Source of the DNA: Thermorudis peleae
GTDB lineage: Bacteria > Chloroflexota > Chloroflexia > Thermomicrobiales > Thermomicrobiaceae
Assembly: GCF_000744775.1 (NCBI RefSeq)
Contig: NZ_JQMP01000004.1
Coordinates: forward strand, 620,001-684,000
Length of the DNA: 64,000 nucleotides
Direction: 5' to 3'
Below are positions 1 through 64,000 of this stretch, piece by piece. The translations under genes and the position numbers were made by a program. Within the stretch, counting starts at the first letter, position 1; each line of letters begins with the position of its first letter. The notes beneath the pieces were generated by a model. It was given only the letters and a program-made list of their open reading frames with translations. It did no database searches and was not told where the DNA came from.

Positions 1-219
1 AAAGGTCGCGTTGAGCGTAAAGTTGTGCCCGCGCTTCTCGGTATAGGTCTGGTCGCCCTCAAAGTCATGAATGGCTGTCGGTACACGATCGCCAGCGCGC
101 TTGTTCGGACAGACTGCATGGACCGTGTGGCCAACAGCCTGGAGTGCCTGGAAGGGAACCATCACTTCAGAGTCTTCAGCGTAGTCTCCGACAATCATGA
201 GAATCTTTTTGCCGGCCAT
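1..219 (-). CDS. DJ-1/PfpI family protein (3' end cut by window)
   Basis: The visible 73 N-terminal residues begin [16 protein letters not shown] and run through [13 protein letters not shown] and a VHAVCPNK stretch, which is the start of the Rossmann-like flavodoxin fold of DJ-1/PfpI proteins (class I glutamine amidotransferase superfamily). Family members include intracellular proteases, deglycases and chaperones. The nucleophilic cysteine elbow lies beyond the window, so activity cannot be judged. The ATG at 217-219 is preceded by an AAGGAAGGGG ribosome binding site. The gene is divergent from the PadR gene and has its own promoter at 303-331. The family call is firm and the function is open. 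Confidence 0.85.
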
Positions 220-302
220 CGTCCCCTTCCTTTCTTGCAAGCTCCGGGTACGTAGACACACCGGATATGCGGATTGCCTGGGTAGTCAATTTGACACTAT
301 TC

Positions 303-331
303 AGTATACGCCGCCACCGTGATTTAGTCAA
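303..331 (-). promoter_or_regulatory. sigma70-type promoter of the PfpI-like gene
   Basis: On the minus strand TTGACT (326-331) is followed after 17 bases by TATACT (303-308), close to the housekeeping consensus, with the gene start about 85 bases downstream. Just beyond the -10, at 285-295, lies a perfect 11-base palindrome (GTCAA-T-TTGAC), placed where a repressor could act. No start site is mapped, so the promoter is inferred from sequence only. Confidence 0.55.
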
Positions 332-423
332 GAGATGACTATTCGCGCGTGCTCGCCATGTCGATGCTGAGCTGTTAAGATCCCAGCGCGAGGATGACCC
401 CAGGAGGCGGGGAGGGAAAGTGC

Positions 424-996
424 ATGGCGTTGCCACAGCTCTCCCTTACAGAGTGGGCAGTGCTTTGCTTGCTCGCTGAGCGGCCAACCCATGGGTTTGA
501 CCTTGCCCGCGCACTTGCCCCTGGCAGTGAGCTTGGCTGGGTGTGGACAGCACCTCGACCATTGGTCTACCACGCGCTTGATCGCTTACACGCGCTCGGA
601 CTCATCACTGCCCAACGAGAGGAACCAGGCAAACGCGGTCCGCGGCGCACCATTATGGTCCTCACGCCAGCTGGGCACGAAGCAGTTGAAGCCTGGCTGG
701 TGCAGCCAGTAGCACACGTCCGCGATATGCGTGCCGCGTTACTCCTCAAGCTCGTACTGCTGCAGCGTGCTGGCCGAGATATCCGTCCACTGTTGCAGGC
801 CCAACAGCAGGTTCTTGCTCCAATCGTGCAGCACCTGGAGCAACGAGCCAAAGAGAGTCAAGGGGCAGCACGCATTGTCGCACTGTTTCGGCTTGCCATG
901 GCACAAGCTGTATTGGAGTTCCTAACGCGGATGCTCGCAGAGACTGCAGAACCGTCCTTGGGGAAGACAGCTACGTCACCTGACGCACTGGCGTAA
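424..996 (+). CDS. PadR-family transcriptional regulator
   Basis: This 190-residue protein has an N-terminal PadR winged helix (about residues 1-85: LSLTEWAVLCLLAE, THGFDLARAL, PLVYHALDRLHALGLI and the wing EEPGKRGPRR) and a helical C-terminal dimerisation domain like Vir_C. PadR proteins are usually ligand-responsive repressors of nearby detoxification or transport genes; the ligand is not predictable here. The ATG at 424 is preferred over an in-frame ATG at 394 because GGAGGG lies 7 bases upstream. The 3' end overlaps the convergent recN gene by 26 bases. The neighbouring PfpI-like gene is divergent and could be a target, which is inference only. Confidence 0.88.
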   Translation: MALPQLSLTEWAVLCLLAERPTHGFDLARALAPGSELGWVWTAPRPLVYHALDRLHALGLITAQREEPGKRGPRRTIMVLTPAGHEAVEAWLVQPVAHVRDMRAALLLKLVLLQRAGRDIRPLLQAQQQVLAPIVQHLEQRAKESQGAARIVALFRLAMAQAVLEFLTRMLAETAEPSLGKTATSPDALA

Positions 997-2725
997 GGGC
1001 AAGTTCGGCTTTACGGGTCTGAACACGCTGATAGAGCGCCTCGGCGTTCGCCCGCGCCTGTGGTGTTACAGGGAGCCCGTCGAGCATTGCTGCAAGTTCA
1101 TTAATCCGTTCATCCTGGTTGAGCGGTAGGACTTGTGTCTCCGTGATGCCATCCACGTCGACTTTGATAATTCGGAAATGCTGATCAGCAAATGCGGCGA
1201 CTTGCGGGAGGTGGCTAATAACCAGCACCTGGTGGTGCTGGGCAAGGCGCCAGAGCTGCTCGCCAACGACTTGGCCGCTCCGTCCACCAACGCCAACGTC
1301 AACCTCGTCGAACACGAGCGTCGGGGTTGCGTCAGCTTCTGACAGCACCGTCTTCAACGCGAGCAAAATGCGCGCCATCTCACCGCCCGAGGCTACCCGG
1401 GCAAGCGGACGAGGCTCTTGCCCGGCATTGGCTGCCAACAAGAATTCGACTCGCTCCTGTCCAAACTCGTCGATTCCCAGCCGTCCCGTGTGATCGGATT
1501 CACCAGCCAATGGCTCGAGAGCGACAACAAAACGTGCTCGTGCAAGGTTCAATGCCGCGAGTGTTTCCGCTACCTGCTGTTCAAGCTGCTCTGCCGCAGC
1601 ACGACGCCGAGCAGTCAGAGCATCGGCCTGTTCCCGAATGGTTGCAAGCAAGGCACGCAACGTTTCTTGAAGGTGCTCGATCGTTTCAGTGCTGTGCTCA
1701 AGCGTTTGCAGCTCACGAGCCACGCGCTCGGCGTAGGACAGAATCTCAGGAATCGTATCGCCATATTTGCGCTTCAACAGTTTGATGCGTTGTAGGCGAT
1801 CTTCGACAGCAGCGAGACGGTCAGGATCAGCTTCAAGTTGCTCGCCATAGTCGCGGATCGTCTGCGCAAGATCCTCAAGCGCATAGCGAGCTTCTTCGAG
1901 CTGGGACAGGAGATGTGCTTGGGACGGATCAAGCCGAGTCAGTTCAGCCAACCGGCTCGCAGCCAACCGCAGCGCGTCAAGTGCGCTAGCAGTTCCGCCT
2001 TCTCCTGCCTCGAGTAGGCCGTAGATCTCGTGGGCTAGCCCAGCGAGCCGCTCGGCGTTGAGGAGCCGCGCTCGCTCCTGCAGGAGCGTTTCCTCCTCTC
2101 CGGGGGAGAGTTGCGCCGCGGTGATTTCCTGGAGTTGAAACCGGAGCGCGTCGATGCGTTGCTCGCGTTCACGTTCAGCGCGTACGAGTTCTTGCATTTG
2201 GCGGCGAATGTGACGATATTGTTGGACACTGGCAGCAAGCGCGCTGCGGAGCTCTTCCGCGCCCGCGTAGCGATCGAGAATTTCTAGCTGTGTCTCCGGT
2301 CGCAGCAACGACAGGTGGTCGGTCTGTCCGTGGATATCGACAAGTACTCGCCCAAGTGCAGCGACGGTCGCAAGTGGAACAGTGCGACCGTTGACACGCG
2401 CAAGGCTACGCCCTGATGCACTTACCTCACGCGTCAAGACCAACAGCCCCTCTTCCGGCTCGATTTCGAGCTCATTGAGCACGGCTTGAAAGCGCGGCCG
2501 CGTTGCCAGTGCAGCAACATCAAAGACCGCTTCAACCCAGGCCTTGCTTGCGCCAGCACGAACAAGGTCTGCCGAAGCACGAGCGCCAAGGGCAACGCTC
2601 AGGGCGTCAATAATGATCGACTTACCTGCACCAGTTTCACCAGTGAGTGCGTTCAAGCCTGGTGCGAAAGCAAGCCGCAGGTCACGGATGATCGCCAAGT
2701 TGCGGATAGCTAGCTCAGCAAGCAT
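971..2725 (-). CDS. recN: DNA repair protein RecN
   Basis: RecN is an SMC-like ATPase that acts in the cytoplasm during recombinational repair of double-strand breaks. The 584-residue product has the family layout: an N-terminal half-ATPase with Walker A GETGAGKS (residues 29-36), a central Q/E/R/L-rich coiled coil (about 150-350), and a C-terminal half with the ABC-type signature region (ASGGEMARI) and Walker B LVFDEVDVGVGG. Length is normal for the family. An ORF extends 63 bases further upstream, but the start at 2723-2725 matches the conserved N-terminus (MLAELAIRNLAII). The 3' end overlaps the PadR gene tail to tail. Confidence 0.97.
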   Translation of the reverse strand: MLAELAIRNLAIIRDLRLAFAPGLNALTGETGAGKSIIIDALSVALGARASADLVRAGASKAWVEAVFDVAALATRPRFQAVLNELEIEPEEGLLVLTREVSASGRSLARVNGRTVPLATVAALGRVLVDIHGQTDHLSLLRPETQLEILDRYAGAEELRSALAASVQQYRHIRRQMQELVRAEREREQRIDALRFQLQEITAAQLSPGEEETLLQERARLLNAERLAGLAHEIYGLLEAGEGGTASALDALRLAASRLAELTRLDPSQAHLLSQLEEARYALEDLAQTIRDYGEQLEADPDRLAAVEDRLQRIKLLKRKYGDTIPEILSYAERVARELQTLEHSTETIEHLQETLRALLATIREQADALTARRRAAAEQLEQQVAETLAALNLARARFVVALEPLAGESDHTGRLGIDEFGQERVEFLLAANAGQEPRPLARVASGGEMARILLALKTVLSEADATPTLVFDEVDVGVGGRSGQVVGEQLWRLAQHHQVLVISHLPQVAAFADQHFRIIKVDVDGITETQVLPLNQDERINELAAMLDGLPVTPQARANAEALYQRVQTRKAELALTPVRQVT

Positions 2726-2864
2726 CGTACTCCATCGTATTTCCTCGCTGACAATTGTACGGAACCATTGCTGACCTGTTGGAGCCATCGTCCATTGGGC
2801 AGCGATGTGCGATAGTTAGTAGCGCAAAGCAGCTCGGGGTGTGGTCAAGGAGGAGGCAACAACC

Positions 2865-3965
2865 GTGAGTGTTCCATATCGGAGTGACGTCGTTGGCAGT
2901 CTCTTGCGCCCGGCGTACCTTACTGAAGCACGCCAGCGCTATGAAGCGGGGGAACTTTCACCGGCGGAATTCAAGCGGATAGAAGATCGCGCCGTTGACG
3001 AAGCAATCAAGCTCCAAGAAGACGTCGGCATCGACGTCTTGACTGATGGTGAGCAACGGCGGTACGCCTTCTTCGGCCACTTGATTGACTCGCTCGATGG
3101 ATTCGAGAAGAGCGGCGGCCGTCCGGTTATTTTCCATGACCAGAGTGGTCAGCAGCAGTATGTCTTCCGCGGCCCGGTCGTCGTTGACAAACTGCGCTGG
3201 CGCCGGAGCATGTGCGCCGAAGAGTTCACCTATGTTCGCGCACGAACTACCCACCCAGCAAAAGTCACGCTTATTGATGCCATGCAAGCAGCTGCCTACT
3301 GGGATAAAGAGCTTTCAACCGGAGCCTATCCGACACTCGAAAGCTATCTTGCTGATCTCGTCGATATCCTGCGACGCGAAATTGCTGAGCTGGTGCGTCT
3401 TGGTTGCACCTACATCCAGTTCGACGCTCCTCGATATGCCGCGTTGCTTGATCCGGAAATCCGGGAGAACTATCGGCAACGCGGTATTGATCCCGATCGC
3501 CTGATTGACGAGGCCATTGAACTTGATAACGCCGTGATGGACGGCTTCGATAAACAGGGCATTACGTTCGGCCTCCATATCTGCCGGGGGAACAACCAGA
3601 GTCTGTTCTACGCGAGCGGCGGCTATGACCCGATTGCCGAGAAGATCTTTCAACGGACCAAGTTCCACCGCTTTCTGCTTGAGTACGATGACCCGCGTTC
3701 GGGCACGTTCGAGCCGTTACGGATGGTGCCGGAAGATCGCGTTGTCGTGCTTGGTCTCGTTTCGACAAAGAAGGCAGAGCTTGAGACGCAAGAGCAACTC
3801 GAACAGCGCATTCACGAAGCGGCAAAGTTCTTCCCGCTTGAGCGCATGGCCTTGAGTCCGCAGTGTGGCTTTGCTTCGACGTGGGAGGGCAATCGAATTA
3901 CGCCGGAGATTCAACGTCAGAAGCTCGAGCTGGTGGTGCGGACAGCACGGGCAGTCTGGGGCTAG
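2865..3965 (+). CDS. MetE C-terminal-domain-like methyltransferase
   Basis: The 366-residue protein corresponds to the catalytic (C-terminal) TIM barrel of cobalamin-independent methionine synthase, without the N-terminal duplicate barrel. Zinc ligands expected for the family are visible: H-x-C in GLHICRGN, the Glu in LLEYDD and the Cys in LSPQCGFAS. These enzymes transfer a methyl group to a zinc-bound thiol such as homocysteine. In short MetE-like proteins the methyl donor is often not methyltetrahydrofolate, so the exact substrates are open. The start is taken as GTG 2865, which has AAGGAGGAGG 8 bases upstream; an in-frame GTG at 2841 lies inside that context. The gene stands alone, divergent from recN. 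Confidence 0.85.
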   Translation: MSVPYRSDVVGSLLRPAYLTEARQRYEAGELSPAEFKRIEDRAVDEAIKLQEDVGIDVLTDGEQRRYAFFGHLIDSLDGFEKSGGRPVIFHDQSGQQQYVFRGPVVVDKLRWRRSMCAEEFTYVRARTTHPAKVTLIDAMQAAAYWDKELSTGAYPTLESYLADLVDILRREIAELVRLGCTYIQFDAPRYAALLDPEIRENYRQRGIDPDRLIDEAIELDNAVMDGFDKQGITFGLHICRGNNQSLFYASGGYDPIAEKIFQRTKFHRFLLEYDDPRSGTFEPLRMVPEDRVVVLGLVSTKKAELETQEQLEQRIHEAAKFFPLERMALSPQCGFASTWEGNRITPEIQRQKLELVVRTARAVWG

Positions 3966-4028
3966 CTAAACGACAACATCCGCGAGCAGCAAAACAGCAA
4001 CTGCTTGCGAGGTGCCTCCTGCAATGGG

Positions 4029-4070
4029 AGCAGGTTCCAGGTGGTCTTGCTGCACTGCCTGGAACCTGCT
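4029..4070 (+). other. strong stem-loop between the MetE-like gene and nadE
   Basis: A perfect 13-bp inverted repeat (AGCAGGTTCCAGG at 4029-4041 and its complement at 4058-4070) encloses a 16-base loop. It lies 64 bases after the MetE-like stop and 80 bases before nadE. No T-run follows, so it is not a classical intrinsic terminator. It could be a transcript-end stabiliser or a leader structure of nadE. Confidence 0.6.
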
Positions 4071-4149
4071 GTCGAAGAAGCGAAGAACAGGCCTGCTATA
4101 CTCTGCCCGAGATACTGGGCGGCATGGCGGGAAAGGCGCAGGCACGAGA

Positions 4150-5901
4150 ATGGCTCCAAATGACCTGTGGCGTATTGCTCTAGCCCAAGTGAATCCTACT
4201 GTCGGTGACTTTGCTGGGAATGTCGCCCGAATTCGCGAAGCAGTTGCTGAGGCACGTGCCCAACATGCGGCTATTATTGCCTTCCCTGAACTGGTCCTTA
4301 CAGGTTATCCACCGGAAGATCTCCTGCTCAAGGTGAGCTTTATTGAAGCTGCGCGTCAGGCACTCGAAGAGGTACGGCCGCTCTCGGCTAACTGTGTACT
4401 CATTGTTGGCACACCGTGGGTTGAAGATGGCGTACTGTACAATGGCGCGGCCGTCTTTGCCAATGGAGAGCTCTTGGCCGTTGTCCCAAAACACCATCTC
4501 CCAACGTACGGGGTATTTGACGAAGATCGCTATTTTGCTCGAGGCAAGCAGACCTACCGATTCCGTTGGGGAGAATTGCGATTTGGTGTCACCATTTGCG
4601 AAGATCTTTGGTACCCCGTCGGGCCTGGGAGCAGCTTAGCGACCGCTGGTATTGATCTCCTGATTAATATCAATGGTTCACCGTATCATCGCGGCAAGTG
4701 GCAGCAACGCGAGACGATGCTCCGGACACGAGCCAGCGATGCTGGATGTTATCTGGCCTACGTCAATATGGTTGGTGGCCAAGATGAACTTGTCTTTGAT
4801 GGCAACTCGCTAGTGCTGAGTCCAGATGGCCAGGTCCTTGCACGGGGTGCATCGTTTGACGAAGACATGGTTATTGTTGATCTCCCAGTGACAGCAGTTC
4901 TCTCAAGCTGGCTTCACGATCCCCGGCGTCGCTGGCTTGCACTCAGCGAGCATCCAGCAACGCTCCCCGTCCACGACATCACCGTGCCGATATCACTGCC
5001 CGAGCACCCATTGCCGCCGTTAGCCGAATGCTATCGACAGCCACGTGCACCCCTCGATGGCATTGCTGAGGTCTATCGAGCACTCGTCGTCGGCGTCCGC
5101 GACTATACACGTAAGACAGGGTTCCACACCGCGCTGGTTGGTTTGTCCGGTGGGATCGACTCGTCGCTGACGGCCTGCATCGCTGCTGACGCGCTCGGCC
5201 CACAGAACGTCACGGGCTTGAGTATGCCGAGTCGGTATACCTCCCAGGCGAGTATTGAAGATGCTGAACAGCTTGCACGTGCCCTTGGCATCCATTTTGC
5301 CATCGTGCCGATTGATCCAGTGCACCAAGCCTTCCGCTCGATCCTTGCGCCACTGGGGAACCAACCAGAGCAGCCAGATCTTGCCGATGAGAATCTCCAA
5401 TCACGGATTCGCGGCACGATTCTCATGACGTATTCCAACCGCTTTGGGCCCATTGTCCTAACGACTGGGAACAAGTCAGAGTTGGCCTGCGGGTATGCCA
5501 CGCTCTACGGCGATATGGCCGGCGGGTTCGCTGTCCTGAAGGATGTACCGAAACAGCTTGTCTACGCGCTTGCCCATTACCGTAACAGCATCTCCCCCGT
5601 CATTCCAGAGCGCGTGCTGACCAAGCCGCCAACCGCTGAGTTGCGCCCGGGACAGAAGGACGAGGACAGCTTGCCGCCATATCAGATTCTTGATCCACTG
5701 CTCGAGCTCTATGTCGAACACGACGCGAGCCCGGATGCGTTAGTTGCGGCTGGTTTCGATCCGGATACGGTCGCCCGTGTCATTCGCATGGTTGATCATG
5801 CTGAATACAAGCGACGACAAGCAGCCCCTGGCGTCAAACTGACTCCGCGAGCCTTTGGACGTGATCGCCGATTACCGATCGCCAATCGCTACCACGGCTA
5901 G
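4150..5901 (+). CDS. nadE: glutamine-dependent NAD+ synthetase
   Basis: The enzyme makes NAD+ from nicotinic acid adenine dinucleotide, ATP and glutamine, the last step of NAD biosynthesis, in the cytoplasm. The 583-residue protein has an N-terminal nitrilase-type glutaminase domain with the Glu-Lys-Cys triad (E47 in FPELVLTGYP, K114 in VPKHHLP, C150 in GVTICEDLW). The C-terminal synthetase domain carries the pyrophosphatase loop LSGGIDSS near residue 335. The two-domain length matches bacterial glutamine-dependent NadE. The ATG at 4150 is chosen because the nitrilase fold begins at once (WRIALAQVNPTVGDF). The rex gene follows 122 bases downstream from its own promoter; NAD synthesis next to an NADH sensor is suggestive but not proof of a link. 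Confidence 0.96.
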   Translation: MAPNDLWRIALAQVNPTVGDFAGNVARIREAVAEARAQHAAIIAFPELVLTGYPPEDLLLKVSFIEAARQALEEVRPLSANCVLIVGTPWVEDGVLYNGAAVFANGELLAVVPKHHLPTYGVFDEDRYFARGKQTYRFRWGELRFGVTICEDLWYPVGPGSSLATAGIDLLININGSPYHRGKWQQRETMLRTRASDAGCYLAYVNMVGGQDELVFDGNSLVLSPDGQVLARGASFDEDMVIVDLPVTAVLSSWLHDPRRRWLALSEHPATLPVHDITVPISLPEHPLPPLAECYRQPRAPLDGIAEVYRALVVGVRDYTRKTGFHTALVGLSGGIDSSLTACIAADALGPQNVTGLSMPSRYTSQASIEDAEQLARALGIHFAIVPIDPVHQAFRSILAPLGNQPEQPDLADENLQSRIRGTILMTYSNRFGPIVLTTGNKSELACGYATLYGDMAGGFAVLKDVPKQLVYALAHYRNSISPVIPERVLTKPPTAELRPGQKDEDSLPPYQILDPLLELYVEHDASPDALVAAGFDPDTVARVIRMVDHAEYKRRQAAPGVKLTPRAFGRDRRLPIANRYHG

Positions 5902-5927
5902 CACGCTGGAGTCGTGTCAGGATTTTC

Positions 5928-5957
5928 TTGACAATCCCGTGTTCGCCGCGCTAGGAT
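5928..5957 (+). promoter_or_regulatory. sigma70-type promoter of rex
   Basis: TTGACA (5928-5933) and TAGGAT (5952-5957) are 18 bases apart and lie about 65 bases before the rex start. The region shows no clear TTGTGA-type Rex operator, so autoregulation is not visible. Confidence 0.5.
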
Positions 5958-6023
5958 TGGGCTAGCTGGTTATCAGATATGCTGTGTTCGGCAAGTGCGG
6001 CGAAAGGAGTGTGACGCCAACCC

Positions 6024-6734
6024 GTGAAGAACGGGGCTATTCCTGATGTTGTTATCCGTCGATTGCCGCTCTACTTGCGTGTCCTCCGGCGGCTTGCCGC
6101 TAGCGGTGTGCGGACACTTTCTTCGGAGGAACTTGCAGCCGAACTTGGCGTAACAGCAGCCCAAATTCGCCGTGACCTCTCCTTTTTTGGTCGCTTCGGC
6201 AAGCAAGGGAAGGGTTATCCCGTTGCTGCACTTGCTGCCGAAATCGCCCGCATTTTGCACCTTGACCGTACATGGGATGTCGCCCTTGTCGGGTTTGGCC
6301 ATCTTGGCCAGGCAATCGCCCATTACCGTGGCTTTGCCGAGAATGGATTCCGCATCGCGGCCATTTTTGCTAAAAACCCCGAGCATATCGGCCAAGTCGT
6401 TGACGGCATTGTTGTCCTTCCGCCCGATCACATTACGCCAGTAGTTCGTGAGCTGGGCATCCGTATCGGCATTATTGCGGTGCCGGCTGATGCAGCGCAG
6501 GAAGTCGCGGATCAGCTCGTTGCTGGCGGCGTGCGGGCCATTCTGAACTATGCGCCAGCGGTCCTGCGCCTCCCAGCCGGCATTTGGGTGCGAGAAATTG
6601 ATCCAACGAGTGCGTTGCAGAGCTTAACGTACTATCTTGATCCTGCTGAGTCTGTCCCAACGCTCATCGGTGCGCACTGGGCTGAGAACGGTCGAGGCAT
6701 CCAGGGGGAAGATTCGACGCTGCCGCATCCTTAA
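6024..6734 (+). CDS. rex: redox-sensing transcriptional repressor Rex
   Basis: Rex is a homodimeric repressor that binds DNA when the NADH/NAD+ ratio is low and releases it when NADH binds. It typically controls respiration and fermentation genes. The 236-residue protein has an N-terminal winged helix (about residues 10-65, with AAQIRRDLSFFGRFGKQGKGY) and a Rossmann domain with the GFGHLG nucleotide-binding loop (residues 90-95). It also carries the family's NYAP motif and a C-terminal domain-swap helix. The start is the GTG at 6024; the AAAGGAG at 6003-6009 is rather far upstream (14 bases). The stop overlaps the convergent membrane-protein gene by 4 bases. Confidence 0.95.
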   Translation: MKNGAIPDVVIRRLPLYLRVLRRLAASGVRTLSSEELAAELGVTAAQIRRDLSFFGRFGKQGKGYPVAALAAEIARILHLDRTWDVALVGFGHLGQAIAHYRGFAENGFRIAAIFAKNPEHIGQVVDGIVVLPPDHITPVVRELGIRIGIIAVPADAAQEVADQLVAGGVRAILNYAPAVLRLPAGIWVREIDPTSALQSLTYYLDPAESVPTLIGAHWAENGRGIQGEDSTLPHP

Positions 6735-7183
6735 TGCGGTAGATGAGCAAGAGCATCGGGCAAGAGGCCCAGGCCAGAAACCAATAACAGCAAGTCACCG
6801 ACAACCAAGAGCGCGCCAGCAGCGATGGGGAGTACTGGGCCGCTCTCCTCAAAATAGCGGGTAAGACCAGCAACTCGCGTTAACGCCAGAATGTACATGC
6901 TCCATCCCGCCAAAACAAAAAGGCCTCCCAGGATTTGGGATGGCGACTGCCCTGATCGGACAAGAAGAAGTTCGGCAAGATTCAAAATGAGGAGCACCAA
7001 CCCAGGGAAAACGAGGAGGCCGAGCCAGTCCCATAAACCTCGCACGCTTCGACTTTGCGCCCACCCGTTCACAGGCCGCACACGTGGCCAATGTTCCTCA
7101 AGCGCGTCTTCAGCGACTTCAATTGTTAAGAGCAACAGCGCGCAGCAGCCGATGAGCAGGACCAGCCGCAGGTCAATCGTCAT
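6731..7183 (-). CDS. small membrane protein of unknown function
   Basis: This 150-residue hydrophobic protein has about four predicted membrane segments: residues 5-22, about 50-70, about 85-103 and about 118-140. The charged loop between the first two holds the ALEEHWPRVRPVNGWAQ segment. No motif of a known family was recognised. The ATG at 7183 has only a weak GAGAAG upstream. It lies 90 bases downstream of the CitE-like gene's divergent side and runs tail to tail into rex. A real gene is likely because the frame is open, hydrophobic and fills the space between two solid genes. Confidence 0.65.
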   Translation of the reverse strand: MTIDLRLVLLIGCCALLLLTIEVAEDALEEHWPRVRPVNGWAQSRSVRGLWDWLGLLVFPGLVLLILNLAELLLVRSGQSPSQILGGLFVLAGWSMYILALTRVAGLTRYFEESGPVLPIAAGALLVVGDLLLLVSGLGLLPDALAHLPH

Positions 7184-7273
7184 CGCTTCTCGTATGCCCT
7201 CAGTGCGCCAAACGCCACACCACTCCGGTATAGCCGGAGCGTAGCACGGAAAGAGGAAAACCGCAAGCGTGTT

Positions 7274-8203
7274 TTACTGGACGATGCCTGCAGCGCGAGC
7301 GCGGAGCAGCAAGCTCTGCGCCATCCGCAGGCTCGCGGCGTCAAGCATCGTTGCGCCGAGGGCAACGGCTCCTACACCGGCTCGTTGCGAAGCCGAGTAT
7401 GCATCGAGCACTTCCTGGGCCCAACGCACCTCGTCCTCCGTTGGGGTAAATGCCTCATTGACGATGGGGATCTGCGCCGGGTGAATACACCATTTGCCAT
7501 CATAGCCAAGTGCCCGAGCGATAAGGCAAGAGTGACGCAATCCGTCAGCATCGCGGAAATCGGCATACGGGCCGTCAATCGCGCGTAGGCCAGTTGCTCG
7601 GGCAGCAACGAGGATGCGATGCATCGGATAGTGGAAGCGATGGCCAGGATAATGCGTATCCCAGTCGTCTGTGGTTCCAATCGCCCGAGCAGGGATGCCG
7701 ACTGAGGCTGCGTAGTCACCTGGCCCCCAGATAAGCGAGATCAGGCGAGAACTCGCTTGCGCGATCTGATCGCAGTGCATGACGCCGGCTGCGGTTTCGA
7801 TTTGGACCTCAAGCTGGATCGGCTCATGCCGATTGATCGCCTGCTCAAGCTGCTGAAGGAGCGTATCAACAAACACAATGTCGGCAGCGCTCCGAACCTT
7901 TGGCACGATAACGACGTCAAGCACAGATCCAGCTGCCTCAACAATGTCAACGAGATCACGGTAGCACCAAGGCGTATCAACGCCATTGATCCGGATCACC
8001 CGTGGTCGGCTACGCCAATCAGCCTCAAGCAGAGCCGTTATGACGTGCCGTCGCGCTTCTGCTTTAGCCTGGGGCGCGACTGCATCTTCCAGGTCGAGAA
8101 AAACGACATCGGCGTCACTGCGAAGGGCCTTCTCGATCATGTCTGGCCGTGAGCCAGGTGTCGAAAGGACGCTTCGTTGTGGATAGGACAATGTGTTTTT
8201 CAC
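7274..8203 (-). CDS. CitE/HpcH-family lyase (malyl-CoA lyase-like)
   Basis: Members of this TIM-barrel family cleave or form C-C bonds in acyl-CoA thioesters (citryl-CoA, malyl-CoA, citramalyl-CoA) or hydrolyse malyl-CoA. The 309-residue product shows the family marks: STPGSRPDMIEKA near the N-terminus, DLEDAV, the arginine in VIRINGVDT, the metal-binding Glu in QIETAAGV, Asp in GPGDYAASVG, and the late signature GKWCIHPAQI. The start is GTG 8203, with AAGGGG 7 bases upstream. No CoA-transferase or citrate lyase partner gene is adjacent, so a stand-alone malyl-CoA or citramalyl-CoA lyase/thioesterase is more likely than a citrate lyase subunit. Confidence 0.85.
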   Translation of the reverse strand: MKNTLSYPQRSVLSTPGSRPDMIEKALRSDADVVFLDLEDAVAPQAKAEARRHVITALLEADWRSRPRVIRINGVDTPWCYRDLVDIVEAAGSVLDVVIVPKVRSAADIVFVDTLLQQLEQAINRHEPIQLEVQIETAAGVMHCDQIAQASSRLISLIWGPGDYAASVGIPARAIGTTDDWDTHYPGHRFHYPMHRILVAARATGLRAIDGPYADFRDADGLRHSCLIARALGYDGKWCIHPAQIPIVNEAFTPTEDEVRWAQEVLDAYSASQRAGVGAVALGATMLDAASLRMAQSLLLRARAAGIVQ

Positions 8204-8396
8204 ACGCTTCCCCTTTCATCATTTGCCGTGCTGAAACGGGCTAAACGAGGAATTGCCAGCCATACAGCGGGCTATCCCCGTTCATGCTTCCAGCATTCCA
8301 GTGTGTGATCCTGCCAGGGCTTAGTCCCAGGCGCAACACTCGGCTGTTCCTATCGTGGCATCCCGCTACACTCTAGGTGGGTGAGGAGTATTGAGG

Positions 8397-8822
8397 ATGG
8401 ACGAGCGTAACCAGGTTCTCCCGATCGATGCACTTCCTAGCCTTGCCATCTCCTTTGCTGACGCCCTACACGCGCAGTCTGGGGAGCAGTTCGACTTCTC
8501 ACTTGCGTCGCTCGCCCGACTCGACAGCGTGCTCGATGAATGGGTGCAGATCGCCATGGTCTATGGCGGAGCTGAACCGCTTGATCTGCAAGGCTACGTC
8601 GGGGCGACGCTCACTTATGTTGGCGAGACCCTCCGCCGCGCATTCGGCGGGCACTGGGAACAACTACCAACGCGAAACTGGCCAGTGCTCACCTTCCCCA
8701 ATGGTCAGCAGCTTGACCTGGAGCCACTCGTGACTGGCGTCCTCCGTGGCGCACTTTCGCCTGCCTTCGCCTCACTCCCCCGCCTCCTTACAGCAAACGG
8801 CATCGTACGAGAGGAGCAATGA
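8397..8822 (+). CDS. conserved-looking protein of unknown function, coupled to DUF429
   Basis: This 141-residue soluble protein has no recognised motif; it is rich in Leu/Ala and ends VREEQ. The segment around residues 40-95 (SVLDEWVQIAMVYGG, LTYVGETLRRAFGGHW) vaguely resembles DUF3806-like proteins, which is too weak for a call. The ATG at 8397 has GAGGAG 8 bases upstream; an in-frame TTG at 8391 sits too close to that site. The stop codon overlaps the start of the next gene (ATGA), so the two are probably translated together. Confidence 0.7.
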   Translation: MDERNQVLPIDALPSLAISFADALHAQSGEQFDFSLASLARLDSVLDEWVQIAMVYGGAEPLDLQGYVGATLTYVGETLRRAFGGHWEQLPTRNWPVLTFPNGQQLDLEPLVTGVLRGALSPAFASLPRLLTANGIVREEQ

Positions 8823-9649
8823 CGTACGCCCATCAACTGACCAGGTTTGTCGGCATCGATTTCAGCGGCGCTCGTGACGCGGGACGACACTGTTGGATCT
8901 GCATCGCCGAGGCAACAGGAGCTTCTCTCCACGTGCAAGCATGCTGGCCTGCCTCAGCTCTGCCCGATAGCAGCATCGCTCGCGAGCAGGCACTCACGGC
9001 ATTGGCACGCTGGATTGCTCGCCAAGGGCCTTGCCTGATTGGTTGCGATTTCCCTTTCAGCCTGCCACGAGCGGCTCTGAACATGCTTGATTATGTCGAA
9101 TTCTGCCGCACATTTTCCGGCCGATTCACAACACCGGCAATGCTGCGCGCTGCCTGCACAGCGAATGGGCGAGAATTACGTCGCGTTACTGACCAGCTCG
9201 CACGCGCTCCCTTTGCCCCGGGTAACCTGCGACTGTACCGGCAGACGTATTACGGTATTCGGCTGATCCTTGCGCCACTTGTCCTGAGTGGTGCAGCATG
9301 TGTTTTGCCCTTTCAGCCACGGCATCCAGGCAAGCCTTGGCTCATCGAGGTGTGCCCAGCAATCACGCTTCGCCAACTCGGCATTCGTGCGCGAGGATAC
9401 AAGGGAACTGGAGGAGACGCTCAAGAACAACGCGCAAGGATCCAGGCCGAGCTCACTGCGTATGGGATACGCATTCCACAATCCGTTGCCGATAAGATGC
9501 TTGCTGACCGACATGGCGACGCGCTTGACAGCGTGGTTGCCGCAATCACGGCATGGTGCGTCCGTGACCATCTCACGCCGCCTGACGCTGCTGTCGCAGC
9601 AGAAGGCTGGATCTACACTCCACCCACTATTTCGCAGCGCAGCAACTGA
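8819..9649 (+). CDS. DUF429 predicted RNase H-like nuclease
   Basis: The 276-residue protein carries the marks of DUF429, a family predicted to adopt an RNase H-like fold with acidic active-site residues: VGIDFSGA near residue 12, IGCDFPFSLP near residue 78, WLIEVCPA near residue 180 and GDALDSVVAAI near residue 240. The repeated Asp/Glu at strand ends fits two-metal nucleases, but no biochemical role is established. The start ATG overlaps the previous stop by 4 bases, so this gene forms a two-gene operon with the unknown protein upstream. The 3' end faces the GT4 gene across a 71-base gap with no obvious terminator. Confidence 0.82.
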   Translation: MTYAHQLTRFVGIDFSGARDAGRHCWICIAEATGASLHVQACWPASALPDSSIAREQALTALARWIARQGPCLIGCDFPFSLPRAALNMLDYVEFCRTFSGRFTTPAMLRAACTANGRELRRVTDQLARAPFAPGNLRLYRQTYYGIRLILAPLVLSGAACVLPFQPRHPGKPWLIEVCPAITLRQLGIRARGYKGTGGDAQEQRARIQAELTAYGIRIPQSVADKMLADRHGDALDSVVAAITAWCVRDHLTPPDAAVAAEGWIYTPPTISQRSN

Positions 9650-9720
9650 GCGTAGCTTCCCTCATCCAATTACCGTGTCACGTTTTGCACTCTCCGGGCG
9701 ACCATGACGGACGGAAGAGT

Positions 9721-10932
9721 TTAGTTCGAGCGAGTCGTTGACTGTGCTACGGCATGAGCGAGTAGATCGCGATATTGTGCGCCGATTCTTGCCCAGTCAT
9801 AGCGCTCCACCACAAGCTGCCGGGCAGCAGCGACGAGTTGCGAGCGTAACGAGGCATCACGAATCAGGCGGACAATTGCGTCAGCAAACGCTTCAGGCGT
9901 ATCAGCAAGCAGCAGGTGCTGACCGTCGCGCACGTCCAAGCCAGCAGCGCCAATCGACGTCGAAACAACCGGGCGACCAAGCGCAAAGGCCTCCAAGATT
10001 TTCAGCCGAGTGCCACCCCCACTCCGCAGCGGCACGACAACGACGCCAGCACGGGCAATCCAGGGCGTTACCTCGGGCACCCGGCCGGTTAGCCGCACAC
10101 TCGCTGCTCGCGCAAGCGCTTGGAGTGCAGGCGGCGGATCAGAACCGACCAGTGTTACTTCAACGCTTGGGATGGCTGCTCGCACGCGTGGCAGCACCTG
10201 TTGAAGCAACCAGGTTACCCCTTCAACATTTGGCCAGTACCGCAGCGTCCCAACGAAAACAAGCCGTTCCGGCTTGCCGAGTGACAGTGGGATAAAGGGT
10301 AAGGCTGTAAGATCAACTCCGTTGGGAATCACGCTTACTGGTGTTGCAACGCTTGCGCGGATCGTCGCAGCATCCGCCTCTGATGTTGCAAGGCAATGCG
10401 TCGCTTGGCGCCAGGCGGCTCGCTCCTCGCGGGCGAGTTTACGCCATTCCAGCATGTTAAACAGCTGGCGCAAAAGCGGCGCCTGCCGAGCGATCTGGCG
10501 CAACAGGTCATGCTCAATGTTGTGCGCATCAAGGATGCGGGGAATGGTGGTTGGCGTGCGAAGCAGTCCGAGCGGAGCAAATTCGCATTGCATAACGTCG
10601 AACGATTCCCTAGCAAGGAGGCTATCCAGTGCGCTCTGGAGCGCTGGGGGAGCCATCAGCCGTCGTTGTGTTGAGTGTAATGAGACGAGGGAACGCAGCT
10701 GAGCGCGGCGGCGCGCCGCATTCGGAGGCTGGCGCGCCGTCCACGCGACTGGCACGGCGATCAGCCGACCAAGCATGCGCTCAGCTTCGGAAACATCGTC
10801 GCCTGGCCCAACGAGGCTGAGGACAGTGACATGATGATCCTGACGCACTTGCTGGATCAGGCCGAAAATACGCTGTGCGCCCCCATTGTCTGGTGGCACC
10901 GGGAGCAGCGGTGTCACGAAGAGGACTCGCAT
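9721..10932 (-). CDS. GT4-family glycosyltransferase
   Basis: This 403-residue GT-B fold enzyme transfers a sugar from a nucleotide-sugar donor to an unknown acceptor. The N-terminal domain starts RVLFVTPLLPVPPDNGG, the glycine-rich acceptor-side loop. The C-terminal Rossmann domain has LVFVGTLRYWPNVEG (donor domain start), VRLTGRVPEV and the donor-binding segment GGGTRLKILEAFALGRPVVST, with the E-x7-E pattern partly kept. The product is probably a cell-surface glycan or glycolipid. The gene starts 17 bases after the M28 peptidase stop, so the two are probably co-transcribed, although no functional link is evident. Confidence 0.9.
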   Translation of the reverse strand: MRVLFVTPLLPVPPDNGGAQRIFGLIQQVRQDHHVTVLSLVGPGDDVSEAERMLGRLIAVPVAWTARQPPNAARRRAQLRSLVSLHSTQRRLMAPPALQSALDSLLARESFDVMQCEFAPLGLLRTPTTIPRILDAHNIEHDLLRQIARQAPLLRQLFNMLEWRKLAREERAAWRQATHCLATSEADAATIRASVATPVSVIPNGVDLTALPFIPLSLGKPERLVFVGTLRYWPNVEGVTWLLQQVLPRVRAAIPSVEVTLVGSDPPPALQALARAASVRLTGRVPEVTPWIARAGVVVVPLRSGGGTRLKILEAFALGRPVVSTSIGAAGLDVRDGQHLLLADTPEAFADAIVRLIRDASLRSQLVAAARQLVVERYDWARIGAQYRDLLAHAVAQSTTRSN

Positions 10933-10949
10933 TGACAGAGGGCCCTTGC

Positions 10950-12383
10950 CTACACTGCGCCTGGCGCAAGATCAGCTCGGTTTGCCCGCCCCCAATGATG
11001 AGACAAAGCATCCCCAAGACCAGATGTCTCAAGCAAGGTACGAATCGCCTCAGGAGAACGGCGTCCCCCCGGCACGTGCTCCGTCGTGGCCAACCAGAGC
11101 GCAAGCTGGACAGTAACAGCCGCACTCGAGCGCAAGCCAGTCAGTGTCACTTTATCGACAGTATCTGCTTCGGTATGTCCCCAGCCACGCCCAATCATGC
11201 CCCGTGTTGCATCACGGCTCTGGAGTGTTGCAACCGGATAACCTGCCAGGAAAAAGGGGAAATGATCAGAATGCGCTGAGATCGCATCGCGAACCGCAAA
11301 GGCTCCGTGCCAGTGATGAGCTAGTCCTGTAAAGGCCCGAGCCACCTCTTCATCACCAGCAACAGTCAGCAACTCAGATCCGCCCTGGCCACGACCAGCG
11401 CCATCGAGATTGAGCATAAAGACAAGCCGGGGGCCATCGGCCGTTTGGTAGCTTTCGGCATGTCGCCACGAACCGAGTAAGCCCAATTCTTCACAGGCAA
11501 AGCAGACGAAGCGCAGCGTGCGTGGCAGCCGACCAGCGAAGGGAGCAAGTGCGCGTGCAGTGGCAAGCAACACAGCGGTACCAGCAGCGTTATCGAGCGC
11601 GCCTTGCGCGATGTCATGGCCGTCGTAGTGGGCACCGAGCAGAATGATCTCATTGGCACGTTCAGCGCCTGGCAACTCCGCAACAATGTTATGCGCGAGC
11701 GAGCGAAACACGCGGTTGCGTGTGCGGATGCGTCCGCGGAGGGGGCCACGAACGGCAAGGCGGCGGAGCGCCTCACCAGCCTCGTAGGTGAGGCCAAGGC
11801 CGGGAATCGGTGCGGTGTGGTCAAGCGGGGTCGGGCCACCAGGATTTCGGGCGTAGAGTGCGCCAGTGATATGGAGCTGGCCGGGATTACGATTCGTGAA
11901 GAGGCAGGCAACTGCCCCAGCTTCAACAGCACGGCGGTACTTGTCCGTTCGGTGGCTTGACGTCTGTCCCAGGATGTCGCGTTCGGCATCGACAAGCACC
12001 ATTGCGCCACGAGCTGCTTGCCCAAGCCGTGCAAAGTCATCGGCTTCACCGGCGCCTGCATCAACAATCGGCGCTTCGATGTCAGCGACACCAGTATACG
12101 GCAAGGCGATGGCGCTGAAACTGCGTTCGACCGGCGCTGCAAGGGCGAAGAAACACTCACCGCGCTCCCAGCTATAGACTGGGAACGTTTCACGCCAGAC
12201 ACGTAGTCCAAGACGCCGGAACGCCTCCTCGAGATACGCTGCTGCCGCGTGTTCACTTGCACTGCCACCAAAGCGGTGACCAAACTCATCGCAGAGTGTC
12301 CAAAGCGTTCGATAGGCTTCGTCGCTCGTCCAGACCTCTCCGAGAGCCTCGCGCATGACTTGTTGCCAGTGGTGCTCGCTCAT
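10950..12383 (-). CDS. M28-family zinc aminopeptidase with PA domain
   Basis: The 477-residue protein is a di-zinc exopeptidase of family M28. A protease-associated-like insert (about residues 100-200) precedes and interrupts the catalytic core. Metal and catalytic residues are visible: H and D in LGAHYDGHD, D in GALDNAAGTA, the Glu pair in FACEELGLLGS, D in MLNLDGAG and H in GWGHTEADTVD. There is no signal peptide, so it probably acts inside the cell on peptides. GGAGG lies 7 bases before the ATG. It is the first gene of a two-gene minus-strand unit with the GT4 gene and is divergent from the APH-like gene. Confidence 0.92.
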   Translation of the reverse strand: MSEHHWQQVMREALGEVWTSDEAYRTLWTLCDEFGHRFGGSASEHAAAAYLEEAFRRLGLRVWRETFPVYSWERGECFFALAAPVERSFSAIALPYTGVADIEAPIVDAGAGEADDFARLGQAARGAMVLVDAERDILGQTSSHRTDKYRRAVEAGAVACLFTNRNPGQLHITGALYARNPGGPTPLDHTAPIPGLGLTYEAGEALRRLAVRGPLRGRIRTRNRVFRSLAHNIVAELPGAERANEIILLGAHYDGHDIAQGALDNAAGTAVLLATARALAPFAGRLPRTLRFVCFACEELGLLGSWRHAESYQTADGPRLVFMLNLDGAGRGQGGSELLTVAGDEEVARAFTGLAHHWHGAFAVRDAISAHSDHFPFFLAGYPVATLQSRDATRGMIGRGWGHTEADTVDKVTLTGLRSSAAVTVQLALWLATTEHVPGGRRSPEAIRTLLETSGLGDALSHHWGRANRADLAPGAV

Positions 12384-12481
12384 CTGCTAACCTCCGCGCA
12401 CACCTGCTCAGTGCGGAAAGTGTAACAGGGGATGTGGGCACTTCTGGTATGGTTAGCGGAAGAGATATGAGGAGCCGGAGC

Positions 12482-13399
12482 ATGGTCGATTGGGCGCAAT
12501 GGCGCCGGTTGCTTGAGCAGACGAATGACGGCGCGACACAGTTGCTGAGCGTGCAGGCAACAGATCGTCCTGGACTCGGACAAGAGTGGCATATCGACGT
12601 CGCCTGGCCAGCGACAGCACCACCACGCTGGACGCGATTCGTTGGGCGGTCGTTATCACCCCACACCCGGACGATGCTGCCGGCACTCGAGCAGTTCTTC
12701 CACACGACCGGTATCCCAATCGCCACCCTCCATGCGCTTGACATTGAATCTGGCCTTGCACTCTTTGCCGCCCCTGAATACCCTGGCCTCCTTGAGATCT
12801 TGACGCAACTCAAGCATCCCTGGGAGCGTAGCGCGCTCGCGTTGACCGTTGCCCGCGCACTTGCCCATCTCCACGCGTTGCCCCTGCCACAGGCCGAAGC
12901 TGATGAAGGCACGTCATACGAGACTCTTGTTGGCACGGGAATCGCATCACTCATCGAGCGAGCACGCACGAGCCATGCCGAGGACGCGCTACTCCGCCGG
13001 GCAGCTGACTGGCTCGAAGCACATATGCCGCCGACTGGTCAGCTTGCGCTCTGCCTCGGCGACCTTACGCCGAACGACATTCGTCTTGCTGACATCGACG
13101 AACTGCACACATTCTATGGCTGGGAACGCGCAATGATTTTTGACCCGACCTGGGACGTTGCCAGCCTCCTTGTCGGGACAGCACACGCACCACTTGGTGA
13201 TGCTGAACTGATCCAGTTCGCCAATATCTTCCTCGCAGCGTACGCTGAACATGCTCCCAACATGCCCAATGCCCTGGGCACGTTCGTGACCGCGCGACTG
13301 ATGAGCCTGCTACTGGGCCGCCCTGATGTCTCAGTCCAGCAGCAGACGCTGTGGCGTGAGCAGCTTGCGCACGCGCTACGTGATCACTTTAGAACCTAG
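12482..13399 (+). CDS. APH-fold phosphotransferase-like protein, catalytic residues altered
   Basis: The 305-residue protein has the layout of the aminoglycoside/choline kinase (APH) superfamily. A degenerate N-lobe is followed by a helical C-lobe with ARALAHLHALPLP (the helix before the catalytic loop), a catalytic-loop counterpart CLGDLTPND near residue 192 and a later YGWERAMIFDPTWDVASLL segment. The usual HGDLxPGN reads LGDLTPND: the catalytic Asp is kept, but His becomes Leu and the metal-binding Asn position is Asp. The usual IDWE becomes YGWE, so the second metal-binding Asp is Gly. This suggests a pseudokinase or an enzyme with unusual chemistry. The ATG 12482 has GAGGAG 7 bases upstream. 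Confidence 0.7.
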   Translation: MVDWAQWRRLLEQTNDGATQLLSVQATDRPGLGQEWHIDVAWPATAPPRWTRFVGRSLSPHTRTMLPALEQFFHTTGIPIATLHALDIESGLALFAAPEYPGLLEILTQLKHPWERSALALTVARALAHLHALPLPQAEADEGTSYETLVGTGIASLIERARTSHAEDALLRRAADWLEAHMPPTGQLALCLGDLTPNDIRLADIDELHTFYGWERAMIFDPTWDVASLLVGTAHAPLGDAELIQFANIFLAAYAEHAPNMPNALGTFVTARLMSLLLGRPDVSVQQQTLWREQLAHALRDHFRT

Positions 13400-13403
13400 C
13401 GCA

Positions 13404-14432
13404 CTAGTCGGCGACGGCAACTGCCTCCTGTAAGGCGGCCTGCAACGCGCGCGCTCGGCGAACGATCGTCGCTAGCGTCTCGGGTGTAATCGTCTGGCGG
13501 CCGTCAACAAGGGCATGCTCGGGATCAGGTTGTGCCTCGATGATCAAGCCATGAGCGCCAGCCGCAAGCGCCGCCAGAGCCATCGGCTCCACGAGTTCGC
13601 GACGGCCGGTTCCATGACTTGGATCGACGATGACCGGAAGATGACTGAGCTGGCGCACAAGCGGGACGGCATTGAGATCGAGCATGAAGCGTGTAGCTGG
13701 ATCAAAGCCACGCACGCCGCGCTCACACAGGACGACCTGGTCGTTTCCACCGGCAAGCAGATACTCTGCGGAGAGGAGCCATTCCTCAACCGTTGCAGCA
13801 AAGCCGCGCTTGAGCAGGACGGGCTTGCCCGTCTTCGCAACTTTCTTGAGGAGCGCAAAGTTCATCATATTGCGGGCGCCGATCTGTAGCATATCGGCAT
13901 AAGCAGCGACCAGTTCGACATGTTCGGTATCGAGGACTTCGGTGACGATCGGCAAGCCTGTCACCTCGCGTGCCTCAGCGAGGAGGCGAAGGCCTTCTTC
14001 TCCAAGCCCCTGGAAGCTATAGGGAGAGGTGCGCGGCTTAAATGCGCCGCCACGCAAGAGGTGGGCACCAGCAGCACGAACCGCCTCAGCTGCACGGAGA
14101 AGCTGCTCACGGCTCTCCACCGTGCATGGGCCAGCAATAATGACAGGCTCTGGACCGCCAAAGATGACATCGCCCACGCGAACCGTTGAGCCAGAAGGCC
14201 GAGCGTCCCGCGCGGCCAGACGATAGGGGCGATCGACCTGCACCACAGCCTCGACCGCTGGAAGCCGATGAAGTTGCTCAGGCAGGTCAGGCGCAATTGG
14301 TCGTCCATTTACCCCAATGACCGACGGTCCACCACGATGGAGCTGGAGGACGTCGTATCCAGCATCTTGCAACGTCCTCACCACCTCCTGCACTGCGTGC
14401 CTATCCGCTTGGGGACGCATCCGGACTAACAT
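13404..14432 (-). CDS. aroF: 3-deoxy-7-phosphoheptulonate synthase (type I-beta)
   Basis: This enzyme condenses phosphoenolpyruvate with erythrose 4-phosphate, the first committed step to chorismate and the aromatic amino acids. The 342-residue protein has an N-terminal ferredoxin-like regulatory domain (residues 1-70) as in the Thermotoga enzyme. A KDO8P-like TIM barrel follows, with IIAGPCTVES, LRGGAFKPRTSPYSFQG, the ARNMMNF segment, LLKRG, the metal-binding IVDPSHGTG and a DGRQTI segment near the end. The start at 14432 is supported by GGAGAGGAG just upstream; an ORF extension to 14492 would run through the attenuator hairpin. Expression is probably controlled by the aromatic leader peptide and terminator at 14483-14643. 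Confidence 0.94.
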   Translation of the reverse strand: MLVRMRPQADRHAVQEVVRTLQDAGYDVLQLHRGGPSVIGVNGRPIAPDLPEQLHRLPAVEAVVQVDRPYRLAARDARPSGSTVRVGDVIFGGPEPVIIAGPCTVESREQLLRAAEAVRAAGAHLLRGGAFKPRTSPYSFQGLGEEGLRLLAEAREVTGLPIVTEVLDTEHVELVAAYADMLQIGARNMMNFALLKKVAKTGKPVLLKRGFAATVEEWLLSAEYLLAGGNDQVVLCERGVRGFDPATRFMLDLNAVPLVRQLSHLPVIVDPSHGTGRRELVEPMALAALAAGAHGLIIEAQPDPEHALVDGRQTITPETLATIVRRARALQAALQEAVAVAD

Positions 14433-14482
14433 TGCCCGCTCCTCTCCGTCTTTGCTGCGCTCCTCAACCCGCACAACGTTCC

Positions 14483-14520
14483 ATAAAAACAAGCGAGCAG
14501 AGGTCGTCGCCTCTGCTCGC
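14483..14520 (-). terminator. attenuator (intrinsic terminator) in the aroF leader
   Basis: On the minus strand an 11-bp perfect stem (arms 14510-14520 and 14493-14503, 6-base loop) is followed at once by TTGTTTTTAT (14483-14492), a textbook Rho-independent terminator. It lies 50 bases before the aroF start and downstream of the aromatic leader ORF. A 15-bp alternative pairing (14577-14591 with 14518-14532) takes three bases from the foot of the terminator stem and so could act as an antiterminator. Confidence 0.88.
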
Positions 14521-14550
14521 CGGCGTTGCTGGTTTATGTGGGCTACGGGC

Positions 14551-14643
14551 TTACGGGCTCAGCACCTTTCGCCCCACCAGCAACGCCGGCGGGGTAAAGT
14601 AGTAACCAAACCAGAACTGGTGCTGAAGCCGTAAGGCGTCCAT
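14551..14643 (-). CDS. aromatic-rich leader peptide of aroF
   Basis: This 30-residue ORF reads MDALRLQHQ-FWFGYYF-TPPALLVGRKVLSP. Six of the seven residues 10-16 are aromatic (Phe, Trp, Phe, Tyr, Tyr, Phe), so a ribosome would stall there when any aromatic aminoacyl-tRNA is short. GAGGGAG lies 5 bases before the ATG and a promoter lies about 20 bases upstream. The ORF overlaps competing RNA stems: 8 bp between 14619-14626 and 14559-14566, and 15 bp between 14577-14591 and 14518-14532. This matches the logic of the enterobacterial trp and pheA leaders, here sensing all three end products of the pathway that aroF opens. The stall and stem switch are inferred. Confidence 0.82.
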   Translation of the reverse strand: MDALRLQHQFWFGYYFTPPALLVGRKVLSP

Positions 14644-14661
14644 CCGTCTCCCTCACCTCAC

Positions 14662-14690
14662 AGCGTACATGCGTCTCCTGCTTCTGTCAA
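14662..14690 (-). promoter_or_regulatory. promoter of the aroF leader transcript
   Basis: On the minus strand TTGACA (14685-14690) and TACGCT (14662-14667) are spaced by 17 bases. Transcription would start near 14655, giving a short 5' end just long enough to hold the ribosome binding site of the leader peptide. Confidence 0.65.
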
Positions 14691-14877
14691 GACCTTTGCC
14701 CACGTCTTTTGGTCAACAGTCTTCTGCTGTCATTGTCCGAGCCAACCTGTGAGCACAGCAGCGCATTGGTATACTCGAGGCAAGCCGACTTCGCAGGGAT
14801 GTAGTGGGCTTGCGCACTCAAGCACACCATAATGTTCGAAGACAGCGCGGTAATTGCGGTCCGATGGGACGGCTCAC

Positions 14878-15258
14878 GTGAGTCAGGCATGGTGTACCTA
14901 TCGTGAATTCTTGGCTGATCTGATCTCGCCGACTGCGCTTTCGGTGCTTGAGCGGCTTACCCCAGCAATTTGTGACATCTATGGCATCGAGCATCTCCTT
15001 GACGCTGATGTGCCAGCTGACGATCGCCCACGCCTCGCCGAGCGATTCACCGAACGGCTGCAGCGCATTGTCGCGCTTCTCCCGCCCCACATTAGTCCAA
15101 TGCCTAATGAGATTTTCACGGCAATCGAGTTCCTCCTTTACGAAGTCCAGGGCGAACCAATCCGGCTTGGTCTTGCGATTGCTCGTCTTGAGGAACTCGC
15201 TGAGGAGTTCCGCGCAGACCCGCTGCTCTATAGCCTCATTACCGGCCGTGCAAACTAG
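14878..15258 (+). CDS. unknown helical protein
   Basis: The 126-residue, mostly helical protein has no recognised motif. It contains [27 protein letters not shown], an [13 protein letters not shown] segment and a C-terminal [17 protein letters not shown] helix. The start is uncertain: GTG 14878 is taken here, and TTG 14854 is an in-frame alternative; neither has a good ribosome binding site. A separate 24-codon ORF at 14832-14906 overlaps the 5' end in another frame. The stop overlaps RNase Z by 4 bases, tail to tail. That the gene is real is inferred from its uninterrupted frame and protein-like composition. Confidence 0.6.
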
Positions 15259-16175
15259 CTCGATGCTTCGTCAAGAAAACGCAGGGTGACGGTACGGTGC
15301 GGGACGCCGAGGGCAGTTGCCGCAAACTGCTGCTGCGCAACTGGTAACCAGAACTCTGGATTCTGCAGGGCCGGGCTAAAATGCGTCAGCCACAGTTGCC
15401 TGGCTTGTGCTTGCGCAGCAAGCTGGGCCGCTTCAGTAAAGATCATGTGTCCGCGCTCGACCGCACGCGGCAGATCGGCCGGATTACCATACATTCCTTC
15501 ACAGATAAGTAAATCGACGTCGTGGACAAAAGACGGCAACTCGGGCGTTGGTCGGGTATCAGTCACGAAGGCAACCGAGACGCCACGACGCGGTTCGCCG
15601 AGGACATCGCTGGGATAGACAACGCGCTCGCCAACCTGCACCGGCTGCCCTTGCTGCAATACCCGCCAAAGCGTGACGGGAACCTGGAGTGCTTGAGCAC
15701 GCTCCGGTAAGAAACGAGGGCGCCGTGGATACGTAAACCGGTATGCAAAGCAAGGCACACGATGGTGCACAGGCAACGCCGCGAAGTGCAGTCCATTCGG
15801 CAAGGTTTCTTCATAGCGGCCGTCAAGCTCAACGACCTCGATCGGGAACGGCAACACGGGGACAAGCACGCGGAAATGGGCAAGCAAGGCAGCGATCCCA
15901 CGCGGACCATAGATGCGCACTGGCTCACGCCGGTCTGCGTAGGCGAGGGAAAACAAGATGCCAGGTAAGCCAGCGACGTGATCGGCATGCAAATGGGTTA
16001 AGGCGATCATCCCAAGATCGTGAAAGCTCCAGTTCGTATAGCGCCAGCTGATTTGTGTCCCTTCCCCGCAATCACAGAGGATCACGACACCGTTGCACCG
16101 GACAAGCAAGGATGAAAGCCAACGCCCGGGCAATGGCATCATTCCACCGGTTCCAAGCAGACAGACATCAAGCAT
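15255..16175 (-). CDS. rnz: ribonuclease Z
   Basis: This zinc endonuclease of the metallo-beta-lactamase fold removes 3' trailers from tRNA precursors that lack an encoded CCA; both tRNA genes in this window lack one. The 306-residue protein has the HxHxDH zinc motif THLHADH (H61, H63, D65, H66), further ligands in [17 protein letters not shown] and LWLTHFSP, and the bacterial short-form length. The glycine-rich flexible-arm region is present as a Pro/Arg-rich segment near residues 145-165. It is convergent with the unknown gene at 14878 and divergent from the GGT-like gene, with a hairpin at 16206-16227 between. Confidence 0.92.
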
Positions 16176-16205
16176 GCATCACCGCTCCGCGCACGTGAGA
16201 AGAGA

Positions 16206-16227
16206 ACCGGGCGCTTGAGCGCCCGGT
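16206..16227. other. GC-rich hairpin in a divergent promoter region
   Basis: ACCGGGCGCT and its exact complement are separated by only two bases, giving an effective 9-bp stem with a TTGA loop. It sits between the starts of rnz (minus) and the GGT-like gene (plus), where a terminator is not expected. It could be a 5' leader structure of one of the transcripts or a protein-binding palindrome. Confidence 0.55.
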
Positions 16228-16288
16228 CGTTGCTATAGATGGTACCATGCCGCTAACGAACAGGCGCGGAGGACGAGAGGGGCACGCA

Positions 16289-17902
16289 ATGGGCAGTTGG
16301 TCGCCAGCACAGCGGACGGGACGTCCAACGACGCTTGCGCACACGAGCATGATTGCAACGCCGCATTACCTTGCAACCCTGGCCGGTCTCCACGTCCTGC
16401 GTGACGGCGGTAACGCCATTGATGCAGCGATTGCTGCGAATGCCGTTCTCACCGTCGTCTATCCCCATCAATGTTCACTCGGCGGCGACCTCTTCTGTCT
16501 GCTTTGGGAACCATACGAGCAACGCCTCTATGCCCTGAATGGTAGCGGGCCCGCACCACGCGGAGCAACGATTGACGCCGTTCAGGCAGCTGGTTATGCA
16601 ACGATGCCACAACGCGGGCCATGGTCAGTCACGGTTCCCGGCGTTGTTGGCGCGTGGGAAGCGTTACGCTCGCGGTTTGGCACGCAGACATTTGAGAGGC
16701 TGCTCGCCCCCGCCCTCCACTTTGCAGAGCATGGCTTTCCCGTTTCGCCGTTGCTGCACGCCGCAATTGCGGCGCATCAGACGCTTCTGGCGCAGCATCC
16801 GCCGGCCGCAGCGCAATTTCTGCCAGGTGGGCGAGTGCCAGCTATTGGCGACCGGCTGGTGCAGCCAGCGGTCGCCCAGACATTGCGGCGAATCAGTGCC
16901 GATGGTGCCCAGGCGTTCTACACAGGGGCTATTGCTGAAGCCATTGCCCATACTGTGCAACAGGCGGGTGGTGTGCTGACGGCCGATGACCTCGCCCAAT
17001 ATCGACCAGAATGGGTTGAACCGCTTCGCACAACCTACCGCGGCGTTGAGCTCGTCGAGATGCCACCGAACACACACGGTGTTACGGCAATGCAACTGCT
17101 GCACATTCTCGAAGGGTATGACGTTGCGACACTTGGCTGGGGAACGCCAGCACTCCTGCACCGTATGCTCGAAGCAAAGAAGCTGGCGTTTGCTGATCGC
17201 GACCGCTATCTCGGCGACCCTGCATACGCTGATATCCCACTTACTCGCCTGCTTGATAAGGCATACGCCGCGACTCTCCGTGCCCAGATCGAGCAGCAGC
17301 ATGCTCAGCCGATGGCACAGCGCGTTGAGCCAAACGGCGACACGGTTTACCTCTGCGTCGTTGACCGCGAGGGACGTGCCGTGTCGCTCATTCAGAGCAT
17401 CTTCTCAAGTTTCGGCAGTGGGCTCGTTGCTGAAGGGGCAGGTATCGTTTTGCACAACCGTGGCGCAGCATTTCAGCTCGATCCAGCCTCACCAAACGCG
17501 CTTGCACCTGGGAAACGCCCACTGCATACACTGATTCCTGCAATGCTCCTTCGCGATGGGCAACCGTGGGTTGTCTTCGGCACTATGGGTGCCCACGCCC
17601 AGCCACAGATCCACCTGCAGCTCGTTACCAATATTGTGGACTTCGGGTTCGAGCCCCAGACAGCGCTTGAAGCGCCGCGTTGGGTAAGTCATCCCGAGCC
17701 TGAAGGCGAAGTTGTTAGGCTTGAGGAAGGATTCCCTTCGTCCGTTGCCGATGCACTGGCTACGCTCGGTCATCGTGTCCAGTGGGAACCGCGCTGGTCA
17801 TCAGCCATGGGCCATGCGCATCTGATTATGATCGACCGATCACGCGGCCTGCTGCTTGGTGCATCTGATCCCCGCGCCGAAGGCTACGCGCTTGGGGAAT
17901 GA
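16289..17902 (+). CDS. gamma-glutamyltransferase-family Ntn hydrolase
   Basis: This 537-residue protein belongs to the gamma-glutamyltranspeptidase superfamily, made as a precursor that cuts itself to expose an N-terminal Thr. The N-terminal part has ATPHYLATLAGLHVLRDGGN and AIAANAVLTVVYPH. The probable self-processing Thr is T352 in NGDTVYLCVVD, followed by the GSGLVAEGAGIVLHNRG segment and PGKRPLHTLIP. The classical DTTH reads DTVY, so this is a GGT-like paralogue rather than a proven glutathione hydrolase. No signal peptide is visible, unlike secreted GGT. The ATG 16289 is preferred because GAGAGGGG lies 6 bases upstream; ATG 16247 is an in-frame alternative. Confidence 0.85.
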   Translation: MGSWSPAQRTGRPTTLAHTSMIATPHYLATLAGLHVLRDGGNAIDAAIAANAVLTVVYPHQCSLGGDLFCLLWEPYEQRLYALNGSGPAPRGATIDAVQAAGYATMPQRGPWSVTVPGVVGAWEALRSRFGTQTFERLLAPALHFAEHGFPVSPLLHAAIAAHQTLLAQHPPAAAQFLPGGRVPAIGDRLVQPAVAQTLRRISADGAQAFYTGAIAEAIAHTVQQAGGVLTADDLAQYRPEWVEPLRTTYRGVELVEMPPNTHGVTAMQLLHILEGYDVATLGWGTPALLHRMLEAKKLAFADRDRYLGDPAYADIPLTRLLDKAYAATLRAQIEQQHAQPMAQRVEPNGDTVYLCVVDREGRAVSLIQSIFSSFGSGLVAEGAGIVLHNRGAAFQLDPASPNALAPGKRPLHTLIPAMLLRDGQPWVVFGTMGAHAQPQIHLQLVTNIVDFGFEPQTALEAPRWVSHPEPEGEVVRLEEGFPSSVADALATLGHRVQWEPRWSSAMGHAHLIMIDRSRGLLLGASDPRAEGYALGE

Positions 17903-17904
17903 TG

Positions 17905-18450
17905 CTAGCCTTCCCAAGGCAAGTGGCCATTGTCATACGGACAGACGTGCCCTTCCGGGCCAATGACTGCCCCACACCGTGGGCAACGGGGGCGTCCAGC
18001 AGCGATCACCGCCGCAATCTGTTCAGCGAGTGCCTTCGCAGCCGGGAGCGTGGCACGGCCGGCAAAGATCGGATCTTCATCCTCTCCCTGCTCAATATCG
18101 TGGGCAAAAATTGCAATTTGTCGGCGTTCCTCGTCATACCCAATAGCCATTCGGCCAACAAGATATTCAGGCGTTGTTGGTGGCAATCCACCTTGAAGCT
18201 TAGCCGGCTGATTTGGAATGCGACCTCGGACTAATCCAGCCAGGCGCAACTGCTCGAGCAACTGCTCGATCGCCAGCCCAAGCGCTTGCAGTTGCTCCTT
18301 TTCCATCCAGAGCAAGACAAGATCATTCCCTGAACCGGCAATCAATCGAAAGCGACGTTGTCCCGGCTGCCCGATTGCCTCAGCTTCTAACACGGTCAGT
18401 TGCTCAAACTCGTGTCGTTGACCCGTCATGTCCTCTTCGTCCCATACCAT
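17905..18450 (-). CDS. DUF3090 family protein with C-terminal zinc ribbon
   Basis: The 181-residue protein matches DUF3090, known from Actinobacteria and Chloroflexota. It has an N-terminal beta-rich GQPGQRRFRLIAGSGNDLVLLWMEK segment, a middle GRMAIGYDEERRQI part, a C-terminal helix (ALAEQIAAVIAAGRP) and a terminal CPRCG...HVCP zinc-ribbon pair. The function is unknown. In other genomes DUF3090 often sits with a phosphatase and a PI3K-related protein; neither is next to it here. The start may instead be the ATG at 18429. It faces the GGT-like gene tail to tail with a 2-base gap. Confidence 0.85.
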   Translation of the reverse strand: MVWDEEDMTGQRHEFEQLTVLEAEAIGQPGQRRFRLIAGSGNDLVLLWMEKEQLQALGLAIEQLLEQLRLAGLVRGRIPNQPAKLQGGLPPTTPEYLVGRMAIGYDEERRQIAIFAHDIEQGEDEDPIFAGRATLPAAKALAEQIAAVIAAGRPRCPRCGAVIGPEGHVCPYDNGHLPWEG

Positions 18451-18885
18451 CGCTCTCTTGTGCAGTCAGGATACCACCACGTACGGCATCTCCCCATGCA
18501 TTTCCGGCATAACGTCAGGGCAGCAGGGCTCACGCGACCGTGCTCAGCAGAAGCAACGTCCTCGGTCCTCGTGCATGCTTGCACAGGAATGACCGGCCAG
18601 CGCTTCGGTACCTAGGAATATGCGGCTGTTGTCAGCTATAATGGCAATGCGGTTGCTCATTTCCTGGGGTTGACAACTGTTTGGGTTCAGTGCGTGAGCT
18701 TGAGCGACGGAGAATGGCAGCGGTACTGCAACTGGTGGCAGAACGAGCACCGCTCCGAATCTTGCGAACAACGCGCCTTGAGCATATTGTGCGAACGAGC
18801 TGTGACGGCAAGCGCTCCACAGCGACGCTCGTGTTTCCGTGCTGGACGGGCATGATGACGGAGAGAGTGAAAGGAGGGCTTTGCC
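18451..18885. other. 435-base intergenic region upstream of acsA
   Basis: The region lies between the divergent DUF3090 and acsA genes. A TATAAT at 18637-18642 is the best -10 candidate but lacks a good -35. A TTGACA at 18671-18676 lacks a matching -10. A 62-codon frame starting with ATG at 18714 runs over the acsA start in another frame; it has no recognisable protein features and is treated as non-coding. No terminator or known riboswitch was seen. Confidence 0.5.
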
Positions 18886-20871
18886 ATGGCAGATGGTGAT
18901 GGCGCGGCTCGGACGACCAGTGTGGTGGAGCCGTTACTGGTTGAGCAACGGCGCTTCCCACCCTCACCCGAATTTCGGGAGCACGCGTGGGTCAAAGATC
19001 GCACGCCGTGGGAGGAGGCCGAGCGCGACTTCGAAGCGTTTTGGGCTAAGCACGCTGAGGCCGAACTGACCTGGTTCCGAAAGTGGGACCGAGTCTTGGA
19101 ATGGAATGCGCCATGGGCTAAATGGTTCATCGGCGGACAACTGAACGCGTCGTATAACTGCGTCGACCGCCACGCCCAAAGCTGGCGCCGGACGAAAGCG
19201 GCGATCGTCTGGGAAGGGGAGCCTGGTGACTCACGGGTCTTGACCTACCAGGATCTCCACCGCGAAGTCCAGAAGTTCGCCAACGTGCTCAAGAGCCTAG
19301 GCGTGCAGAAAGGCGATCGGGTCTCCATTTACATGGGCATGGTGCCTGAACTGCCGATCGCGATGCTGGCATGCGCCCGCATTGGGGCACCGCACAGTGT
19401 CGTGTTCGGCGGGTTTAGCTCAGACGCGCTGCGCGACCGTATTCAGGACGCCGAAGCGAAGGTGCTCATCACCCAAGACGGGGCCTGGCGCCGCGGCAGC
19501 ATCGTCCCCCTCAAGCAACTGGCGGACAAAGCCCTGACCGAGTGTCCATCGGTCGAGAAGGTCGTCGTCGTGCGCCGGATCGGTGATGCAGCCGAAGCGA
19601 CCATGGTCGAAGGGCGCGATTACTGGTGGCACGAGCTAATGGCAACCGCTGATCCAGTGTGCCCTGCTGAACCGCTCGATGCTGAGCATCCCCTCTACAT
19701 CCTCTACACCTCAGGCACAACCGGCAAACCAAAGGGTATCCTCCATACCACCGGCGGGTATCTGCTCGGTGTGACACTCACGACTAAATGGGTCTTTGAC
19801 CTCAAAGACGACGACTACTACTGGTGCACTGCCGACATTGGCTGGGTGACCGGCCACAGCTACATTGTCTATGGCCCCTTATCCAATGGCGCAACGACGG
19901 TGATGTACGAAGGGGCGCCGGACTGGCCGGAGAAAGACCGGTACTGGGACATCGTCGAGAAATACCGCATCAATATCCTGTACACGTCCCCAACGTTTAT
20001 CCGCACTGCGATGAAGTGGGGAACGGAGTGGCCGGCTAAGCACGACCTCTCGAGCTTGCGGCTCCTTGGGACGGTTGGCGAGCCGATCAATCCTGAAGCG
20101 TGGATGTGGTATCACGAGCATATCGGCCACGGCCGCTGCCCGATTGTCGACACGTGGTGGCAGACCGAAACCGGGATGATCATGATCACGCCGCTGCCTG
20201 GCGTGGTCACGACGAAGCCGGGCTCAGCAACCATCCCCTTCCCGGGTGTTGTCGCAGACGTCGTTGATGAACAGGGGAACTCCTGCCCGCCGAACGTTGG
20301 CGGCTATCTGGTGCTGAAGCGCCCATGGCCGGCGATGCTCCGGACGTTCTGGGGTGATCCGGACCGCTATGTCAAGACGTACTGGTCCCGCTTCCCCGGC
20401 ATCTACTTCACTGGCGATGGAGCGCGCAGAGATGAGGACGGCTACTTCTGGATCACCGGTCGTGTCGACGACGTGGTGAACGTGGCGGGCCATCGCCTGT
20501 CCAACATTGAGATCGAGAGCACGCTCGTTGCTCATCCGGCGGTGGCTGAAGCAGCCGTCATCGGGCGGAATGATCCGATCAAGGGGCAGGCGATTTCGGC
20601 GTTCGTCGTGTTGAAGGCGGGCTATCAGCCGAGCGAGGACCTGAAGCACGAGTTGCGCGAATGGGTTGCTGAGAAGATTAGCCCGATTGCCCGTCCAGCT
20701 GACGTGTTCTTCACCGCGGACCTGCCCAAGACACGATCGGCCAAGATCATGCGGCGGCTCCTGCGTGACATTGCGGAGGGGCGTGTGCTTGGTGACACCA
20801 CAACGTTGACTGATCCGGCAGTGATTGCCGAGATCAAGAAGCAGTACGAAGAGCGCGAAGCAGCCGAGTAG
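18886..20871 (+). CDS. acsA: acetyl-CoA synthetase (AMP-forming)
   Basis: The enzyme activates acetate (or propionate) with ATP and CoA to acyl-CoA. The 661-residue ANL-superfamily protein has the P-loop-like [11 protein letters not shown] near residue 275, the acetate-pocket region [10 protein letters not shown], the hinge Asp in the [13 protein letters not shown] segment and the late [11 protein letters not shown] with catalytic Lys near 620. That Lys is the site acetylated by Pat-type enzymes in other bacteria; the usual PKTRSGK reads PKTRSAK here. AAAGGAGG lies 9 bases before the ATG. A 30-base palindromic terminator follows, then an MFS transporter with its own promoter that may supply the carboxylate substrate (inference). 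Confidence 0.96.
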
Positions 20872-20877
20872 TGCGCA

Positions 20878-20907
20878 GGGGTGGAGCAGCATATGCTGCT
20901 CCACCCC
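20878..20907 (+). terminator. 30-base perfect palindrome after acsA
   Basis: The sequence GGGGTGGAGCAGCAT is followed directly by its exact complement, so it can form a 13-14 bp hairpin 6 bases after the acsA stop. The following TATTGTCTATT is only moderately T-rich. It is most likely a terminator that insulates acsA from the MFS promoter at 20921. Confidence 0.75.
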
Positions 20908-20920
20908 TATTGTCTATTAC

Positions 20921-20949
20921 TTGACAAAACGAACCCAGTTCAGTACAAA
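20921..20949 (+). promoter_or_regulatory. sigma70-type promoter of the MFS transporter
   Basis: TTGACA (20921-20926) and TACAAA (20944-20949) are 17 bases apart. The predicted start near 20956 leaves a 250-base untranslated leader before the transporter gene. Confidence 0.65.
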
Positions 20950-21210
20950 TAGCACCAATACGCCGAGACGGATTTCCGAGCAGGGCAACAGGCCCAGTCC
21001 GGGATACGCCGCGTGAGCGCACAAGCAGTGAAGCAAGCGCGACGCACAATGGATAGCCCTGCCGCACGGGGGGCGGCCCGCGGCCCACCAGCCCAGCGAT
21101 CGAAGGGCAGTTCGCTGCATATCCCGTGCGGTCGTACATGGCTGCCGCCACAGCCTGTACGCATTCCCTTTGCAACGAGGCAAAGGAGTAAACGGAAGGG
21201 ATAGAGAGCA
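20950..21210 (+). other. long 5' leader of the MFS transporter gene
   Basis: About 250 bases separate the promoter from the start codon. The leader is GC-rich and holds a 9-bp inverted repeat (CCGCACGGG at 21062-21070, complement at 21123-21131) and other short stems. No known riboswitch class was recognised and no T-run suggests a terminator. Confidence 0.4.
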
Positions 21211-22572
21211 ATGGCGACAAGTGCAGCGATGCCTGTCCCACGCCGATATCTGTGGCTCGTGATCGTGGCCGCGGGCGCTGGGACAATTATCGAGTGGTAT
21301 GACTTCTACATCTTTGGTAGCTTAGCGACAATCCTTTCAACGCACTTCTTCAATGCGAAAGACCCAGTTGCAGCGTTGCTCAACACAATCGCTATCTTCA
21401 CGATTGGGTTCCTCATCCGGCCGCTTGGTGCGCTGATCTTCGGCTGGGTCGGCGACCGGATCGGGCGTAAGTATACCTTCCTGATCACGCTTACGGGAAT
21501 GGGCCTGTCAACGGCACTCATTGGCCTAGTACCGAGTTACGCTACCATCGGTGTGGTTGCGCCGATCATCGTCTTTCTCCTGCGCGTTATCCAAGGTCTT
21601 ACCCTCGGTGGCGAGTACGGCGGTGCAATCGTCTATCTGGCTGAACACGCACCAGACGAGCGGCGTGGCTACTACACCGGCTATCTCCAGACGACTCCGA
21701 CAATCGGGTTGCTGGTCTCACTCCTTGTCGTCATTGGCACGCGGCTTTCGCTTGGCAATGAGGCATTTACGGCCTGGGGTTGGCGGATTCCATTCCTCAT
21801 CTCGGCGTTGCTGGTGATTATCTCCTTCTATATCCGGCTACGACTCCAAGAGACCCCAATTTTCCAAGAGATCAAGGCGAAGGGCCGCACGTCGCGCAAT
21901 CCGTGGAAGGAATCCTTCGCCAGTGCAAACATCAAGTATGTCCTTATCGCCGCAGTGATCGTCCTCGGCGAAGGCGTCGTCTGGTACAGCAGCCAGTTCT
22001 GGGCACTTTACTTCCTCCAGACGGTCCAGAAGCTTGATACGCTTGCGTCTTCAACGATTGTGGGCTGGGCTCTCTTCTTCGGGCTGCCGATGTTTGTCCT
22101 CATGGGTTGGCTTTCTGACCGTATTGGACGCAAGCCGATTATCCTCGCCGGGCTCGCGCTTGCTGCGGCCACGTACTATCCACTGTACAGCGCGTTGGGG
22201 CGAGCAACGCCCAAGGACAATATCAACTATCCACTTGCTTCATTCATTGTCTGGATCATGGTCGTCTATGTCGCCATGGTTTACGGGCCAATCGCTGCGT
22301 TCCTCGCGGAATTCTTCCCTGCCCGGATCCGCTACACCTCCGTCTCTGTTCCGTACCATATCGGGAATGGCTGGGGCGGTGGGCTCGTGCCACTGATCAC
22401 GGCTGATGTCTGGGCCCGAACGCATAACCTCGGGCTGACGCTGGCCTATACGATTGCCGTGCCAGCGATTGCGTTCTTGCTTGGTCTCTTCATTATGCCG
22501 CAGACACACCGTGCCCAAATCTGGACAGAGCCAGCACCGAGCCCCGCTGGTGGTGGCAGCGGCGACGACTAG
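21211..22572 (+). CDS. MFS transporter, metabolite:H+ symporter family
   Basis: The 453-residue inner-membrane protein has about 12 membrane helices. It shows the marks of the metabolite:H+ symporter subfamily (ProP, ShiA, KgtP, citrate carriers): IIEWYDFYIFG in helix 1, GWVGDRIGRKYTF between helices 2 and 3, RVIQGLTLGGEYGGA in helix 4, PDERRGYYTG, and the second-half loop WLSDRIGRKP. It probably brings a small carboxylate or zwitterion into the cell with protons. Its position after acsA makes acetate, propionate or a related acid a reasonable guess only. GGAAGGG lies before the ATG and a strong terminator follows at 22592-22640. Confidence 0.92.
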   Translation: MATSAAMPVPRRYLWLVIVAAGAGTIIEWYDFYIFGSLATILSTHFFNAKDPVAALLNTIAIFTIGFLIRPLGALIFGWVGDRIGRKYTFLITLTGMGLSTALIGLVPSYATIGVVAPIIVFLLRVIQGLTLGGEYGGAIVYLAEHAPDERRGYYTGYLQTTPTIGLLVSLLVVIGTRLSLGNEAFTAWGWRIPFLISALLVIISFYIRLRLQETPIFQEIKAKGRTSRNPWKESFASANIKYVLIAAVIVLGEGVVWYSSQFWALYFLQTVQKLDTLASSTIVGWALFFGLPMFVLMGWLSDRIGRKPIILAGLALAAATYYPLYSALGRATPKDNINYPLASFIVWIMVVYVAMVYGPIAAFLAEFFPARIRYTSVSVPYHIGNGWGGGLVPLITADVWARTHNLGLTLAYTIAVPAIAFLLGLFIMPQTHRAQIWTEPAPSPAGGGSGDD

Positions 22573-22591
22573 TCCTCCAGCATGCATCGTT

Positions 22592-22640
22592 GGCGCTAGC
22601 ACGCGGGCGACATCGGCTACGTGCTAGCGCCTTATTTTCT
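22592..22640 (+). terminator. intrinsic terminator of the MFS gene
   Basis: A perfect 12-bp stem (GGCGCTAGCACG at 22592-22603, complement at 22620-22631) is followed by TTATTTTCT. It lies 20 bases after the transporter stop and is the clearest plus-strand terminator in the window. Confidence 0.88.
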
Positions 22641-22735
22641 CGCCATTTCCTGAAGTCATCAGCTAGGATCAAATGCGGCGCAGCTCAACGTGAGTGGGCG
22701 CCGCGGTACGAGGCTGACCGCGTTGGGGAGGGATT

Positions 22736-23956
22736 ATGGGATATCGCTTGCGCCCAACCAGGGGGGCATGGTTGTTGGCCTTCCTTTGGCTCCTTGCCAG
22801 CTGTAGTAGTTCAACACCAATAGGGACATCGACCATATCTCCTGCAGCACGCACTTCAGTAGCCACTCCCAGCACATCATCATCTCCGATCGCGACAACT
22901 GCCCCGACGGCAACGCCCGGCAACACGGCCACGAGCTTCGCATACGGGTTTAATGTCGCATGGCGCGGCGATGACCAAGGCGAAGCGTTCAACCAACAAA
23001 CGGCAGCGCTTGTGCAAGGAGCTGGCTTCGGTTGGGTGCGTGTTCAAGTCGAGTGGAGTTCGCTCGAACCACAGCCCGGGCAATTCGACTTTCGGCCAAT
23101 CGATCGTCTGGTCAAGGTCTACACTCCCAAGGGCATTCACCTGTTGATCTCCGTTGTCCGACCACCAGAATGGGCTCGTGATACAACTGGGCAGGAACTC
23201 ACCAGCGACTATATGGCATTTCAACGGCTGATGCAGCGGCTCGCGACACAGTATCGCGGTAAAGTCCAGGCATGGGAGATCTGGAACGAGCAGAACCTCG
23301 CCTACGAGTTCGGCCAGGGCAACGCGGTGCGTGTTGAGCCGTACTGCCGGCTGCTCAAAGCTGGCTATGCTGGAGTGAAGGCTGGCGACCCGAACGCACT
23401 CGTCCTCTTTGGAGGGCTGACGCCAACCGGTGTGACCGACCCGCATATTGCTATTGATGATGTCCAGTATCTTGAGCAGTTCTACAGCATCGATAACGGA
23501 GCCTGCACGAAGTACTTTGACATCCTGGGGGCACACGCGAACGCAACGCTCAACCCGCCCGACACCCTGTGGCCAGATAATCCAGGGCCCGGGCCAGGCT
23601 GGCGCGATCACCCCAGCTTCTACTTTCGACGGGTCGAACAACTCCGCCAGGTTATGGTGCAGCATGGCGACCAACGGCCAGTCTGGATTACCGAGTTCGG
23701 CTGGACAACTGCTAACCCGGCCAAAGGATATGAATATGGCCAATACGTTAGTGACGAACAGCAGGCGCAATATCTTGTCCGCGCCTTCCAGATTGCCCGT
23801 ACTCAGTGGCCGTGGGTCACGGGCATGTTCGTTTGGAACCTGAACTTCTCGGTGTTGGTCGGGCCGAACGACGAGAAAGGGCCATGGTCGGTTGTCAATC
23901 GTGATTGGTCGCCACGTCCAGCCTATCGCGCGTTGCAACAGATGGCGAAGACCTAA
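22736..23956 (+). CDS. lipoprotein with glycoside hydrolase (GH5/GH39-like) fold
   Basis: The 406-residue protein starts with a lipoprotein signal: basic N-terminus, a hydrophobic stretch WLLAFLWLL and lipobox LASC with Cys23. A Ser/Thr/Ala/Pro-rich tether runs to about residue 68, so it is exported and anchored on the outer face of the membrane. The rest is a TIM barrel of glycosidase clan A: AWEIWNEQN supplies the acid/base Glu (E185) and VWITEFGWTT the nucleophile Glu (E320). Substrate specificity is open; similar proteins are often annotated as cellulase-like or beta-xylosidase-like. GGGAGGG lies 5 bases before the ATG. The gene has no sugar-transport neighbours. Confidence 0.85.
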   Translation: MGYRLRPTRGAWLLAFLWLLASCSSSTPIGTSTISPAARTSVATPSTSSSPIATTAPTATPGNTATSFAYGFNVAWRGDDQGEAFNQQTAALVQGAGFGWVRVQVEWSSLEPQPGQFDFRPIDRLVKVYTPKGIHLLISVVRPPEWARDTTGQELTSDYMAFQRLMQRLATQYRGKVQAWEIWNEQNLAYEFGQGNAVRVEPYCRLLKAGYAGVKAGDPNALVLFGGLTPTGVTDPHIAIDDVQYLEQFYSIDNGACTKYFDILGAHANATLNPPDTLWPDNPGPGPGWRDHPSFYFRRVEQLRQVMVQHGDQRPVWITEFGWTTANPAKGYEYGQYVSDEQQAQYLVRAFQIARTQWPWVTGMFVWNLNFSVLVGPNDEKGPWSVVNRDWSPRPAYRALQQMAKT

Positions 23957-23967
23957 GCTGATGCCGC

Positions 23968-25005
23968 TTACTTCGGCTCAGTGGCCTGCGTGAAGAACCG
24001 GGCGAGTTCATCGACGGGGAAGTCAGGGAGTGGCACGCTCCCCTGCGCCGAGACCAGGGTATAGCGGCCCGGTGAAGCCGTGAGTTCACCGATGTGCGCT
24101 GCAGGAATCCCAGCGTCAGCAAGGGCCTGGAGGGCTGTAGGAGCAGCCTCTGGGGCAACAGCTGCGAGCAATGCCCCGGAGGCAATCAGTCCAAGCGGGT
24201 TGAGGCCAAGGACATCGCAAATCTGTTGCGTCTCGGGATAGACCGGGATCGCGTCAGCATAGAGTGTCGCGCCAAGGCCGGCAGCTTGCGCTAATTCACG
24301 AACGCCCGTTGCAAGCCCGCCCTCGGTTGGATCGTGCAGCGCGTGAACGTTTGAACCAAGTGCATTCGTGAGGGCACGCGCTGCGGCCACGACACTGATG
24401 CCAGGGGCATGGAGAAAACGCCGTGCGCGCTCGAGGAGATCGGCCGGAACGCGTCCCTCAAGCAGCGAAGCGCACTCTCGGGCGAGAATGGCTGTGCCTT
24501 CAATAGCAATGCCGTTCGCGACAATCAGCGCGTCATCGGGCTGAGCGCGACCGGGCACGATCAGCCGCTCTGGGGTGGTCACACCAATAAGCGCCCCAGA
24601 GACGATTGGGCGCGGCAGCCCAACGGTGATCTCAGTGTGCCCACCGACGAGCGTGATTCGCAATGCTGCACAGGTTGCTTGGAGATCGGCCAGAATTTGC
24701 TGCGCCAAGGCTGGCGTTGCGTCAGCCTCGGGCAATAAGACAGTTGCCAGGAACCAGCGAGGCTCGGCCCCGAGGCAAGCAACGTCATTGGCATTCACCT
24801 GCACGGCATACCAACCGATTTCGTCGGTTGCAAAGGTAATAGGATCGGCCGTCAGGACAAGCACTGTCTGCTCATCGAACTGGACCGCTGCCGCATCACG
24901 ACCAACGCCTGGTGGAACGAGCAACGTTGGATCGGCTGGGAGCTGAGAGAGGAGCGTCGCCAGGAAGGCTGCTGGCAGCTTGCCAGCAGGAAAGCGTTCA
25001 GTCAT
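23968..25005 (-). CDS. PurM/HypE-like ATP-binding protein (AIR synthase-related)
   Basis: The 345-residue protein has both halves of the AIR-synthase (PurM) fold: an N-terminal ATP-binding domain with PGVGRDAAAVQ, a TADPITFATDEIGW segment, VNANDVACLGAEPRWFL and VGGHTEIT, and a C-terminal domain with LHDPTEGGLATG. These motifs are closest to HypE, which matures NiFe-hydrogenase. However, the C-terminal Pro-Arg-x-Cys tail with the reactive Cys of true HypE is missing (it ends QATEPK), and no hydrogenase genes are nearby. A thiamine- or selenium-related member of the superfamily is also possible. The ATG overlaps the phosphofructokinase stop by 4 bases, so the two are translationally coupled. 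Confidence 0.82.
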   Translation of the reverse strand: MTERFPAGKLPAAFLATLLSQLPADPTLLVPPGVGRDAAAVQFDEQTVLVLTADPITFATDEIGWYAVQVNANDVACLGAEPRWFLATVLLPEADATPALAQQILADLQATCAALRITLVGGHTEITVGLPRPIVSGALIGVTTPERLIVPGRAQPDDALIVANGIAIEGTAILARECASLLEGRVPADLLERARRFLHAPGISVVAAARALTNALGSNVHALHDPTEGGLATGVRELAQAAGLGATLYADAIPVYPETQQICDVLGLNPLGLIASGALLAAVAPEAAPTALQALADAGIPAAHIGELTASPGRYTLVSAQGSVPLPDFPVDELARFFTQATEPK

Positions 25006-26114
25006 GCGGGCACTTCCTCTCCCAGACTGATGCCGATTGATCGCGCACTCGTGAGGAGCGGATGATCGAGAGGTACAAGTCGAGGCCCTCGTGCCACATC
25101 AGCCAGCGTGACCGTCCCGACACGAATTGCAGCAGGATTATCGCCATTGCCATGCACCGTGACGACCTGCCCGAGCTGACCTCGCGCCAGCATATGCACT
25201 GCCTCGCTCCCCATGGCCGTTGCAATCAGCCGATCAAGCGCAACCGGCGGGCCGCCACGCTGCAGGTGACCAAGAGCAAGACTGCGCACCTCGAGCGGAA
25301 GGCGCTGTGCCAGTTGTGCCTGGAGCAGCAGGCCAATTCCTCCGTAGCGACGCTGATACGGAAGCGGGCCGGTTATTTCCGCTACAGCTGAGCCCCCAAC
25401 TGGCTGGGCGCCCTCAGCCACTGCAATGATCGTAAAGTGCCGGCCTGCTGCGCGTCGCTGCTCAATGGCGGTAACGATAGCATCGAGCGAGAACGGAATC
25501 TCAGGGATGAGGATGACATCAGCGCCGCCAGCTACCCCAGCAGCGAGGGCAATCCAGCCCGCCGTACGCCCCATGAGTTCGACAATCATGACCCGATGAT
25601 GACTCTCCGCCGTCGTGTGCAGCCGATCGATGGCATCAGTCGCGACAGCAACAGCAGTGGCATAGCCGATCGAGAATATCGTTCCCTGCACGTCATTATC
25701 AATCGTTTTCGGCACTCCAAGAATCGGTACGCCTTTCTGCCAGAGTCGATAGGCGATCGACAGGCTGCCATCACCGCCAACGACGATCAGCGCATCGAGG
25801 GAGAGCGCCTCAACCAGACTCACAAGACGGTCACTGTAGTCACGGGGTTGCTCATCGGTCGGGAAAGCGAACGCGAAAGGGTTGGCGCGGTTCGAGGTGC
25901 CAAGCAGCGTTCCTCCGCGAACCAGCTGCCCGCGCACATCGTCGAGCGTCAATGTACGCCAACGGCCAGTGAGCAAGCCCTCATATCCATCTTCGAAGCC
26001 AATGACCTGCCAGCCATACTGCAGTATTGCGGTCTTGACAATCGCCCGGATCGCTGGGTTCAGTCCAGGGGCATCTCCCCCGGCAGTGACACAACCAATG
26101 CGTCGGATAGACAT
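25002..26114 (-). CDS. pfkA: 6-phosphofructokinase
   Basis: The enzyme phosphorylates fructose 6-phosphate in glycolysis. The 370-residue protein has AGGDAPGLN at the N-terminus, VVGGDGSLS (residues 112-119) and GVPKTIDND (133-141), MGRTAGW and LGHLQRGGPP. At the two positions that separate phosphoryl donors, Gly is present in GGDGS (as in ATP enzymes) but Lys in PKTIDND (ATP enzymes of the E. coli type have Gly, PPi enzymes have Lys). This Gly/Lys pattern belongs to the mixed long PFK group, so ATP use is likely but PPi cannot be excluded. The start at 26114 has AGGAGG upstream; a longer ORF to 26372 would overlap proS. Confidence 0.94.
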   Translation of the reverse strand: MSIRRIGCVTAGGDAPGLNPAIRAIVKTAILQYGWQVIGFEDGYEGLLTGRWRTLTLDDVRGQLVRGGTLLGTSNRANPFAFAFPTDEQPRDYSDRLVSLVEALSLDALIVVGGDGSLSIAYRLWQKGVPILGVPKTIDNDVQGTIFSIGYATAVAVATDAIDRLHTTAESHHRVMIVELMGRTAGWIALAAGVAGGADVILIPEIPFSLDAIVTAIEQRRAAGRHFTIIAVAEGAQPVGGSAVAEITGPLPYQRRYGGIGLLLQAQLAQRLPLEVRSLALGHLQRGGPPVALDRLIATAMGSEAVHMLARGQLGQVVTVHGNGDNPAAIRVGTVTLADVARGPRLVPLDHPLLTSARSIGISLGEEVPA

Positions 26115-26247
26115 GACCGGCTTCCTCCTGCGAACGCGCTGGAGGCTATAATGCGACAGTACGCCGTATCGCCTCGGCGTATTGTAGCTGGTCTGCGTAC
26201 CCGGTTGAACAGAGCAGTCGGAGCTGAGCAGCGCAAGGGAGCGCAGT

Positions 26248-27699
26248 ATGTCAGAGCGGAAGTTGGTCGAGGAGCTTATTGAGCAAGAGGATGACTTTGA
26301 CCGCTGGTACATCGAGGTCGTGCACAAAGCCGAACTTGTCGATGAATCACCCGTGCGCGGGACGCGAGTCATTCGCCCCTATGGCTTTGCGATTTGGGAG
26401 CTGATGCAAGCAGAGCTTGACCGGCGTATTAAGGAGACAGGCGTCCAGAATGCCTATTTCCCGCTCTTCATCCCTAAGAGCATGCTCGAGCGGGAAGCAG
26501 AGCACATCGAAGGCTTTGCGCCGGAAGTCGCGTGGGTAACGCGCGGTGGCGACAAGGAACTTGAGGAACCGTGGGCCGTGCGACCAACCTCCGAGTCCAT
26601 TATCTGCCCGATGTTTGCTCGCTGGGTGCAGTCCTATCGCGACCTCCCGATCCTGATTAACCAGTGGTGCAGCGTCGTGCGCTGGGAAGAACGTCCGCGG
26701 GCATACTTGCGCACGCTGGAGTTTCTCTGGCAAGAAGGTCACACGGTTCACGCCACGCTTGAGGAAGCTGAAGAGCGAGCCCGCTTGATGCTCGAAGTTT
26801 ACCGTGACTTCGTTGAGACCGAGCTTGCTATTCCGGTGATCCCCGGCCAAAAGACTGAATCAGAGAAATTTGCTGGTGCATTGCGCACCTACACCATTGA
26901 GGCGATGATGGGCGGCAAGCACTGGGCGCTCCAGTCGGCGACGTCGCATAACCTCGGCGACCACTTCGGCCGTGTGTTCGACATCCAGTATCTCGATGCT
27001 CAAGGGCAACGTCGCTATGCCTTCAACACGAGCTGGGGATTGTCACATCGCACGGTTGGCGCCATGGTCATGGTCCATGGCGATGATCGCGGTCTGAAGC
27101 TGCCGCCACGCGTTGCCCCGATTCAGGTGATCATCGTGCCGATCTGGCGCTCAGAAGAAGAGCGGGCCAAGGTGGAAGCGCTCGTCGATACCGTGCGTGC
27201 GCGTCTGCTCGAACACGTTCGGGTGTACGCTGACCTGCGCGACGACAAGACACCGGGATGGAAGTTCAATGAATGGGATCTCAAGGGCGTGCCCATTCGC
27301 CTAGAAATTGGCCCGCGGGACGTTGCCCAAGACCAGGTCACGCTCGTCCGGCGAGACATCCTCGGCGAGCGAATCACTGTTCCAGTCTCACAGGTCGTGG
27401 AAGCTGTCCTCGAGGAGCTCAACGCGCTCCAGCAGCGACTCTACGACGCTGCCAAGGCGATGCTGGAACGGTACACGGAAGATGTTGAGCAGTACGAGCA
27501 ACTCAAGGAACGCGTCGCATCAAACGCTGGCTTCAACCGAGCGTTCTGGTGCGGTAGTGCTGAGTGCGAAGCCCGGGTCAAGGCAGAGACGAAGGCGACC
27601 ATTCGCTGCATTCCGTTTGTCCAACCAGAGACACTCGGCCCGTGCATCGTCTGTGGCATGCCGGGCAAGCACCAGGTCATCTGGGCACGCGCGTACTGA
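26248..27699 (+). CDS. proS: prolyl-tRNA synthetase, archaeal/Thermus type
   Basis: This class II aminoacyl-tRNA synthetase charges tRNA-Pro. The 483-residue protein lacks the bacterial editing insertion and instead has the type-3 C-terminal zinc domain (Cys residues in WCGSAEC and the C-x2-C of GPCIVCGMPG), ending in the conserved Tyr. Motif 2 reads RWEERPRAYLRTLEF and the anticodon-binding domain begins near VAPIQVIIVPIW. AAGGGAG lies before the ATG and a TATAAT sits at 26147-26152 without a clear -35. The gene is divergent from pfkA. The archaeal-like form is shared by Thermus and several thermophilic phyla. Confidence 0.96.
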   Translation: MSERKLVEELIEQEDDFDRWYIEVVHKAELVDESPVRGTRVIRPYGFAIWELMQAELDRRIKETGVQNAYFPLFIPKSMLEREAEHIEGFAPEVAWVTRGGDKELEEPWAVRPTSESIICPMFARWVQSYRDLPILINQWCSVVRWEERPRAYLRTLEFLWQEGHTVHATLEEAEERARLMLEVYRDFVETELAIPVIPGQKTESEKFAGALRTYTIEAMMGGKHWALQSATSHNLGDHFGRVFDIQYLDAQGQRRYAFNTSWGLSHRTVGAMVMVHGDDRGLKLPPRVAPIQVIIVPIWRSEEERAKVEALVDTVRARLLEHVRVYADLRDDKTPGWKFNEWDLKGVPIRLEIGPRDVAQDQVTLVRRDILGERITVPVSQVVEAVLEELNALQQRLYDAAKAMLERYTEDVEQYEQLKERVASNAGFNRAFWCGSAECEARVKAETKATIRCIPFVQPETLGPCIVCGMPGKHQVIWARAY

Positions 27700-27747
27700 T
27701 CACGCAACACTTTCAGAGTTGCCGGGGAACGGAGAGGAGAGGATAGC

Positions 27748-28977
27748 TTGCCGCTCGACATTGCCCAACTCCGCGCTGAAACGCCAGGGTGTGAAGCGGT
27801 GATCCACTTCAACAACGCTGGTGCGGCTCTCATGCCAAAGCCGGTGCTCGATACCGTTATCGGGCATCTCCAGCTTGAGGGGCGCATCGGCGGGTACGAA
27901 GCGGCTGCCGCAGCGGCTGATCAACTTGAGCAGACCTATCATGCTATTGCACAACTCATCGGCGCAGACCCAGACGAGATCGCGCTCACCGAAAGCGCGA
28001 CCCGGGCATGGGATCTGGCCTTCTACTCTCTAGCATTCCGTCCCGGCGACCGCATCCTGACATCAGTATCGGAGTATGCGAGCAATGTCATCAGTTTTCT
28101 CCAGATCGCGCGACGCACAGGAGCACAGGTCGAAGTCATTCCAAACGACGAGAGCGGTCAGCTGTCTCTTCCGGCACTCCGCGAGATGATCGACGAGCGC
28201 GTGAAGCTCATTGCCATCAGCCACATCCCGACAAATAGCGGCTTGATCCAGCCAGCAGCTGAAATCGGTAAGCTTGCACGTGAGGCTGGCATACTCTACC
28301 TTCTTGATGCTTGCCAATCAGTCGGACAGATTCCAGTCAATGTCCGCGAGATTGGCTGTGATTTTCTGTCGGCCACGAGCCGCAAGTACCTGCGTGGGCC
28401 TCGCGGTGTGGGCTTTCTCTACGTGCGCCGCGAACGCATTGCCACGATTGAGCCGATCTTCCTTGATCTTCATGCAGCCACATGGATCGCTCATGACCGC
28501 TACGACATTCGGCCGGATGCTCGTCGGTTTGAACAGTGGGAATCAGACGTTGCAGCGCGATTGGGGTTGGGGGCAGCAGCCGCCTATGCACTGCGCGTTG
28601 GTATTGAGGAAGGATCGGCAAGGCTGCGAGCACTGGCGAACCAGCTCCGCGAAGGACTACAAACGTTGCCAGGCATTCAGGTCCATGACCTCGGGCGCGA
28701 GCGTGGTGGCATTGTGACCTTTACCATGGAGGGCTTTGCGCCTGAGGCGATAAAGGCGTATCTGGCAGAACAGCGGATCAACGTTACCGTTGCCTCGAAA
28801 GCATCAGCCCGGTTTGACATGGAGGCACGTGGGCTTGACGCTGTCGTGCGAGCATCCGTGCACTACTACAACACCGAGGAAGAAATTGCGGTGTTTCTCG
28901 ACACCCTGGATACACTGCGTCGACAAGGGCCAGACAGCCAACAAGCACTGCTTGCACGAGCGAGTCGGCGGAAATAG
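27748..28977 (+). CDS. class V aminotransferase / cysteine desulfurase-like protein
   Basis: The 409-residue PLP enzyme has the class V fold: FNNAGAALMP near residue 20, ALTESATRAWDLAFYSL, the cofactor-stacking region ISHIPTNSG, Asp in LLDACQSVGQIPVN and the Schiff-base Lys in SATSRKYLRGPRG. It resembles SufS/EgtE/isopenicillin-epimerase-like proteins; the conserved active-site Cys of SufS near the C-terminus is not evident (the segment reads ASVHYYNTEEEI). A lyase or epimerase on an amino acid is as likely as sulfur transfer. The start is TTG 27748, supported by GGAGAGGAGAGG ending 5 bases upstream. It lies 48 bases after proS. Confidence 0.87.
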   Translation: MPLDIAQLRAETPGCEAVIHFNNAGAALMPKPVLDTVIGHLQLEGRIGGYEAAAAAADQLEQTYHAIAQLIGADPDEIALTESATRAWDLAFYSLAFRPGDRILTSVSEYASNVISFLQIARRTGAQVEVIPNDESGQLSLPALREMIDERVKLIAISHIPTNSGLIQPAAEIGKLAREAGILYLLDACQSVGQIPVNVREIGCDFLSATSRKYLRGPRGVGFLYVRRERIATIEPIFLDLHAATWIAHDRYDIRPDARRFEQWESDVAARLGLGAAAAYALRVGIEEGSARLRALANQLREGLQTLPGIQVHDLGRERGGIVTFTMEGFAPEAIKAYLAEQRINVTVASKASARFDMEARGLDAVVRASVHYYNTEEEIAVFLDTLDTLRRQGPDSQQALLARASRRK

Positions 28978-28985
28978 CCAGTCGG

Positions 28986-29068
28986 TGGGGGAAGTGGGAC
29001 TCGAACCCACACGCCTCATCGGCACGTGATCCTAAGTCACGCCCGTCTGCCAATTCCGGCATTCCCCC
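28986..29068 (-). tRNA. tRNA-Leu (anticodon UAG)
   Basis: The minus strand folds as an 83-nt class II tRNA: acceptor GGGGGAA/TTCCCCC with discriminator A, D-arm with GGAATTGGCAGA, anticodon stem CGTGA/TCACG with loop CTTAGGA (UAG), a long variable arm and a T-loop TTCGAGT. The bases after the discriminator are CCG, so CCA is not encoded. It reads CUA and related Leu codons. Confidence 0.95.
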
Positions 29069-29076
29069 AGAACGGG

Positions 29077-29120
29077 GCGCAGCCGCGTCCCGCACTAACG
29101 CGAGTATACCGCGGCTGCGC
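29077..29120 (-). other. inverted repeat between the IscA-type gene and tRNA-Leu
   Basis: A perfect 11-bp repeat (GCGCAGCCGCG at 29077-29087, complement at 29110-29120) flanks 22 bases containing a minus-strand TATACT (29103-29108). It may be a terminator of the upstream gene, a processing site for the tRNA precursor, or enclose a tRNA promoter; no T-run decides this. Confidence 0.5.
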
Positions 29121-29149
29121 AGTGTTCGCCGACGTGCGTTACTGAACTC

Positions 29150-29539
29150 TTACCAGGATGCGCCGCAACCACACCCCTGGGCTGTCGCAGCGTTGCCGCC
29201 CGTATCGAAGGAATGCCCACAGGCGCACGTCGCGACTGCATTCGGGTTGCGGACAGTGAAGCCTCCGCCCATCAGGCTGTTAATGTAATCAATTTCAGCG
29301 CCCTCAAGATACATTGCGCTGAATTGATCGACGACAACCCGCACGCCATCGATTTCGAAGACGTGGTCATCTTCTTCGACCGTTTCCTCCAGGGCCATGC
29401 CATACTGCAGTCCAGCACAACCGCCCGGAGCGACGAAGACACGGAGATATGCTTCAGGCATGCCCTGCTCGTCGAGAAATTCCTTGAGTTTCTCAATGGC
29501 AAGCGGCGTCATCGTCAACATTGTTGCCGACTGCTGCAT
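29150..29539 (-). CDS. iron-sulfur carrier protein of the IscA/ErpA/HesB family
   Basis: A-type carriers take [Fe-S] clusters from the assembly scaffold and hand them to target proteins. The 129-residue protein has the three conserved cysteines: Cys41 in PGGCAGLQYG and the C-x-C pair in ATCACGHSF. It also has ALEETVEEDDHVFEIDGVRVVVD and LEGAEIDYINSLMGGGFTV in between. The tail GNAATAQGCGCGASW adds two more Cys and is longer than in ErpA. The gene is upstream of tRNA-Leu on the same strand and divergent from the sensor kinase. The nearby class V aminotransferase could be its sulfur source, but that is inference. Confidence 0.93.
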   Translation of the reverse strand: MQQSATMLTMTPLAIEKLKEFLDEQGMPEAYLRVFVAPGGCAGLQYGMALEETVEEDDHVFEIDGVRVVVDQFSAMYLEGAEIDYINSLMGGGFTVRNPNAVATCACGHSFDTGGNAATAQGCGCGASW

Positions 29540-29683
29540 CGTCCATCACCTCGATTCCGCAACACTCACGTCGCCAAATGGCGCTACGCTAAGCATAGCC
29601 ACAGACGACGCCATGTCAAGGGCACCCCAACCTGCCGTCATCCCTGTTATCCTTGCCCATAGTGAGGCAAGGGTAGCGCACCG

Positions 29684-31111
29684 ATGCACGTTGAGCACAC
29701 ACCAGTGTCGTTCCCACCAGAGCGTCAGCTGCAGCGCTTGCGCTGGGCCGGTGTTGCCATCCCAGCGCTCGGTGTCACAACAGCGCTGGTGATCGGCTAT
29801 GTGCTTGAACAGCAGATTCGCATCGCTTGGCTTGCCTGGACTGTTGCCGGTTGCCTGCTCTGGCTTGGGATCGTCCTGTTCGCTGCCACAATGTTCAACA
29901 CGATCACGACATTGCAACGCGCCATCATTGCACAACACAACGAACTTGCAGCACTTCACGAAGCTGGACTCGCCATGATGGCTGAGCTGGATTTGCCAGC
30001 TGTGCTGCAGGACGTGGTCGACCGCGCGCGAGCGCTCGTTGATGCGCAATACGGCCTGCTTGTTACTCATGAAACACCGAACGGGCCGCTGGTGACCGTG
30101 ACCAGTGGCTATCCTGTGGACGAGCCGTGTGACCTTCCCACGCTGCCGTCGCACGGCATCCTCGATCGAGTTTTTCACCACGGCGAGCCGCTTCTCATCA
30201 ACGATCTTTCGGCTTACCCAGGTACCCGCAATTTTCCGGAAGGACATCCGGTCATGCAGCAATTGTTGGGGGTACCGATTCGACGTGGGGACGTGAGCAT
30301 TGCCGCGCTGTATCTCGCCGATCGCCGTGATGGCACGCCGTTCACGCAGCGCGACCTTGAGCGGCTCAGCCGCTTTGCCACCATTGCCGGGCTTGCGATT
30401 ATGAACGCGCAGCTCCATCGTCAGATAACAACCTTCGCAGTTGCAGCAGAACGGGAGCGAATTGCCCGTGAGATGCACGATAGCCTTGCGCAAGTGCTAG
30501 GATACGTCATGACCAAAGCTGCCGCTGTACAGGAACTGCTGCGCCAGGAAGGGCGACAAGCTGATGCCGAACGGCAGCTGCAGCAACTCGCCGACGCCGC
30601 GCGTGCTGCCTACGCCGATGTACGGGAGGCGATTTTGGCCCTGCGTACCGGGCTGAGTGAATCGTCCTTGGCCGATGCGTTGCGGGCATATGGTGAACGC
30701 TGGCAAGAGCAAAGTGGAATCCAGTTCACCCTCGACTTTGCCCTTGATCCAGCAGATCTTGAGCGGCTCTCGCCCATGGCAGAGTTGCAACTCTTGCGGA
30801 TCGTCCAGGAAGCGTTGACAAACATCCGCAAGCATGCGCACGCGACCCTTGCCACCGTCCGCTTCGTGCGCGAGGGTGATTTTCTCGTGGTTACAGTCCA
30901 GGATGATGGCCAAGGCTTTGATCCCAGCAGCCTGAGCCGAACAGACTATCCACGCTTTGGGCTGGCAACGATGCGAGAACGCGCCGAAGCTGTCGGTGGA
31001 GAACTGCAACTCCATTCTGTGCTTGGGGAAGGCACAACGGTGACAGTTCGGCTCCCACTCGGTACACGCGCAATCATGAGGGAGGCAAGCCATGCGCGTC
31101 CTCATCGCTGA
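29684..31111 (+). CDS. NarL-type sensor histidine kinase with GAF domain
   Basis: The 475-residue protein has two N-terminal membrane helices (about residues 22-40 and 47-70), a GAF sensor domain (about 95-245) and a HisKA_3 dimerisation domain with phospho-acceptor H265 in REMHDSLAQ. The HATPase domain has NIRKHAHA (N box), DDGQGFD and FGLATMRERAEAVGG. The loop between the two membrane helices is very short, so sensing is probably cytoplasmic through GAF. The GAF ligand is unknown. The last 20 bases overlap the response regulator gene, so the pair is co-translated. The nitrite reductase gene follows, making it a likely target. Confidence 0.93.
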   Translation: MHVEHTPVSFPPERQLQRLRWAGVAIPALGVTTALVIGYVLEQQIRIAWLAWTVAGCLLWLGIVLFAATMFNTITTLQRAIIAQHNELAALHEAGLAMMAELDLPAVLQDVVDRARALVDAQYGLLVTHETPNGPLVTVTSGYPVDEPCDLPTLPSHGILDRVFHHGEPLLINDLSAYPGTRNFPEGHPVMQQLLGVPIRRGDVSIAALYLADRRDGTPFTQRDLERLSRFATIAGLAIMNAQLHRQITTFAVAAERERIAREMHDSLAQVLGYVMTKAAAVQELLRQEGRQADAERQLQQLADAARAAYADVREAILALRTGLSESSLADALRAYGERWQEQSGIQFTLDFALDPADLERLSPMAELQLLRIVQEALTNIRKHAHATLATVRFVREGDFLVVTVQDDGQGFDPSSLSRTDYPRFGLATMRERAEAVGGELQLHSVLGEGTTVTVRLPLGTRAIMREASHARPHR

Positions 31112-31754
31112 CGACCATGCGCTCTTTCGTGATGGCCTGCGCAGTTTACTTGAGGCTCGCGGGATTAGCGTCGTCGGCGAGGCACGGAATGGGCGTGAGG
31201 CACTTGAGCTTGCCCGCGTATACCGCCCAGATATCGTACTGATGGACTTGACCATGCCTGAGGTTGATGGGTTGACAGCGACGCGACTGCTGACAGCCGA
31301 ACTGCCCGACGTCCGTGTGGTCGTCCTCACTGCCTCGGACGATGAATCAGATCTATTTGAAGCGATCAAGTCAGGGGCGCAAGGGTATCTTCTCAAAAAT
31401 CTCGACGCTGAGGAATTCTTCCGTGCACTCGACGCGGTCATGGCTGGGGAGCCAGTCCTCACGCCTCGGCTCGCGCGCAACCTCTTACGCGAGATGGCAC
31501 GCGAGAAGAAAGCGGATGATCCAACAGCGCTCACTGACCGAGAACGGGAAATCCTCGAGTTGATGGTGCAAGGCGTGACCTCGAACAAAGAACTGGCGGA
31601 ACGCCTCTATATCAGTGAAAATACGGTAAAGTACCATCTCAAAAACATCTTGCAGAAGCTTCACCTCGAAAACCGGGCTCAAGCCATCGCGTATGCGCTT
31701 CGCACTGGCCTCGTGAAGGCTCCTGCCCAAAAGCCAGGGGAAAAGACAGACTGA
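31092..31754 (+). CDS. NarL/LuxR-family response regulator
   Basis: The 220-residue regulator has a receiver domain with acidic pocket ADD (residues 6-8), phospho-acceptor D52 in LMDLTMPE, Thr in VLTAS and Lys in LLKNL. After a linker comes a LuxR-type helix-turn-helix with LTDREREILELMVQG and ELAERLYISENTVKYHLKNILQKL. Phosphorylated by the overlapping GAF kinase, it probably activates promoters such as that of the downstream nirK-like gene. The 138-base gap to that gene holds an imperfect hairpin (CCCACCC/GGGTGGG near 31798-31820), which may be a terminator or the operator region. Confidence 0.94.
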   Translation: MRVLIADDHALFRDGLRSLLEARGISVVGEARNGREALELARVYRPDIVLMDLTMPEVDGLTATRLLTAELPDVRVVVLTASDDESDLFEAIKSGAQGYLLKNLDAEEFFRALDAVMAGEPVLTPRLARNLLREMAREKKADDPTALTDREREILELMVQGVTSNKELAERLYISENTVKYHLKNILQKLHLENRAQAIAYALRTGLVKAPAQKPGEKTD

Positions 31755-31893
31755 GGCACACCGCGCTACACAAAAACTACCCCTTGAGGTAGGTCTTTCC
31801 CACCCAAGAGCGGGTGGGGAAGGATCGCCGCAACCGCGATCATCACTCATGGAAACCGGGAGTGCCCCGGGGTGAGTGAGAAGGAGGCGACAC

Positions 31894-33060
31894 ATGGCGG
31901 CGATCCTTAACGTAGCAGAGCTCAGCAGCAAGGGCCTCAGCCGTCGCCAGGTACTGCAGCGGCTAGCAGCGCTCGGCATTGCCCTTCCGGCCGTGGCCAG
32001 CACAGTCGCCGCGTGCAATGAGCAGCAGCCGACGGTAACTGCACAAACGCAGCCGACAATGGCAGGGATGGCCCATACGCAGACGGCACCCTCCGGAGCA
32101 GGACAAGCAGCAGCCACCACAGCCGTGAGTGGGCTCAGCCGGTTACCGCTCCCAGCCGTTGCGCCGCCGGTCGGCAAACGCGAGCCGCAGCTAGTTCGCG
32201 TTGAGCTCGAGACGCGAGAAGTGCAGGCCTTAATCGACGACAACGTTGGATTTACCTTCTTCACTTTCAACGGTACCGTGCCGGGCCCCATGATCCGGGT
32301 CCGCCAGGGCGATACCGTTGAACTCACCATCAAGAATCACCCGGCGAACAAGACGCCACACAACATCGACCTGCATGCTGTGACAGGGCCTGGCGGTGGC
32401 GCCAAATACTCGGTTGTGCTGCCTGGCCAATCAGCAACCTTCCGGTTCAAGGCACTACACCCTGGCGTCTTCGTCTACCATTGCGCGGTTCCGCCCGTGC
32501 CGATGCACATTTCAAGCGGCATGTATGGACTGATTGTCGTCGAGCCACCGGAAGGGCTACCACCGGTTGATCGCGAATTCTACGTGATGCAGGGCGACTT
32601 CTACCTCACTGGAACACGCGGGCAGCCGGGCCTGTACACCTTCTCCCTGGACAAATGCTTGGCCGAACAGCCGGACTACGTTGTGTTCAACGGCTCGGTC
32701 GGTTCCTTGAGCGGGGATCGTGCCTTGCAGGCCAAGGTCAGAGAAACCGTACGGATCTTCTTCGGCAACGGCGGCGTTAACTTGACATCGAGCTTCCACA
32801 TCATCGGCGAAATTTTTGACCGTGTCGCCCTCGAAGCTGGCACTATCTGGTCCGAGCATGTGCAGACGACAACCGTTCCGCCAGGCGGCGCGACGATCGT
32901 TGAGTTGCGTCTCGATTACCCAGGTGACTATGTCCTGGTGGACCACGCCCTTGGCCGCATGATGAAGGGCGCCATGGGTGTACTGCATGTCGAAGGGCCA
33001 GCAGACTCTGAAATCTTCCAGGTGGTTACTCCTGGCACCAATCTCCCAAGTGGCCACTGA
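31894..33060 (+). CDS. nirK: copper-containing nitrite reductase (NirK/AniA type)
   Basis: The enzyme reduces nitrite to nitric oxide outside the cytoplasmic membrane. The 388-residue protein has two cupredoxin domains with all copper ligands: type 1 H156, C197, H205 and M210; type 2 H161, H196 and H351; catalytic D159 and H302. The N-terminus has SRRQVLQ (twin-arginine-like, R17-R18) and a lipobox TVAAC with Cys41, so it is probably a Tat-exported, lipid-anchored protein with a Thr/Gln/Ala-rich tether. AAGGAGG lies before ATG 31894; ATG 31876 is less likely. It follows a two-component system that probably controls it. No nor or nos genes are in the window. Confidence 0.93.
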   Translation: MAAILNVAELSSKGLSRRQVLQRLAALGIALPAVASTVAACNEQQPTVTAQTQPTMAGMAHTQTAPSGAGQAAATTAVSGLSRLPLPAVAPPVGKREPQLVRVELETREVQALIDDNVGFTFFTFNGTVPGPMIRVRQGDTVELTIKNHPANKTPHNIDLHAVTGPGGGAKYSVVLPGQSATFRFKALHPGVFVYHCAVPPVPMHISSGMYGLIVVEPPEGLPPVDREFYVMQGDFYLTGTRGQPGLYTFSLDKCLAEQPDYVVFNGSVGSLSGDRALQAKVRETVRIFFGNGGVNLTSSFHIIGEIFDRVALEAGTIWSEHVQTTTVPPGGATIVELRLDYPGDYVLVDHALGRMMKGAMGVLHVEGPADSEIFQVVTPGTNLPSGH

Positions 33061-33088
33061 GCGGCTGGGGGAGGGGGAAGGAGGGGTG

Positions 33089-33116
33089 CGGGCCAGGGGA
33101 AGGTATCCCTGGCCCG
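33089..33116. terminator. terminator between nirK and leuB
   Basis: A perfect 10-bp stem (CGGGCCAGGG at 33089-33098, complement at 33107-33116) with an 8-base loop lies between the convergent nirK and leuB stops. Only a weak TCAATCTAT follows on the plus strand. It may serve both directions. Confidence 0.7.
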
Positions 33117-33150
33117 TCAATCTATCCGACCAGTCTGTTGAAGAGCCACG

Positions 33151-34290
33151 CTAACGCTGTTGCGGAACCAACCGCACAAGACGATCGGCTAATGCCTGAC
33201 GGACAAGTTCGCCAAACTGCTGTGTAGAAAGCGCTCGCTCCCCCGGCCCAGCGAGATCCGCTGTCCGCGCTCCTTCATCGAGAACAGCAGCGACAGCATC
33301 TTCAACGGCCTGCGCCACATCAGCGCGATCAAGCGTCCAGCGCAAGAGCATGGCAACACTGAGGATCGCACCGATTGGGTTGGCGATTCCTTTGCCGGCG
33401 ATATCCGGCGCAGAGCCATGGACTGGCTCGTACAGCCCAAAACGGCGGGCAACGGTCCCGGGGCGCGTCGGCGGCTCGCCATGCAGGCTCGCTGACGGCA
33501 ACATGCCAAGCGAACCAGCGAGTACCGCGGCTTCATCACTCAGAATGTCACCAAACAAGTTTTCCATTACCAGGACATCAAAGTCTCTGGGCCGACTGAT
33601 CAGGCGCATGGCACATGAGTCGACGAGCGCATGCTCAAGCGTGATTCCGGGATAGTGCGACGCGACTTCTGTCGCGATTTCGCGCCAAAGCTGTGATGTA
33701 TTCAAGACATTAGCTTTGTCAACGCTCGTCAACTTGCCACGCCGCGCCTGGGCGAGTTCGCAGGCAAGGCGCACGACACGGGAAATTTCGTGCTCGGTGT
33801 ATGGCAGCGTATCAACCGCATGGCGCGCGCCCGCATCACGGGCGACGAATGACGGCTCGCCAAAGTAGAGACCGCCCGTAAGCTCGCGGACAATCAGTAA
33901 ATCGACACCACGCACGATCTCGGGTTTCAGGGGGGTACGATCGGCAAGCGCATCGAAGACCTTCACCGGGCGCAAGTTTGCAAACAGCCCGAGCGCCTTC
34001 CGCAGACCAAGCAGGCCAGCCTCAGGGCGGGTCGCTTTCGGCAGATGATCCCACTTCGGCCCACCAACGGCGCCAAGTAAGACCGCGTCCGATTGACGGG
34101 CAGTCTCAATTGTGTCTTCGCGCAACGGCACACCGTCAGCATCAATTGCCGCGCCCCCGATACGGTCTTCTTGGAAACGAACCGCCAGCCCTAACGCGTG
34201 ACATGCTTGCTCTAAGACCGCTTGGGCTTCGGCGAGCACCTCCGGCCCGATGCCGTCGCCTGGCAATACAAGGAGACGAAGCTCGCTCAT
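33151..34290 (-). CDS. leuB: 3-isopropylmalate dehydrogenase
   Basis: LeuB oxidises and decarboxylates 3-isopropylmalate with NAD+ to 2-oxoisocaproate in leucine synthesis. The 379-residue protein shows LPGDGIGPEV, GAVGGPKWDHLP, the substrate-binding FANLRPVK and RELTGGLYFG, the catalytic Lys in TSVDKANVL and the metal-binding NLFGDILSDEAA. It also has the NAD-binding PVHGSAPDIAGKGIANP, with Asp/Ile-type NAD specificity as expected for LeuB rather than isocitrate dehydrogenase. It is the last gene of leuACDB; its ATG overlaps the leuD stop by 4 bases. Confidence 0.97.
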   Translation of the reverse strand: MSELRLLVLPGDGIGPEVLAEAQAVLEQACHALGLAVRFQEDRIGGAAIDADGVPLREDTIETARQSDAVLLGAVGGPKWDHLPKATRPEAGLLGLRKALGLFANLRPVKVFDALADRTPLKPEIVRGVDLLIVRELTGGLYFGEPSFVARDAGARHAVDTLPYTEHEISRVVRLACELAQARRGKLTSVDKANVLNTSQLWREIATEVASHYPGITLEHALVDSCAMRLISRPRDFDVLVMENLFGDILSDEAAVLAGSLGMLPSASLHGEPPTRPGTVARRFGLYEPVHGSAPDIAGKGIANPIGAILSVAMLLRWTLDRADVAQAVEDAVAAVLDEGARTADLAGPGERALSTQQFGELVRQALADRLVRLVPQQR

Positions 34291-34796
34291 GAGGCGTGCT
34301 GCCTCGCCTTCAGCCGCTCAGCCACTGCGGCCATCAGCCCGCCAGCGTGAATAATCTGCTGAATAAATTCGTCGTACTGCGTCGCCTTATAGGTCTTGCC
34401 GGTTCGCGTGTTCGTTACCGTTCCAGCTTCTGTGTCAATTTCGATCACATCACCAGTTTCGGTCTCAGCAACCGCCTCCGGTGCCTCAATGACTGGCAAG
34501 CCAATGTTGATCGCATTGCGGAAGAAGATCCGGGCGAAGGATTCCGCGACCACGGCCTGTACGCCAGCCGCTTTAATCGCGATCGGTGCATGCTCGCGCG
34601 AGGAGCCGCAGCCGAAGTTCCGCCCGGCGACAATAATGTCGCCGGGCTGCACCTTGCTCGCAAATTCTGGGTCAATGTCTTCCATGACGTGAGCAGCCAG
34701 CTCTGCTGGATCAATGGTGACGAGGTAGCGAGCTGGGATGATCACGTCAGTGTCGATGTTGTCACCGAACTTCCACACGCGTCCACGAATTGCCAT
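34287..34796 (-). CDS. leuD: 3-isopropylmalate dehydratase small subunit
   Basis: LeuD is the swivelling small subunit of isopropylmalate isomerase and pairs with LeuC. The 169-residue protein is of the short archaeal-like type, with [16 protein letters not shown] at the start and the conserved [16 protein letters not shown] and [13 protein letters not shown] segments. The start at 34796 ([11 protein letters not shown]) is clear from the family N-terminus; a longer frame to 35045 runs into leuC in antiphase. There is a 19-base gap after leuC and a 4-base overlap with leuB. Confidence 0.96.
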
Positions 34797-34815
34797 CTTC
34801 CTGTCTCCGCCTTTC

Positions 34816-36075
34816 CTAATTAAGCTGGGCTGGCGAGGCAACGCGCCCGAGCACGGCGCTGGCAGCCGCAACTGCTGGTCCGGCCAGAATGATTTCCGCA
34901 TCACGATGGCCCATGCGACCACGGAAATTGCGGTTGGTTGTCGAGACGCATCGCTCACCCTTGGCCAAGACGCCCATGTAGCCGCCGAGGCAGGGGCCAC
35001 AGGTCGAGGTCGAGAAGACTGCGCCAGCCTCAAGGAAGATCTCATCCAGACCTTCTTTGGTGGCCTGCTTTGCTACCTCCTGGCTACCGGGGATGACGAT
35101 GCAACGCACACGTGGGTGAACTTGCCGTCCTTTCAAAATTTCCGCCGCGATGCGCAGGTCACTGAGGCGACCATTCGTGCACGAGCCAATGACGACCTGG
35201 TCAATCGGCAGATCGCCAACGTCATCGGCCGGGTAGACATTCGACGGCAAGTGCGGCAGCGCAACGAGTGGTCGCAGATTTGAGACATCGAATTCAATCA
35301 CCTGGGCGTACTTGGCATCGGGGTCGCTTTCCACTGGCTCATACGGCTTATCGGTCACCTTCGCAAGCCATTCGCGGGTCTTTTCGTCAAAACCGAAGAT
35401 GCCAGTCTTTGCCCCAGCCTCGATCGCCATATTGGCCATCGTAATGCGGTCATCGACCGGCAACGCATCAATGACTGGGCCGGTGAACTCCATGCAGGCA
35501 TAGAGCGCGCCATCGACACCGATTTGACCAATGGTATAGAGGATGAGATCCTTGCCGCCGACATCCGGCGGGAGCGTGCCCTTGTAGACGAACTTGATTG
35601 TCGGCGGCACGCGCATCCATGTTGTTCCAAGCGCCATCGCAGCGGCGATGTCCGTTGAGCCCATACCCGTGGCAAAGCAATTGAACGCTCCATAGGTGCA
35701 GGTGTGGGAATCACCGCCGATAATGACCATGCCTGGCAGGGTAAGGCCATTTTCAGGCAGGACAACGTGTTCGATGCCAGCGCGACCGATTTCAAAGTAG
35801 ATCGCCCCCTGAGCAAGGGCAAATTCCCGCATGATCTTGGCCTGCTCAGCAGCTTTAATGTCTTTGGCCGGGACGAAATGATCCGGCACAAAGACCACTT
35901 TCTTGGGATCAAAGATGCGATCAACACCGACCTTCTGCAATTCGGCGATGGAGAGTGGGGCAGTGATGTCGTTGAGCATGATGAGGTCAACTGCGACCTC
36001 GACGATATCCCCTGGCTCGACCTTACTACGGCCAGCGGCGCGAGCCAGGATTTTTTCCGCCATTGTCATACCCAT
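34816..36075 (-). CDS. leuC: 3-isopropylmalate dehydratase large subunit
   Basis: LeuC carries the [4Fe-4S] cluster that isomerises 2- to 3-isopropylmalate. The 419-residue protein is of the shorter archaeal/HacA-like type. Cluster cysteines are in VIGSCTNGR and STCGPCLGG, with substrate residues in GGDSHTCTYGAF and the HRDAEIILAGP C-terminus. It starts 3 bases after the leuA stop, with GGAGG inside the end of leuA. Three in-frame ATGs (36075, 36069, 36063) are possible starts. HacA-type homoaconitase is a theoretical alternative, but the leu operon context settles the role. Confidence 0.96.
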   Translation of the reverse strand: MGMTMAEKILARAAGRSKVEPGDIVEVAVDLIMLNDITAPLSIAELQKVGVDRIFDPKKVVFVPDHFVPAKDIKAAEQAKIMREFALAQGAIYFEIGRAGIEHVVLPENGLTLPGMVIIGGDSHTCTYGAFNCFATGMGSTDIAAAMALGTTWMRVPPTIKFVYKGTLPPDVGGKDLILYTIGQIGVDGALYACMEFTGPVIDALPVDDRITMANMAIEAGAKTGIFGFDEKTREWLAKVTDKPYEPVESDPDAKYAQVIEFDVSNLRPLVALPHLPSNVYPADDVGDLPIDQVVIGSCTNGRLSDLRIAAEILKGRQVHPRVRCIVIPGSQEVAKQATKEGLDEIFLEAGAVFSTSTCGPCLGGYMGVLAKGERCVSTTNRNFRGRMGHRDAEIILAGPAVAAASAVLGRVASPAQLN

Positions 36076-36077
36076 GG

Positions 36078-37607
36078 CTACCGTCGTACCTCCGTTGTGA
36101 CTAAAGCCGACCGGTTTAACGCCATCAGATAGGCCTTAATGCCCGCCTCGATAATGTCCGTTGCCACGCCGCGGCCATTATAAACAGCCTCACCGCAGCG
36201 CAAGCGTACAGACACTTCTCCCTGCGCATCTTCCCCCGGGGTAACCGCCTCGATGTGGAACGCTTCAAGCTCACACTGGTGGCCAACGAGCCGGTCGATT
36301 GCCTTAAAGAGCGCATCGATCTGGCCATTGCCGGTTGCGGAGGCTTCGCGTTCTTGGCCATCGACCTTCAGCTTCACCCACGCTTCAGCCCGTCCATCTG
36401 AACCAGAATGAGCGCGCCAGCCGAGGAGTTGATATCGCTCAGGAACCTGCGAGAGTTGCTCCTCGACGATCGCAATGAGATCAGCGTCGGTCACCGTCTT
36501 CTTGCGATCGCACAAGGCAATGAAACGCTGATACAGCTCTTCAACGCGCTCCCGCGGCAGATCGCCATAGCCCAATTCGCGCAGTCGCGCGGTGAAGCCA
36601 GCACGGCCGGAGTGCTTGCCGAGGACAAGGCGGCTGGCTTCCCACCCGACCGATTGGGGTGTCATGATCTCGTAGGTCGCTCGGTGCTTGAGCATGCCGT
36701 CTTGGTGAATGCCTGCCTCATGCGCAAAGGCGTTGGCGCCAACGATGGCCTTGTTGGGCTGGACGTGAATACCGGTGATCCGTTGGACAAGTTTGCTCGT
36801 CGGCACCAGTTGCTCAGTAACAATCCGCGGCAAGATGCCGCCATAGTAGTCACGGCGGGTATGCAGCGCCATCACGACTTCCTCGAGCGCAGTGTTACCC
36901 GCACGCTCACCAATGCCATTGATCGTGACCTCAACCTGACGAGCGCCAGCTTGCACCGCAGCGAGTGTATTGGCCGTTGCTAAACCAAGGTCATTGTGGC
37001 AGTGCGCGCTCACGACGACACGCTCGATGCCCGGCGTATGCTCGATGATGAAGCGGACAAGTTGAGCGAACTCCTCAGGTGTTGCATAGCCCACGGTGTC
37101 AGGGATATTGATCGTGGTTGCGCCAGCTTGGATCGCCGTGGCGAAGATCCGGCAGAGGAAGTCCGGGTCACTGCGAGTCGCATCTTCGGCCGAGAACTCG
37201 ACATCACTGACATAGCGACGGGCACGAGCGACGGCCGCGTAGGCGAGCTCAACAACTTCATCGGGAGTCTTGCGCAGTTTGTACTCCATGTGAATGGGCG
37301 ACGTGGCGATGAACGTGTGAATGCGCGGCGATTCAGCAAAACGCAAAGCTTCCCACGCCGCGTCAATATCGGCATCATTGGCGCGCGCCAGGCCACAGAC
37401 AACCACGCCTTTGACCTCGCGCGCGATGCGCGCGACAGCCGCGAGATCGCCTGGTGAGGCAGCGGGGAATCCAGCTTCAATGACATCAACGCCAAGCTTC
37501 ACCAACTGCCGCGCAACCTCAATCTTCTCGTCTTCCGTCATCGTTGCGCCGGGCGACTGCTCGCCGTCACGCAGCGTTGTATCGAAGACAATCAAGCGCT
37601 CTGTCAT
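36078..37607 (-). CDS. leuA: 2-isopropylmalate synthase
   Basis: LeuA condenses acetyl-CoA with 2-oxoisovalerate, the first committed step to leucine. The 509-residue protein has the DRE-TIM barrel with DTTLRDGEQSPGA at the N-terminus, the metal site in VSAHCHNDLGLA and NGIGERAGNTALEEVV, and a HEAGIHQDG segment. A C-terminal LeuA allosteric domain (from about residue 385) binds leucine for feedback control. AAGGAGG lies 6 bases before the ATG at 37607. It is the first gene of leuACDB and lies behind a leucine T-box at 37857-38075, so control is at both transcription and enzyme level. Confidence 0.97.
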   Translation of the reverse strand: MTERLIVFDTTLRDGEQSPGATMTEDEKIEVARQLVKLGVDVIEAGFPAASPGDLAAVARIAREVKGVVVCGLARANDADIDAAWEALRFAESPRIHTFIATSPIHMEYKLRKTPDEVVELAYAAVARARRYVSDVEFSAEDATRSDPDFLCRIFATAIQAGATTINIPDTVGYATPEEFAQLVRFIIEHTPGIERVVVSAHCHNDLGLATANTLAAVQAGARQVEVTINGIGERAGNTALEEVVMALHTRRDYYGGILPRIVTEQLVPTSKLVQRITGIHVQPNKAIVGANAFAHEAGIHQDGMLKHRATYEIMTPQSVGWEASRLVLGKHSGRAGFTARLRELGYGDLPRERVEELYQRFIALCDRKKTVTDADLIAIVEEQLSQVPERYQLLGWRAHSGSDGRAEAWVKLKVDGQEREASATGNGQIDALFKAIDRLVGHQCELEAFHIEAVTPGEDAQGEVSVRLRCGEAVYNGRGVATDIIEAGIKAYLMALNRSALVTTEVRR

Positions 37608-37636
37608 GGTGACCTCCTTGCCTTGCGTAACAGCTC

Positions 37637-37657
37637 GGCCTCCCGCGCGGGGAGGCC
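37637..37657 (-). other. GC-rich hairpin just before leuA
   Basis: GGCCTCCC (37637-37644) and its complement GGGAGGCC (37650-37657) form an 8-bp stem with a 5-base loop, 30 bases before the leuA start. The bases after it on the minus strand are not T-rich, so it is not a clear terminator. It could modulate translation or be the end of a second attenuation device. Confidence 0.5.
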
Positions 37658-37687
37658 GGCAACGGGCAACGGGTTATCGTCCGCAGG

Positions 37688-37810
37688 CTACCTTTGCCGC
37701 ATGCCGGCACTCCGCGTGGCCCCTCCGCGGGGCTGGCTAAGGACGAGCCCAGCAAGAAGGCTTCGTGGAGCGGTATGGATACTGATGTGTTGCAGCGAGC
37801 AGTTGTCCAT
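37688..37810 (-). CDS. possible leader ORF between the leu T-box and leuA
   Basis: The 40-codon frame starts with ATG at 37810 after a good GGGGAGG and contains a Leu-rich part (SLLAGLVL) among Arg and Gly residues. It lies after the T-box terminator and before leuA, so it would only be transcribed when the T-box reads through. It could be a leucine-sensing leader peptide or a chance frame in GC-rich leader DNA. No homologue is recognised. Confidence 0.3.
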   Translation of the reverse strand: MDNCSLQHISIHTAPRSLLAGLVLSQPRGGATRSAGMRQR

Positions 37811-37856
37811 CCGATACCTCCCCGTAACCCGAAATACTATCGCTCCATAAAGCAGC

Positions 37857-38075
37857 GGCCCGCCCCCGAAGGGACGGGCCGTCCGTGGTGCCACCCTTCT
37901 TGGCGTTTTGCCCCAGCGGGACAGAACGCCCACTCTTCGCGCTATAACGGGCGCTCCCGGCACTAACTCAGAGAACAGTCACCTCGCTAGCGCAGCTCCG
38001 GGGCGAGTTCGCGCCTTTCATCCCGACCAGGCTCCCACCGCTCCCTGGCTCGCTCGACGGAGGTAAGGCGCTACT
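37857..38075 (-). ncRNA. T-box riboswitch (leucine) of the leuACDB operon
   Basis: On the minus strand the conserved T-box AAGAAGGGTGGCACCACGG lies at 37883-37901, followed by a 10-bp terminator stem closed by a UUCG loop (37857-37880) and a short T-containing tail. Upstream, stem I shows AGCGGTGGGAGCC (38030-38042), typical of the distal loop, and GAA-CTC-GCC with the specifier CTC at 38005-38007, a leucine codon. Uncharged tRNA-Leu would pair with CUC and with the antiterminator bulge and allow read-through into leuA. The T-box and terminator are seen directly; the exact limits of stem I are inferred. Confidence 0.9.
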
Positions 38076-38748
38076 ACTCCCCATCTCCGCCATTTGGGGA
38101 AGATGGTAACAGCATTGACGGAGTGCTGTCAAGAGGTCGTGGCACATAACTTGGACAGGCCAAGAGCGTATCCGCGTCGCTCAGCGACCGGCGGAAGAAC
38201 TGGCACCAATGCGGCTCGGGGCCATCTGGTGCGGCATTTTCAACGAAATAGTGGCATCCGGCACAGGGCTCAGCAACAACGACACGATAGCCGGTCTGCT
38301 GCAGCGCTTGGCTCAGCGCTTCTAGTCCGCGCTCAAGCATCGCCAATGCATCAGCATCGACGTGGACAAGCGCGGCTTCGAGCCGCTGCCCAAACTGATT
38401 CAATTGCTGGCAGACTGCTTCACCGTCCGGCGTGAGATTCAGGAGCGTCACCCGGCGATCACGCGCATCGGTGTAGCGCGTCATCCAACCGCGACGCACG
38501 AGACCATCAATGATCCCAACAGCCGTTGCATGCGTTACCCCAAGCGCTTCAGCCAACCTCCCGACTGATGTTAGGAAGGGTTTGGTGTAGCGAACGAAGA
38601 GCAACGCCTCGGCTTGCGTCGGCGTTAACCCAAGCATGGCAGCCTCATCCGCGAGCATCGTTCGGATGGTATGACTCAAGCGGATGAGCCCGATACCGAC
38701 CTGCGCGCCACGCGATTGCGCGCGTACAGCAGGGTCGTAGATTGTCAT
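38074..38748 (-). CDS. MarR-family regulator with C-terminal cysteine cluster
   Basis: The 224-residue protein has a MarR winged helix (about residues 20-150: LGLTPTQAEALLFV, SVGRLAEALGVTHATAVGIIDGLVRRGW, TDARDRRVTLLNLTP). A C-terminal extension follows with Cys162, Cys165, Cys182 and Cys198, plus His166 and His180 (CAGCHYF ... HWC ... CPSY). Four cysteines in this spacing could bind zinc or an iron-sulfur cluster, making it a possible redox or metal sensor. The start at 38748 has GAGGAGG 5 bases upstream; a longer frame to 38889 is not supported. The leu T-box promoter lies inside its 3' end. Confidence 0.85.
   Translation of the reverse strand: MTIYDPAVRAQSRGAQVGIGLIRLSHTIRTMLADEAAMLGLTPTQAEALLFVRYTKPFLTSVGRLAEALGVTHATAVGIIDGLVRRGWMTRYTDARDRRVTLLNLTPDGEAVCQQLNQFGQRLEAALVHVDADALAMLERGLEALSQALQQTGYRVVVAEPCAGCHYFVENAAPDGPEPHWCQFFRRSLSDADTLLACPSYVPRPLDSTPSMLLPSSPNGGDGE
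38103..38132 (-). promoter_or_regulatory. promoter of the leu T-box transcript, inside the marR-like gene
   Basis: On the minus strand TTGACA (38127-38132) and TACCAT (38103-38108) are 18 bases apart. The start site would fall near 38096, within the last codons of the MarR-family gene and just before stem I of the T-box. Confidence 0.5.
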
Positions 38749-38974
38749 CGATGCCTCCTCACACCCGCCTATCCGGCCTGCGCTTCCCCACAAGGATAGC
38801 GGGATTCGGCAAAGAGCGCGAGAGGGGAAACCAACAATGTTCGTGCATTTGCACACGCAGCGCCACGCTCGGCAGTCATTGTTGCACATCGTCCAAGGCT
38901 GAGAGGGTTTGGGCAGGTGGTCAGGCGCAGACGAACTGAGTAAGCTGAGAAAAGGGAGAGTGGGCTGAGCATAC

Positions 38975-39047
38975 GCCCCCGTAGTTCAGTGGATAGAACG
39001 GCGGCCTTCTAAGCCGCATGTCGCAGGTTCGAATCCTGCCGGGGGTG
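38975..39047 (+). tRNA. tRNA-Arg (anticodon UCU)
   Basis: A 73-nt cloverleaf: acceptor GCCCCCG with CGGGGGT (first pair G-U), D-arm GTTC/GAAC, anticodon stem GCGGC/GCCGC with loop CTTCTAA (UCU), T-arm GCAGG/CCTGC with TTCGAAT and discriminator G. CCA is not encoded (CCC follows). It reads AGA and AGG, rare codons in a GC-rich genome. Confidence 0.96.
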
Positions 39048-39080
39048 CCCATGAGAGACAACAAACAGGAGGATGAGCAG

Positions 39081-41150
39081 GTGGACCACATTGCATTGCC
39101 AACGGACTTCCACCGGCGCTTGTTGACGTGGATTCAGCAGGAACAAGGTCTTGTCCGGTGGAGCGTGCTTGCAACCGCCGTCGGCATTGCAGCAGGGATC
39201 GGAGCAATTGGGTTTTTTTGGCTGCTTGAGCAGAGCACCGCTATCTTCCTCGGGCATCTTGTCGGCTATTTACCACCGGCTCCTTTCGCTGAGGGCAACC
39301 ATCCACCTCTCGGCTCCGCGGTTTCATGGAAGCTCCCCCTTGTCGTAGCACTTGGCGGTCTCCTCAGTGGTCTCCTTGTCTTCTCTCTTGCTCCTGAAGC
39401 TGAAGGACATGGAACGGACGCAGCAATCGAATCCTTCCATTTTCGAGACGGAAAGGTTCGGGGGCGCGTCATCCCAGTCAAAGTGATCGCCTCGGCTATT
39501 ACGATCGGCACCGGTGGATCGGGAGGACGTGAAGGACCAACGGCCCAAATTGCTGCTGGTATTGGTTCGCTGATTGCAGAGACCCTCGGCCTATCGCCAA
39601 CCGATCGTCGCCTTCTTCTGGCTACTGGTATGGGGGCAGGCATTGGGGCAATCTTTCGCGCTCCCCTCGGAGGAGCACTGCTCTCCGCCGAGATCCTTTA
39701 CTTGCACGACTTCGAAGTTGAAGCGTTGTTTCCAGCCCTTATTGCCTCCATCGTCGGCTACACGATCTACAGTGCATGGGCTGGGTGGGAGCCGATCTTC
39801 GGTGCACGTCCAGATCTGGCCCTCACGTCATGGCGTGAATTGCCTGCTTATGGCATGCTTGGCCTTCTTTGTGGCCTCGTCGGGCGGATATACGCAACTG
39901 GTTTCTACACTGTACAGCGGCTTTTCGGCCGCTTGCCTCTTCCACGGTGGGCCAAGCCCGCGCTTGGTGGCCTTCTCGTCGGCGGCATCGGGCTCGTGTT
40001 CCCACAAGTGCTGGGCACTGGTTATGGGTGGGTTCAACTAGGTATGGAATCGAGTACTGCCCTACAATTTCCGATCTGGCTCTTGCTCGCGCTGCCACTG
40101 CTCAAAATTCTTGCTACGGCACTCAGCATTGGCTCAGGCGGCTCGGGGGGCATCTTCGGTCCAGGAGTTGTGATCGGTGCATTTGTCGGGATCGCCTGGT
40201 GGCGGCTCCTCGACCTCGTTGGCGGGCATGCAGCAGCGAGCCCGGCTCCCTATGCAATTGTCGGCATGATGGCACTCTTCGGTAGCATCGCACACGCCCC
40301 TCTTGCGGTCATGCTCATGGTTGCCGAGATGACTGGCAATCTCTCGCTGCTTGCACCAGCAATGCTCGCGATTGGGCTAGCCAGCGTTGTCGTTGGACAA
40401 CAGACGATCTACCGCAGTCAACTCCCGCGACGCGCCGACTCCCCGGCGCATCGATTGCAGTACACCTTTCCTCTCCTCCACGGCCTGTCTGTGCGTGACG
40501 CCATCCAGCCAGCTCCGCTACTGCTTCACGGTAATACCCCCCTCAATGACGCAGCACGGCAACTCCAAGTTGCTCATCTTCCCGATGCACTGGTCATTGA
40601 TGAACATGGAACCTTGCTTGGAGTCGTCACGTTGCAAGAGGTCCATGAAGCTGCTACACATCCCGATAGAGGGTGCGTTGCAGACATTACGCAGGCAGTT
40701 CATCCACTCCCTGCAACGATGCCCCTCGATGAAGCACTGGCAGTGCTTCTCTCACGCCATCGCGACTGGCTCCCGGTCATCGACGCCACTGGAACCGTTC
40801 TCGGTATTTTGCACGCTGACGGCATCCTGAAGACGTACCGAGCGGCAAGCCGACGAGCAGTACGACAACTGCACTGGATGACCAGCGATCGTATTATGCT
40901 TGAGGTAACGTTGCCAGCCGATTCGCCTTTAGTCGGACGAGCTATCCGTGAACTCTCATTGCCGAAGCATGTCTTGCTTATCGCTGTACGCCGTGGGGGA
41001 ACGCTGCTCCTGCCACGTGGAGAAACAAGACTTGAAGCAGGAGATACGATTACGTTTGTGACCGAGCGTCATCATGCAAGAACGGTTTTGGCGACGTTCG
41101 GGCTGCCAGAGCAAGCACTGGTGACGACACTCAAGGAGAGCGAACTGTGA
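39081..41150 (+). CDS. CLC-family chloride channel/transporter with CBS and RCK_C domains
   Basis: The 689-residue membrane protein has the CLC core (about residues 20-430) with IGTGGSGGREGPTAQ (gating Glu in GREGP), GAGIGAIFRAPLGGAL and SGGSGGIFGPG. A pair of CBS domains (about 465-590) and a C-terminal RCK_C/TrkA-C-like domain (about 610-685) follow on the cytoplasmic side and probably bind nucleotides or another regulator. The anion-site motif GSGIP of E. coli ClcA reads GHGTDAA, so selectivity is uncertain. GTG 39081 is preferred, with AGGAGG 8 bases upstream; ATG 39051 is only 4 bases after the tRNA. Its stop overlaps the MoaD-MoaE gene. Confidence 0.92.
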   Translation: MDHIALPTDFHRRLLTWIQQEQGLVRWSVLATAVGIAAGIGAIGFFWLLEQSTAIFLGHLVGYLPPAPFAEGNHPPLGSAVSWKLPLVVALGGLLSGLLVFSLAPEAEGHGTDAAIESFHFRDGKVRGRVIPVKVIASAITIGTGGSGGREGPTAQIAAGIGSLIAETLGLSPTDRRLLLATGMGAGIGAIFRAPLGGALLSAEILYLHDFEVEALFPALIASIVGYTIYSAWAGWEPIFGARPDLALTSWRELPAYGMLGLLCGLVGRIYATGFYTVQRLFGRLPLPRWAKPALGGLLVGGIGLVFPQVLGTGYGWVQLGMESSTALQFPIWLLLALPLLKILATALSIGSGGSGGIFGPGVVIGAFVGIAWWRLLDLVGGHAAASPAPYAIVGMMALFGSIAHAPLAVMLMVAEMTGNLSLLAPAMLAIGLASVVVGQQTIYRSQLPRRADSPAHRLQYTFPLLHGLSVRDAIQPAPLLLHGNTPLNDAARQLQVAHLPDALVIDEHGTLLGVVTLQEVHEAATHPDRGCVADITQAVHPLPATMPLDEALAVLLSRHRDWLPVIDATGTVLGILHADGILKTYRAASRRAVRQLHWMTSDRIMLEVTLPADSPLVGRAIRELSLPKHVLLIAVRRGGTLLLPRGETRLEAGDTITFVTERHHARTVLATFGLPEQALVTTLKESEL

Positions 41151-41911
41151 TCCGTGTAACGATTCGCTACTTCGCCATTGCCCGTGAACTGTGCGGTCAC
41201 AGCGTTGAAGAGCGGGAGATCAGTGAGGGGACAACGGCGGGCGAGTTGCTTGAAGCGCTCCAGGCACAATGCCCTCCCCTGGCCCGCCTTGGCCGGGCGT
41301 TGCTCCTCATGGTCAATCGCCGGTATGTTTCCCCCGATCATGTCTTACAGCCCGGCGACGAGGTCGCCGTGATTCCACCTGTCTCGGGCGGGGGTGGACC
41401 TTTTCGCGTGACGGACGAGCCGCTGCAACCGGAAGCAATTCGTGCGGCTGTTGCCGATCCTCAGGCTGGCGCGATTGTCACATTCGTCGGCACCACACGG
41501 AACCACGCCCGTGGACGAACAGTGCGCTACCTCGAATATGAAGCTTACGCCGAAGCAGCAGAGGCATGCTTCGTTCAGATCGCTGCGGAAATTGCCGAGC
41601 GCTGGGGCATTGAACACGTTGCCATTGTGCATCGCACTGGGCGGGTCGACGTTGGCGAAGCAAGTGTTGTCATCGCTGTTGCCTCACCCCATCGCGCCGA
41701 AGCCTTTGCTGCGTGTGCCTACGCTATTGACCGACTCAAGCAGATCGCACCCATCTGGAAGAAAGAAGTCTATGACGATGGGGAAGTATGGGTCGGCAGT
41801 GAAGCAGCCTATCAAGCAGCCTTCGGTCACGGAGCAGCGGCTCAGGGCACTGGAGGCGCAGAACGCAACGCTCCCCAGACGATCGCCTCAACGCGCTCGC
41901 CTGGCGCATAA
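41147..41911 (+). CDS. moaX: MoaD-MoaE fusion (molybdopterin synthase)
   Basis: Molybdopterin synthase adds the dithiolene sulfurs to cyclic pyranopterin. Here both subunits are in one 254-residue chain. Residues 1-84 are MoaD (ubiquitin-like, ending VIPPVSGGGG) and residues 86-225 are MoaE (FVGTTRNHARGRTV, VHRTGRVDVGE and catalytic PIWKKEVYDDGE). MoaD normally needs a free C-terminal Gly-Gly for adenylation and sulfur loading, so the fusion probably has to be cut after the glycines, as reported for mycobacterial MoaX. The start GTG overlaps the CLC stop; the last 70 bases overlap the convergent moeA gene. Confidence 0.93.
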   Translation: MIRVTIRYFAIARELCGHSVEEREISEGTTAGELLEALQAQCPPLARLGRALLLMVNRRYVSPDHVLQPGDEVAVIPPVSGGGGPFRVTDEPLQPEAIRAAVADPQAGAIVTFVGTTRNHARGRTVRYLEYEAYAEAAEACFVQIAAEIAERWGIEHVAIVHRTGRVDVGEASVVIAVASPHRAEAFAACAYAIDRLKQIAPIWKKEVYDDGEVWVGSEAAYQAAFGHGAAAQGTGGAERNAPQTIASTRSPGA

Positions 41912-43071
41912 GGTCCTTCACGCGGCGGGATAACAAGGTACGCGTTTGCACCAACAAACGACGCGAGGCGCGACGACTGTTGATTCCCGGTATTGCGCCC
42001 ATAGAGCCTGCCATCTGCCCCGACCCAGACAATGCCACGTTGATACTCGATGCGGTCACTCGTCTGTACCGGCTGGTCAAGGGTTACGAGCACGGTCTGT
42101 GGCCGGGCTGGCTCTTGCCCAAGCATTCGACGGATCGCAGTGCGCACGAAGATATCGAAGCCAACGAGCGCCGAAACAGGATTCCCTGGCAGACCGAATA
42201 CCACGCACTTGCCAACCGTGGCAAAATGGAGCGGCTTGCCAGGCTTCATGAATAGCCGACGGAAGTAGACCGTAGCAATCTCACCAAGCACATCACGGAC
42301 AAAGTCACGATCGCCAACAGATACACCGCCAGTTGTCAACAGAATGTCGCTCTCTGCCAGACGCTGCTCGAGTACTGCGCGCAAGGCCTCGGGCGTATCC
42401 GGCGCGCGTCCTGCCCAAACGAGTTCCGCCCCAGCGCGCTGGACTGCCGCAGCGAGAACCAGGCGATTCGAATCCCAAATCTGCCCAGGGCGTAATGGCT
42501 CACCGGGTTCCACAAGTTCATCACCCGTCGTCAGCACACTCACCCGCGGTCGGCGTACGACGGCTACAGTACCAACGCCAAGACTGGCAAGTACGCCAAG
42601 CTCAGCTGGGCCAAGCACGGTACCTGCGGGTAAGACGCGATCACCTGCATGGACGTCAGCTCCAACTGGACGAATATTTTCACCGGCGCGTAACGCGACA
42701 TCGCGCACGATAATGTGGTCATCGCGGAGTTCAACCCGCTCAATTGGCACAACTGCGTCCGCTCCGCGTGGCACTGGCGCACCCGTCATAATGCGCACGG
42801 CTGTGCCAGGCGTTACTTCAAGATCCCCGGCTTGCCCGGCATAGACTTCGCCAATGACTTCGCGCCAGGGAGAGGCATCATCGTGAATCACGGCGAAACC
42901 ATCCATGGTCGCTGCAGGGAACGGGGGAACGTCGTGAGGGGCAACAACGGGCTCAGCAAGGACCCGCTCGGCTGCCTCAGCGAGCCGGACATACTCAACT
43001 GGCAAACGCTGCACGACTTGCTCAACAATCGCTAAGGCTTCGTCTGGAGGCAGTAGCCGATTCTGCGTCAT
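41842..43071 (-). CDS. moeA: molybdopterin molybdenumtransferase MoeA
   Basis: MoeA inserts molybdate into adenylylated molybdopterin, the last step of molybdenum cofactor synthesis. The 409-residue protein has the four-domain MoeA layout: PPFPAATMDGFAV, IMTGAPVPRGADAVVPIE, the MPT-binding-like domain with VLTTGDELVEPG, LLTTGGVSVGDRDF and MKPGKPLHFA, FGLPGNPVSALVGF, and a C-terminal beta domain. It is convergent with the MoaD-MoaE fusion and overlaps it by 70 bases, an unusual arrangement for two genes of one pathway. Confidence 0.96.
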   Translation of the reverse strand: MTQNRLLPPDEALAIVEQVVQRLPVEYVRLAEAAERVLAEPVVAPHDVPPFPAATMDGFAVIHDDASPWREVIGEVYAGQAGDLEVTPGTAVRIMTGAPVPRGADAVVPIERVELRDDHIIVRDVALRAGENIRPVGADVHAGDRVLPAGTVLGPAELGVLASLGVGTVAVVRRPRVSVLTTGDELVEPGEPLRPGQIWDSNRLVLAAAVQRAGAELVWAGRAPDTPEALRAVLEQRLAESDILLTTGGVSVGDRDFVRDVLGEIATVYFRRLFMKPGKPLHFATVGKCVVFGLPGNPVSALVGFDIFVRTAIRRMLGQEPARPQTVLVTLDQPVQTSDRIEYQRGIVWVGADGRLYGRNTGNQQSSRLASFVGANAYLVIPPREGPYAPGERVEAIVWGALRSAPPVP

Positions 43072-43144
43072 GATTCCGCCCGCCCTTCGTTCGCCAATCT
43101 TTTCGCTATTGCACAGCCTCTACGTTCTCTAGGATAGCAGAGCA

Positions 43145-44866
43145 CTAGGCCGGAGCGGCCGAGGCTGCACGCGCCGCGCTGAGGTCGTCTGCCAAGCCCC
43201 GGTCACTGCCGAAGAGCGTCCGGACTCGGGCCCGATACGCTGCGATCTCCGCTTGCCGCCGAGCAGCGTCCCAGCCTAACTCGTGCGCCATGATGTCAGC
43301 AACACGCTCAAGCGTTCCTAGCCCATGCTCCCAGTCGGCAAACGTCACCCAGAGGCGGCGTTCCAACACGTCGTCAATTGTCTGCGCAAGCTCGTAGCGA
43401 CAGGCATAGGCAACCTGCGCCTGCAGGTACGGCAAGCCAGGCACCAGAGGCTCAGCAAGGGCTGGCTGCTCCTGTGCCAGTATTAACACCTGTTCGGCTA
43501 AGACACCATGGTCGTGGATGAGCGTCGGCAACGACCCGGCGATGCCAAGGGCATTGGCCCGCAGGTTTAGATCACCCCGTCGAGCGACAAGCCCTCGCGC
43601 GCCGATGAGTGGCAACCGCCGTGTGACATGCCGCATTGAACCACCGAGTTGTGTCGCAAGAAGATCAACCGTTTCCTCTGCCATCTTGCGAAATGTTGTC
43701 AACTTGCCACCAAGGATCGAGACCAGGCCATTGCCATGATCGATCAACTCATGATTACGCGAGAGTTGGGCTGTGCTTTCTGCCATGCCGCGGCGGATGA
43801 GTGGACGATAGCCAGCGTAGGCGCTAATGACATCGCGCCGGGTCAACGGTCGCAGCAGATACTGGTTTGCATGCTCTAAGAGATAGTCAACATCAGCATC
43901 ATCGGGCAGCGGCTGATCAAGTGGCCCTGATCCGGTATCCGTCGTGCCGAAGATGACGCGTGGCCCCCACGGCACGATGAAGAGCAGGCGCCGGTCGCGC
44001 GTCTCGGGGAGAACCACTGCAGCTTCGTCGAGCTCGACGACTTCGCGCGGCAGGACGAGGTGAACGCCTTTGCTTGGTGCGATCGAGACCTGCGGTGGCT
44101 CGCCGGTTAACCGCGCAACGTCCTCGCCATGGATACCTGTCGCGTTGACAAAGACACGAGCGCGCACGAGGAACTCGCGGCCGGTCTGCAGGTCACGCAC
44201 CTGAGCCGCCGCCAAACGGCCATGCTGCCGCTCAAATCCGACCACCTCGCAGTAGTTGCTGATGACCGCACCATGGGCCACGGCTGTCAGCAGGACGTTC
44301 AGGACAAGTCGCGCATCATCGGTCCGCGCATCGTAGTACATGTACGCGCTGAGGAGACCATCACGACGGAGCAAGGGGGCAAGATGGTCGAGTTCAACCC
44401 GGCGCAAGCGGCGATGCCGACCGACATTGAGACGGCCAGCAAGGACATCGTAGGCTGTCAGACCAAGGCGAATGTAGAGATCAAGCAGTGGGCCTGGTGG
44501 CGGCGTCTGCTTTAACCCGAGCGGATGGCGATTGAAGCGATAGAGAGGCAGAACGAACGGCAATGGCTCAACGAGATAAGGCGCTAACCGCAGCAACCGA
44601 CCTCGCTCGACTAAGGCTTCGCGGACCAGAGCGATATCGAGCTGTGGCAAGTAGCGGATCCCACCGTGGACGAGCTTGGTGCTCCACCGGCTTGTGCCAC
44701 TGGCAAAGTCCCGGCGTTCGACGAGTGCGACACGGAAGCCACGCGCCGCAGCGTCCAGCGCGACGCCAGCGCCAGTGATGCCACCACCGATGACCAGCAC
44801 ATCAAACGGCTCGCTGGCAAGTCGATCGACAAGGGCTGTGCGATTCAATGGTTGAAGAGCTGACAT
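43145..44866 (-). CDS. glpD: aerobic glycerol-3-phosphate dehydrogenase
   Basis: This FAD enzyme at the inner face of the membrane oxidises glycerol 3-phosphate to dihydroxyacetone phosphate and passes electrons to quinone. The 573-residue protein has the FAD-binding VIGGGITGAGVALDAAARG, the GlpD signature DFASGTSRWSTKLVHGGIRYL, PSKGVHLVLPRE, FGTTDTGS and GGKLTTFRKMAEE, and a C-terminal helical DAO_C domain. The start at 44866 (MSALQPLNR) has GTGGGG nearby; longer frames to 45166 overlap the divergent rel gene. No glpF or glpK is adjacent. Confidence 0.95.
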   Translation of the reverse strand: MSALQPLNRTALVDRLASEPFDVLVIGGGITGAGVALDAAARGFRVALVERRDFASGTSRWSTKLVHGGIRYLPQLDIALVREALVERGRLLRLAPYLVEPLPFVLPLYRFNRHPLGLKQTPPPGPLLDLYIRLGLTAYDVLAGRLNVGRHRRLRRVELDHLAPLLRRDGLLSAYMYYDARTDDARLVLNVLLTAVAHGAVISNYCEVVGFERQHGRLAAAQVRDLQTGREFLVRARVFVNATGIHGEDVARLTGEPPQVSIAPSKGVHLVLPREVVELDEAAVVLPETRDRRLLFIVPWGPRVIFGTTDTGSGPLDQPLPDDADVDYLLEHANQYLLRPLTRRDVISAYAGYRPLIRRGMAESTAQLSRNHELIDHGNGLVSILGGKLTTFRKMAEETVDLLATQLGGSMRHVTRRLPLIGARGLVARRGDLNLRANALGIAGSLPTLIHDHGVLAEQVLILAQEQPALAEPLVPGLPYLQAQVAYACRYELAQTIDDVLERRLWVTFADWEHGLGTLERVADIMAHELGWDAARRQAEIAAYRARVRTLFGSDRGLADDLSAARAASAAPA

Positions 44867-45087
44867 GGAAGCCCCACTTTCTCTCTCCGCTGCCCTTTTC
44901 CTGCGCTCGCCACCGCGACTGGGGAAACAGTTCCGGTGTGGGCGCATCAGTTCTTCTTCGTTTGATTGTAAACTGCAAGTGAAGATATGCGGAACAGGAT
45001 AAGGTTGACGCAGTACAATTGGGGAGAGAAGCACACGGACCAGCGCCGTACGTGTACACGTCCGACGAAGGCAAGGTTCCAGCAGCC

Positions 45088-47337
45088 ATGACGATGCCAG
45101 TACCACAGTCGGCGCCCGAGCCAGTGGTTGCCGACGTACCTGATCATCCCAATACCAACGCGCCAACCTGGGACGAGGTTGAGCCAGCGTTTCGTGAGGT
45201 GATACCGCAAGGTGATCTCAGTCTCTTGCGGCGCGCGTACGAGTTCGCGGCCCAGGCACACGAGGGGATGGTGCGTCGTTCCGGCGAGCCATACATTATG
45301 CACCCGCTTGCCGTCGCACTCATTCTGGCACGAATGCAACTCGACCACGAAACGCTGGCCGCAGCACTCCTGCATGACGTCCTTGAAGATACTGCTGTCA
45401 CCCTTGATGAACTGCGAGACCAGTTTGGCGAGCGCATTGCGAAACTGGTCGATGGCGTCACCAAATTGAGCCGGATCCAATGGCGCAGTGGAACACTTGA
45501 CGACGAACGAGAAAAGGCGCGCCAAGCTGAGAACCTGCGCAAGATGTTCCTTGCCATGGCTGAAGACGTGCGCGTGGTCTTGATCAAACTCGCTGACCGG
45601 TTACACAACATGCGCACGCTCGACGCGCTGCCACGGCCCAAGCAGCTGCGCATTGCCCAGGAAACGATGGAGATTTACGCACCATTGGCAAACCGGTTGG
45701 GCATCGGCCAGATCAAAGCTGAACTCGAGGACCTCTCCCTCAAGTACCTGGAACCGCAGACCTATGAGGCGATTGTCCAGGCGCTGGACCGTCGTGGCCA
45801 GGACCGTGACCAGTATCTTCAGGAAGTGATTGCCCAGGTAAAGCGTGCCCTTGACGAGGCTGGCATCCCAGCAGAAGTAACTGGACGCGAGAAGCACATT
45901 ACATCAATTGTGCGCAAGATGCGCCAAAAGAACCGGACATTTGACGAGATCTATGATGTTTTAGGTATTCGGATTATCGTGAATACCAAGCAGGAATGTT
46001 ATGCCGCACTAGGCGTCATTCACAGTATGTGGCACCCGATTCCTGGGGAATTCGACGACTATATTGCAACACCGAAACAGAACCTTTACCAGTCGATTCA
46101 TACTGCGGTGATTGGGCCACGCGGCATTCCGCTCGAAGTCCAGATCCGAACCCACGAGATGCATCAGATCGCCGAGTATGGCATTGCAGCCCACTGGCGC
46201 TACAAGGAGGGGATGCGTCCTGACCCCTCGCTGGAGGCCAAGATCGCCTGGTTCCGGCAGTTACTCGAATGGCGTGATGAAATTGCCGACGCGCAGGAAT
46301 TTGTCGAGTCGTTAAAGACCGATATTTTCCCAGAGATGATTTATGTCTTTACGCCGAAGGGCGACATCATCGAGTTACCAGCAGGAGCAACGCCGGTCGA
46401 TTTTGCCTATCGCATCCACACGGAAGTTGGCCACCAGTGCGTTGGTGCCAAAGTTAACGGGCAAATTGTGCCGCTCAATTACAAGCTCCAGAACGGCCAA
46501 GTCGTGCAGATCATGACGTCGAAGACGCGGATTGGGCCGAGTCGCGACTGGCTGATTCCTGGGAACGGATACGTCACGACAGCGTCAGCCCGTGAGAAGA
46601 TCCGACAGTGGTTCCGCCGGCAACAGCGCGAAGAAAATATTGCTCAGGGGCGGCATTTGCTTGAGCAGGAGTTGCGGCGTCTCGGCGTTGACCTCAAACC
46701 AGAAGACGTGTTGAAGCTCTTCCCACGGTATCAAAAGCTCGATGATTTTCTGGCAGCGATCGGGTACGGCGCCGTCAACCTTCAGCAGATTGCAGCTCGG
46801 ATTGCCGAACATGAGGACCGCAAGGCACTGAGCTCGAGTGTCGTCTCGCCAGCCACACCGATGCCAGCGTTACGGGTGACCGGCATTGGCGATATCTACA
46901 CGCGGTTGGCGAACTGCTGCAAACCCGTCTACGGCGATCCGATCGTCGGCTACGTCACACGCGGCCGTGGCATCACGGTGCATCGCGCTGACTGTCACAA
47001 CATCGTGCACACGAGTGAGCCAGAGCGGATTATCCCTGTTTCATGGGGTGACTCGGCACAGCACTACCCAGTCACCATCCGCATCGAGGCCTGGGATCGC
47101 GTCGGTCTCTTACGTGATGTGACCACGCAAATCGCGGATGAGGGGCTGAACGCGCTCTCCGTCATGACTCGCGTTCATCCTGACCGTACGGTGACCATCC
47201 TGATGACTCTCGAGGTCAGCAGCGTCCAGCAACTGAGCCGGATTATGCAGAAGCTCGAGAGCATTAAGGATGTTTATGACGTGCGCCGCGAAGCGACGAC
47301 GGCTGCCGAAGACGGCCATACGCTCACTGCGAACTAA
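45088..47337 (+). CDS. rel: bifunctional (p)ppGpp synthetase/hydrolase
   Basis: This stringent-response enzyme makes and degrades (p)ppGpp. The product of about 749 residues has an N-terminal HD hydrolase domain (HD in ALLHDVLEDT, intact), a synthetase domain (DEIYDVLGIRIIV and the conserved YQSIHTAVIGP), a TGS domain (EMIYVFTPKGDIIELPAGATPVDFAYRIHTEVG), a Cys-containing region (NCCKPVYGDPIVGYVTRGRGITVHRADC spans it) and a C-terminal ACT domain. Both active sites look intact. The start is uncertain: ATG 45088 is used, with TTG 45019 and GTG 45052 in frame upstream. It is divergent from glpD and convergent with obgE, whose product interacts with SpoT/Rel in other bacteria. Confidence 0.95.
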   Translation: MTMPVPQSAPEPVVADVPDHPNTNAPTWDEVEPAFREVIPQGDLSLLRRAYEFAAQAHEGMVRRSGEPYIMHPLAVALILARMQLDHETLAAALLHDVLEDTAVTLDELRDQFGERIAKLVDGVTKLSRIQWRSGTLDDEREKARQAENLRKMFLAMAEDVRVVLIKLADRLHNMRTLDALPRPKQLRIAQETMEIYAPLANRLGIGQIKAELEDLSLKYLEPQTYEAIVQALDRRGQDRDQYLQEVIAQVKRALDEAGIPAEVTGREKHITSIVRKMRQKNRTFDEIYDVLGIRIIVNTKQECYAALGVIHSMWHPIPGEFDDYIATPKQNLYQSIHTAVIGPRGIPLEVQIRTHEMHQIAEYGIAAHWRYKEGMRPDPSLEAKIAWFRQLLEWRDEIADAQEFVESLKTDIFPEMIYVFTPKGDIIELPAGATPVDFAYRIHTEVGHQCVGAKVNGQIVPLNYKLQNGQVVQIMTSKTRIGPSRDWLIPGNGYVTTASAREKIRQWFRRQQREENIAQGRHLLEQELRRLGVDLKPEDVLKLFPRYQKLDDFLAAIGYGAVNLQQIAARIAEHEDRKALSSSVVSPATPMPALRVTGIGDIYTRLANCCKPVYGDPIVGYVTRGRGITVHRADCHNIVHTSEPERIIPVSWGDSAQHYPVTIRIEAWDRVGLLRDVTTQIADEGLNALSVMTRVHPDRTVTILMTLEVSSVQQLSRIMQKLESIKDVYDVRREATTAAEDGHTLTAN

Positions 47338-47344
47338 GCTGGCG

Positions 47345-48793
47345 TTACTGGGTATCCTCGTGCAGATCAGCTTCAGGCGATTCGTCCACTCCAGTCTCCC
47401 ACGCAGATTCATCGTCTGAGCCAGCACGGCGTGCAGCCCGCGCCGCCAAGCGCTCACGCTTCGTCCGCCGGCGATGCTGCAACTGGCGTTCAGCTTCCAG
47501 TGCCGCTTCGTCCCAGACAAGTTCATGCTCAGCAATATGCACCACATCACCGGGCTGAATGCCAAGCTGCTCAAGCCGGTGCGCAATACCCCATTTCTTC
47601 AGCATCGCCTGATAGCGTTCAGCAGCCTCGGGATTACTGAAGTCAGTCATGTGGGTGAGGCGTTCAATCCGGCGACCACGGACGACGAAGTGATGCGCGG
47701 AGATACGTTCAGCCTCCCATGCCTCCGGCCGCTCGGCAGTCAAGGTGTACACACGCCGCTGTGGCACGCGCTCCGCCTCGGGTCGTGGCAAACGCTGCAG
47801 CGTCCACCAGAGATGGTGCAACAACTCGCCAACGCCTTGGCCAGTTGCAGCTGAGATCGCAAAGACGTCGTATCCACGGGCCATCAACGCTTCGCGCAAG
47901 CGCGGAAGCTGTTCCTGTGCTTCTGGCAGATCGAGCTTGTTGATCGCAACAACTTGTGGCTTGCCGGCAAGGACTGGTGAGTAGGCGGCAAGTTCCGCAT
48001 TGACGACCTCAAAGTCCTGGAGCGGGTCACGTCCCTCAAGGCCTCCCGATCCATCAATGACATGGACAAGCAAGCGTGTACGCTCGATGTGCCGCAGGAA
48101 CGTGAAACCAAGGCCAGCACCGCGCGAAGCCCCTTCGATTAAGCCGGGCAGGTCGGCCATGACGAAGCTACCGCCGTCACGCCCTGGGATCGAAACCACG
48201 CCAAGTACCGGCTCAAGGGTGGTGAAAGGATAATCGGCAATCTTTGGACGAGCTGCGCTTGATGCGGCCAGTAACGTTGACTTGCCAGCATTGGGCAAGC
48301 CGATGAGGCCAACATCGGCCAGGAGTTTCAACTCCAGACGCAGCCAGCGCGCCTCACCTGGCTCTCCTTTTTCGGCAAACCGTGGTGTTTGGCGGGTAGG
48401 GGTGGCAAAGTGCTGGTTGCCACGTCCGCCGATGCCACCACGCGCAACACACAGTGTCTCCCCGGGCTCAACCAGGTCACCGATGAGCCCTCCTGTCTCG
48501 TCATCGTAGACGACTGTCCCCGGTGGAACAGGGATATAGAGATCAGCGCCGTTGCGACCAGTCTGATTCTTGCCACGCCCTGGTTCGCCATTTTCTGCGT
48601 GATAGTGCTGCTGATAGGTAAATGGCAGCAGCGTATTGAGCGAGGGATCAACGCGGAGATAGACACTCCCCCCTCGGCCGCCGTCTCCGCCGTCTGGGCC
48701 ACCACGAGGAACGTACTTCTCACGGCGGAAGCTGACAGCGCCGCTTCCTCCATTGCCAGCTTTGACAAAAATCCGTGCCGTGTCGTACAGCAT
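47345..48793 (-). CDS. obgE: Obg-family GTPase
   Basis: ObgE is an essential ribosome-assembly GTPase that binds the 50S subunit. The 482-residue protein has the glycine-rich Obg fold ([24 protein letters not shown] begins it), a G domain with GLPNAGKST (P-loop), DLPGLIEGA (switch II) and NKLD. An OCT domain (about residues 335-410) and a charged Arg/Glu-rich tail follow, as in actinobacterial and Deinococcus-Thermus relatives. ATG 48793 is chosen, with AAGGGG upstream; GTG 48799 would sit on that site. It faces rel tail to tail with a 7-base gap. Confidence 0.96.
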
Positions 48794-48863
48794 GAACACC
48801 CCTTAGACAGGACGCACCATGTGCGTCGTTTTCGCATCTCATCAATGATACGGGATGACATGG

Positions 48864-50423
48864 CTATTCGAGGAAGTCGCGCAAGAGTCGACTGCGTGAC
48901 GGGTGCCGCAGCTTTCGTAACGCTTTGGCCTCAATCTGCCGGATGCGCTCACGCGTCACGCCGAAGGCACGACCAACTTCTTCAAGCGTGTGGATACGGC
49001 CATCATCAAGTCCAAACCGCAATTCGAGCACGCGACGCTCACGCTCGTTCAGGGTGCTTAGTACTTCCTGCAAGTGCTGGCGCAAGAGCGTGAGCGCCGC
49101 GGCCTCAGGCGGTGTGAGCACGCGCTCGTCTTCGATGAATTCTCCAAGTGTAGCATCCTCTTCCTGCCCGACCGGCATTTCAAGCGAGACCGGTTCTTGC
49201 GCCGCCTGCAGCAGATCGCGGACACGTTCAACGGGCATGCCAGCAACCGTAGCAAGCTCGAGCGTTGTTGGCTCACGGCCAAGCTCTTGCGCAAGCTGGC
49301 GCGAGAGGCGAGACAGCCGGTTCATCGTCTCGATCAGATGCACCGGGATGCGGATAGTGCGTGCCTGGTCAGCAATCGCTCGAGTAATCGACTGTCGAAT
49401 CCACCAGGTAGCATACGTCGAAAACTTGAAGCCCTTATGTGATTGGAATTTCTCAACAGCGCGGATCAAGCCGAGATTGCCTTCCTGGATTAAGTCAAGG
49501 AGGCTCAGCCCGCGGCCGAGATAGCGCTTGGCGATACTGACAACAAGCCGCAGGTTCGACTCGGTGAGCTGGCGGCGAGCGCGTTCACCATGCTGGTGAA
49601 TGACTTGCCAATGTCGGTGCAATGCTACAGCTGGGGGAAAGGGCGGCAGAGACGGCGGCGTCTGGGAGATGAGCGCGGCGGGGGTAATAGCGCGCTGCCA
49701 ATCCTGCGGCAAGAGGAGGAACGTCAAGCGACAACAGCGTATGCGTTCCTCAAAGTCGGTTGGGGACAGCTTCCACCGTGCGGCGCAGTGGGCGACAACC
49801 TCCGCTGGAATCCACGTAAATGGGAAGAGATGCCGGAAGACCTCTTCCGGCGATGTGATTGCATACTCTGGTGATACCGCATCAAGCAAGGAGCGAACGA
49901 GCGGCCACGCGTTCCAAAACTGCTCCCAGAGCATTGTAAGCACGCGTTCCGACACGACGGCATGCTGTGCCTGCCGACAAGTCGCTTCAACGGCGAGTAA
50001 GTGTGCGCGCAATTCCACAGCAAGAGCGAGTGCCAACTCTTGCTCTGCCGTTAGGAGGGGATAATGGCCAATTTCCATGAGATAGAGACGAACGGGATCG
50101 TCGGCGACGAGCGACATCAACTCATCGTCGGCCCAGACTTCGGCGGCATCATCGAGTTCGGCAAGCGCCTCAGGGCGGCCGAGCGCGTCCTCAACTTCTT
50201 CAATCATGACGCCGCTCGCTGCCAGTTGCCCGAGGAGCACATCGAGCTCGCTTGCTGAAATCTGTGAGCTGAGTTGCAGCAACTGATCACGCGAAAGCAT
50301 CCCCCCCTGTAATGCCGCCTCAGCAAGTGCCTCGACGGTCAAAGGGTGGTTATCTCGTTGCGGTTGAGCGAATGCTGCGCGTGACGTTTGGGCATCACGT
50401 CGTTGCTGCTTGACCTTGGCCAC
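48864..50423 (-). CDS. primary-type RNA polymerase sigma factor (RpoD/SigA)
   Basis: The 519-residue sigma-70 protein has a short N-terminal region, region 1.2 ([22 protein letters not shown]), a long non-conserved insert (about residues 150-275), region 2 with [27 protein letters not shown] and the -10-reading [15 protein letters not shown], region 3 ([13 protein letters not shown]), and region 4 with a [21 protein letters not shown] helix-turn-helix for the -35. The intact regions match the TTGACA/TATAAT promoters seen in this window. Chloroflexota often carry more than one SigA-like factor, so it may be a paralogue. It has a 62-base gap to obgE. Confidence 0.94.
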
Positions 50424-50531
50424 CGTCTCCTCTCCACTCGGTCGACCAACGCACGGGCCTTCATCTGGCGGCAGAGCCAGTCATACTACGCCACGCGGAA
50501 GTCTTCAAGAGTTTGACAAAGATTGATCGGG

Positions 50532-51845
50532 TTATGCAAGAGGGTCACGGCGGAGAATGTCGTCAAATGTTTCACGCCGCTGCCAAAGCACCCACGCGCC
50601 ATCTTGCACAGCAACGACCGCTGGCCGCAGCGCACCATTGTAATTGCTCGCCATGGCAAGGCAATATGCGCCAGTGGAGGGAACAGCGAGAAGATCGCCC
50701 GGTTTGACTGGCGGCAATGGCAGATCGCGGATAAGCACGTCGCCCGATTCACAGTACTTGCCGACGATTGTGACGATCTGTTCGCCCTCCCCTTCGCGAT
50801 TGGCCAATGTCGCCGTGTAGCGCGCTCCATAGAGCGCAGGGCGAATGTTGTCGGCCATGCCACCATCAACACTGACATAGCAACGAACACCTGGTATCTG
50901 CTTGATAGCGCCAACACGATAGAGCGCGACACCCGCCTGCGCAATGAGCGAGCGGCCAGGCTCGAGCGCGAGCGCGGGTAGGGGAAGCCCTCGCCGCTTC
51001 CAATTCTCGGCAACTGCGCGGACAATCTCCCTGACGGCCGCAGTTATGTCGACTGATGGATCGTCAGGCATTGCTGGCACCCCGATCCCACCACCTGGGC
51101 TGATCACGTTCGGCACAACGCCGTGCTGCGCAGCCATTGCCTGCGCAAAATCCGCAAGCCGCTCAATCGCCACACGATACGGTTCACTGGTGAAAAGCTG
51201 GGAGCCGAGATGGACATGATAGCCAACAAGTCTGAGTGCCGGCTGGTCCAACACCGCTGCAACGGTCTGGGCCGCTGCACCGGTTGCAATCGGCAAGCCA
51301 AATTTGGAGTCGAGCTGGCCGGTACGACGATAGGCATGCGTATCGGTTTCAACCCCAGGGTTGAGCCGCACCATCACAGACAGCGGTTGTGGGGCATCAG
51401 CCCAGAGCTGTCCAAGGAGCTCAACTTCGGCTTGGTGGTCGATGACGACGATCCCAATGCCACGCTGTCGAGCAAAGCGGAGTTCCTCTTCCGTCTTGTT
51501 GTTTCCATGGAACACAAGGCGCTCAGCAGGGAAGCTAGCAGCATAGGCGATGGCAAGCTCACCACCTGAAACGACATCAAGCCAGAGACCCTGAGCAGCG
51601 AAGTGACGCAGCAAACCAACGCACAGGAACGCTTTCCCCGCATAGACAAGTCGGGTTTCTGCTGGATAACTGCGTAAGCTGTCGCGATACCGCTGCACGT
51701 GCATATCAATCGTGGCAAGGTCAAAGATATAGAGCGGCGTGCCATGCTCAGCAGCAAGCGCTGGCAGGGACACACCACCGATGACAAGATGGCCATCCAC
51801 GTGACGTGCCGTGGTTATCGGCCAAATCTCCTGGAATTCAGCCAC
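50532..51845 (-). CDS. lysA: diaminopimelate decarboxylase
   Basis: LysA decarboxylates meso-diaminopimelate to lysine with PLP. The 437-residue fold-III enzyme has the PLP Lys71 in VYAGKAFL, the barrel segments LDVVSGGELAIA and VFHGNNKTEEEL, H in GYHVHLGSQL, the phosphate-binding SPGGGIGVP, EPGRSLIAQAG, the CESGDVL active-site Cys and AYCLAMASNYN. The start is GTG 51845 with GAAAGG upstream. No lysine riboswitch was seen in the 187-base divergent region before the ABC-F gene; a minus-strand TATAAT at 51904-51909 is the likely -10. Confidence 0.95.
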   Translation of the reverse strand: MAEFQEIWPITTARHVDGHLVIGGVSLPALAAEHGTPLYIFDLATIDMHVQRYRDSLRSYPAETRLVYAGKAFLCVGLLRHFAAQGLWLDVVSGGELAIAYAASFPAERLVFHGNNKTEEELRFARQRGIGIVVIDHQAEVELLGQLWADAPQPLSVMVRLNPGVETDTHAYRRTGQLDSKFGLPIATGAAAQTVAAVLDQPALRLVGYHVHLGSQLFTSEPYRVAIERLADFAQAMAAQHGVVPNVISPGGGIGVPAMPDDPSVDITAAVREIVRAVAENWKRRGLPLPALALEPGRSLIAQAGVALYRVGAIKQIPGVRCYVSVDGGMADNIRPALYGARYTATLANREGEGEQIVTIVGKYCESGDVLIRDLPLPPVKPGDLLAVPSTGAYCLAMASNYNGALRPAVVAVQDGAWVLWQRRETFDDILRRDPLA

Positions 51846-52032
51846 TGGTTTGCCTTTCTACTCTCGTCTGCCCGCTTCACCATCGCCCGTGCGAAGCAGG
51901 GCGATTATAGTGGATGACGCTACCCACGAGAGAGCAAACTCGCTACGCTTAGCGCACTGCCACAGTTGGGGCAGGAATACGGTCAGCCACGCTTGTGTCG
52001 ATAATATCCGAGTACTGGCGAAGGAAAACAAT

Positions 52033-53976
52033 ATGGCGACGCCGCTTCTGCATGTCGAGGGGATAAGCAAACAGTTTGGGGCATACGAGGTTTTCCACGA
52101 CGTTACATTGACTGTGCACGACGGCGACCGCCTTGGCTTGGTAGGGCCGAATGGCGCAGGGAAGAGCACGCTACTTGCGATCCTCGCTGGTCAGCTGGAA
52201 CCCGATGCGGGGGCGATCATTCGCCGTCGTGGACTGCGGATCGGCTATCTGCCACAGCTACCAGACTTTGCTGGTGCGCTGACGGTGCGGCAGGCCGCTG
52301 AGCAAGCCGTTGCGGCAGTCCAGGAACTGCATGACGAGCTTGAAGCCGTTGCTGCAGCACTGGCAACCGCGCACGATGAGACATATACTGAGCTTGCCAT
52401 GCGCTTTGACGAGCTGAGCCGGCGGTTCGAAGCAGCCGGGGGCTTTGAACTCGAACGACAGATTCAGGAAGTCTTAGCCAACCTTGGATTCCCTCAGGCA
52501 ATGTGGGAAACCCCTGTCGACCACCTGAGTGGCGGCCAGCGAACGCGACTGGCGCTTGCGTGCACCCTCTTGGCCGCTCCAGATTTGCTCCTCCTCGACG
52601 AGCCAACAAACCACCTTGACCTCGCTATGCTCACCTGGCTAGACCGTTTCCTTGCGCAGTGGCCTGGTGCGTTCGTCCTTGTCTCACACGACCGCTACAC
52701 GCTCGATCGCGTTACAACCGAGACCCTGGCGCTTGAGCAAGGCACTATCACGCGCTATTCTGGCAATTACTCCCAGTACGTCGCGCTACGAGCCGAGCGC
52801 ATTAAGCAGCAACAGGCAGCGTACGAGGCCCAGCAGGCCGAAATCGCCAAGCTTGAAGCCTTTATTCAGCGATATCGAGCGGGGCAACGCGCCCGTGAGG
52901 CTCGCGGCCGAGCGAAACGGCTAGCCCGGATCGAACGCATCGAACCCCCACGCGAAGCGCCACGATTGCGACTTCAACTCGAAGAGCAGTACCGGAGTGG
53001 CCAGATTGTGCTCGAAAGTAGCCCGCTCACGATTGGCTATATCAGCACAGGAGAACCGCGCGTCTTGCTCCGTACTCCACCGCTTGTAGTGCAACGCGGC
53101 GAACGGATTGCACTGCTCGGCCCGAATGGCTCAGGCAAAACCAGCTTGCTCCGCACACTCGTCGGAGAGATTCGGCCGCTTCAGGGGGAAATCCGCTTCG
53201 GCTATCATGTCGCCCCGGCCTACTTTGCCCAACAGTGGACCGTGGACGACCCAGAGGAAACGGTGCTCGACTTGCTCTGCCGCCGTCTTACGCTTTCGCC
53301 GGACGAAGCACGAGCGCTCGCAGCCGCCTTTCTTTTCCGAGGCGACGATGTCTTCAAGCCGGTGGGCGTGCTCAGTGGAGGAGAACGCAGTCGACTTGCA
53401 CTTGCCTTGCTCGTCGAGACGCGAGCCAATGCCCTCCTCCTCGACGAGCCGACCAATCACCTTGACCTACCGAGTCGAGAAGCGCTTGAAACCGTGTTGG
53501 ACGAGTTTCCTGGCACGCTCATCTTCGCTTCCCACGATCGCTATCTCATTGACCGGCTTGCAACCAAACTCTGGCTGATCGAGAACGGAACGGTGCGCAT
53601 CGTCCTGGGCAACTACTCGACATTGCTTGAACAAGGAGCACTGTCGCTAACGCCAGCGCCTGCCGGATCACCTCGCACTGTGGCGAGCACTGCGGCGTCA
53701 ACGTCGCGGCCGAGCGCTCGGCCACCCACCCCGTCAGCGCGTTCGCCACGGGAGCGTGCCAGAGCATTGCGGAATGCCGAAGAACGCATCCTTGCACTTG
53801 AAGCACAGCTTGAGCACCTCGCCGACGCACTCGCCGAGGCAAGCGCTCGTCAGAATGTAGAGGAGTTGCAAGAGCTCCAACGTGCCTACGAGCGCACCGA
53901 AACAGCGCTCCACGATGCCTACGCACACTGGGAAGCATTGCTTGAGGAAGACGAAGGGCAGGATAGCGCTCGATGA
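52033..53976 (+). CDS. ABC-F family ATPase
   Basis: ABC-F proteins act on the ribosome in translation, some giving antibiotic protection. The 647-residue protein has two ABC cassettes: the first with GPNGAGKST, LSGGQRTR and LLLLDEPTNHLD, the second with GPNGSGKTS, LSGGERSR and ALLLDEPTNHLD. A basic linker rich in Arg/Gln (about residues 250-310) lies between, and a Ser/Pro/Ala-rich spacer with a C-terminal coiled coil (about 570-647) follows. There are no membrane segments, so it is not a transporter. It resembles the Uup/YdiF type; its function is unproven. The stop overlaps coaE by 4 bases (ATGA), so the two are coupled. Confidence 0.93.
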   Translation: MATPLLHVEGISKQFGAYEVFHDVTLTVHDGDRLGLVGPNGAGKSTLLAILAGQLEPDAGAIIRRRGLRIGYLPQLPDFAGALTVRQAAEQAVAAVQELHDELEAVAAALATAHDETYTELAMRFDELSRRFEAAGGFELERQIQEVLANLGFPQAMWETPVDHLSGGQRTRLALACTLLAAPDLLLLDEPTNHLDLAMLTWLDRFLAQWPGAFVLVSHDRYTLDRVTTETLALEQGTITRYSGNYSQYVALRAERIKQQQAAYEAQQAEIAKLEAFIQRYRAGQRAREARGRAKRLARIERIEPPREAPRLRLQLEEQYRSGQIVLESSPLTIGYISTGEPRVLLRTPPLVVQRGERIALLGPNGSGKTSLLRTLVGEIRPLQGEIRFGYHVAPAYFAQQWTVDDPEETVLDLLCRRLTLSPDEARALAAAFLFRGDDVFKPVGVLSGGERSRLALALLVETRANALLLDEPTNHLDLPSREALETVLDEFPGTLIFASHDRYLIDRLATKLWLIENGTVRIVLGNYSTLLEQGALSLTPAPAGSPRTVASTAASTSRPSARPPTPSARSPRERARALRNAEERILALEAQLEHLADALAEASARQNVEELQELQRAYERTETALHDAYAHWEALLEEDEGQDSAR

Positions 53977-54608
53977 GCAAGCAGCAACGGCCGTATCGCA
54001 TTGGATTAACTGGCAACATCGCGTGTGGGAAGTCGTTGGTTCTCCGCATGCTTGCGGAACTCGGAGCCGATGTGATCGATGCTGACCAGGTGTCGCGTGA
54101 GGTTACAGCGCCGGGAGAACCGGCCCTGGAAGCAATCCGCGAAGCCTTCGGCTCGAGTGTCTTTCGAGCCGACGGCACACTCGATCGTCGAGCACTCGGT
54201 GCCGTGGTGTTCCGTGATCCAGAGCAACTCCGCCGGCTGGAAGCCATCCTCCACCCACGGATTGCTGAGCGCATTCGCCGATGGATTGCTGCAAGCGACA
54301 AGCCCGTGGTGGTTATCGACGCAATCAAGTTGTTCGAGTCCAGCTTAGCCGCTGAATGTGACGAGACGTGGGTCGTCACCTGTCATCCCGAGCAGCAGCT
54401 TGCCCGGCTCATGGCCCGTGACGGATTCACCCGAGAAGAGGCACTACTGCGCATTCACGCCCAGCCACCACAGGAAGAGAAAGTGCGTCGTGCAACGCGG
54501 GTGATCGACAACAGTGGGACAATCGAAGAGACGCGGCGTCAGGTCTTAGCAGCCTGGCACGATGTCTGCCAGCGTCTAGCCGCACGATCCGGGACGGTAG
54601 GGGAATAG
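53973..54608 (+). CDS. coaE: dephospho-CoA kinase
   Basis: CoaE phosphorylates the 3'-OH of the ribose of dephospho-CoA, the last step of CoA synthesis. The 211-residue P-loop kinase has GNIACGKS (residues 14-21), the DADQVSREV segment, the lid region around RLMARDGFTREEA and the R-A-x-x-VIDNSGTIEETR C-terminus. In the usual P-loop GGIGSGKS, the middle Ser is Cys here, a tolerated change. It is translated together with the ABC-F gene, with no evident functional link. Confidence 0.95.
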   Translation: MSKQQRPYRIGLTGNIACGKSLVLRMLAELGADVIDADQVSREVTAPGEPALEAIREAFGSSVFRADGTLDRRALGAVVFRDPEQLRRLEAILHPRIAERIRRWIAASDKPVVVIDAIKLFESSLAAECDETWVVTCHPEQQLARLMARDGFTREEALLRIHAQPPQEEKVRRATRVIDNSGTIEETRRQVLAAWHDVCQRLAARSGTVGE

Positions 54609-54653
54609 CCCCCCACACCAGGGCGTTTGGCTAGGTGAGAAAGGGGAGCGAGG

Positions 54654-55274
54654 ATGGCACAATGGCATGACGTGCAGGTCTGGTTCGATTATCTCTGCCC
54701 CTACGTCTATCGGGCGTCAATGCTCCTGCTCTGGCTTCAGGAACACTATGATCCGTCGCTTGTCGTGCACTGGCGCTACTTCTCCCTTGAACAGGTAAAC
54801 CAGAGATTTGGCCCGGATTGGAAGCTTTGGGAGCAGCCCGACGATGTTCCAAGCCGCACCCGGCTTGCGTGGAAGGGGGCAGAAGCGGCTCGGCAACAAG
54901 GCGATGAAGCGTTCCGGCGCTTCCACCGCGCGCTGCTCCGCCTTCGCCACGAAGAGCGGCGTGACTTAGCCGATCCCGAAACGATTTTTGAAGCAGCCCG
55001 GCGAGCGGAACTCGATCTCGACGCGTTCGACCGCGCCTTCAAGCAGGCAACGCTTGCCGCGCTCGCACGTGACCATGAAGAGGGAGTCCAGCACTACGGC
55101 GTCTTCGGTACGCCAACGCTCGTCTTCCCAAATGGGCGAGCAGCGTACCTGCGGTTGAGCACCTTGCCCGAAGAGGCCAAGCGGGGCGCGCTCTGGGAGC
55201 AACTCGTGGAGATGATTGCCAATACGCCGGAAGTCGATGAGATCAAACGGCCAACGCCGCCACAGCCTGCTTGA
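54654..55274 (+). CDS. DsbA/FrnE-like thioredoxin-fold protein
   Basis: The 206-residue protein has the DsbA-like thioredoxin fold with a helical insertion (about residues 60-150) and the cis-Pro loop GTPT near residue 155. The redox site CxxC is CPYV (WFDYLCPYVYRAS), so only the first cysteine remains. Without a resolving cysteine it cannot work as a normal dithiol oxidase; glutathione-S-transferase-kappa or isomerase-like chemistry is possible. No signal peptide is present, so it is cytoplasmic, like FrnE. AAAGGGGAGCGAGG lies before the ATG. It lies 45 bases after coaE. Confidence 0.87.
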   Translation: MAQWHDVQVWFDYLCPYVYRASMLLLWLQEHYDPSLVVHWRYFSLEQVNQRFGPDWKLWEQPDDVPSRTRLAWKGAEAARQQGDEAFRRFHRALLRLRHEERRDLADPETIFEAARRAELDLDAFDRAFKQATLAALARDHEEGVQHYGVFGTPTLVFPNGRAAYLRLSTLPEEAKRGALWEQLVEMIANTPEVDEIKRPTPPQPA

Positions 55275-55346
55275 TGCACACTGTCCCGGCCAGACGTGGA
55301 ATACTCTCAAGTGAGACGCTGGTTTTGCGGGCAGTTGAGGGGTACC

Positions 55347-56501
55347 GTGGAAGCATCACTCCGTCTTGGACGCATTCGTGGCATTGAGATCGGCATCCAC
55401 TACACGTGGCTGATCGCCTTCGCCCTGCTGGCGTACTCGCTTGCTGCGGGCGTGTTTCCCCTTTGGTATCCCGATTGGACACCAGGGCTCTATTGGAGCA
55501 TCGGCGCGATCTCGAGCCTTCTCCTCTTCGCCTCCGTACTCGCCCACGAGCTTGGCCACTCACTGGTTGCCCAGGCACGCGGCATTCGTGTCGTGCGCAT
55601 TGTGCTCTTCATTTTTGGCGGCGTTGCGCAAATTGCGGACGAGCCGCGCCGCGCCTCCGATGAGTTTGCCATCGCCATCGCAGGCCCGCTTGTCAGCTTC
55701 GTGATCGGCATCCTTGGGCTACTAAGCTGGCCATTGGTCAATCCGGTCAGCGAGCCTGCCGGAGCGATTCTCCATTATCTGGGATACGCAAACTTGCTTC
55801 TTGTGGCTTTTAACCTGATCCCCGCCTATCCGCTCGACGGTGGGCGCGTCCTGCGGGCCATCTTGTGGGGGGCACTTGGCAGCATTTACCGCGGTACCCG
55901 GATTGCATCACGCATCGGCATTGGCATTGGCTTTCTCTTCATCGCCATCGGCATTTTCCTTGCGTTCCGAGCCCCCTTGCAAGGGATTTGGCTGGTGGCC
56001 ATCGGCTGGTTTCTCCAAAACGCTGCCCAGCAGGCCTATCAACAGCTCTTGGTACGACGCTGGTTCGAGGGCATTACGGTTGGTCGCGTGATGGCACCAG
56101 CACCATGGGCGATCGAGCCAGACCGAACGATTGACGAACTGGTCGATGCGCTCCTGCGTTACAACACGCGCAGTTTCCCGGTCGTTGAGGACGGCCGCCT
56201 TGTCGGTATTGTCACGATTACGGACGTCAGCCACGCTCCTCGTGATGAATGGGCGACCCGTCAGGTGCGTGACCTCATGACACCGTGGGAGCGCCTGATC
56301 GTGGCCACGCCCGATACCGACCTCGAGACTGTGCTCGAGGCGATGGTCGAACGCGATATTCACCAGGTGCCAGTTGTGCAAGGGCATACGCTGATCGGCT
56401 GGCTGACCCGCAACGCTGTCCTGCATTTCTTACAACTCCGACGGCAACTCGATAACTGGGAACAGCTCGACCGCGAGCGCTCGCCGTTCGCGCGCCCGTA
56501 A
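55347..56501 (+). CDS. site-2 protease-family membrane metalloprotease with CBS domains
   Basis: The 384-residue inner-membrane protein is an M50-type intramembrane protease. It has HELGH (residues 67-71) in a membrane helix, the third zinc ligand in NLIPAYPLDGGRVLRA, about six membrane segments and two C-terminal CBS domains (about residues 245-365) that may bind adenine nucleotides. Relatives (SpoIVFB-like with CBS) cut membrane-bound regulators; the substrate here is unknown. GTG 55347 is chosen, with GAGGGG 5 bases upstream; ATG 55296 is in frame but would add an unusual N-terminus. It follows the DsbA-like gene by 72 bases. Confidence 0.9.
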   Translation: MEASLRLGRIRGIEIGIHYTWLIAFALLAYSLAAGVFPLWYPDWTPGLYWSIGAISSLLLFASVLAHELGHSLVAQARGIRVVRIVLFIFGGVAQIADEPRRASDEFAIAIAGPLVSFVIGILGLLSWPLVNPVSEPAGAILHYLGYANLLLVAFNLIPAYPLDGGRVLRAILWGALGSIYRGTRIASRIGIGIGFLFIAIGIFLAFRAPLQGIWLVAIGWFLQNAAQQAYQQLLVRRWFEGITVGRVMAPAPWAIEPDRTIDELVDALLRYNTRSFPVVEDGRLVGIVTITDVSHAPRDEWATRQVRDLMTPWERLIVATPDTDLETVLEAMVERDIHQVPVVQGHTLIGWLTRNAVLHFLQLRRQLDNWEQLDRERSPFARP

Positions 56502-56557
56502 CACGCTTGGTCAAGGCCATCCCGCACTGCAGCAGGATGGTGAGGAACAGGATCATC

Positions 56558-56592
56558 GAGCGAGGGCAATTGGGCTTAGCACGCCCTCGCTC
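56558..56592 (+). terminator. terminator hairpin 1 between the site-2 protease and M42 genes
   Basis: A perfect 10-bp stem (GAGCGAGGGC at 56558-56567, complement at 56583-56592) lies 57 bases after the protease stop, without a good T-run. Confidence 0.65.
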
Positions 56593-56629
56593 TCCGACAA
56601 TGTGCAGTCAGCCTCTCCAACTGAGAAAC

Positions 56630-56683
56630 GCTGGGCGTGCACCGGGCAATGTCATAGAGCGATACGCTCGGTGCACGCCCAGC
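56630..56683 (-). terminator. terminator hairpin 2, 15-bp inverted repeat
   Basis: GCTGGGCGTGCACCG (56630-56644) and its perfect complement (56669-56683) lie 9 bases beyond the M42 stop on the minus strand. A nested 5-bp hairpin (GAGCG/CGCTC) is in the loop. It is probably the 3' end of the M42 transcript. Confidence 0.65.
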
Positions 56684-56691
56684 TCGCGTGG

Positions 56692-57750
56692 TTAGCGGCG
56701 AGTCAGATCAGGGTTGGGGCCAAGATCGCGAACAAACTGGGCCACCAGGCGGATCGCGCGATCGACATCATCGAGGCTAATAAGCTCGTTGGGCGAATGC
56801 ATATAGCGGTTAGGGATCGAGACAAGCCCACAAGGGATGCCCGCACGCGCTGGGGCAATCGCGTCCGCATCGGTGCCAGTGCGCGCTGGCGCAGCTGACA
56901 GGGCAACCGGGATATCAAGGGCGGCAGCGGCGGCCTGTAGTCGAGCGAAGACTCCCGGATGCACCATCGAACCACGGTCGAGCACTGGGCCACCGCCGAT
57001 GCGTACATCGCCACCGCCACGCTTGTCGGCCTCGGGATGATCTGTCGCATGGGTGACATCAAAAATGACGGCAACTGTCGGCTTCAGCGCAAAGGCACTG
57101 GTGCGAGCCCCCAGGAAGCTGATCTCCTCCTGGACCGCAGCAACTGCGTAGATATCGGCTGCCGGCCGATCATGGCTCAGCGCCCGTAAGACTTCGAGCG
57201 CGATAAACGCACCAATGCGATTATCAATTCCACGGGCGACCAGCCGATTGTTGAGCAGCGATACTGGTGGCTGCTCGATCACAATCGGATCGCCAATGGT
57301 AACCAGGGAACGCGCCTCTGAGCCGTCTCGCGCGCCGATATCGATCCACAGGTCTTTGATACGACTGGCCCGGCCTTTGTCCTCTTCGCTGAGCAGATGG
57401 GCGGGCTTTCGCCCAATGACACCAATGACTGGGCCGCTCTTCGTCAGAATGCGCACACGCTGGCCCGTCAAAATCTGGTCGTCCCACCCACCGATTGCGC
57501 GGAACCAAATGTAGCCCTGATCGTCGATATATGAAACCATGAGCCCGATCTCGTCGATGTGCCCCTCGACGATAACGACTGGGCCGTCGCCGCGCAATCG
57601 CGCAATGCTGTTACCATTGTGGTCTACGAGCACCTCATCGGCGAAGCTTTCGGCTTCAGCACGCCACACCCGGGCTGCCGGCTCCTCAAAGCCTGAGGGG
57701 CTTGGGGCTTCAAGGAGCCGAAGCAGAAAACTTCGCTGCCGCTCTTCCAT
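56692..57750 (-). CDS. M42-family aminopeptidase
   Basis: M42 enzymes are self-compartmentalising di-zinc (or cobalt) aminopeptidases, tetrahedral dodecamers in the cytoplasm, common in thermophiles. The 352-residue protein has the metal and catalytic residues EGHIDEIGL, RGIDNRIGA, VQEEISFLGA, FDVTHATDHP and the late YMHSPNELIS. The length is typical. The gene starts 15 bases after the dehydrogenase stop and ends before two hairpins. An endoglucanase label used for some relatives is a historical misnomer. Confidence 0.94.
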   Translation of the reverse strand: MEERQRSFLLRLLEAPSPSGFEEPAARVWRAEAESFADEVLVDHNGNSIARLRGDGPVVIVEGHIDEIGLMVSYIDDQGYIWFRAIGGWDDQILTGQRVRILTKSGPVIGVIGRKPAHLLSEEDKGRASRIKDLWIDIGARDGSEARSLVTIGDPIVIEQPPVSLLNNRLVARGIDNRIGAFIALEVLRALSHDRPAADIYAVAAVQEEISFLGARTSAFALKPTVAVIFDVTHATDHPEADKRGGGDVRIGGGPVLDRGSMVHPGVFARLQAAAAALDIPVALSAAPARTGTDADAIAPARAGIPCGLVSIPNRYMHSPNELISLDDVDRAIRLVAQFVRDLGPNPDLTRR

Positions 57751-57765
57751 ACGATCCCTTCCCCT

Positions 57766-58719
57766 CTAGTTCACCTGGCAATGCGGCGGTAGCCCGTTCA
57801 ACACATTGCACACGTTGGTAATCGCCAGGAACAACGTACGCTCACGGGCTTCTTCGGTCGAGCCGCCGATATGCGGCGTCATTATCACATTCTCAAACTC
57901 GACGAATGGATTCTCGGTCAGCGGCTCGACTTCGAACACGTCTAAGCCTGCGCCTGCAATCTTGCCGGCGCGCAGTGCCTCGACCAACGCACTCTGCTTG
58001 ACAACTGGGCCACGCGCGAGGTTGATCAGGAAGGCGGACGGCTTCATCAAGCTGAGCGTCTCTTCGTTGATGAGGTAGTGTGTTTGCGGCGTGAGCGGCA
58101 CGTGAATTGAGACGAAATCCGACTCCTGAAGTAAGCGCTCGAGCGGCACATAGTCAATGCCGTGGGCAGCGGCAAATGGGATGTCCCAGGCAATATCGTA
58201 GGCCAGGACGCGCATGCTGAGGGCACGGCCAAGCACACCAAGCGTCTTGCCAGCCCGACCAAGACCAATGATGCCAAGCGTCTTCCCGAACAACTCGGTG
58301 CCAAAGAGTGGCTGCCACTGGCCACGACGCAGTGCGCGATCCGCCTCGCCAATGCGGCGAGCAAGGGCAAACATCATGCCTAAGGCAAGCTCGGCAACCG
58401 AGCGGTTGTTGCATCCTGCGCAGATGCAGACGGCGATACCACGGCGGGTTGCTTCGTCGATGTCGATGTGATTGTAGCCGACGCCAGACGTGCTAATGAC
58501 TTTGAGCCGGTTTGCGCTGGCCAGGACGCGTGCAGTAATCGGCTCGATTCCGGTAATCAACCCGTCAACGTCTTTGACGAGTTCGACGAGCTGATCTTCC
58601 GTTAAGGGATATTCCACTGGCCGATCAACGAGATGACAACCATATCGCTCGAGCAAACGAGCGATCCGCTCATGGTCGCCTGCATACTTCCAGGGTAGCA
58701 CCAGGACATCTTTCCCCAT
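57766..58719 (-). CDS. D-2-hydroxyacid dehydrogenase (phosphoglycerate dehydrogenase-like)
   Basis: The 317-residue NAD-dependent enzyme oxidises a D-2-hydroxyacid. It has the Rossmann motif GLGRAGKTLG near residue 150 and the catalytic triad: Arg in NLARGPVV, Glu in DVFEVEPL and His in TPHIGGSTEEA. Unlike full SerA it lacks the C-terminal ACT/ASB domain, so serine feedback is not expected, and the true substrate (3-phosphoglycerate, glyoxylate or another) is open. The start at 58719 (MGKDVLVLPW) has GGAAAGG upstream; the ORF extends to 58800 without family support. It lies upstream of the M42 gene in an operon. Confidence 0.9.
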   Translation of the reverse strand: MGKDVLVLPWKYAGDHERIARLLERYGCHLVDRPVEYPLTEDQLVELVKDVDGLITGIEPITARVLASANRLKVISTSGVGYNHIDIDEATRRGIAVCICAGCNNRSVAELALGMMFALARRIGEADRALRRGQWQPLFGTELFGKTLGIIGLGRAGKTLGVLGRALSMRVLAYDIAWDIPFAAAHGIDYVPLERLLQESDFVSIHVPLTPQTHYLINEETLSLMKPSAFLINLARGPVVKQSALVEALRAGKIAGAGLDVFEVEPLTENPFVEFENVIMTPHIGGSTEEARERTLFLAITNVCNVLNGLPPHCQVN

Positions 58720-58876
58720 GGGCCTTTCCACTCCTTCCACATCATCAACGGCCCTTTTCACCCGCGCCATTCTACGCCGCATTGTGCGGTCATGCGACAA
58801 CTGAGGACGAATTGACGTGGGTACCAGCGCATGTTAGCGTTAGCATGGGGAGTGTTGTTTGAGGAGTACGAACGAC

Positions 58877-59137
58877 GTGACACAGCTGATCCAATTCCTG
58901 CTTGACCTTTTAATGATCTTGCAGTTGGCTATCGTGATCCGGGCAGTGCTGTCATGGTTTGATCCAACAGCGAGTAATCCCATTTCACGCTTTCTCGTGC
59001 AGCTGACCGAGCCACTCATCGCGCCAATTCGCCGTGTGCTTCCGCTTGTTGGCGGCGTGCTTGACCTTTCGCCACTTGTCGCGCTAATCCTGCTGCAACT
59101 CCTCCAACGTATGATCGTCGCAGCAGCAATGCGTTAG
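58877..59137 (+). CDS. YggT family membrane protein
   Basis: The 86-residue protein has two membrane helices (about residues 3-25 and 60-82) with the conserved WFDPTASNPISRFL and LTEPLIAPIRRVLP segment between them, the YggT signature. Homologues may shape the membrane or help cell division. The start is GTG 58877 with GAGGAG 10 bases upstream; TTG 58859 is less likely. The stop overlaps the convergent DUF917 gene by 4 bases. Confidence 0.9.
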   Translation: MTQLIQFLLDLLMILQLAIVIRAVLSWFDPTASNPISRFLVQLTEPLIAPIRRVLPLVGGVLDLSPLVALILLQLLQRMIVAAAMR

Positions 59138-60243
59138 CGAAGGCGCTCAGCATGTTCCGCGCCATAAACGCCAGGTAACGGCTGGTAGACCACATCGGGG
59201 TAACCAAACGCCTGCGGGCCGACAACTGCGAGGGCTTCAGGCGTCCGCAGCGCGCGTGGGGCCGGAATGCCGAGTACCGCAACCCGCAACCCGTAGCGAA
59301 GCACCTCGGTGGTTACAGGCTCAGCCGTCAGCGCATCGACGATGCAGACGAGATCGGGAACAACGGCGACGACGTCCTGATCACGGCGCGCAATCAGGTA
59401 CTCGTTCTGGAAATCAATCCGCAGATGGGTGCCGCGGTACTCATCGAGCCCTTCCAGCTCGACCCAGCCACGCGCGAAGCCGGCAACGAGTCGCCGCTGA
59501 ACATCGATGATCTTGCCTCGGAAAAGCAGGTGTCCACCAGTCGTCTCGCACACTGCAGCAATTGGGTCAGCGTGCATGCGGCGGGCATCGAGAACAGCTT
59601 CGCCAATGGCTGCAGCAAAGGAAAGCGTATGCGGGATCGCGGTGGCGCGCGTTTGCGCCCCCGAAAGCATCGGAAACGCGTAGCCAGCAGCACCGCCCAT
59701 CTGCACGGTAACCGCACGAGCGTAGCGTTCCAATGTCTTCGCATCACGAAGCCACGGGAAGACGACGACATTGTGGTAAATATCAGCGAGGGCAGCTGGT
59801 GTCGCGGGGATACCAGCGATGGCAAACGATTCCATCTGCAACTCAGGGAAGGCTCGGCCCATGCCATCGCCGTCAACCAGCGGTAGGCCAGCTAGGGCAC
59901 TGACAACCATTGGGCGAAGGGCGTTTGCGCCGCCGATCTCGCCAGGGATCAGGTGCGTTGCGCGCTTTCCGGTATGAGCCTCAAGCGCGCGCAACGCGAC
60001 AAGCCATTCATCGCCGCGCGGAATACGCTCAATACTGACCGTCGGTGCGCCCATGCCACCAACTGAGACGACAACGGCATCATCTGGCAACGCATCGAGT
60101 GCGATAACGGTGATCTGCGCACCCTGACGGAGCAGTCGCCGCACCTGCAATTTGCCGTAATAGGGATTGCCACCCCCTCCAGTACCGAGAATGCCAGCGC
60201 CGATCGCAATCGCCTCGATCCTGGCTTCGTCCACCTGCCACAT
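59134..60243 (-). CDS. DUF917 / S-methyl thiohydantoin desulfurase-domain protein
   Basis: The 369-residue protein matches the DUF917 family: GAGILGTGGGGNPYYGK near the N-terminus, PGEIGGANALRPM, LVDGDGMGRAFPELQM and a C-terminal domain with CETTGGHLLFRGKI and VPDLVCIVDALT. One domain of this family is named for removal of sulfur from S-methyl thiohydantoin; most members are uncharacterised. The start ATG 60243 follows the hyuA stop directly (TGATG), with GTG 60246 as alternative. Being joined to a HyuA homologue supports a hydantoin or thiohydantoin degradation role. Confidence 0.87.
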   Translation of the reverse strand: MWQVDEARIEAIAIGAGILGTGGGGNPYYGKLQVRRLLRQGAQITVIALDALPDDAVVVSVGGMGAPTVSIERIPRGDEWLVALRALEAHTGKRATHLIPGEIGGANALRPMVVSALAGLPLVDGDGMGRAFPELQMESFAIAGIPATPAALADIYHNVVVFPWLRDAKTLERYARAVTVQMGGAAGYAFPMLSGAQTRATAIPHTLSFAAAIGEAVLDARRMHADPIAAVCETTGGHLLFRGKIIDVQRRLVAGFARGWVELEGLDEYRGTHLRIDFQNEYLIARRDQDVVAVVPDLVCIVDALTAEPVTTEVLRYGLRVAVLGIPAPRALRTPEALAVVGPQAFGYPDVVYQPLPGVYGAEHAERLR

Positions 60244-61787
60244 CACGCTGCTCCTCGCAGATCACCAACCGCTTTCACCCGTATTCGAACGGCATTCGAC
60301 GGTAAATACGCGAGCGGAATTTCCTCGAACTCAACAATCTCGATGGTCTCGCGAGCTGCACCTGCTGCGTACGCTGCTTTGATCGCTTCCTGACGCGCTT
60401 CAGCGAGCACCGTGTCGCGTGTCCTCCCCTCCAGGGAGAAGACACGGTCGACTTCGCCGCTCACCTGGGCAATTGCTGCACCAATCGCATTGGCGACCGC
60501 AGCATGCGGTGGGCGCACAATCGTCGAAGCGCCCGGCAGCGTATCGGGCACGAGGACACTGCCGCCTCCAACGACGATGACCGGCAGTGGATCAGGTTTC
60601 AGCTTCATGCGATCGACGAGTTCAGCAAACTGCTGGTCGATTCGCTCCACAAGGTGCTGCACAATTGCGGGATCAAGATCACGAACACGCGCAGGATCGC
60701 CAAAGCTGGCACGCCCAGCAGCGACGGCGATATCGCTGGCAGTCACGCACGTGCCACCGAAGATTCGCGCACACTCAACGAGACGATAGCCAACACTCTG
60801 TGGCCCGACGGTCAGCTGCTCCAAATGAACGATGCTGCCGCCGCCTAAGCCGATGCTCAGGACATCAGGCATACGGAAATTCGTGCGGACACCGCCGATC
60901 TCAACGGCAAACGAGGCTTCGCGCGGGAACCCGCGGACAAGTACACCGGCGTCCGTCGTCGTCCCACCGACATCAAGGACAATCGCGTCGTGCACACCGC
61001 TGAGAAACGCCGCGCCGCGCATACTGTTGGTTGGCCCCGAAGCAAAGGTAAGCACGGGATAGCGTGCGGCAAACTCGGCCGTCATGAGCGTGCCATCGTT
61101 CTGGCTTAAGTAGAGCGGAGCGCGGATGCCAAGACGCTCGAGTGCCTGCTGAAAGCCCGCAATGGTACGTTGGGCGAGCGAGACCAAGCACGCGTTGAGC
61201 GCAGCAGCATTTTCCCGCTCGAGCAAGCCAATCCGGCCAATCTCGTGCGAGAGGGTGATTGCAACGTCAGGGAGGGCATCTCGGAGCCACTGGGCAACGG
61301 TCCGCTCGTGGTCAGGCACTGCTGGCGAGAAGACACTGCTGATGGCAATGCTCCGAACGCCATGTGTTTGCAGCGCTGTAACGAGCGCAGTGACGGCATG
61401 AGGATCAAGCGGCGCAATTTCTGTCCCGTCAAACTGATGCCCACCGGGCAAGATCTCGACGAGAGCCGCTACCACCGCGCGAAGATCGTCAGGCCAGTCT
61501 TCCAGTGGCGGAATCGCGGTCGTTGCTGGGGCGCCAAGGCGGATGACTGCGATACGGTCAAGTGCTTGGCGCTGGACAACGGCGTTGGTGAAATGTGTTG
61601 TGCCAATCATCACAGCGTGAATGTCTTCGGGACTCGCCTGAAGTTGCTGGAGTACCGCCTGTAGCGCTTGCAAGATGCCGGTCGTTACATCCGGCGTCGT
61701 TGGCCGCTTCGCCCACGCGAGAACGGCGCGACCATCGAGTGCAACCGCGTCGGTGTTCGTTCCACCAACATCGATCCCGATCCGCAT
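60243..61787 (-). CDS. hydantoinase/oxoprolinase family protein (HyuA-like)
   Basis: The 514-residue protein has an actin-like ATPase fold with the nucleotide motif RIGIDVGGTNTDAVAL at the N-terminus, VMIGTTHFTNAVV, the Hydant_A core (FASGPTNSMRGAAFL, IVLDVGGTTTDAGV, FRMPDVLSIGLGGGS) and VVGGGSVLVPD. Such proteins open 5-membered cyclic amides (hydantoins, 5-oxoproline) with ATP. No HyuB partner is adjacent. GAAGGAG lies 5 bases before ATG 61787, and the stop overlaps the DUF917 start. N-methylhydantoinase or acetone carboxylase-like activities are also possible. Confidence 0.9.
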   Translation of the reverse strand: MRIGIDVGGTNTDAVALDGRAVLAWAKRPTTPDVTTGILQALQAVLQQLQASPEDIHAVMIGTTHFTNAVVQRQALDRIAVIRLGAPATTAIPPLEDWPDDLRAVVAALVEILPGGHQFDGTEIAPLDPHAVTALVTALQTHGVRSIAISSVFSPAVPDHERTVAQWLRDALPDVAITLSHEIGRIGLLERENAAALNACLVSLAQRTIAGFQQALERLGIRAPLYLSQNDGTLMTAEFAARYPVLTFASGPTNSMRGAAFLSGVHDAIVLDVGGTTTDAGVLVRGFPREASFAVEIGGVRTNFRMPDVLSIGLGGGSIVHLEQLTVGPQSVGYRLVECARIFGGTCVTASDIAVAAGRASFGDPARVRDLDPAIVQHLVERIDQQFAELVDRMKLKPDPLPVIVVGGGSVLVPDTLPGASTIVRPPHAAVANAIGAAIAQVSGEVDRVFSLEGRTRDTVLAEARQEAIKAAYAAGAARETIEIVEFEEIPLAYLPSNAVRIRVKAVGDLRGAA

Positions 61788-61811
61788 TCCATCTCCTTCA
61801 CACACCGCGGG

Positions 61812-62375
61812 TCAACTACTGACGCGGGGAGTAAGCCACATGCTCACGAGTACCTGAACGAGCAGGACGATCAGGGCAAGCAGCCTGACGTTCGTCAGGG
61901 TAAAGGCTTCGAGTTCGCGTAACAAGAGGCAGCCGGCAAAAAAGAATGCCGTCAAATAGGCCACGGCGCGCGCCCGCAGCGCATCGTAGCGTTGCCCACG
62001 CCATGCGGCAATCCGTGAGCCAAAGACGAAGACTATCAAGGTGAGCAAGGAGGCAACAGCAACGGTCAACGAGACAAGAAAGACAACCAGGGCTGGGAGC
62101 CGTGGGGCACGTTGTGGATCAACAAACGCCAGGAGGTAGAGCAACATGCCCCAGCCAAGCATTGCTTCCCATTCAAGTAAGGCGATTTGGGCGAGCCGGG
62201 CCAGTGGGATGAACGTCAACGCTGGCGCGAGCACAAAGAGCGCGAGCGCAATGCCGCGCCCCGGCCACGTCATGACCTGTACGGCGGGATCACCGAGCAC
62301 AATGGCGACGCCGACCCAGCTTGCAACAGCGAGCACCGTGATGATGAACGCGAGCGCAATCCGTCGGAAACGCAT
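61812..62375 (-). CDS. multi-pass membrane protein of unknown function
   Basis: The 187-residue protein has about six hydrophobic segments (residues 8-28, 38-58, 62-86, 95-120, 136-155 and 160-180) linked by short charged loops, with no recognised motif. GGGAGGG lies 5 bases before the ATG. It starts the minus-strand unit that runs on into hyuA-DUF917 (24-base gap), so it might transport or support their substrate; this is speculative. Confidence 0.7.
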
Positions 62376-62482
62376 TGGCCCTCCCTGTGTCTGCTTCCCG
62401 TCCTGAACCAGGCCAAATGGTGTCCCGTACGCTGCGTATACTCAAGAGCTGAGGAGGAAGGAGCGACAGGACACTGAGCCAG

Positions 62483-62710
62483 ATGAACGATCCAGAGATT
62501 CGCGTTGACGACATTGTCCGCCTGCGTAAGCCACATCCGTGCGGAGCAACCGACTGGGTGGTGGTGCGCATCGGTGCGGACATTGGCCTGCGCTGCCTTG
62601 GCTGTGGACGCCGTGTGCTGCTGCCGCGGCCATATTTTCGCCGTCGGCTTAAGGCTATTATCGGCCATATCTCGCCAGCGGCAGAAGCTGAGTCGTCGCA
62701 TCCATCATGA
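62483..62710 (+). CDS. DUF951 family protein
   Basis: The 75-residue protein has the DUF951 pattern: [34 protein letters not shown] and a [13 protein letters not shown] tail. The three Cys (in HPCG and CLGCG) suggest zinc binding or an RNA/DNA-binding OB-like fold, but function is unknown. In Firmicutes and Actinobacteria it often sits near chromosome-partition genes. The start has no close ribosome binding site; AGGAGGAAGGAG lies 20 bases upstream. Its stop overlaps the MFS gene start by 4 bases (ATGA). Confidence 0.88.
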
Positions 62711-64000
62711 TTGAGCTTCATGCCCCACCAACCTCGACGTCTACGCCGGGCGCGACGCGTCAGCAGCCACTGCTTCGCCACCGGCCATTCCTGCTCCTTT
62801 GGCTTGTGCAGACCCTCTCCCAAACCAGCCAAAACATGGTGAACTTCTCCCTGCTCATTCTGGTCCGTGAGATTCTCGATCGCCATCAGGTTGTTCATGT
62901 CAACACGCCTGTCGGGCTCGCAGTGTTAAGTTTTGCGCTTCCGGCGTTATTTTTTAGCCCACTCGCTGGCGTCCTGGCCGACCGACTCAATCGGCGTACG
63001 CTGTTAATGGTGACCAATGCCCTGCGTGGACTCGCAGCCTTGGGGTTTCTGATCATTGATCCGCAGTGGCCGCTGGCAATCGCTCTTGGTGCACTGTATC
63101 TCATCACGTTCGTCTCGGGCGCTGTAGGGCAGTTCTTCGGGCCAGCACTCGCCTCGGCATTGCCAGACGTGGCCCCCCACAACCAGATTGTGCAGGCAAA
63201 TGCGCTTTTCAACTTAACGTTCACCGTCTCGCAACTTGTAGGGTTCGCTGCGGCTGGGCCGGTACTCATCAAACTGCTGGGGGTAGAGCCGGTACTCGTC
63301 AGTATTGTGGCGTTGTTCAGTATCTGCGCCGTTCTCAGTTACTGGATTCCTGCTAAGCCGCCTGCTGAACCAATGACACTGCGCAACACGCAAGCGATCG
63401 CACGGCAGGTTTTCACCGACCTTGCCGAGAGCACACGCTACATCCTGCAAACAACCGAGGTGCGCAAAGCGCTGACCTACCTCTCACTTGCTACAGCGAC
63501 CTATCTCATGGTCGCCGTGCTTGGCCCAGGCTATATCACGCTTACTTTGCATCTTCCCAGCACCGACCTCGCCTACCTCGTCGTTCCGGCAGGACTTGGC
63601 GTTGTGCTTGGCACGATTCTTGTACCGCGTGTCACAGCCCGTCTCGGGGCAATCCTGACGATTGACCTCGCGCTGACTCTTGGCGGGTTCTTGTTGATCG
63701 GCTTGGCTGTGCTCGGCAGCGTTGCCAGCGGCCAGCAGCACCCGAGTGCCACGGCCATCGTTATTGCAGCAGCGCTGGCCGGCCTGCTCGGCTGTGTGAA
63801 CGGGTTGATCCTCGCGCCAAGCCAATCGCTGCTACAACTCGCTCCACCGGAACACATTCGCGGACGCGTCTACGCGGCGTTCTTCATGGTGTCCAATGGT
63901 TTGGCCTTCGTCCCGGTTTTCTTCTCTGGCGCGCTTGCCGACCTTTTCGGTATCACGAGGGTCCTCGGCGTGATTGGTCTTGGCCTCGGCATGATCGGCG
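62707..64000 (+). CDS. MFS transporter (3' end cut by window)
   Basis: The open frame runs to the window end (at least 431 residues). A Pro/Thr-rich N-terminal tail is followed by membrane helices; the MFS loop between helices 2 and 3 reads [16 protein letters not shown], and a second-half loop is visible as [15 protein letters not shown]. This resembles the enterobactin-exporter/MFS_3 drug-efflux group. The substrate is unknown. The start ATG overlaps the DUF951 stop, so the pair is probably co-translated. Confidence 0.88.

Follow-up and report, generated by a model that had tools for sequence, protein, structure and literature searches.

The leuACDB operon of Thermorudis peleae is preceded by a T-box, and about 230–250 bases that hold a second element separate the terminator of this T-box from leuA. 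Does the T-box alone set the expression of the operon, or does the transcript sense leucine a second time before leuA is reached? Leucine T-boxes have been described on the ilv-leu operon of B. subtilis (PMC5794164) and on leuA of Geobacter and Pelobacter, and Dehalococcoides is a published case of T-boxes in the Chloroflexota (both PMC2494555). Since neither a leucine T-box on leuA nor a T-box in this phylum is new, the T-box part of this locus by itself is ordinary. A sequence-only reading of the window (the whole stretch of 64,000 nucleotides analysed here) had described T-boxes on leu operons as known in Firmicutes and some Actinobacteria; leuA T-boxes do extend beyond Firmicutes, in the Geobacter and Pelobacter cases named in PMC2494555, but the actinobacterial T-boxes named in PMC1262725 are on ileS.

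The T-box and its tRNA

The genes downstream match models of LeuA, LeuC, LeuD and LeuB, in agreement with the operon proposed from the sequence alone, and the assignment to a probable Chloroflexota genome fits the closest named LeuA proteins (84–86% identity), which come from Thermomicrobiaceae, from Thermomicrobium contigs and from one unclassified bin. The covariance-model search that the sequence-only reading had suggested, run over the whole window, returned one T-box, a full-length match to RF00230 (model positions 1–219) at 38096-37867 of the minus strand with 108.1 bits against a gathering threshold of 93 and an E-value of 6.3e-23, which confirms the T-box. The span originally given, 37857-38075, leaves out about 20 bases at the 5' end of the T-box, while the stem I with specifier CTC and the UUCG-capped terminator were both recovered, the former with CUC at 38007-38005 and the latter as an 11-bp stem at 37881-37856. 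The features of this part of the locus are the following.

33151..36075, minus strand: leuC, leuD and leuB (NCBIfam models)
36078..37607, minus strand: leuA (NCBIfam leuA_bact)
37856..37881, minus strand: T-box terminator, 11 bp, UUCG loop, weak tail CTGCTTTATG (sequence scan)
37867..38096, minus strand: T-box leader RNA, stem I to antiterminator (RF00230, above cut-off)
37896-37887, minus strand: T-box core GGGTGGCACC (read from the sequence)
37890..37893, minus strand: UGGC of the antiterminator bulge, with the variable base C37890 opposite A73 of tRNA-Leu(GAG) (sequence and alignment)
38005..38007, minus strand: specifier codon CUC (Leu) in the loop GAA-CUC-G (read from the specifier loop)
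38103..38132, minus strand: sigma-70-like promoter TTGACA-18-TACCAT with TG before the second hexamer (consensus match only)

The promoter pattern gave one match against a mean of 0.1 in shuffles, and the match ends six bases upstream of the T-box. The 3' end of a MarR-like gene, encoded on this strand too, covers both the match and the start of the T-box (38074-38132). The specifier pattern GAA[T]CTC[AG] is present in 25 of 27 aligned leaders, the exceptions being G013, which exceeds the distance limit of the pattern, yet has a specifier visible by reading, and G019, where the contig starts inside the T-box. The score of the window T-box exceeds those of four full-length leuA T-boxes of relatives (77.5, 89.6, 98.8 and 106 bits).

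The CUC specifier fits the leuACDB pathway, and the genome encodes the cognate tRNA-Leu(GAG) at L182; this tRNA has the discriminator base A73, as do all five leucine tRNA species found. Because the discriminator of tRNA-Leu(GAG) is A73, the antiterminator bulge is expected to read UGGU, as it does in the leuS T-box of the same genome. The variable base is U in 26 of the 27 aligned leaders and C in the window alone; the window thus has the UGG of the bulge, but at the variable position its C stands against A73 and does not complement it. We take the mismatch at C37890 to be a covarying detail of the family that does not exclude the window T-box from RF00230. Among the leucine tRNAs themselves, tRNA-Leu(TAG), at 28984-29068 of the window, starts with GGGGGAA, and the other four start with GCCGAAG or GCCGAGG.

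The genome (G000) has six T-box matches with E < 0.001, three of them above the cut-off. They sit on leuS (CUC), leuA (CUC), trpE (UGG), ileS (AUC), thrS (ACC) and a lysX-type gene; the names leuA and lysX were checked by NCBIfam, and the others are our own reading of translated frames. The T-box that precedes the lysX-type lysine synthesis gene (L006; G000:C1:335233-335487, minus strand) scores 77.4 bits, below the cut-off, and its specifier is probably AAG (Lys), shifted by one base from the Rfam register.

The tail of the window's T-box terminator is as weak as the sequence-only reading had remarked, but close relatives have the same trait. A run of at least four T is absent from all 11 leuA T-box terminators of g1, g5 and g6 and present in all 12 of g3, g4, f3 and f4 (our labels for genera, g, and families, f), so that the weak T-run characterises the leucine leaders of a group of related genera. 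Elsewhere in this genome, the T-boxes of ileS and lysX carry T5. As an account of the locus, then, the proposal of a leucine T-box was correct in the identity of the T-box, in the operon and in the phylum; it missed the mismatch between C37890 and A73 and the second element before leuA.

A leader ORF and alternative pairings upstream of leuA

The second element consists of a leader ORF and the hairpins within and behind it.

37688..37810, minus strand: leader ORF MDNCSLQHISIHTAPRSLLAGLVLSQPRGGATRSAGMRQR, 40 residues, with the Shine-Dalgarno-like GGGGAGG at 37823-37817 (corresponding ORFs in relatives)
37739..37741, minus strand: conserved CUU codon immediately 5' of hairpin A (comparison of leaders)
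37719..37733, minus strand: hairpin A, GCCCC-GCGGA-GGGGC, within the leader ORF (sequence; same position in relatives)
37703..37715, minus strand: segment 2, which can pair with segment 3 as a candidate antiterminator (pairing tests)
37633..37660, minus strand: hairpin B, -21.8 kcal/mol, formed by segment 3 (37658-37650) and segment 4 (37644-37636), terminator-like and without a U-tract

Hairpin B lies 25 bases upstream of leuA. Searched against Rfam at E up to 10, the second element gave no credible family match; the best match, PhotoRC-I, was rejected at 19.7 bits against a cut-off of 45 and is located on the T-box terminator.

The leucine codons of the leader ORF are CTG, CTT, CTT, CTC and CTT, and the last four fall within seven codons, in the peptide ...RSLLAGLVLSQPRGGATRSAG.... 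CUU and CUC are decoded by tRNA-Leu(GAG), the same tRNA that is called by the CUC specifier. With leader start codons picked by eye, the peptides of relatives read at the corresponding place ...RLSLSRPRGGATRRAG... (g5), MIHGISSLLQLSLSRPRRGAIGDAGRL (g6), MAARYLDLLGLFLLSLLRPLGGARGALGGCP (g4) and ...LELTGPRIGATCGMSGD (g3), two of the three genus g4 peptides reading LDLLGLFLLSLLRPLGGA; in f3 and f4 they read ...RLLLSPPR, ...SLLLTRPHRGAI, ...LVNLMLTKPLAGAA and ...RRDLTRPGYGP. In ten genomes, one per genus, CTT makes up 21 of 53 leucine codons in the leaders versus 12 of 325 in leuA (Fisher p 2.5e-12), a count in which ten of the 21 leader CTT are the conserved anchor codon and which becomes 11 of 43 without the anchors. 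The ten codons before the anchor CTT contain 34 leucine codons among 150 in the ORF frame versus 5 and 16 among 135 in the other two frames (15 leaders). In the window alone, leucine codon bias was not significant (4 of 5 CTY versus 300 of 560, p 0.24), and a clear coding signal was absent from the distribution of variable sites of the leader ORF over codon positions 1, 2 and 3 (20, 15 and 26). In G027, the leader frame before leuA (L115) has no early stop and runs up to the gene, which it overlaps by ATGA. Leader and leuA would then be translationally coupled, and ribosomes would be carried through hairpin B.

Segment 3, the 5' arm of hairpin B, is predicted to pair either with segment 2, at the end of the ORF, or, as hairpin B, with segment 4. 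The 2:3 pairing comprises 12 bp in g4, 10–11 bp with a bulge in g6 and, in the window, eight core pairs and a bulge. Against dinucleotide shuffles of a 36-base stretch behind hairpin A, a region fixed after the pairings had been seen, it reached p < 0.025 in 15 of 16 leuA leaders (G020, of 17, omitted) and p 0.008 in the window, while mononucleotide shuffles gave p values up to 0.15 in genus g5. A longer segment-2 region gave a weaker signal, with 13, 48, 158, 114, 83, 12, 12, 6 and 35 of 300 shuffles equal or better in nine leaders. Two leuS leaders have an unbroken 2:3 pairing of 14 bp (p 0.001), and in the leuS leaders of G020 and G021 the signal was absent (p 0.36 and 0.44). In an alignment of all 17 f1 leuA leaders, registered by hand with genus-specific bulges, one column changes from C-G to U-A in genus g3, where the U of segment 3 faces an A in segment 2 as well as in segment 4, so that both pairings are kept. 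When segment 3 was exchanged between four genera, the outcome was moderate: the arrangement in which each keeps its own ranked second of 24 and outranked all others in 36 of the 72 member combinations, among 13 of the 17 f1 leuA leaders (the window, G020, G014 and G017 left out). Comparison of the f1 leaders indicates that mutually exclusive 2:3 and 3:4 pairings exist in this one family, at modest statistics.

Folding of eight of the 17 f1 leuA leaders, in which upstream partners were not restricted to segment 2, bears on when the choice between these pairings could be made. When a ribosome occupied the CUU and the RNA ended before segment 4, segment 3 was paired upstream with a probability of 0.82–1.00 in all eight; it was also paired upstream without a ribosome (0.70–1.00) and still partly so with the ribosome at the stop codon (0.14–0.73). 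In the full RNA, hairpin B wins in seven of the eight even with a stalled ribosome, and the folds gave no protector of segment 2 in the untranslated RNA of these eight leaders. Because hairpin B is favoured in the full RNA and segment 3 pairs upstream without a ribosome, any antitermination would have to be kinetic and be decided during transcription.

No U-tract follows hairpin B in the window, nor in g1, g5 and g6. The tails are GTTTTTGTTT or GTTTTCTGTT in g3 (T5 or T4), GTTTTTGTTG in g2 (T5, at a contig end) and the weak GTTCGTTTATC in two g4 leaders; hairpin B and the T-box terminators thus split nearly alike by genus in their T-tails. Lacking a hairpin B U-tract and with a mismatch in its T-box, the window is among the less convincing members of its group.

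Distribution of the paired elements

A T-box, a leader ORF and the CUU are found upstream of leuA in all 23 leaders read (17 in f1, five in f3 and one in f4), and hairpin A, degenerate in G004, follows the CUU in the leuA leaders of all three families, establishing the order T-box, ORF, CUU, hairpin A in three families at the level of sequence. A clear hairpin B is confined to f1; no comparable hairpin B was recognised in f3 and f4. Incomplete records include G009, with hairpin B alone at a contig end, G011, where a contig end cuts the leader before the gene, and G010 and G025, without a LeuA match.

The four leuS leaders of genus g5 (L102-L105) also carry a T-box, a leader ORF and hairpin A. 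Each of these leuS genes has its own T-box, leader ORF and hairpin B, the T-box being 81–89% like the leuA T-box of the same genome (210 of 259, 132 of 159, 230 of 259 and 212 of 260 positions). This identity suggests that the double leader of g5 was copied onto leuS as one unit.

Upstream of leuA in f2 and f5, the T-box core pattern was found in none of 16 stretches of up to 600 bases, and the leader element was likewise absent before all 16; the ilvC motif is on the same fetched piece as leuA in all 16, from which leuA seems to follow ilvC in these families. In 11 regions upstream of leuA in f2 and f5, a pattern search found the core once, in an apparently coding stretch. Outside f1, 23 of the 40 genomes of the order were searched.

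Of 61 genomes in the order, 18 contain the CTTA hairpin motif, as do three of 97 other genomes of the class; a reversed-motif control hits 14 of the 61 and seven of the 97. Because the control matches so often, the motif count says little, and it is the position of the matches that is informative: 21 of the 27 places listed are before leuA (17) or leuS (4). Of the other six, L087 is the complementary strand of a place of this kind, L190 (in G011) is a T-box leader truncated at a contig end, L194 is unrelated, and three are outside the order.

Outside the five relatives, 74 of 75 other leuA loci were scanned by pattern (L014, with 29 bases upstream, omitted). A T-box core was found in five of the 74, namely L033, L038, L040 and L082 (Clostridiales/Eubacteriales) and L053 (557 bases away), and the CTTA hairpin motif as written in none. 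Because the scan motif required GGCCC or GGTCC at one fixed distance, it missed a proteobacterial form: seven of nine leuA leaders examined, all seven proteobacterial and mostly alpha, have CTTA[GC]NN followed by GCCCC, and the Thermomicrobiales leaders mostly have CTTA[GC]NN followed by GGCCCC. By pattern, no T-box core was found within 600 bases in those seven. Towards their ends, the ORFs of these leaders (L037, L054, L071, L072, L081, L029 and L086) encode L[STR]xP by CTTA[GC]..GCCCC, and a CAGGGG farther downstream is complementary to a CCCCTG at the end of the ORF; with the Thermomicrobiales they share the CTTA start.

Two proposed sensors of one leucine tRNA

Altogether, our results favour a model whereby the leuACDB transcript opens with a T-box, followed in series by a ribosome-mediated attenuator that reads the same tRNA-Leu(GAG), and we consider this model likely to be right. 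In the model, uncharged tRNA-Leu(GAG) would pair at two sites, the CUC specifier and the UGGN bulge, and thereby prevent the first terminator. When charged tRNA-Leu(GAG) is short, a ribosome translating the leader ORF would slow at its CUU and CUC codons and leave segment 2 free, so that segment 2 would pair with segment 3, hairpin B would not form and transcription would continue into leuA; with leucine plentiful, the ribosome would reach the stop codon and cover segment 2, and hairpin B would form and may terminate transcription. Full expression would need both switches open and would thus respond more steeply to the loss of Leu-tRNA than with either switch alone. Because neither terminator in this genome has a good U-tract, each is expected to be leaky or to be aided by a factor such as Rho or NusG. 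In its most specific form, the model is a two-input AND-type switch on one isoacceptor, in which the T-box would measure uncharged tRNA-Leu(GAG) and the leader peptide the shortage of its charged form; the two would stand one behind the other ahead of leuA, and leuS of one genus has both as well, probably copied as a unit. For this form we see the chances as evenly balanced.

The part that each element plays could be distributed differently. If the T-box does everything, the region downstream would be a long 5' UTR holding the remains of a decaying attenuator, and the missing U-tract of hairpin B in the window would fit, as would the lack of a comparable hairpin B in f3 and f4 and the leuS gene of G000, where about 70 bases separate the T-box terminator from the gene and hold no leader ORF. 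We nevertheless think this unlikely, given that the ORF and its CUU are kept in 23 of 23 leuA leaders of f1, f3 and f4 and that the 2:3 pairing stands out against shuffles in the window itself. Conversely, the T-box could be impaired here, with the leader-peptide attenuator alone carrying leucine control, and a C found in the window alone against the A73 of every leucine tRNA species points that way; yet this T-box outscores four full-length counterparts in relatives and has an intact stem I and specifier, a single C-A mismatch may be tolerated, and the C could be a sequencing error, so that we give this reading a similarly low probability.

A second element acting on translation, like the LEU element of Actinobacteria, where the run of leucine codons pairs with the leuA Shine-Dalgarno sequence, would suit the similar place and leader peptide described there (PMC1262725) and a short complementarity, UCCUU:AAGGA, in the window. 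Pairing of the leucine run with the Shine-Dalgarno sequence reached p < 0.05 in none of the 23 leuA leaders, however, and in two of four leuS leaders (0.030 and 0.036), which leaves the LEU-type base stem unsupported on leuA and makes this the least probable of the alternatives, one we regard as very doubtful. The serial model with both sensors at work thus remains our preferred one, and it probably raises the locus from an ordinary leucine T-box to a double leucine sensor.

Compared with the leucine T-boxes of B. subtilis ilv-leu and Geobacter leuA, the window is alike in the RF00230 family, the leucine specifier, the leu genes and the terminator as output, and unlike them in its added leader-peptide element, its variable C instead of U and its weak T-run. 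Leucine leader peptides are known in enterobacteria and staphylococci, including the attenuator peptide of S. aureus ilv-leu (PMC5794164), and E. coli leuL (RF00512) and S. aureus ilv-leu have a leucine-rich peptide before leu genes, as in the window. The actinobacterial LEU element, too, is a leader peptide with leucine codons before leuA (PMC1262725), as here, but its base stem is not supported in our leaders. A 2025 survey of contiguous riboswitches describes leuA genes of Bacillota that carry T-box/T-box or T-box/guanidine-type tandems and finds tandem riboswitches marginally enriched in Thermomicrobiota, and its main text does not contain the term "leader peptide" (PMC12452182); the Bacillota tandems resemble the window in having two serial RNA sensors, the second of which is a riboswitch there and a leader ORF here. 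In the open-licence literature, we found neither a T-box followed by a leucine attenuator nor a serial sensor of both charge states on a biosynthesis operon and a synthetase, and a prior mention in the main T-box surveys (PMC2271356, PMC2650889) is possible.

The closest precedent is the rtpA (anti-TRAP) leader of B. subtilis, which reportedly has a T-box and a Trp leader peptide (Chen and Yanofsky 2003, 2004, as cited in PMC11255114) and thus joins a T-box and tRNA-dependent stalling on one leader for the tRNA of one amino acid. It differs from the window in using tryptophan, in preceding the gene of a regulatory protein and in having translation as its second output, whereas the leader described here uses leucine, stands before a biosynthetic operon and has a terminator-like hairpin for which an alternative pairing exists. 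T-boxes and ribosome-mediated attenuation are usually presented as the alternative answers of different lineages to one problem, and the tryptophan case is, to our knowledge, the only combination of a T-box with a leader peptide. Leaders that appear to hold both sensors, on leuA and in one genus on leuS, make it possible to ask what the second adds, be it steepness, speed or protection against leak, and how double leaders arise or decay. They would extend the idea of a T-box joined to a leader peptide from tryptophan to leucine and to another phylum.
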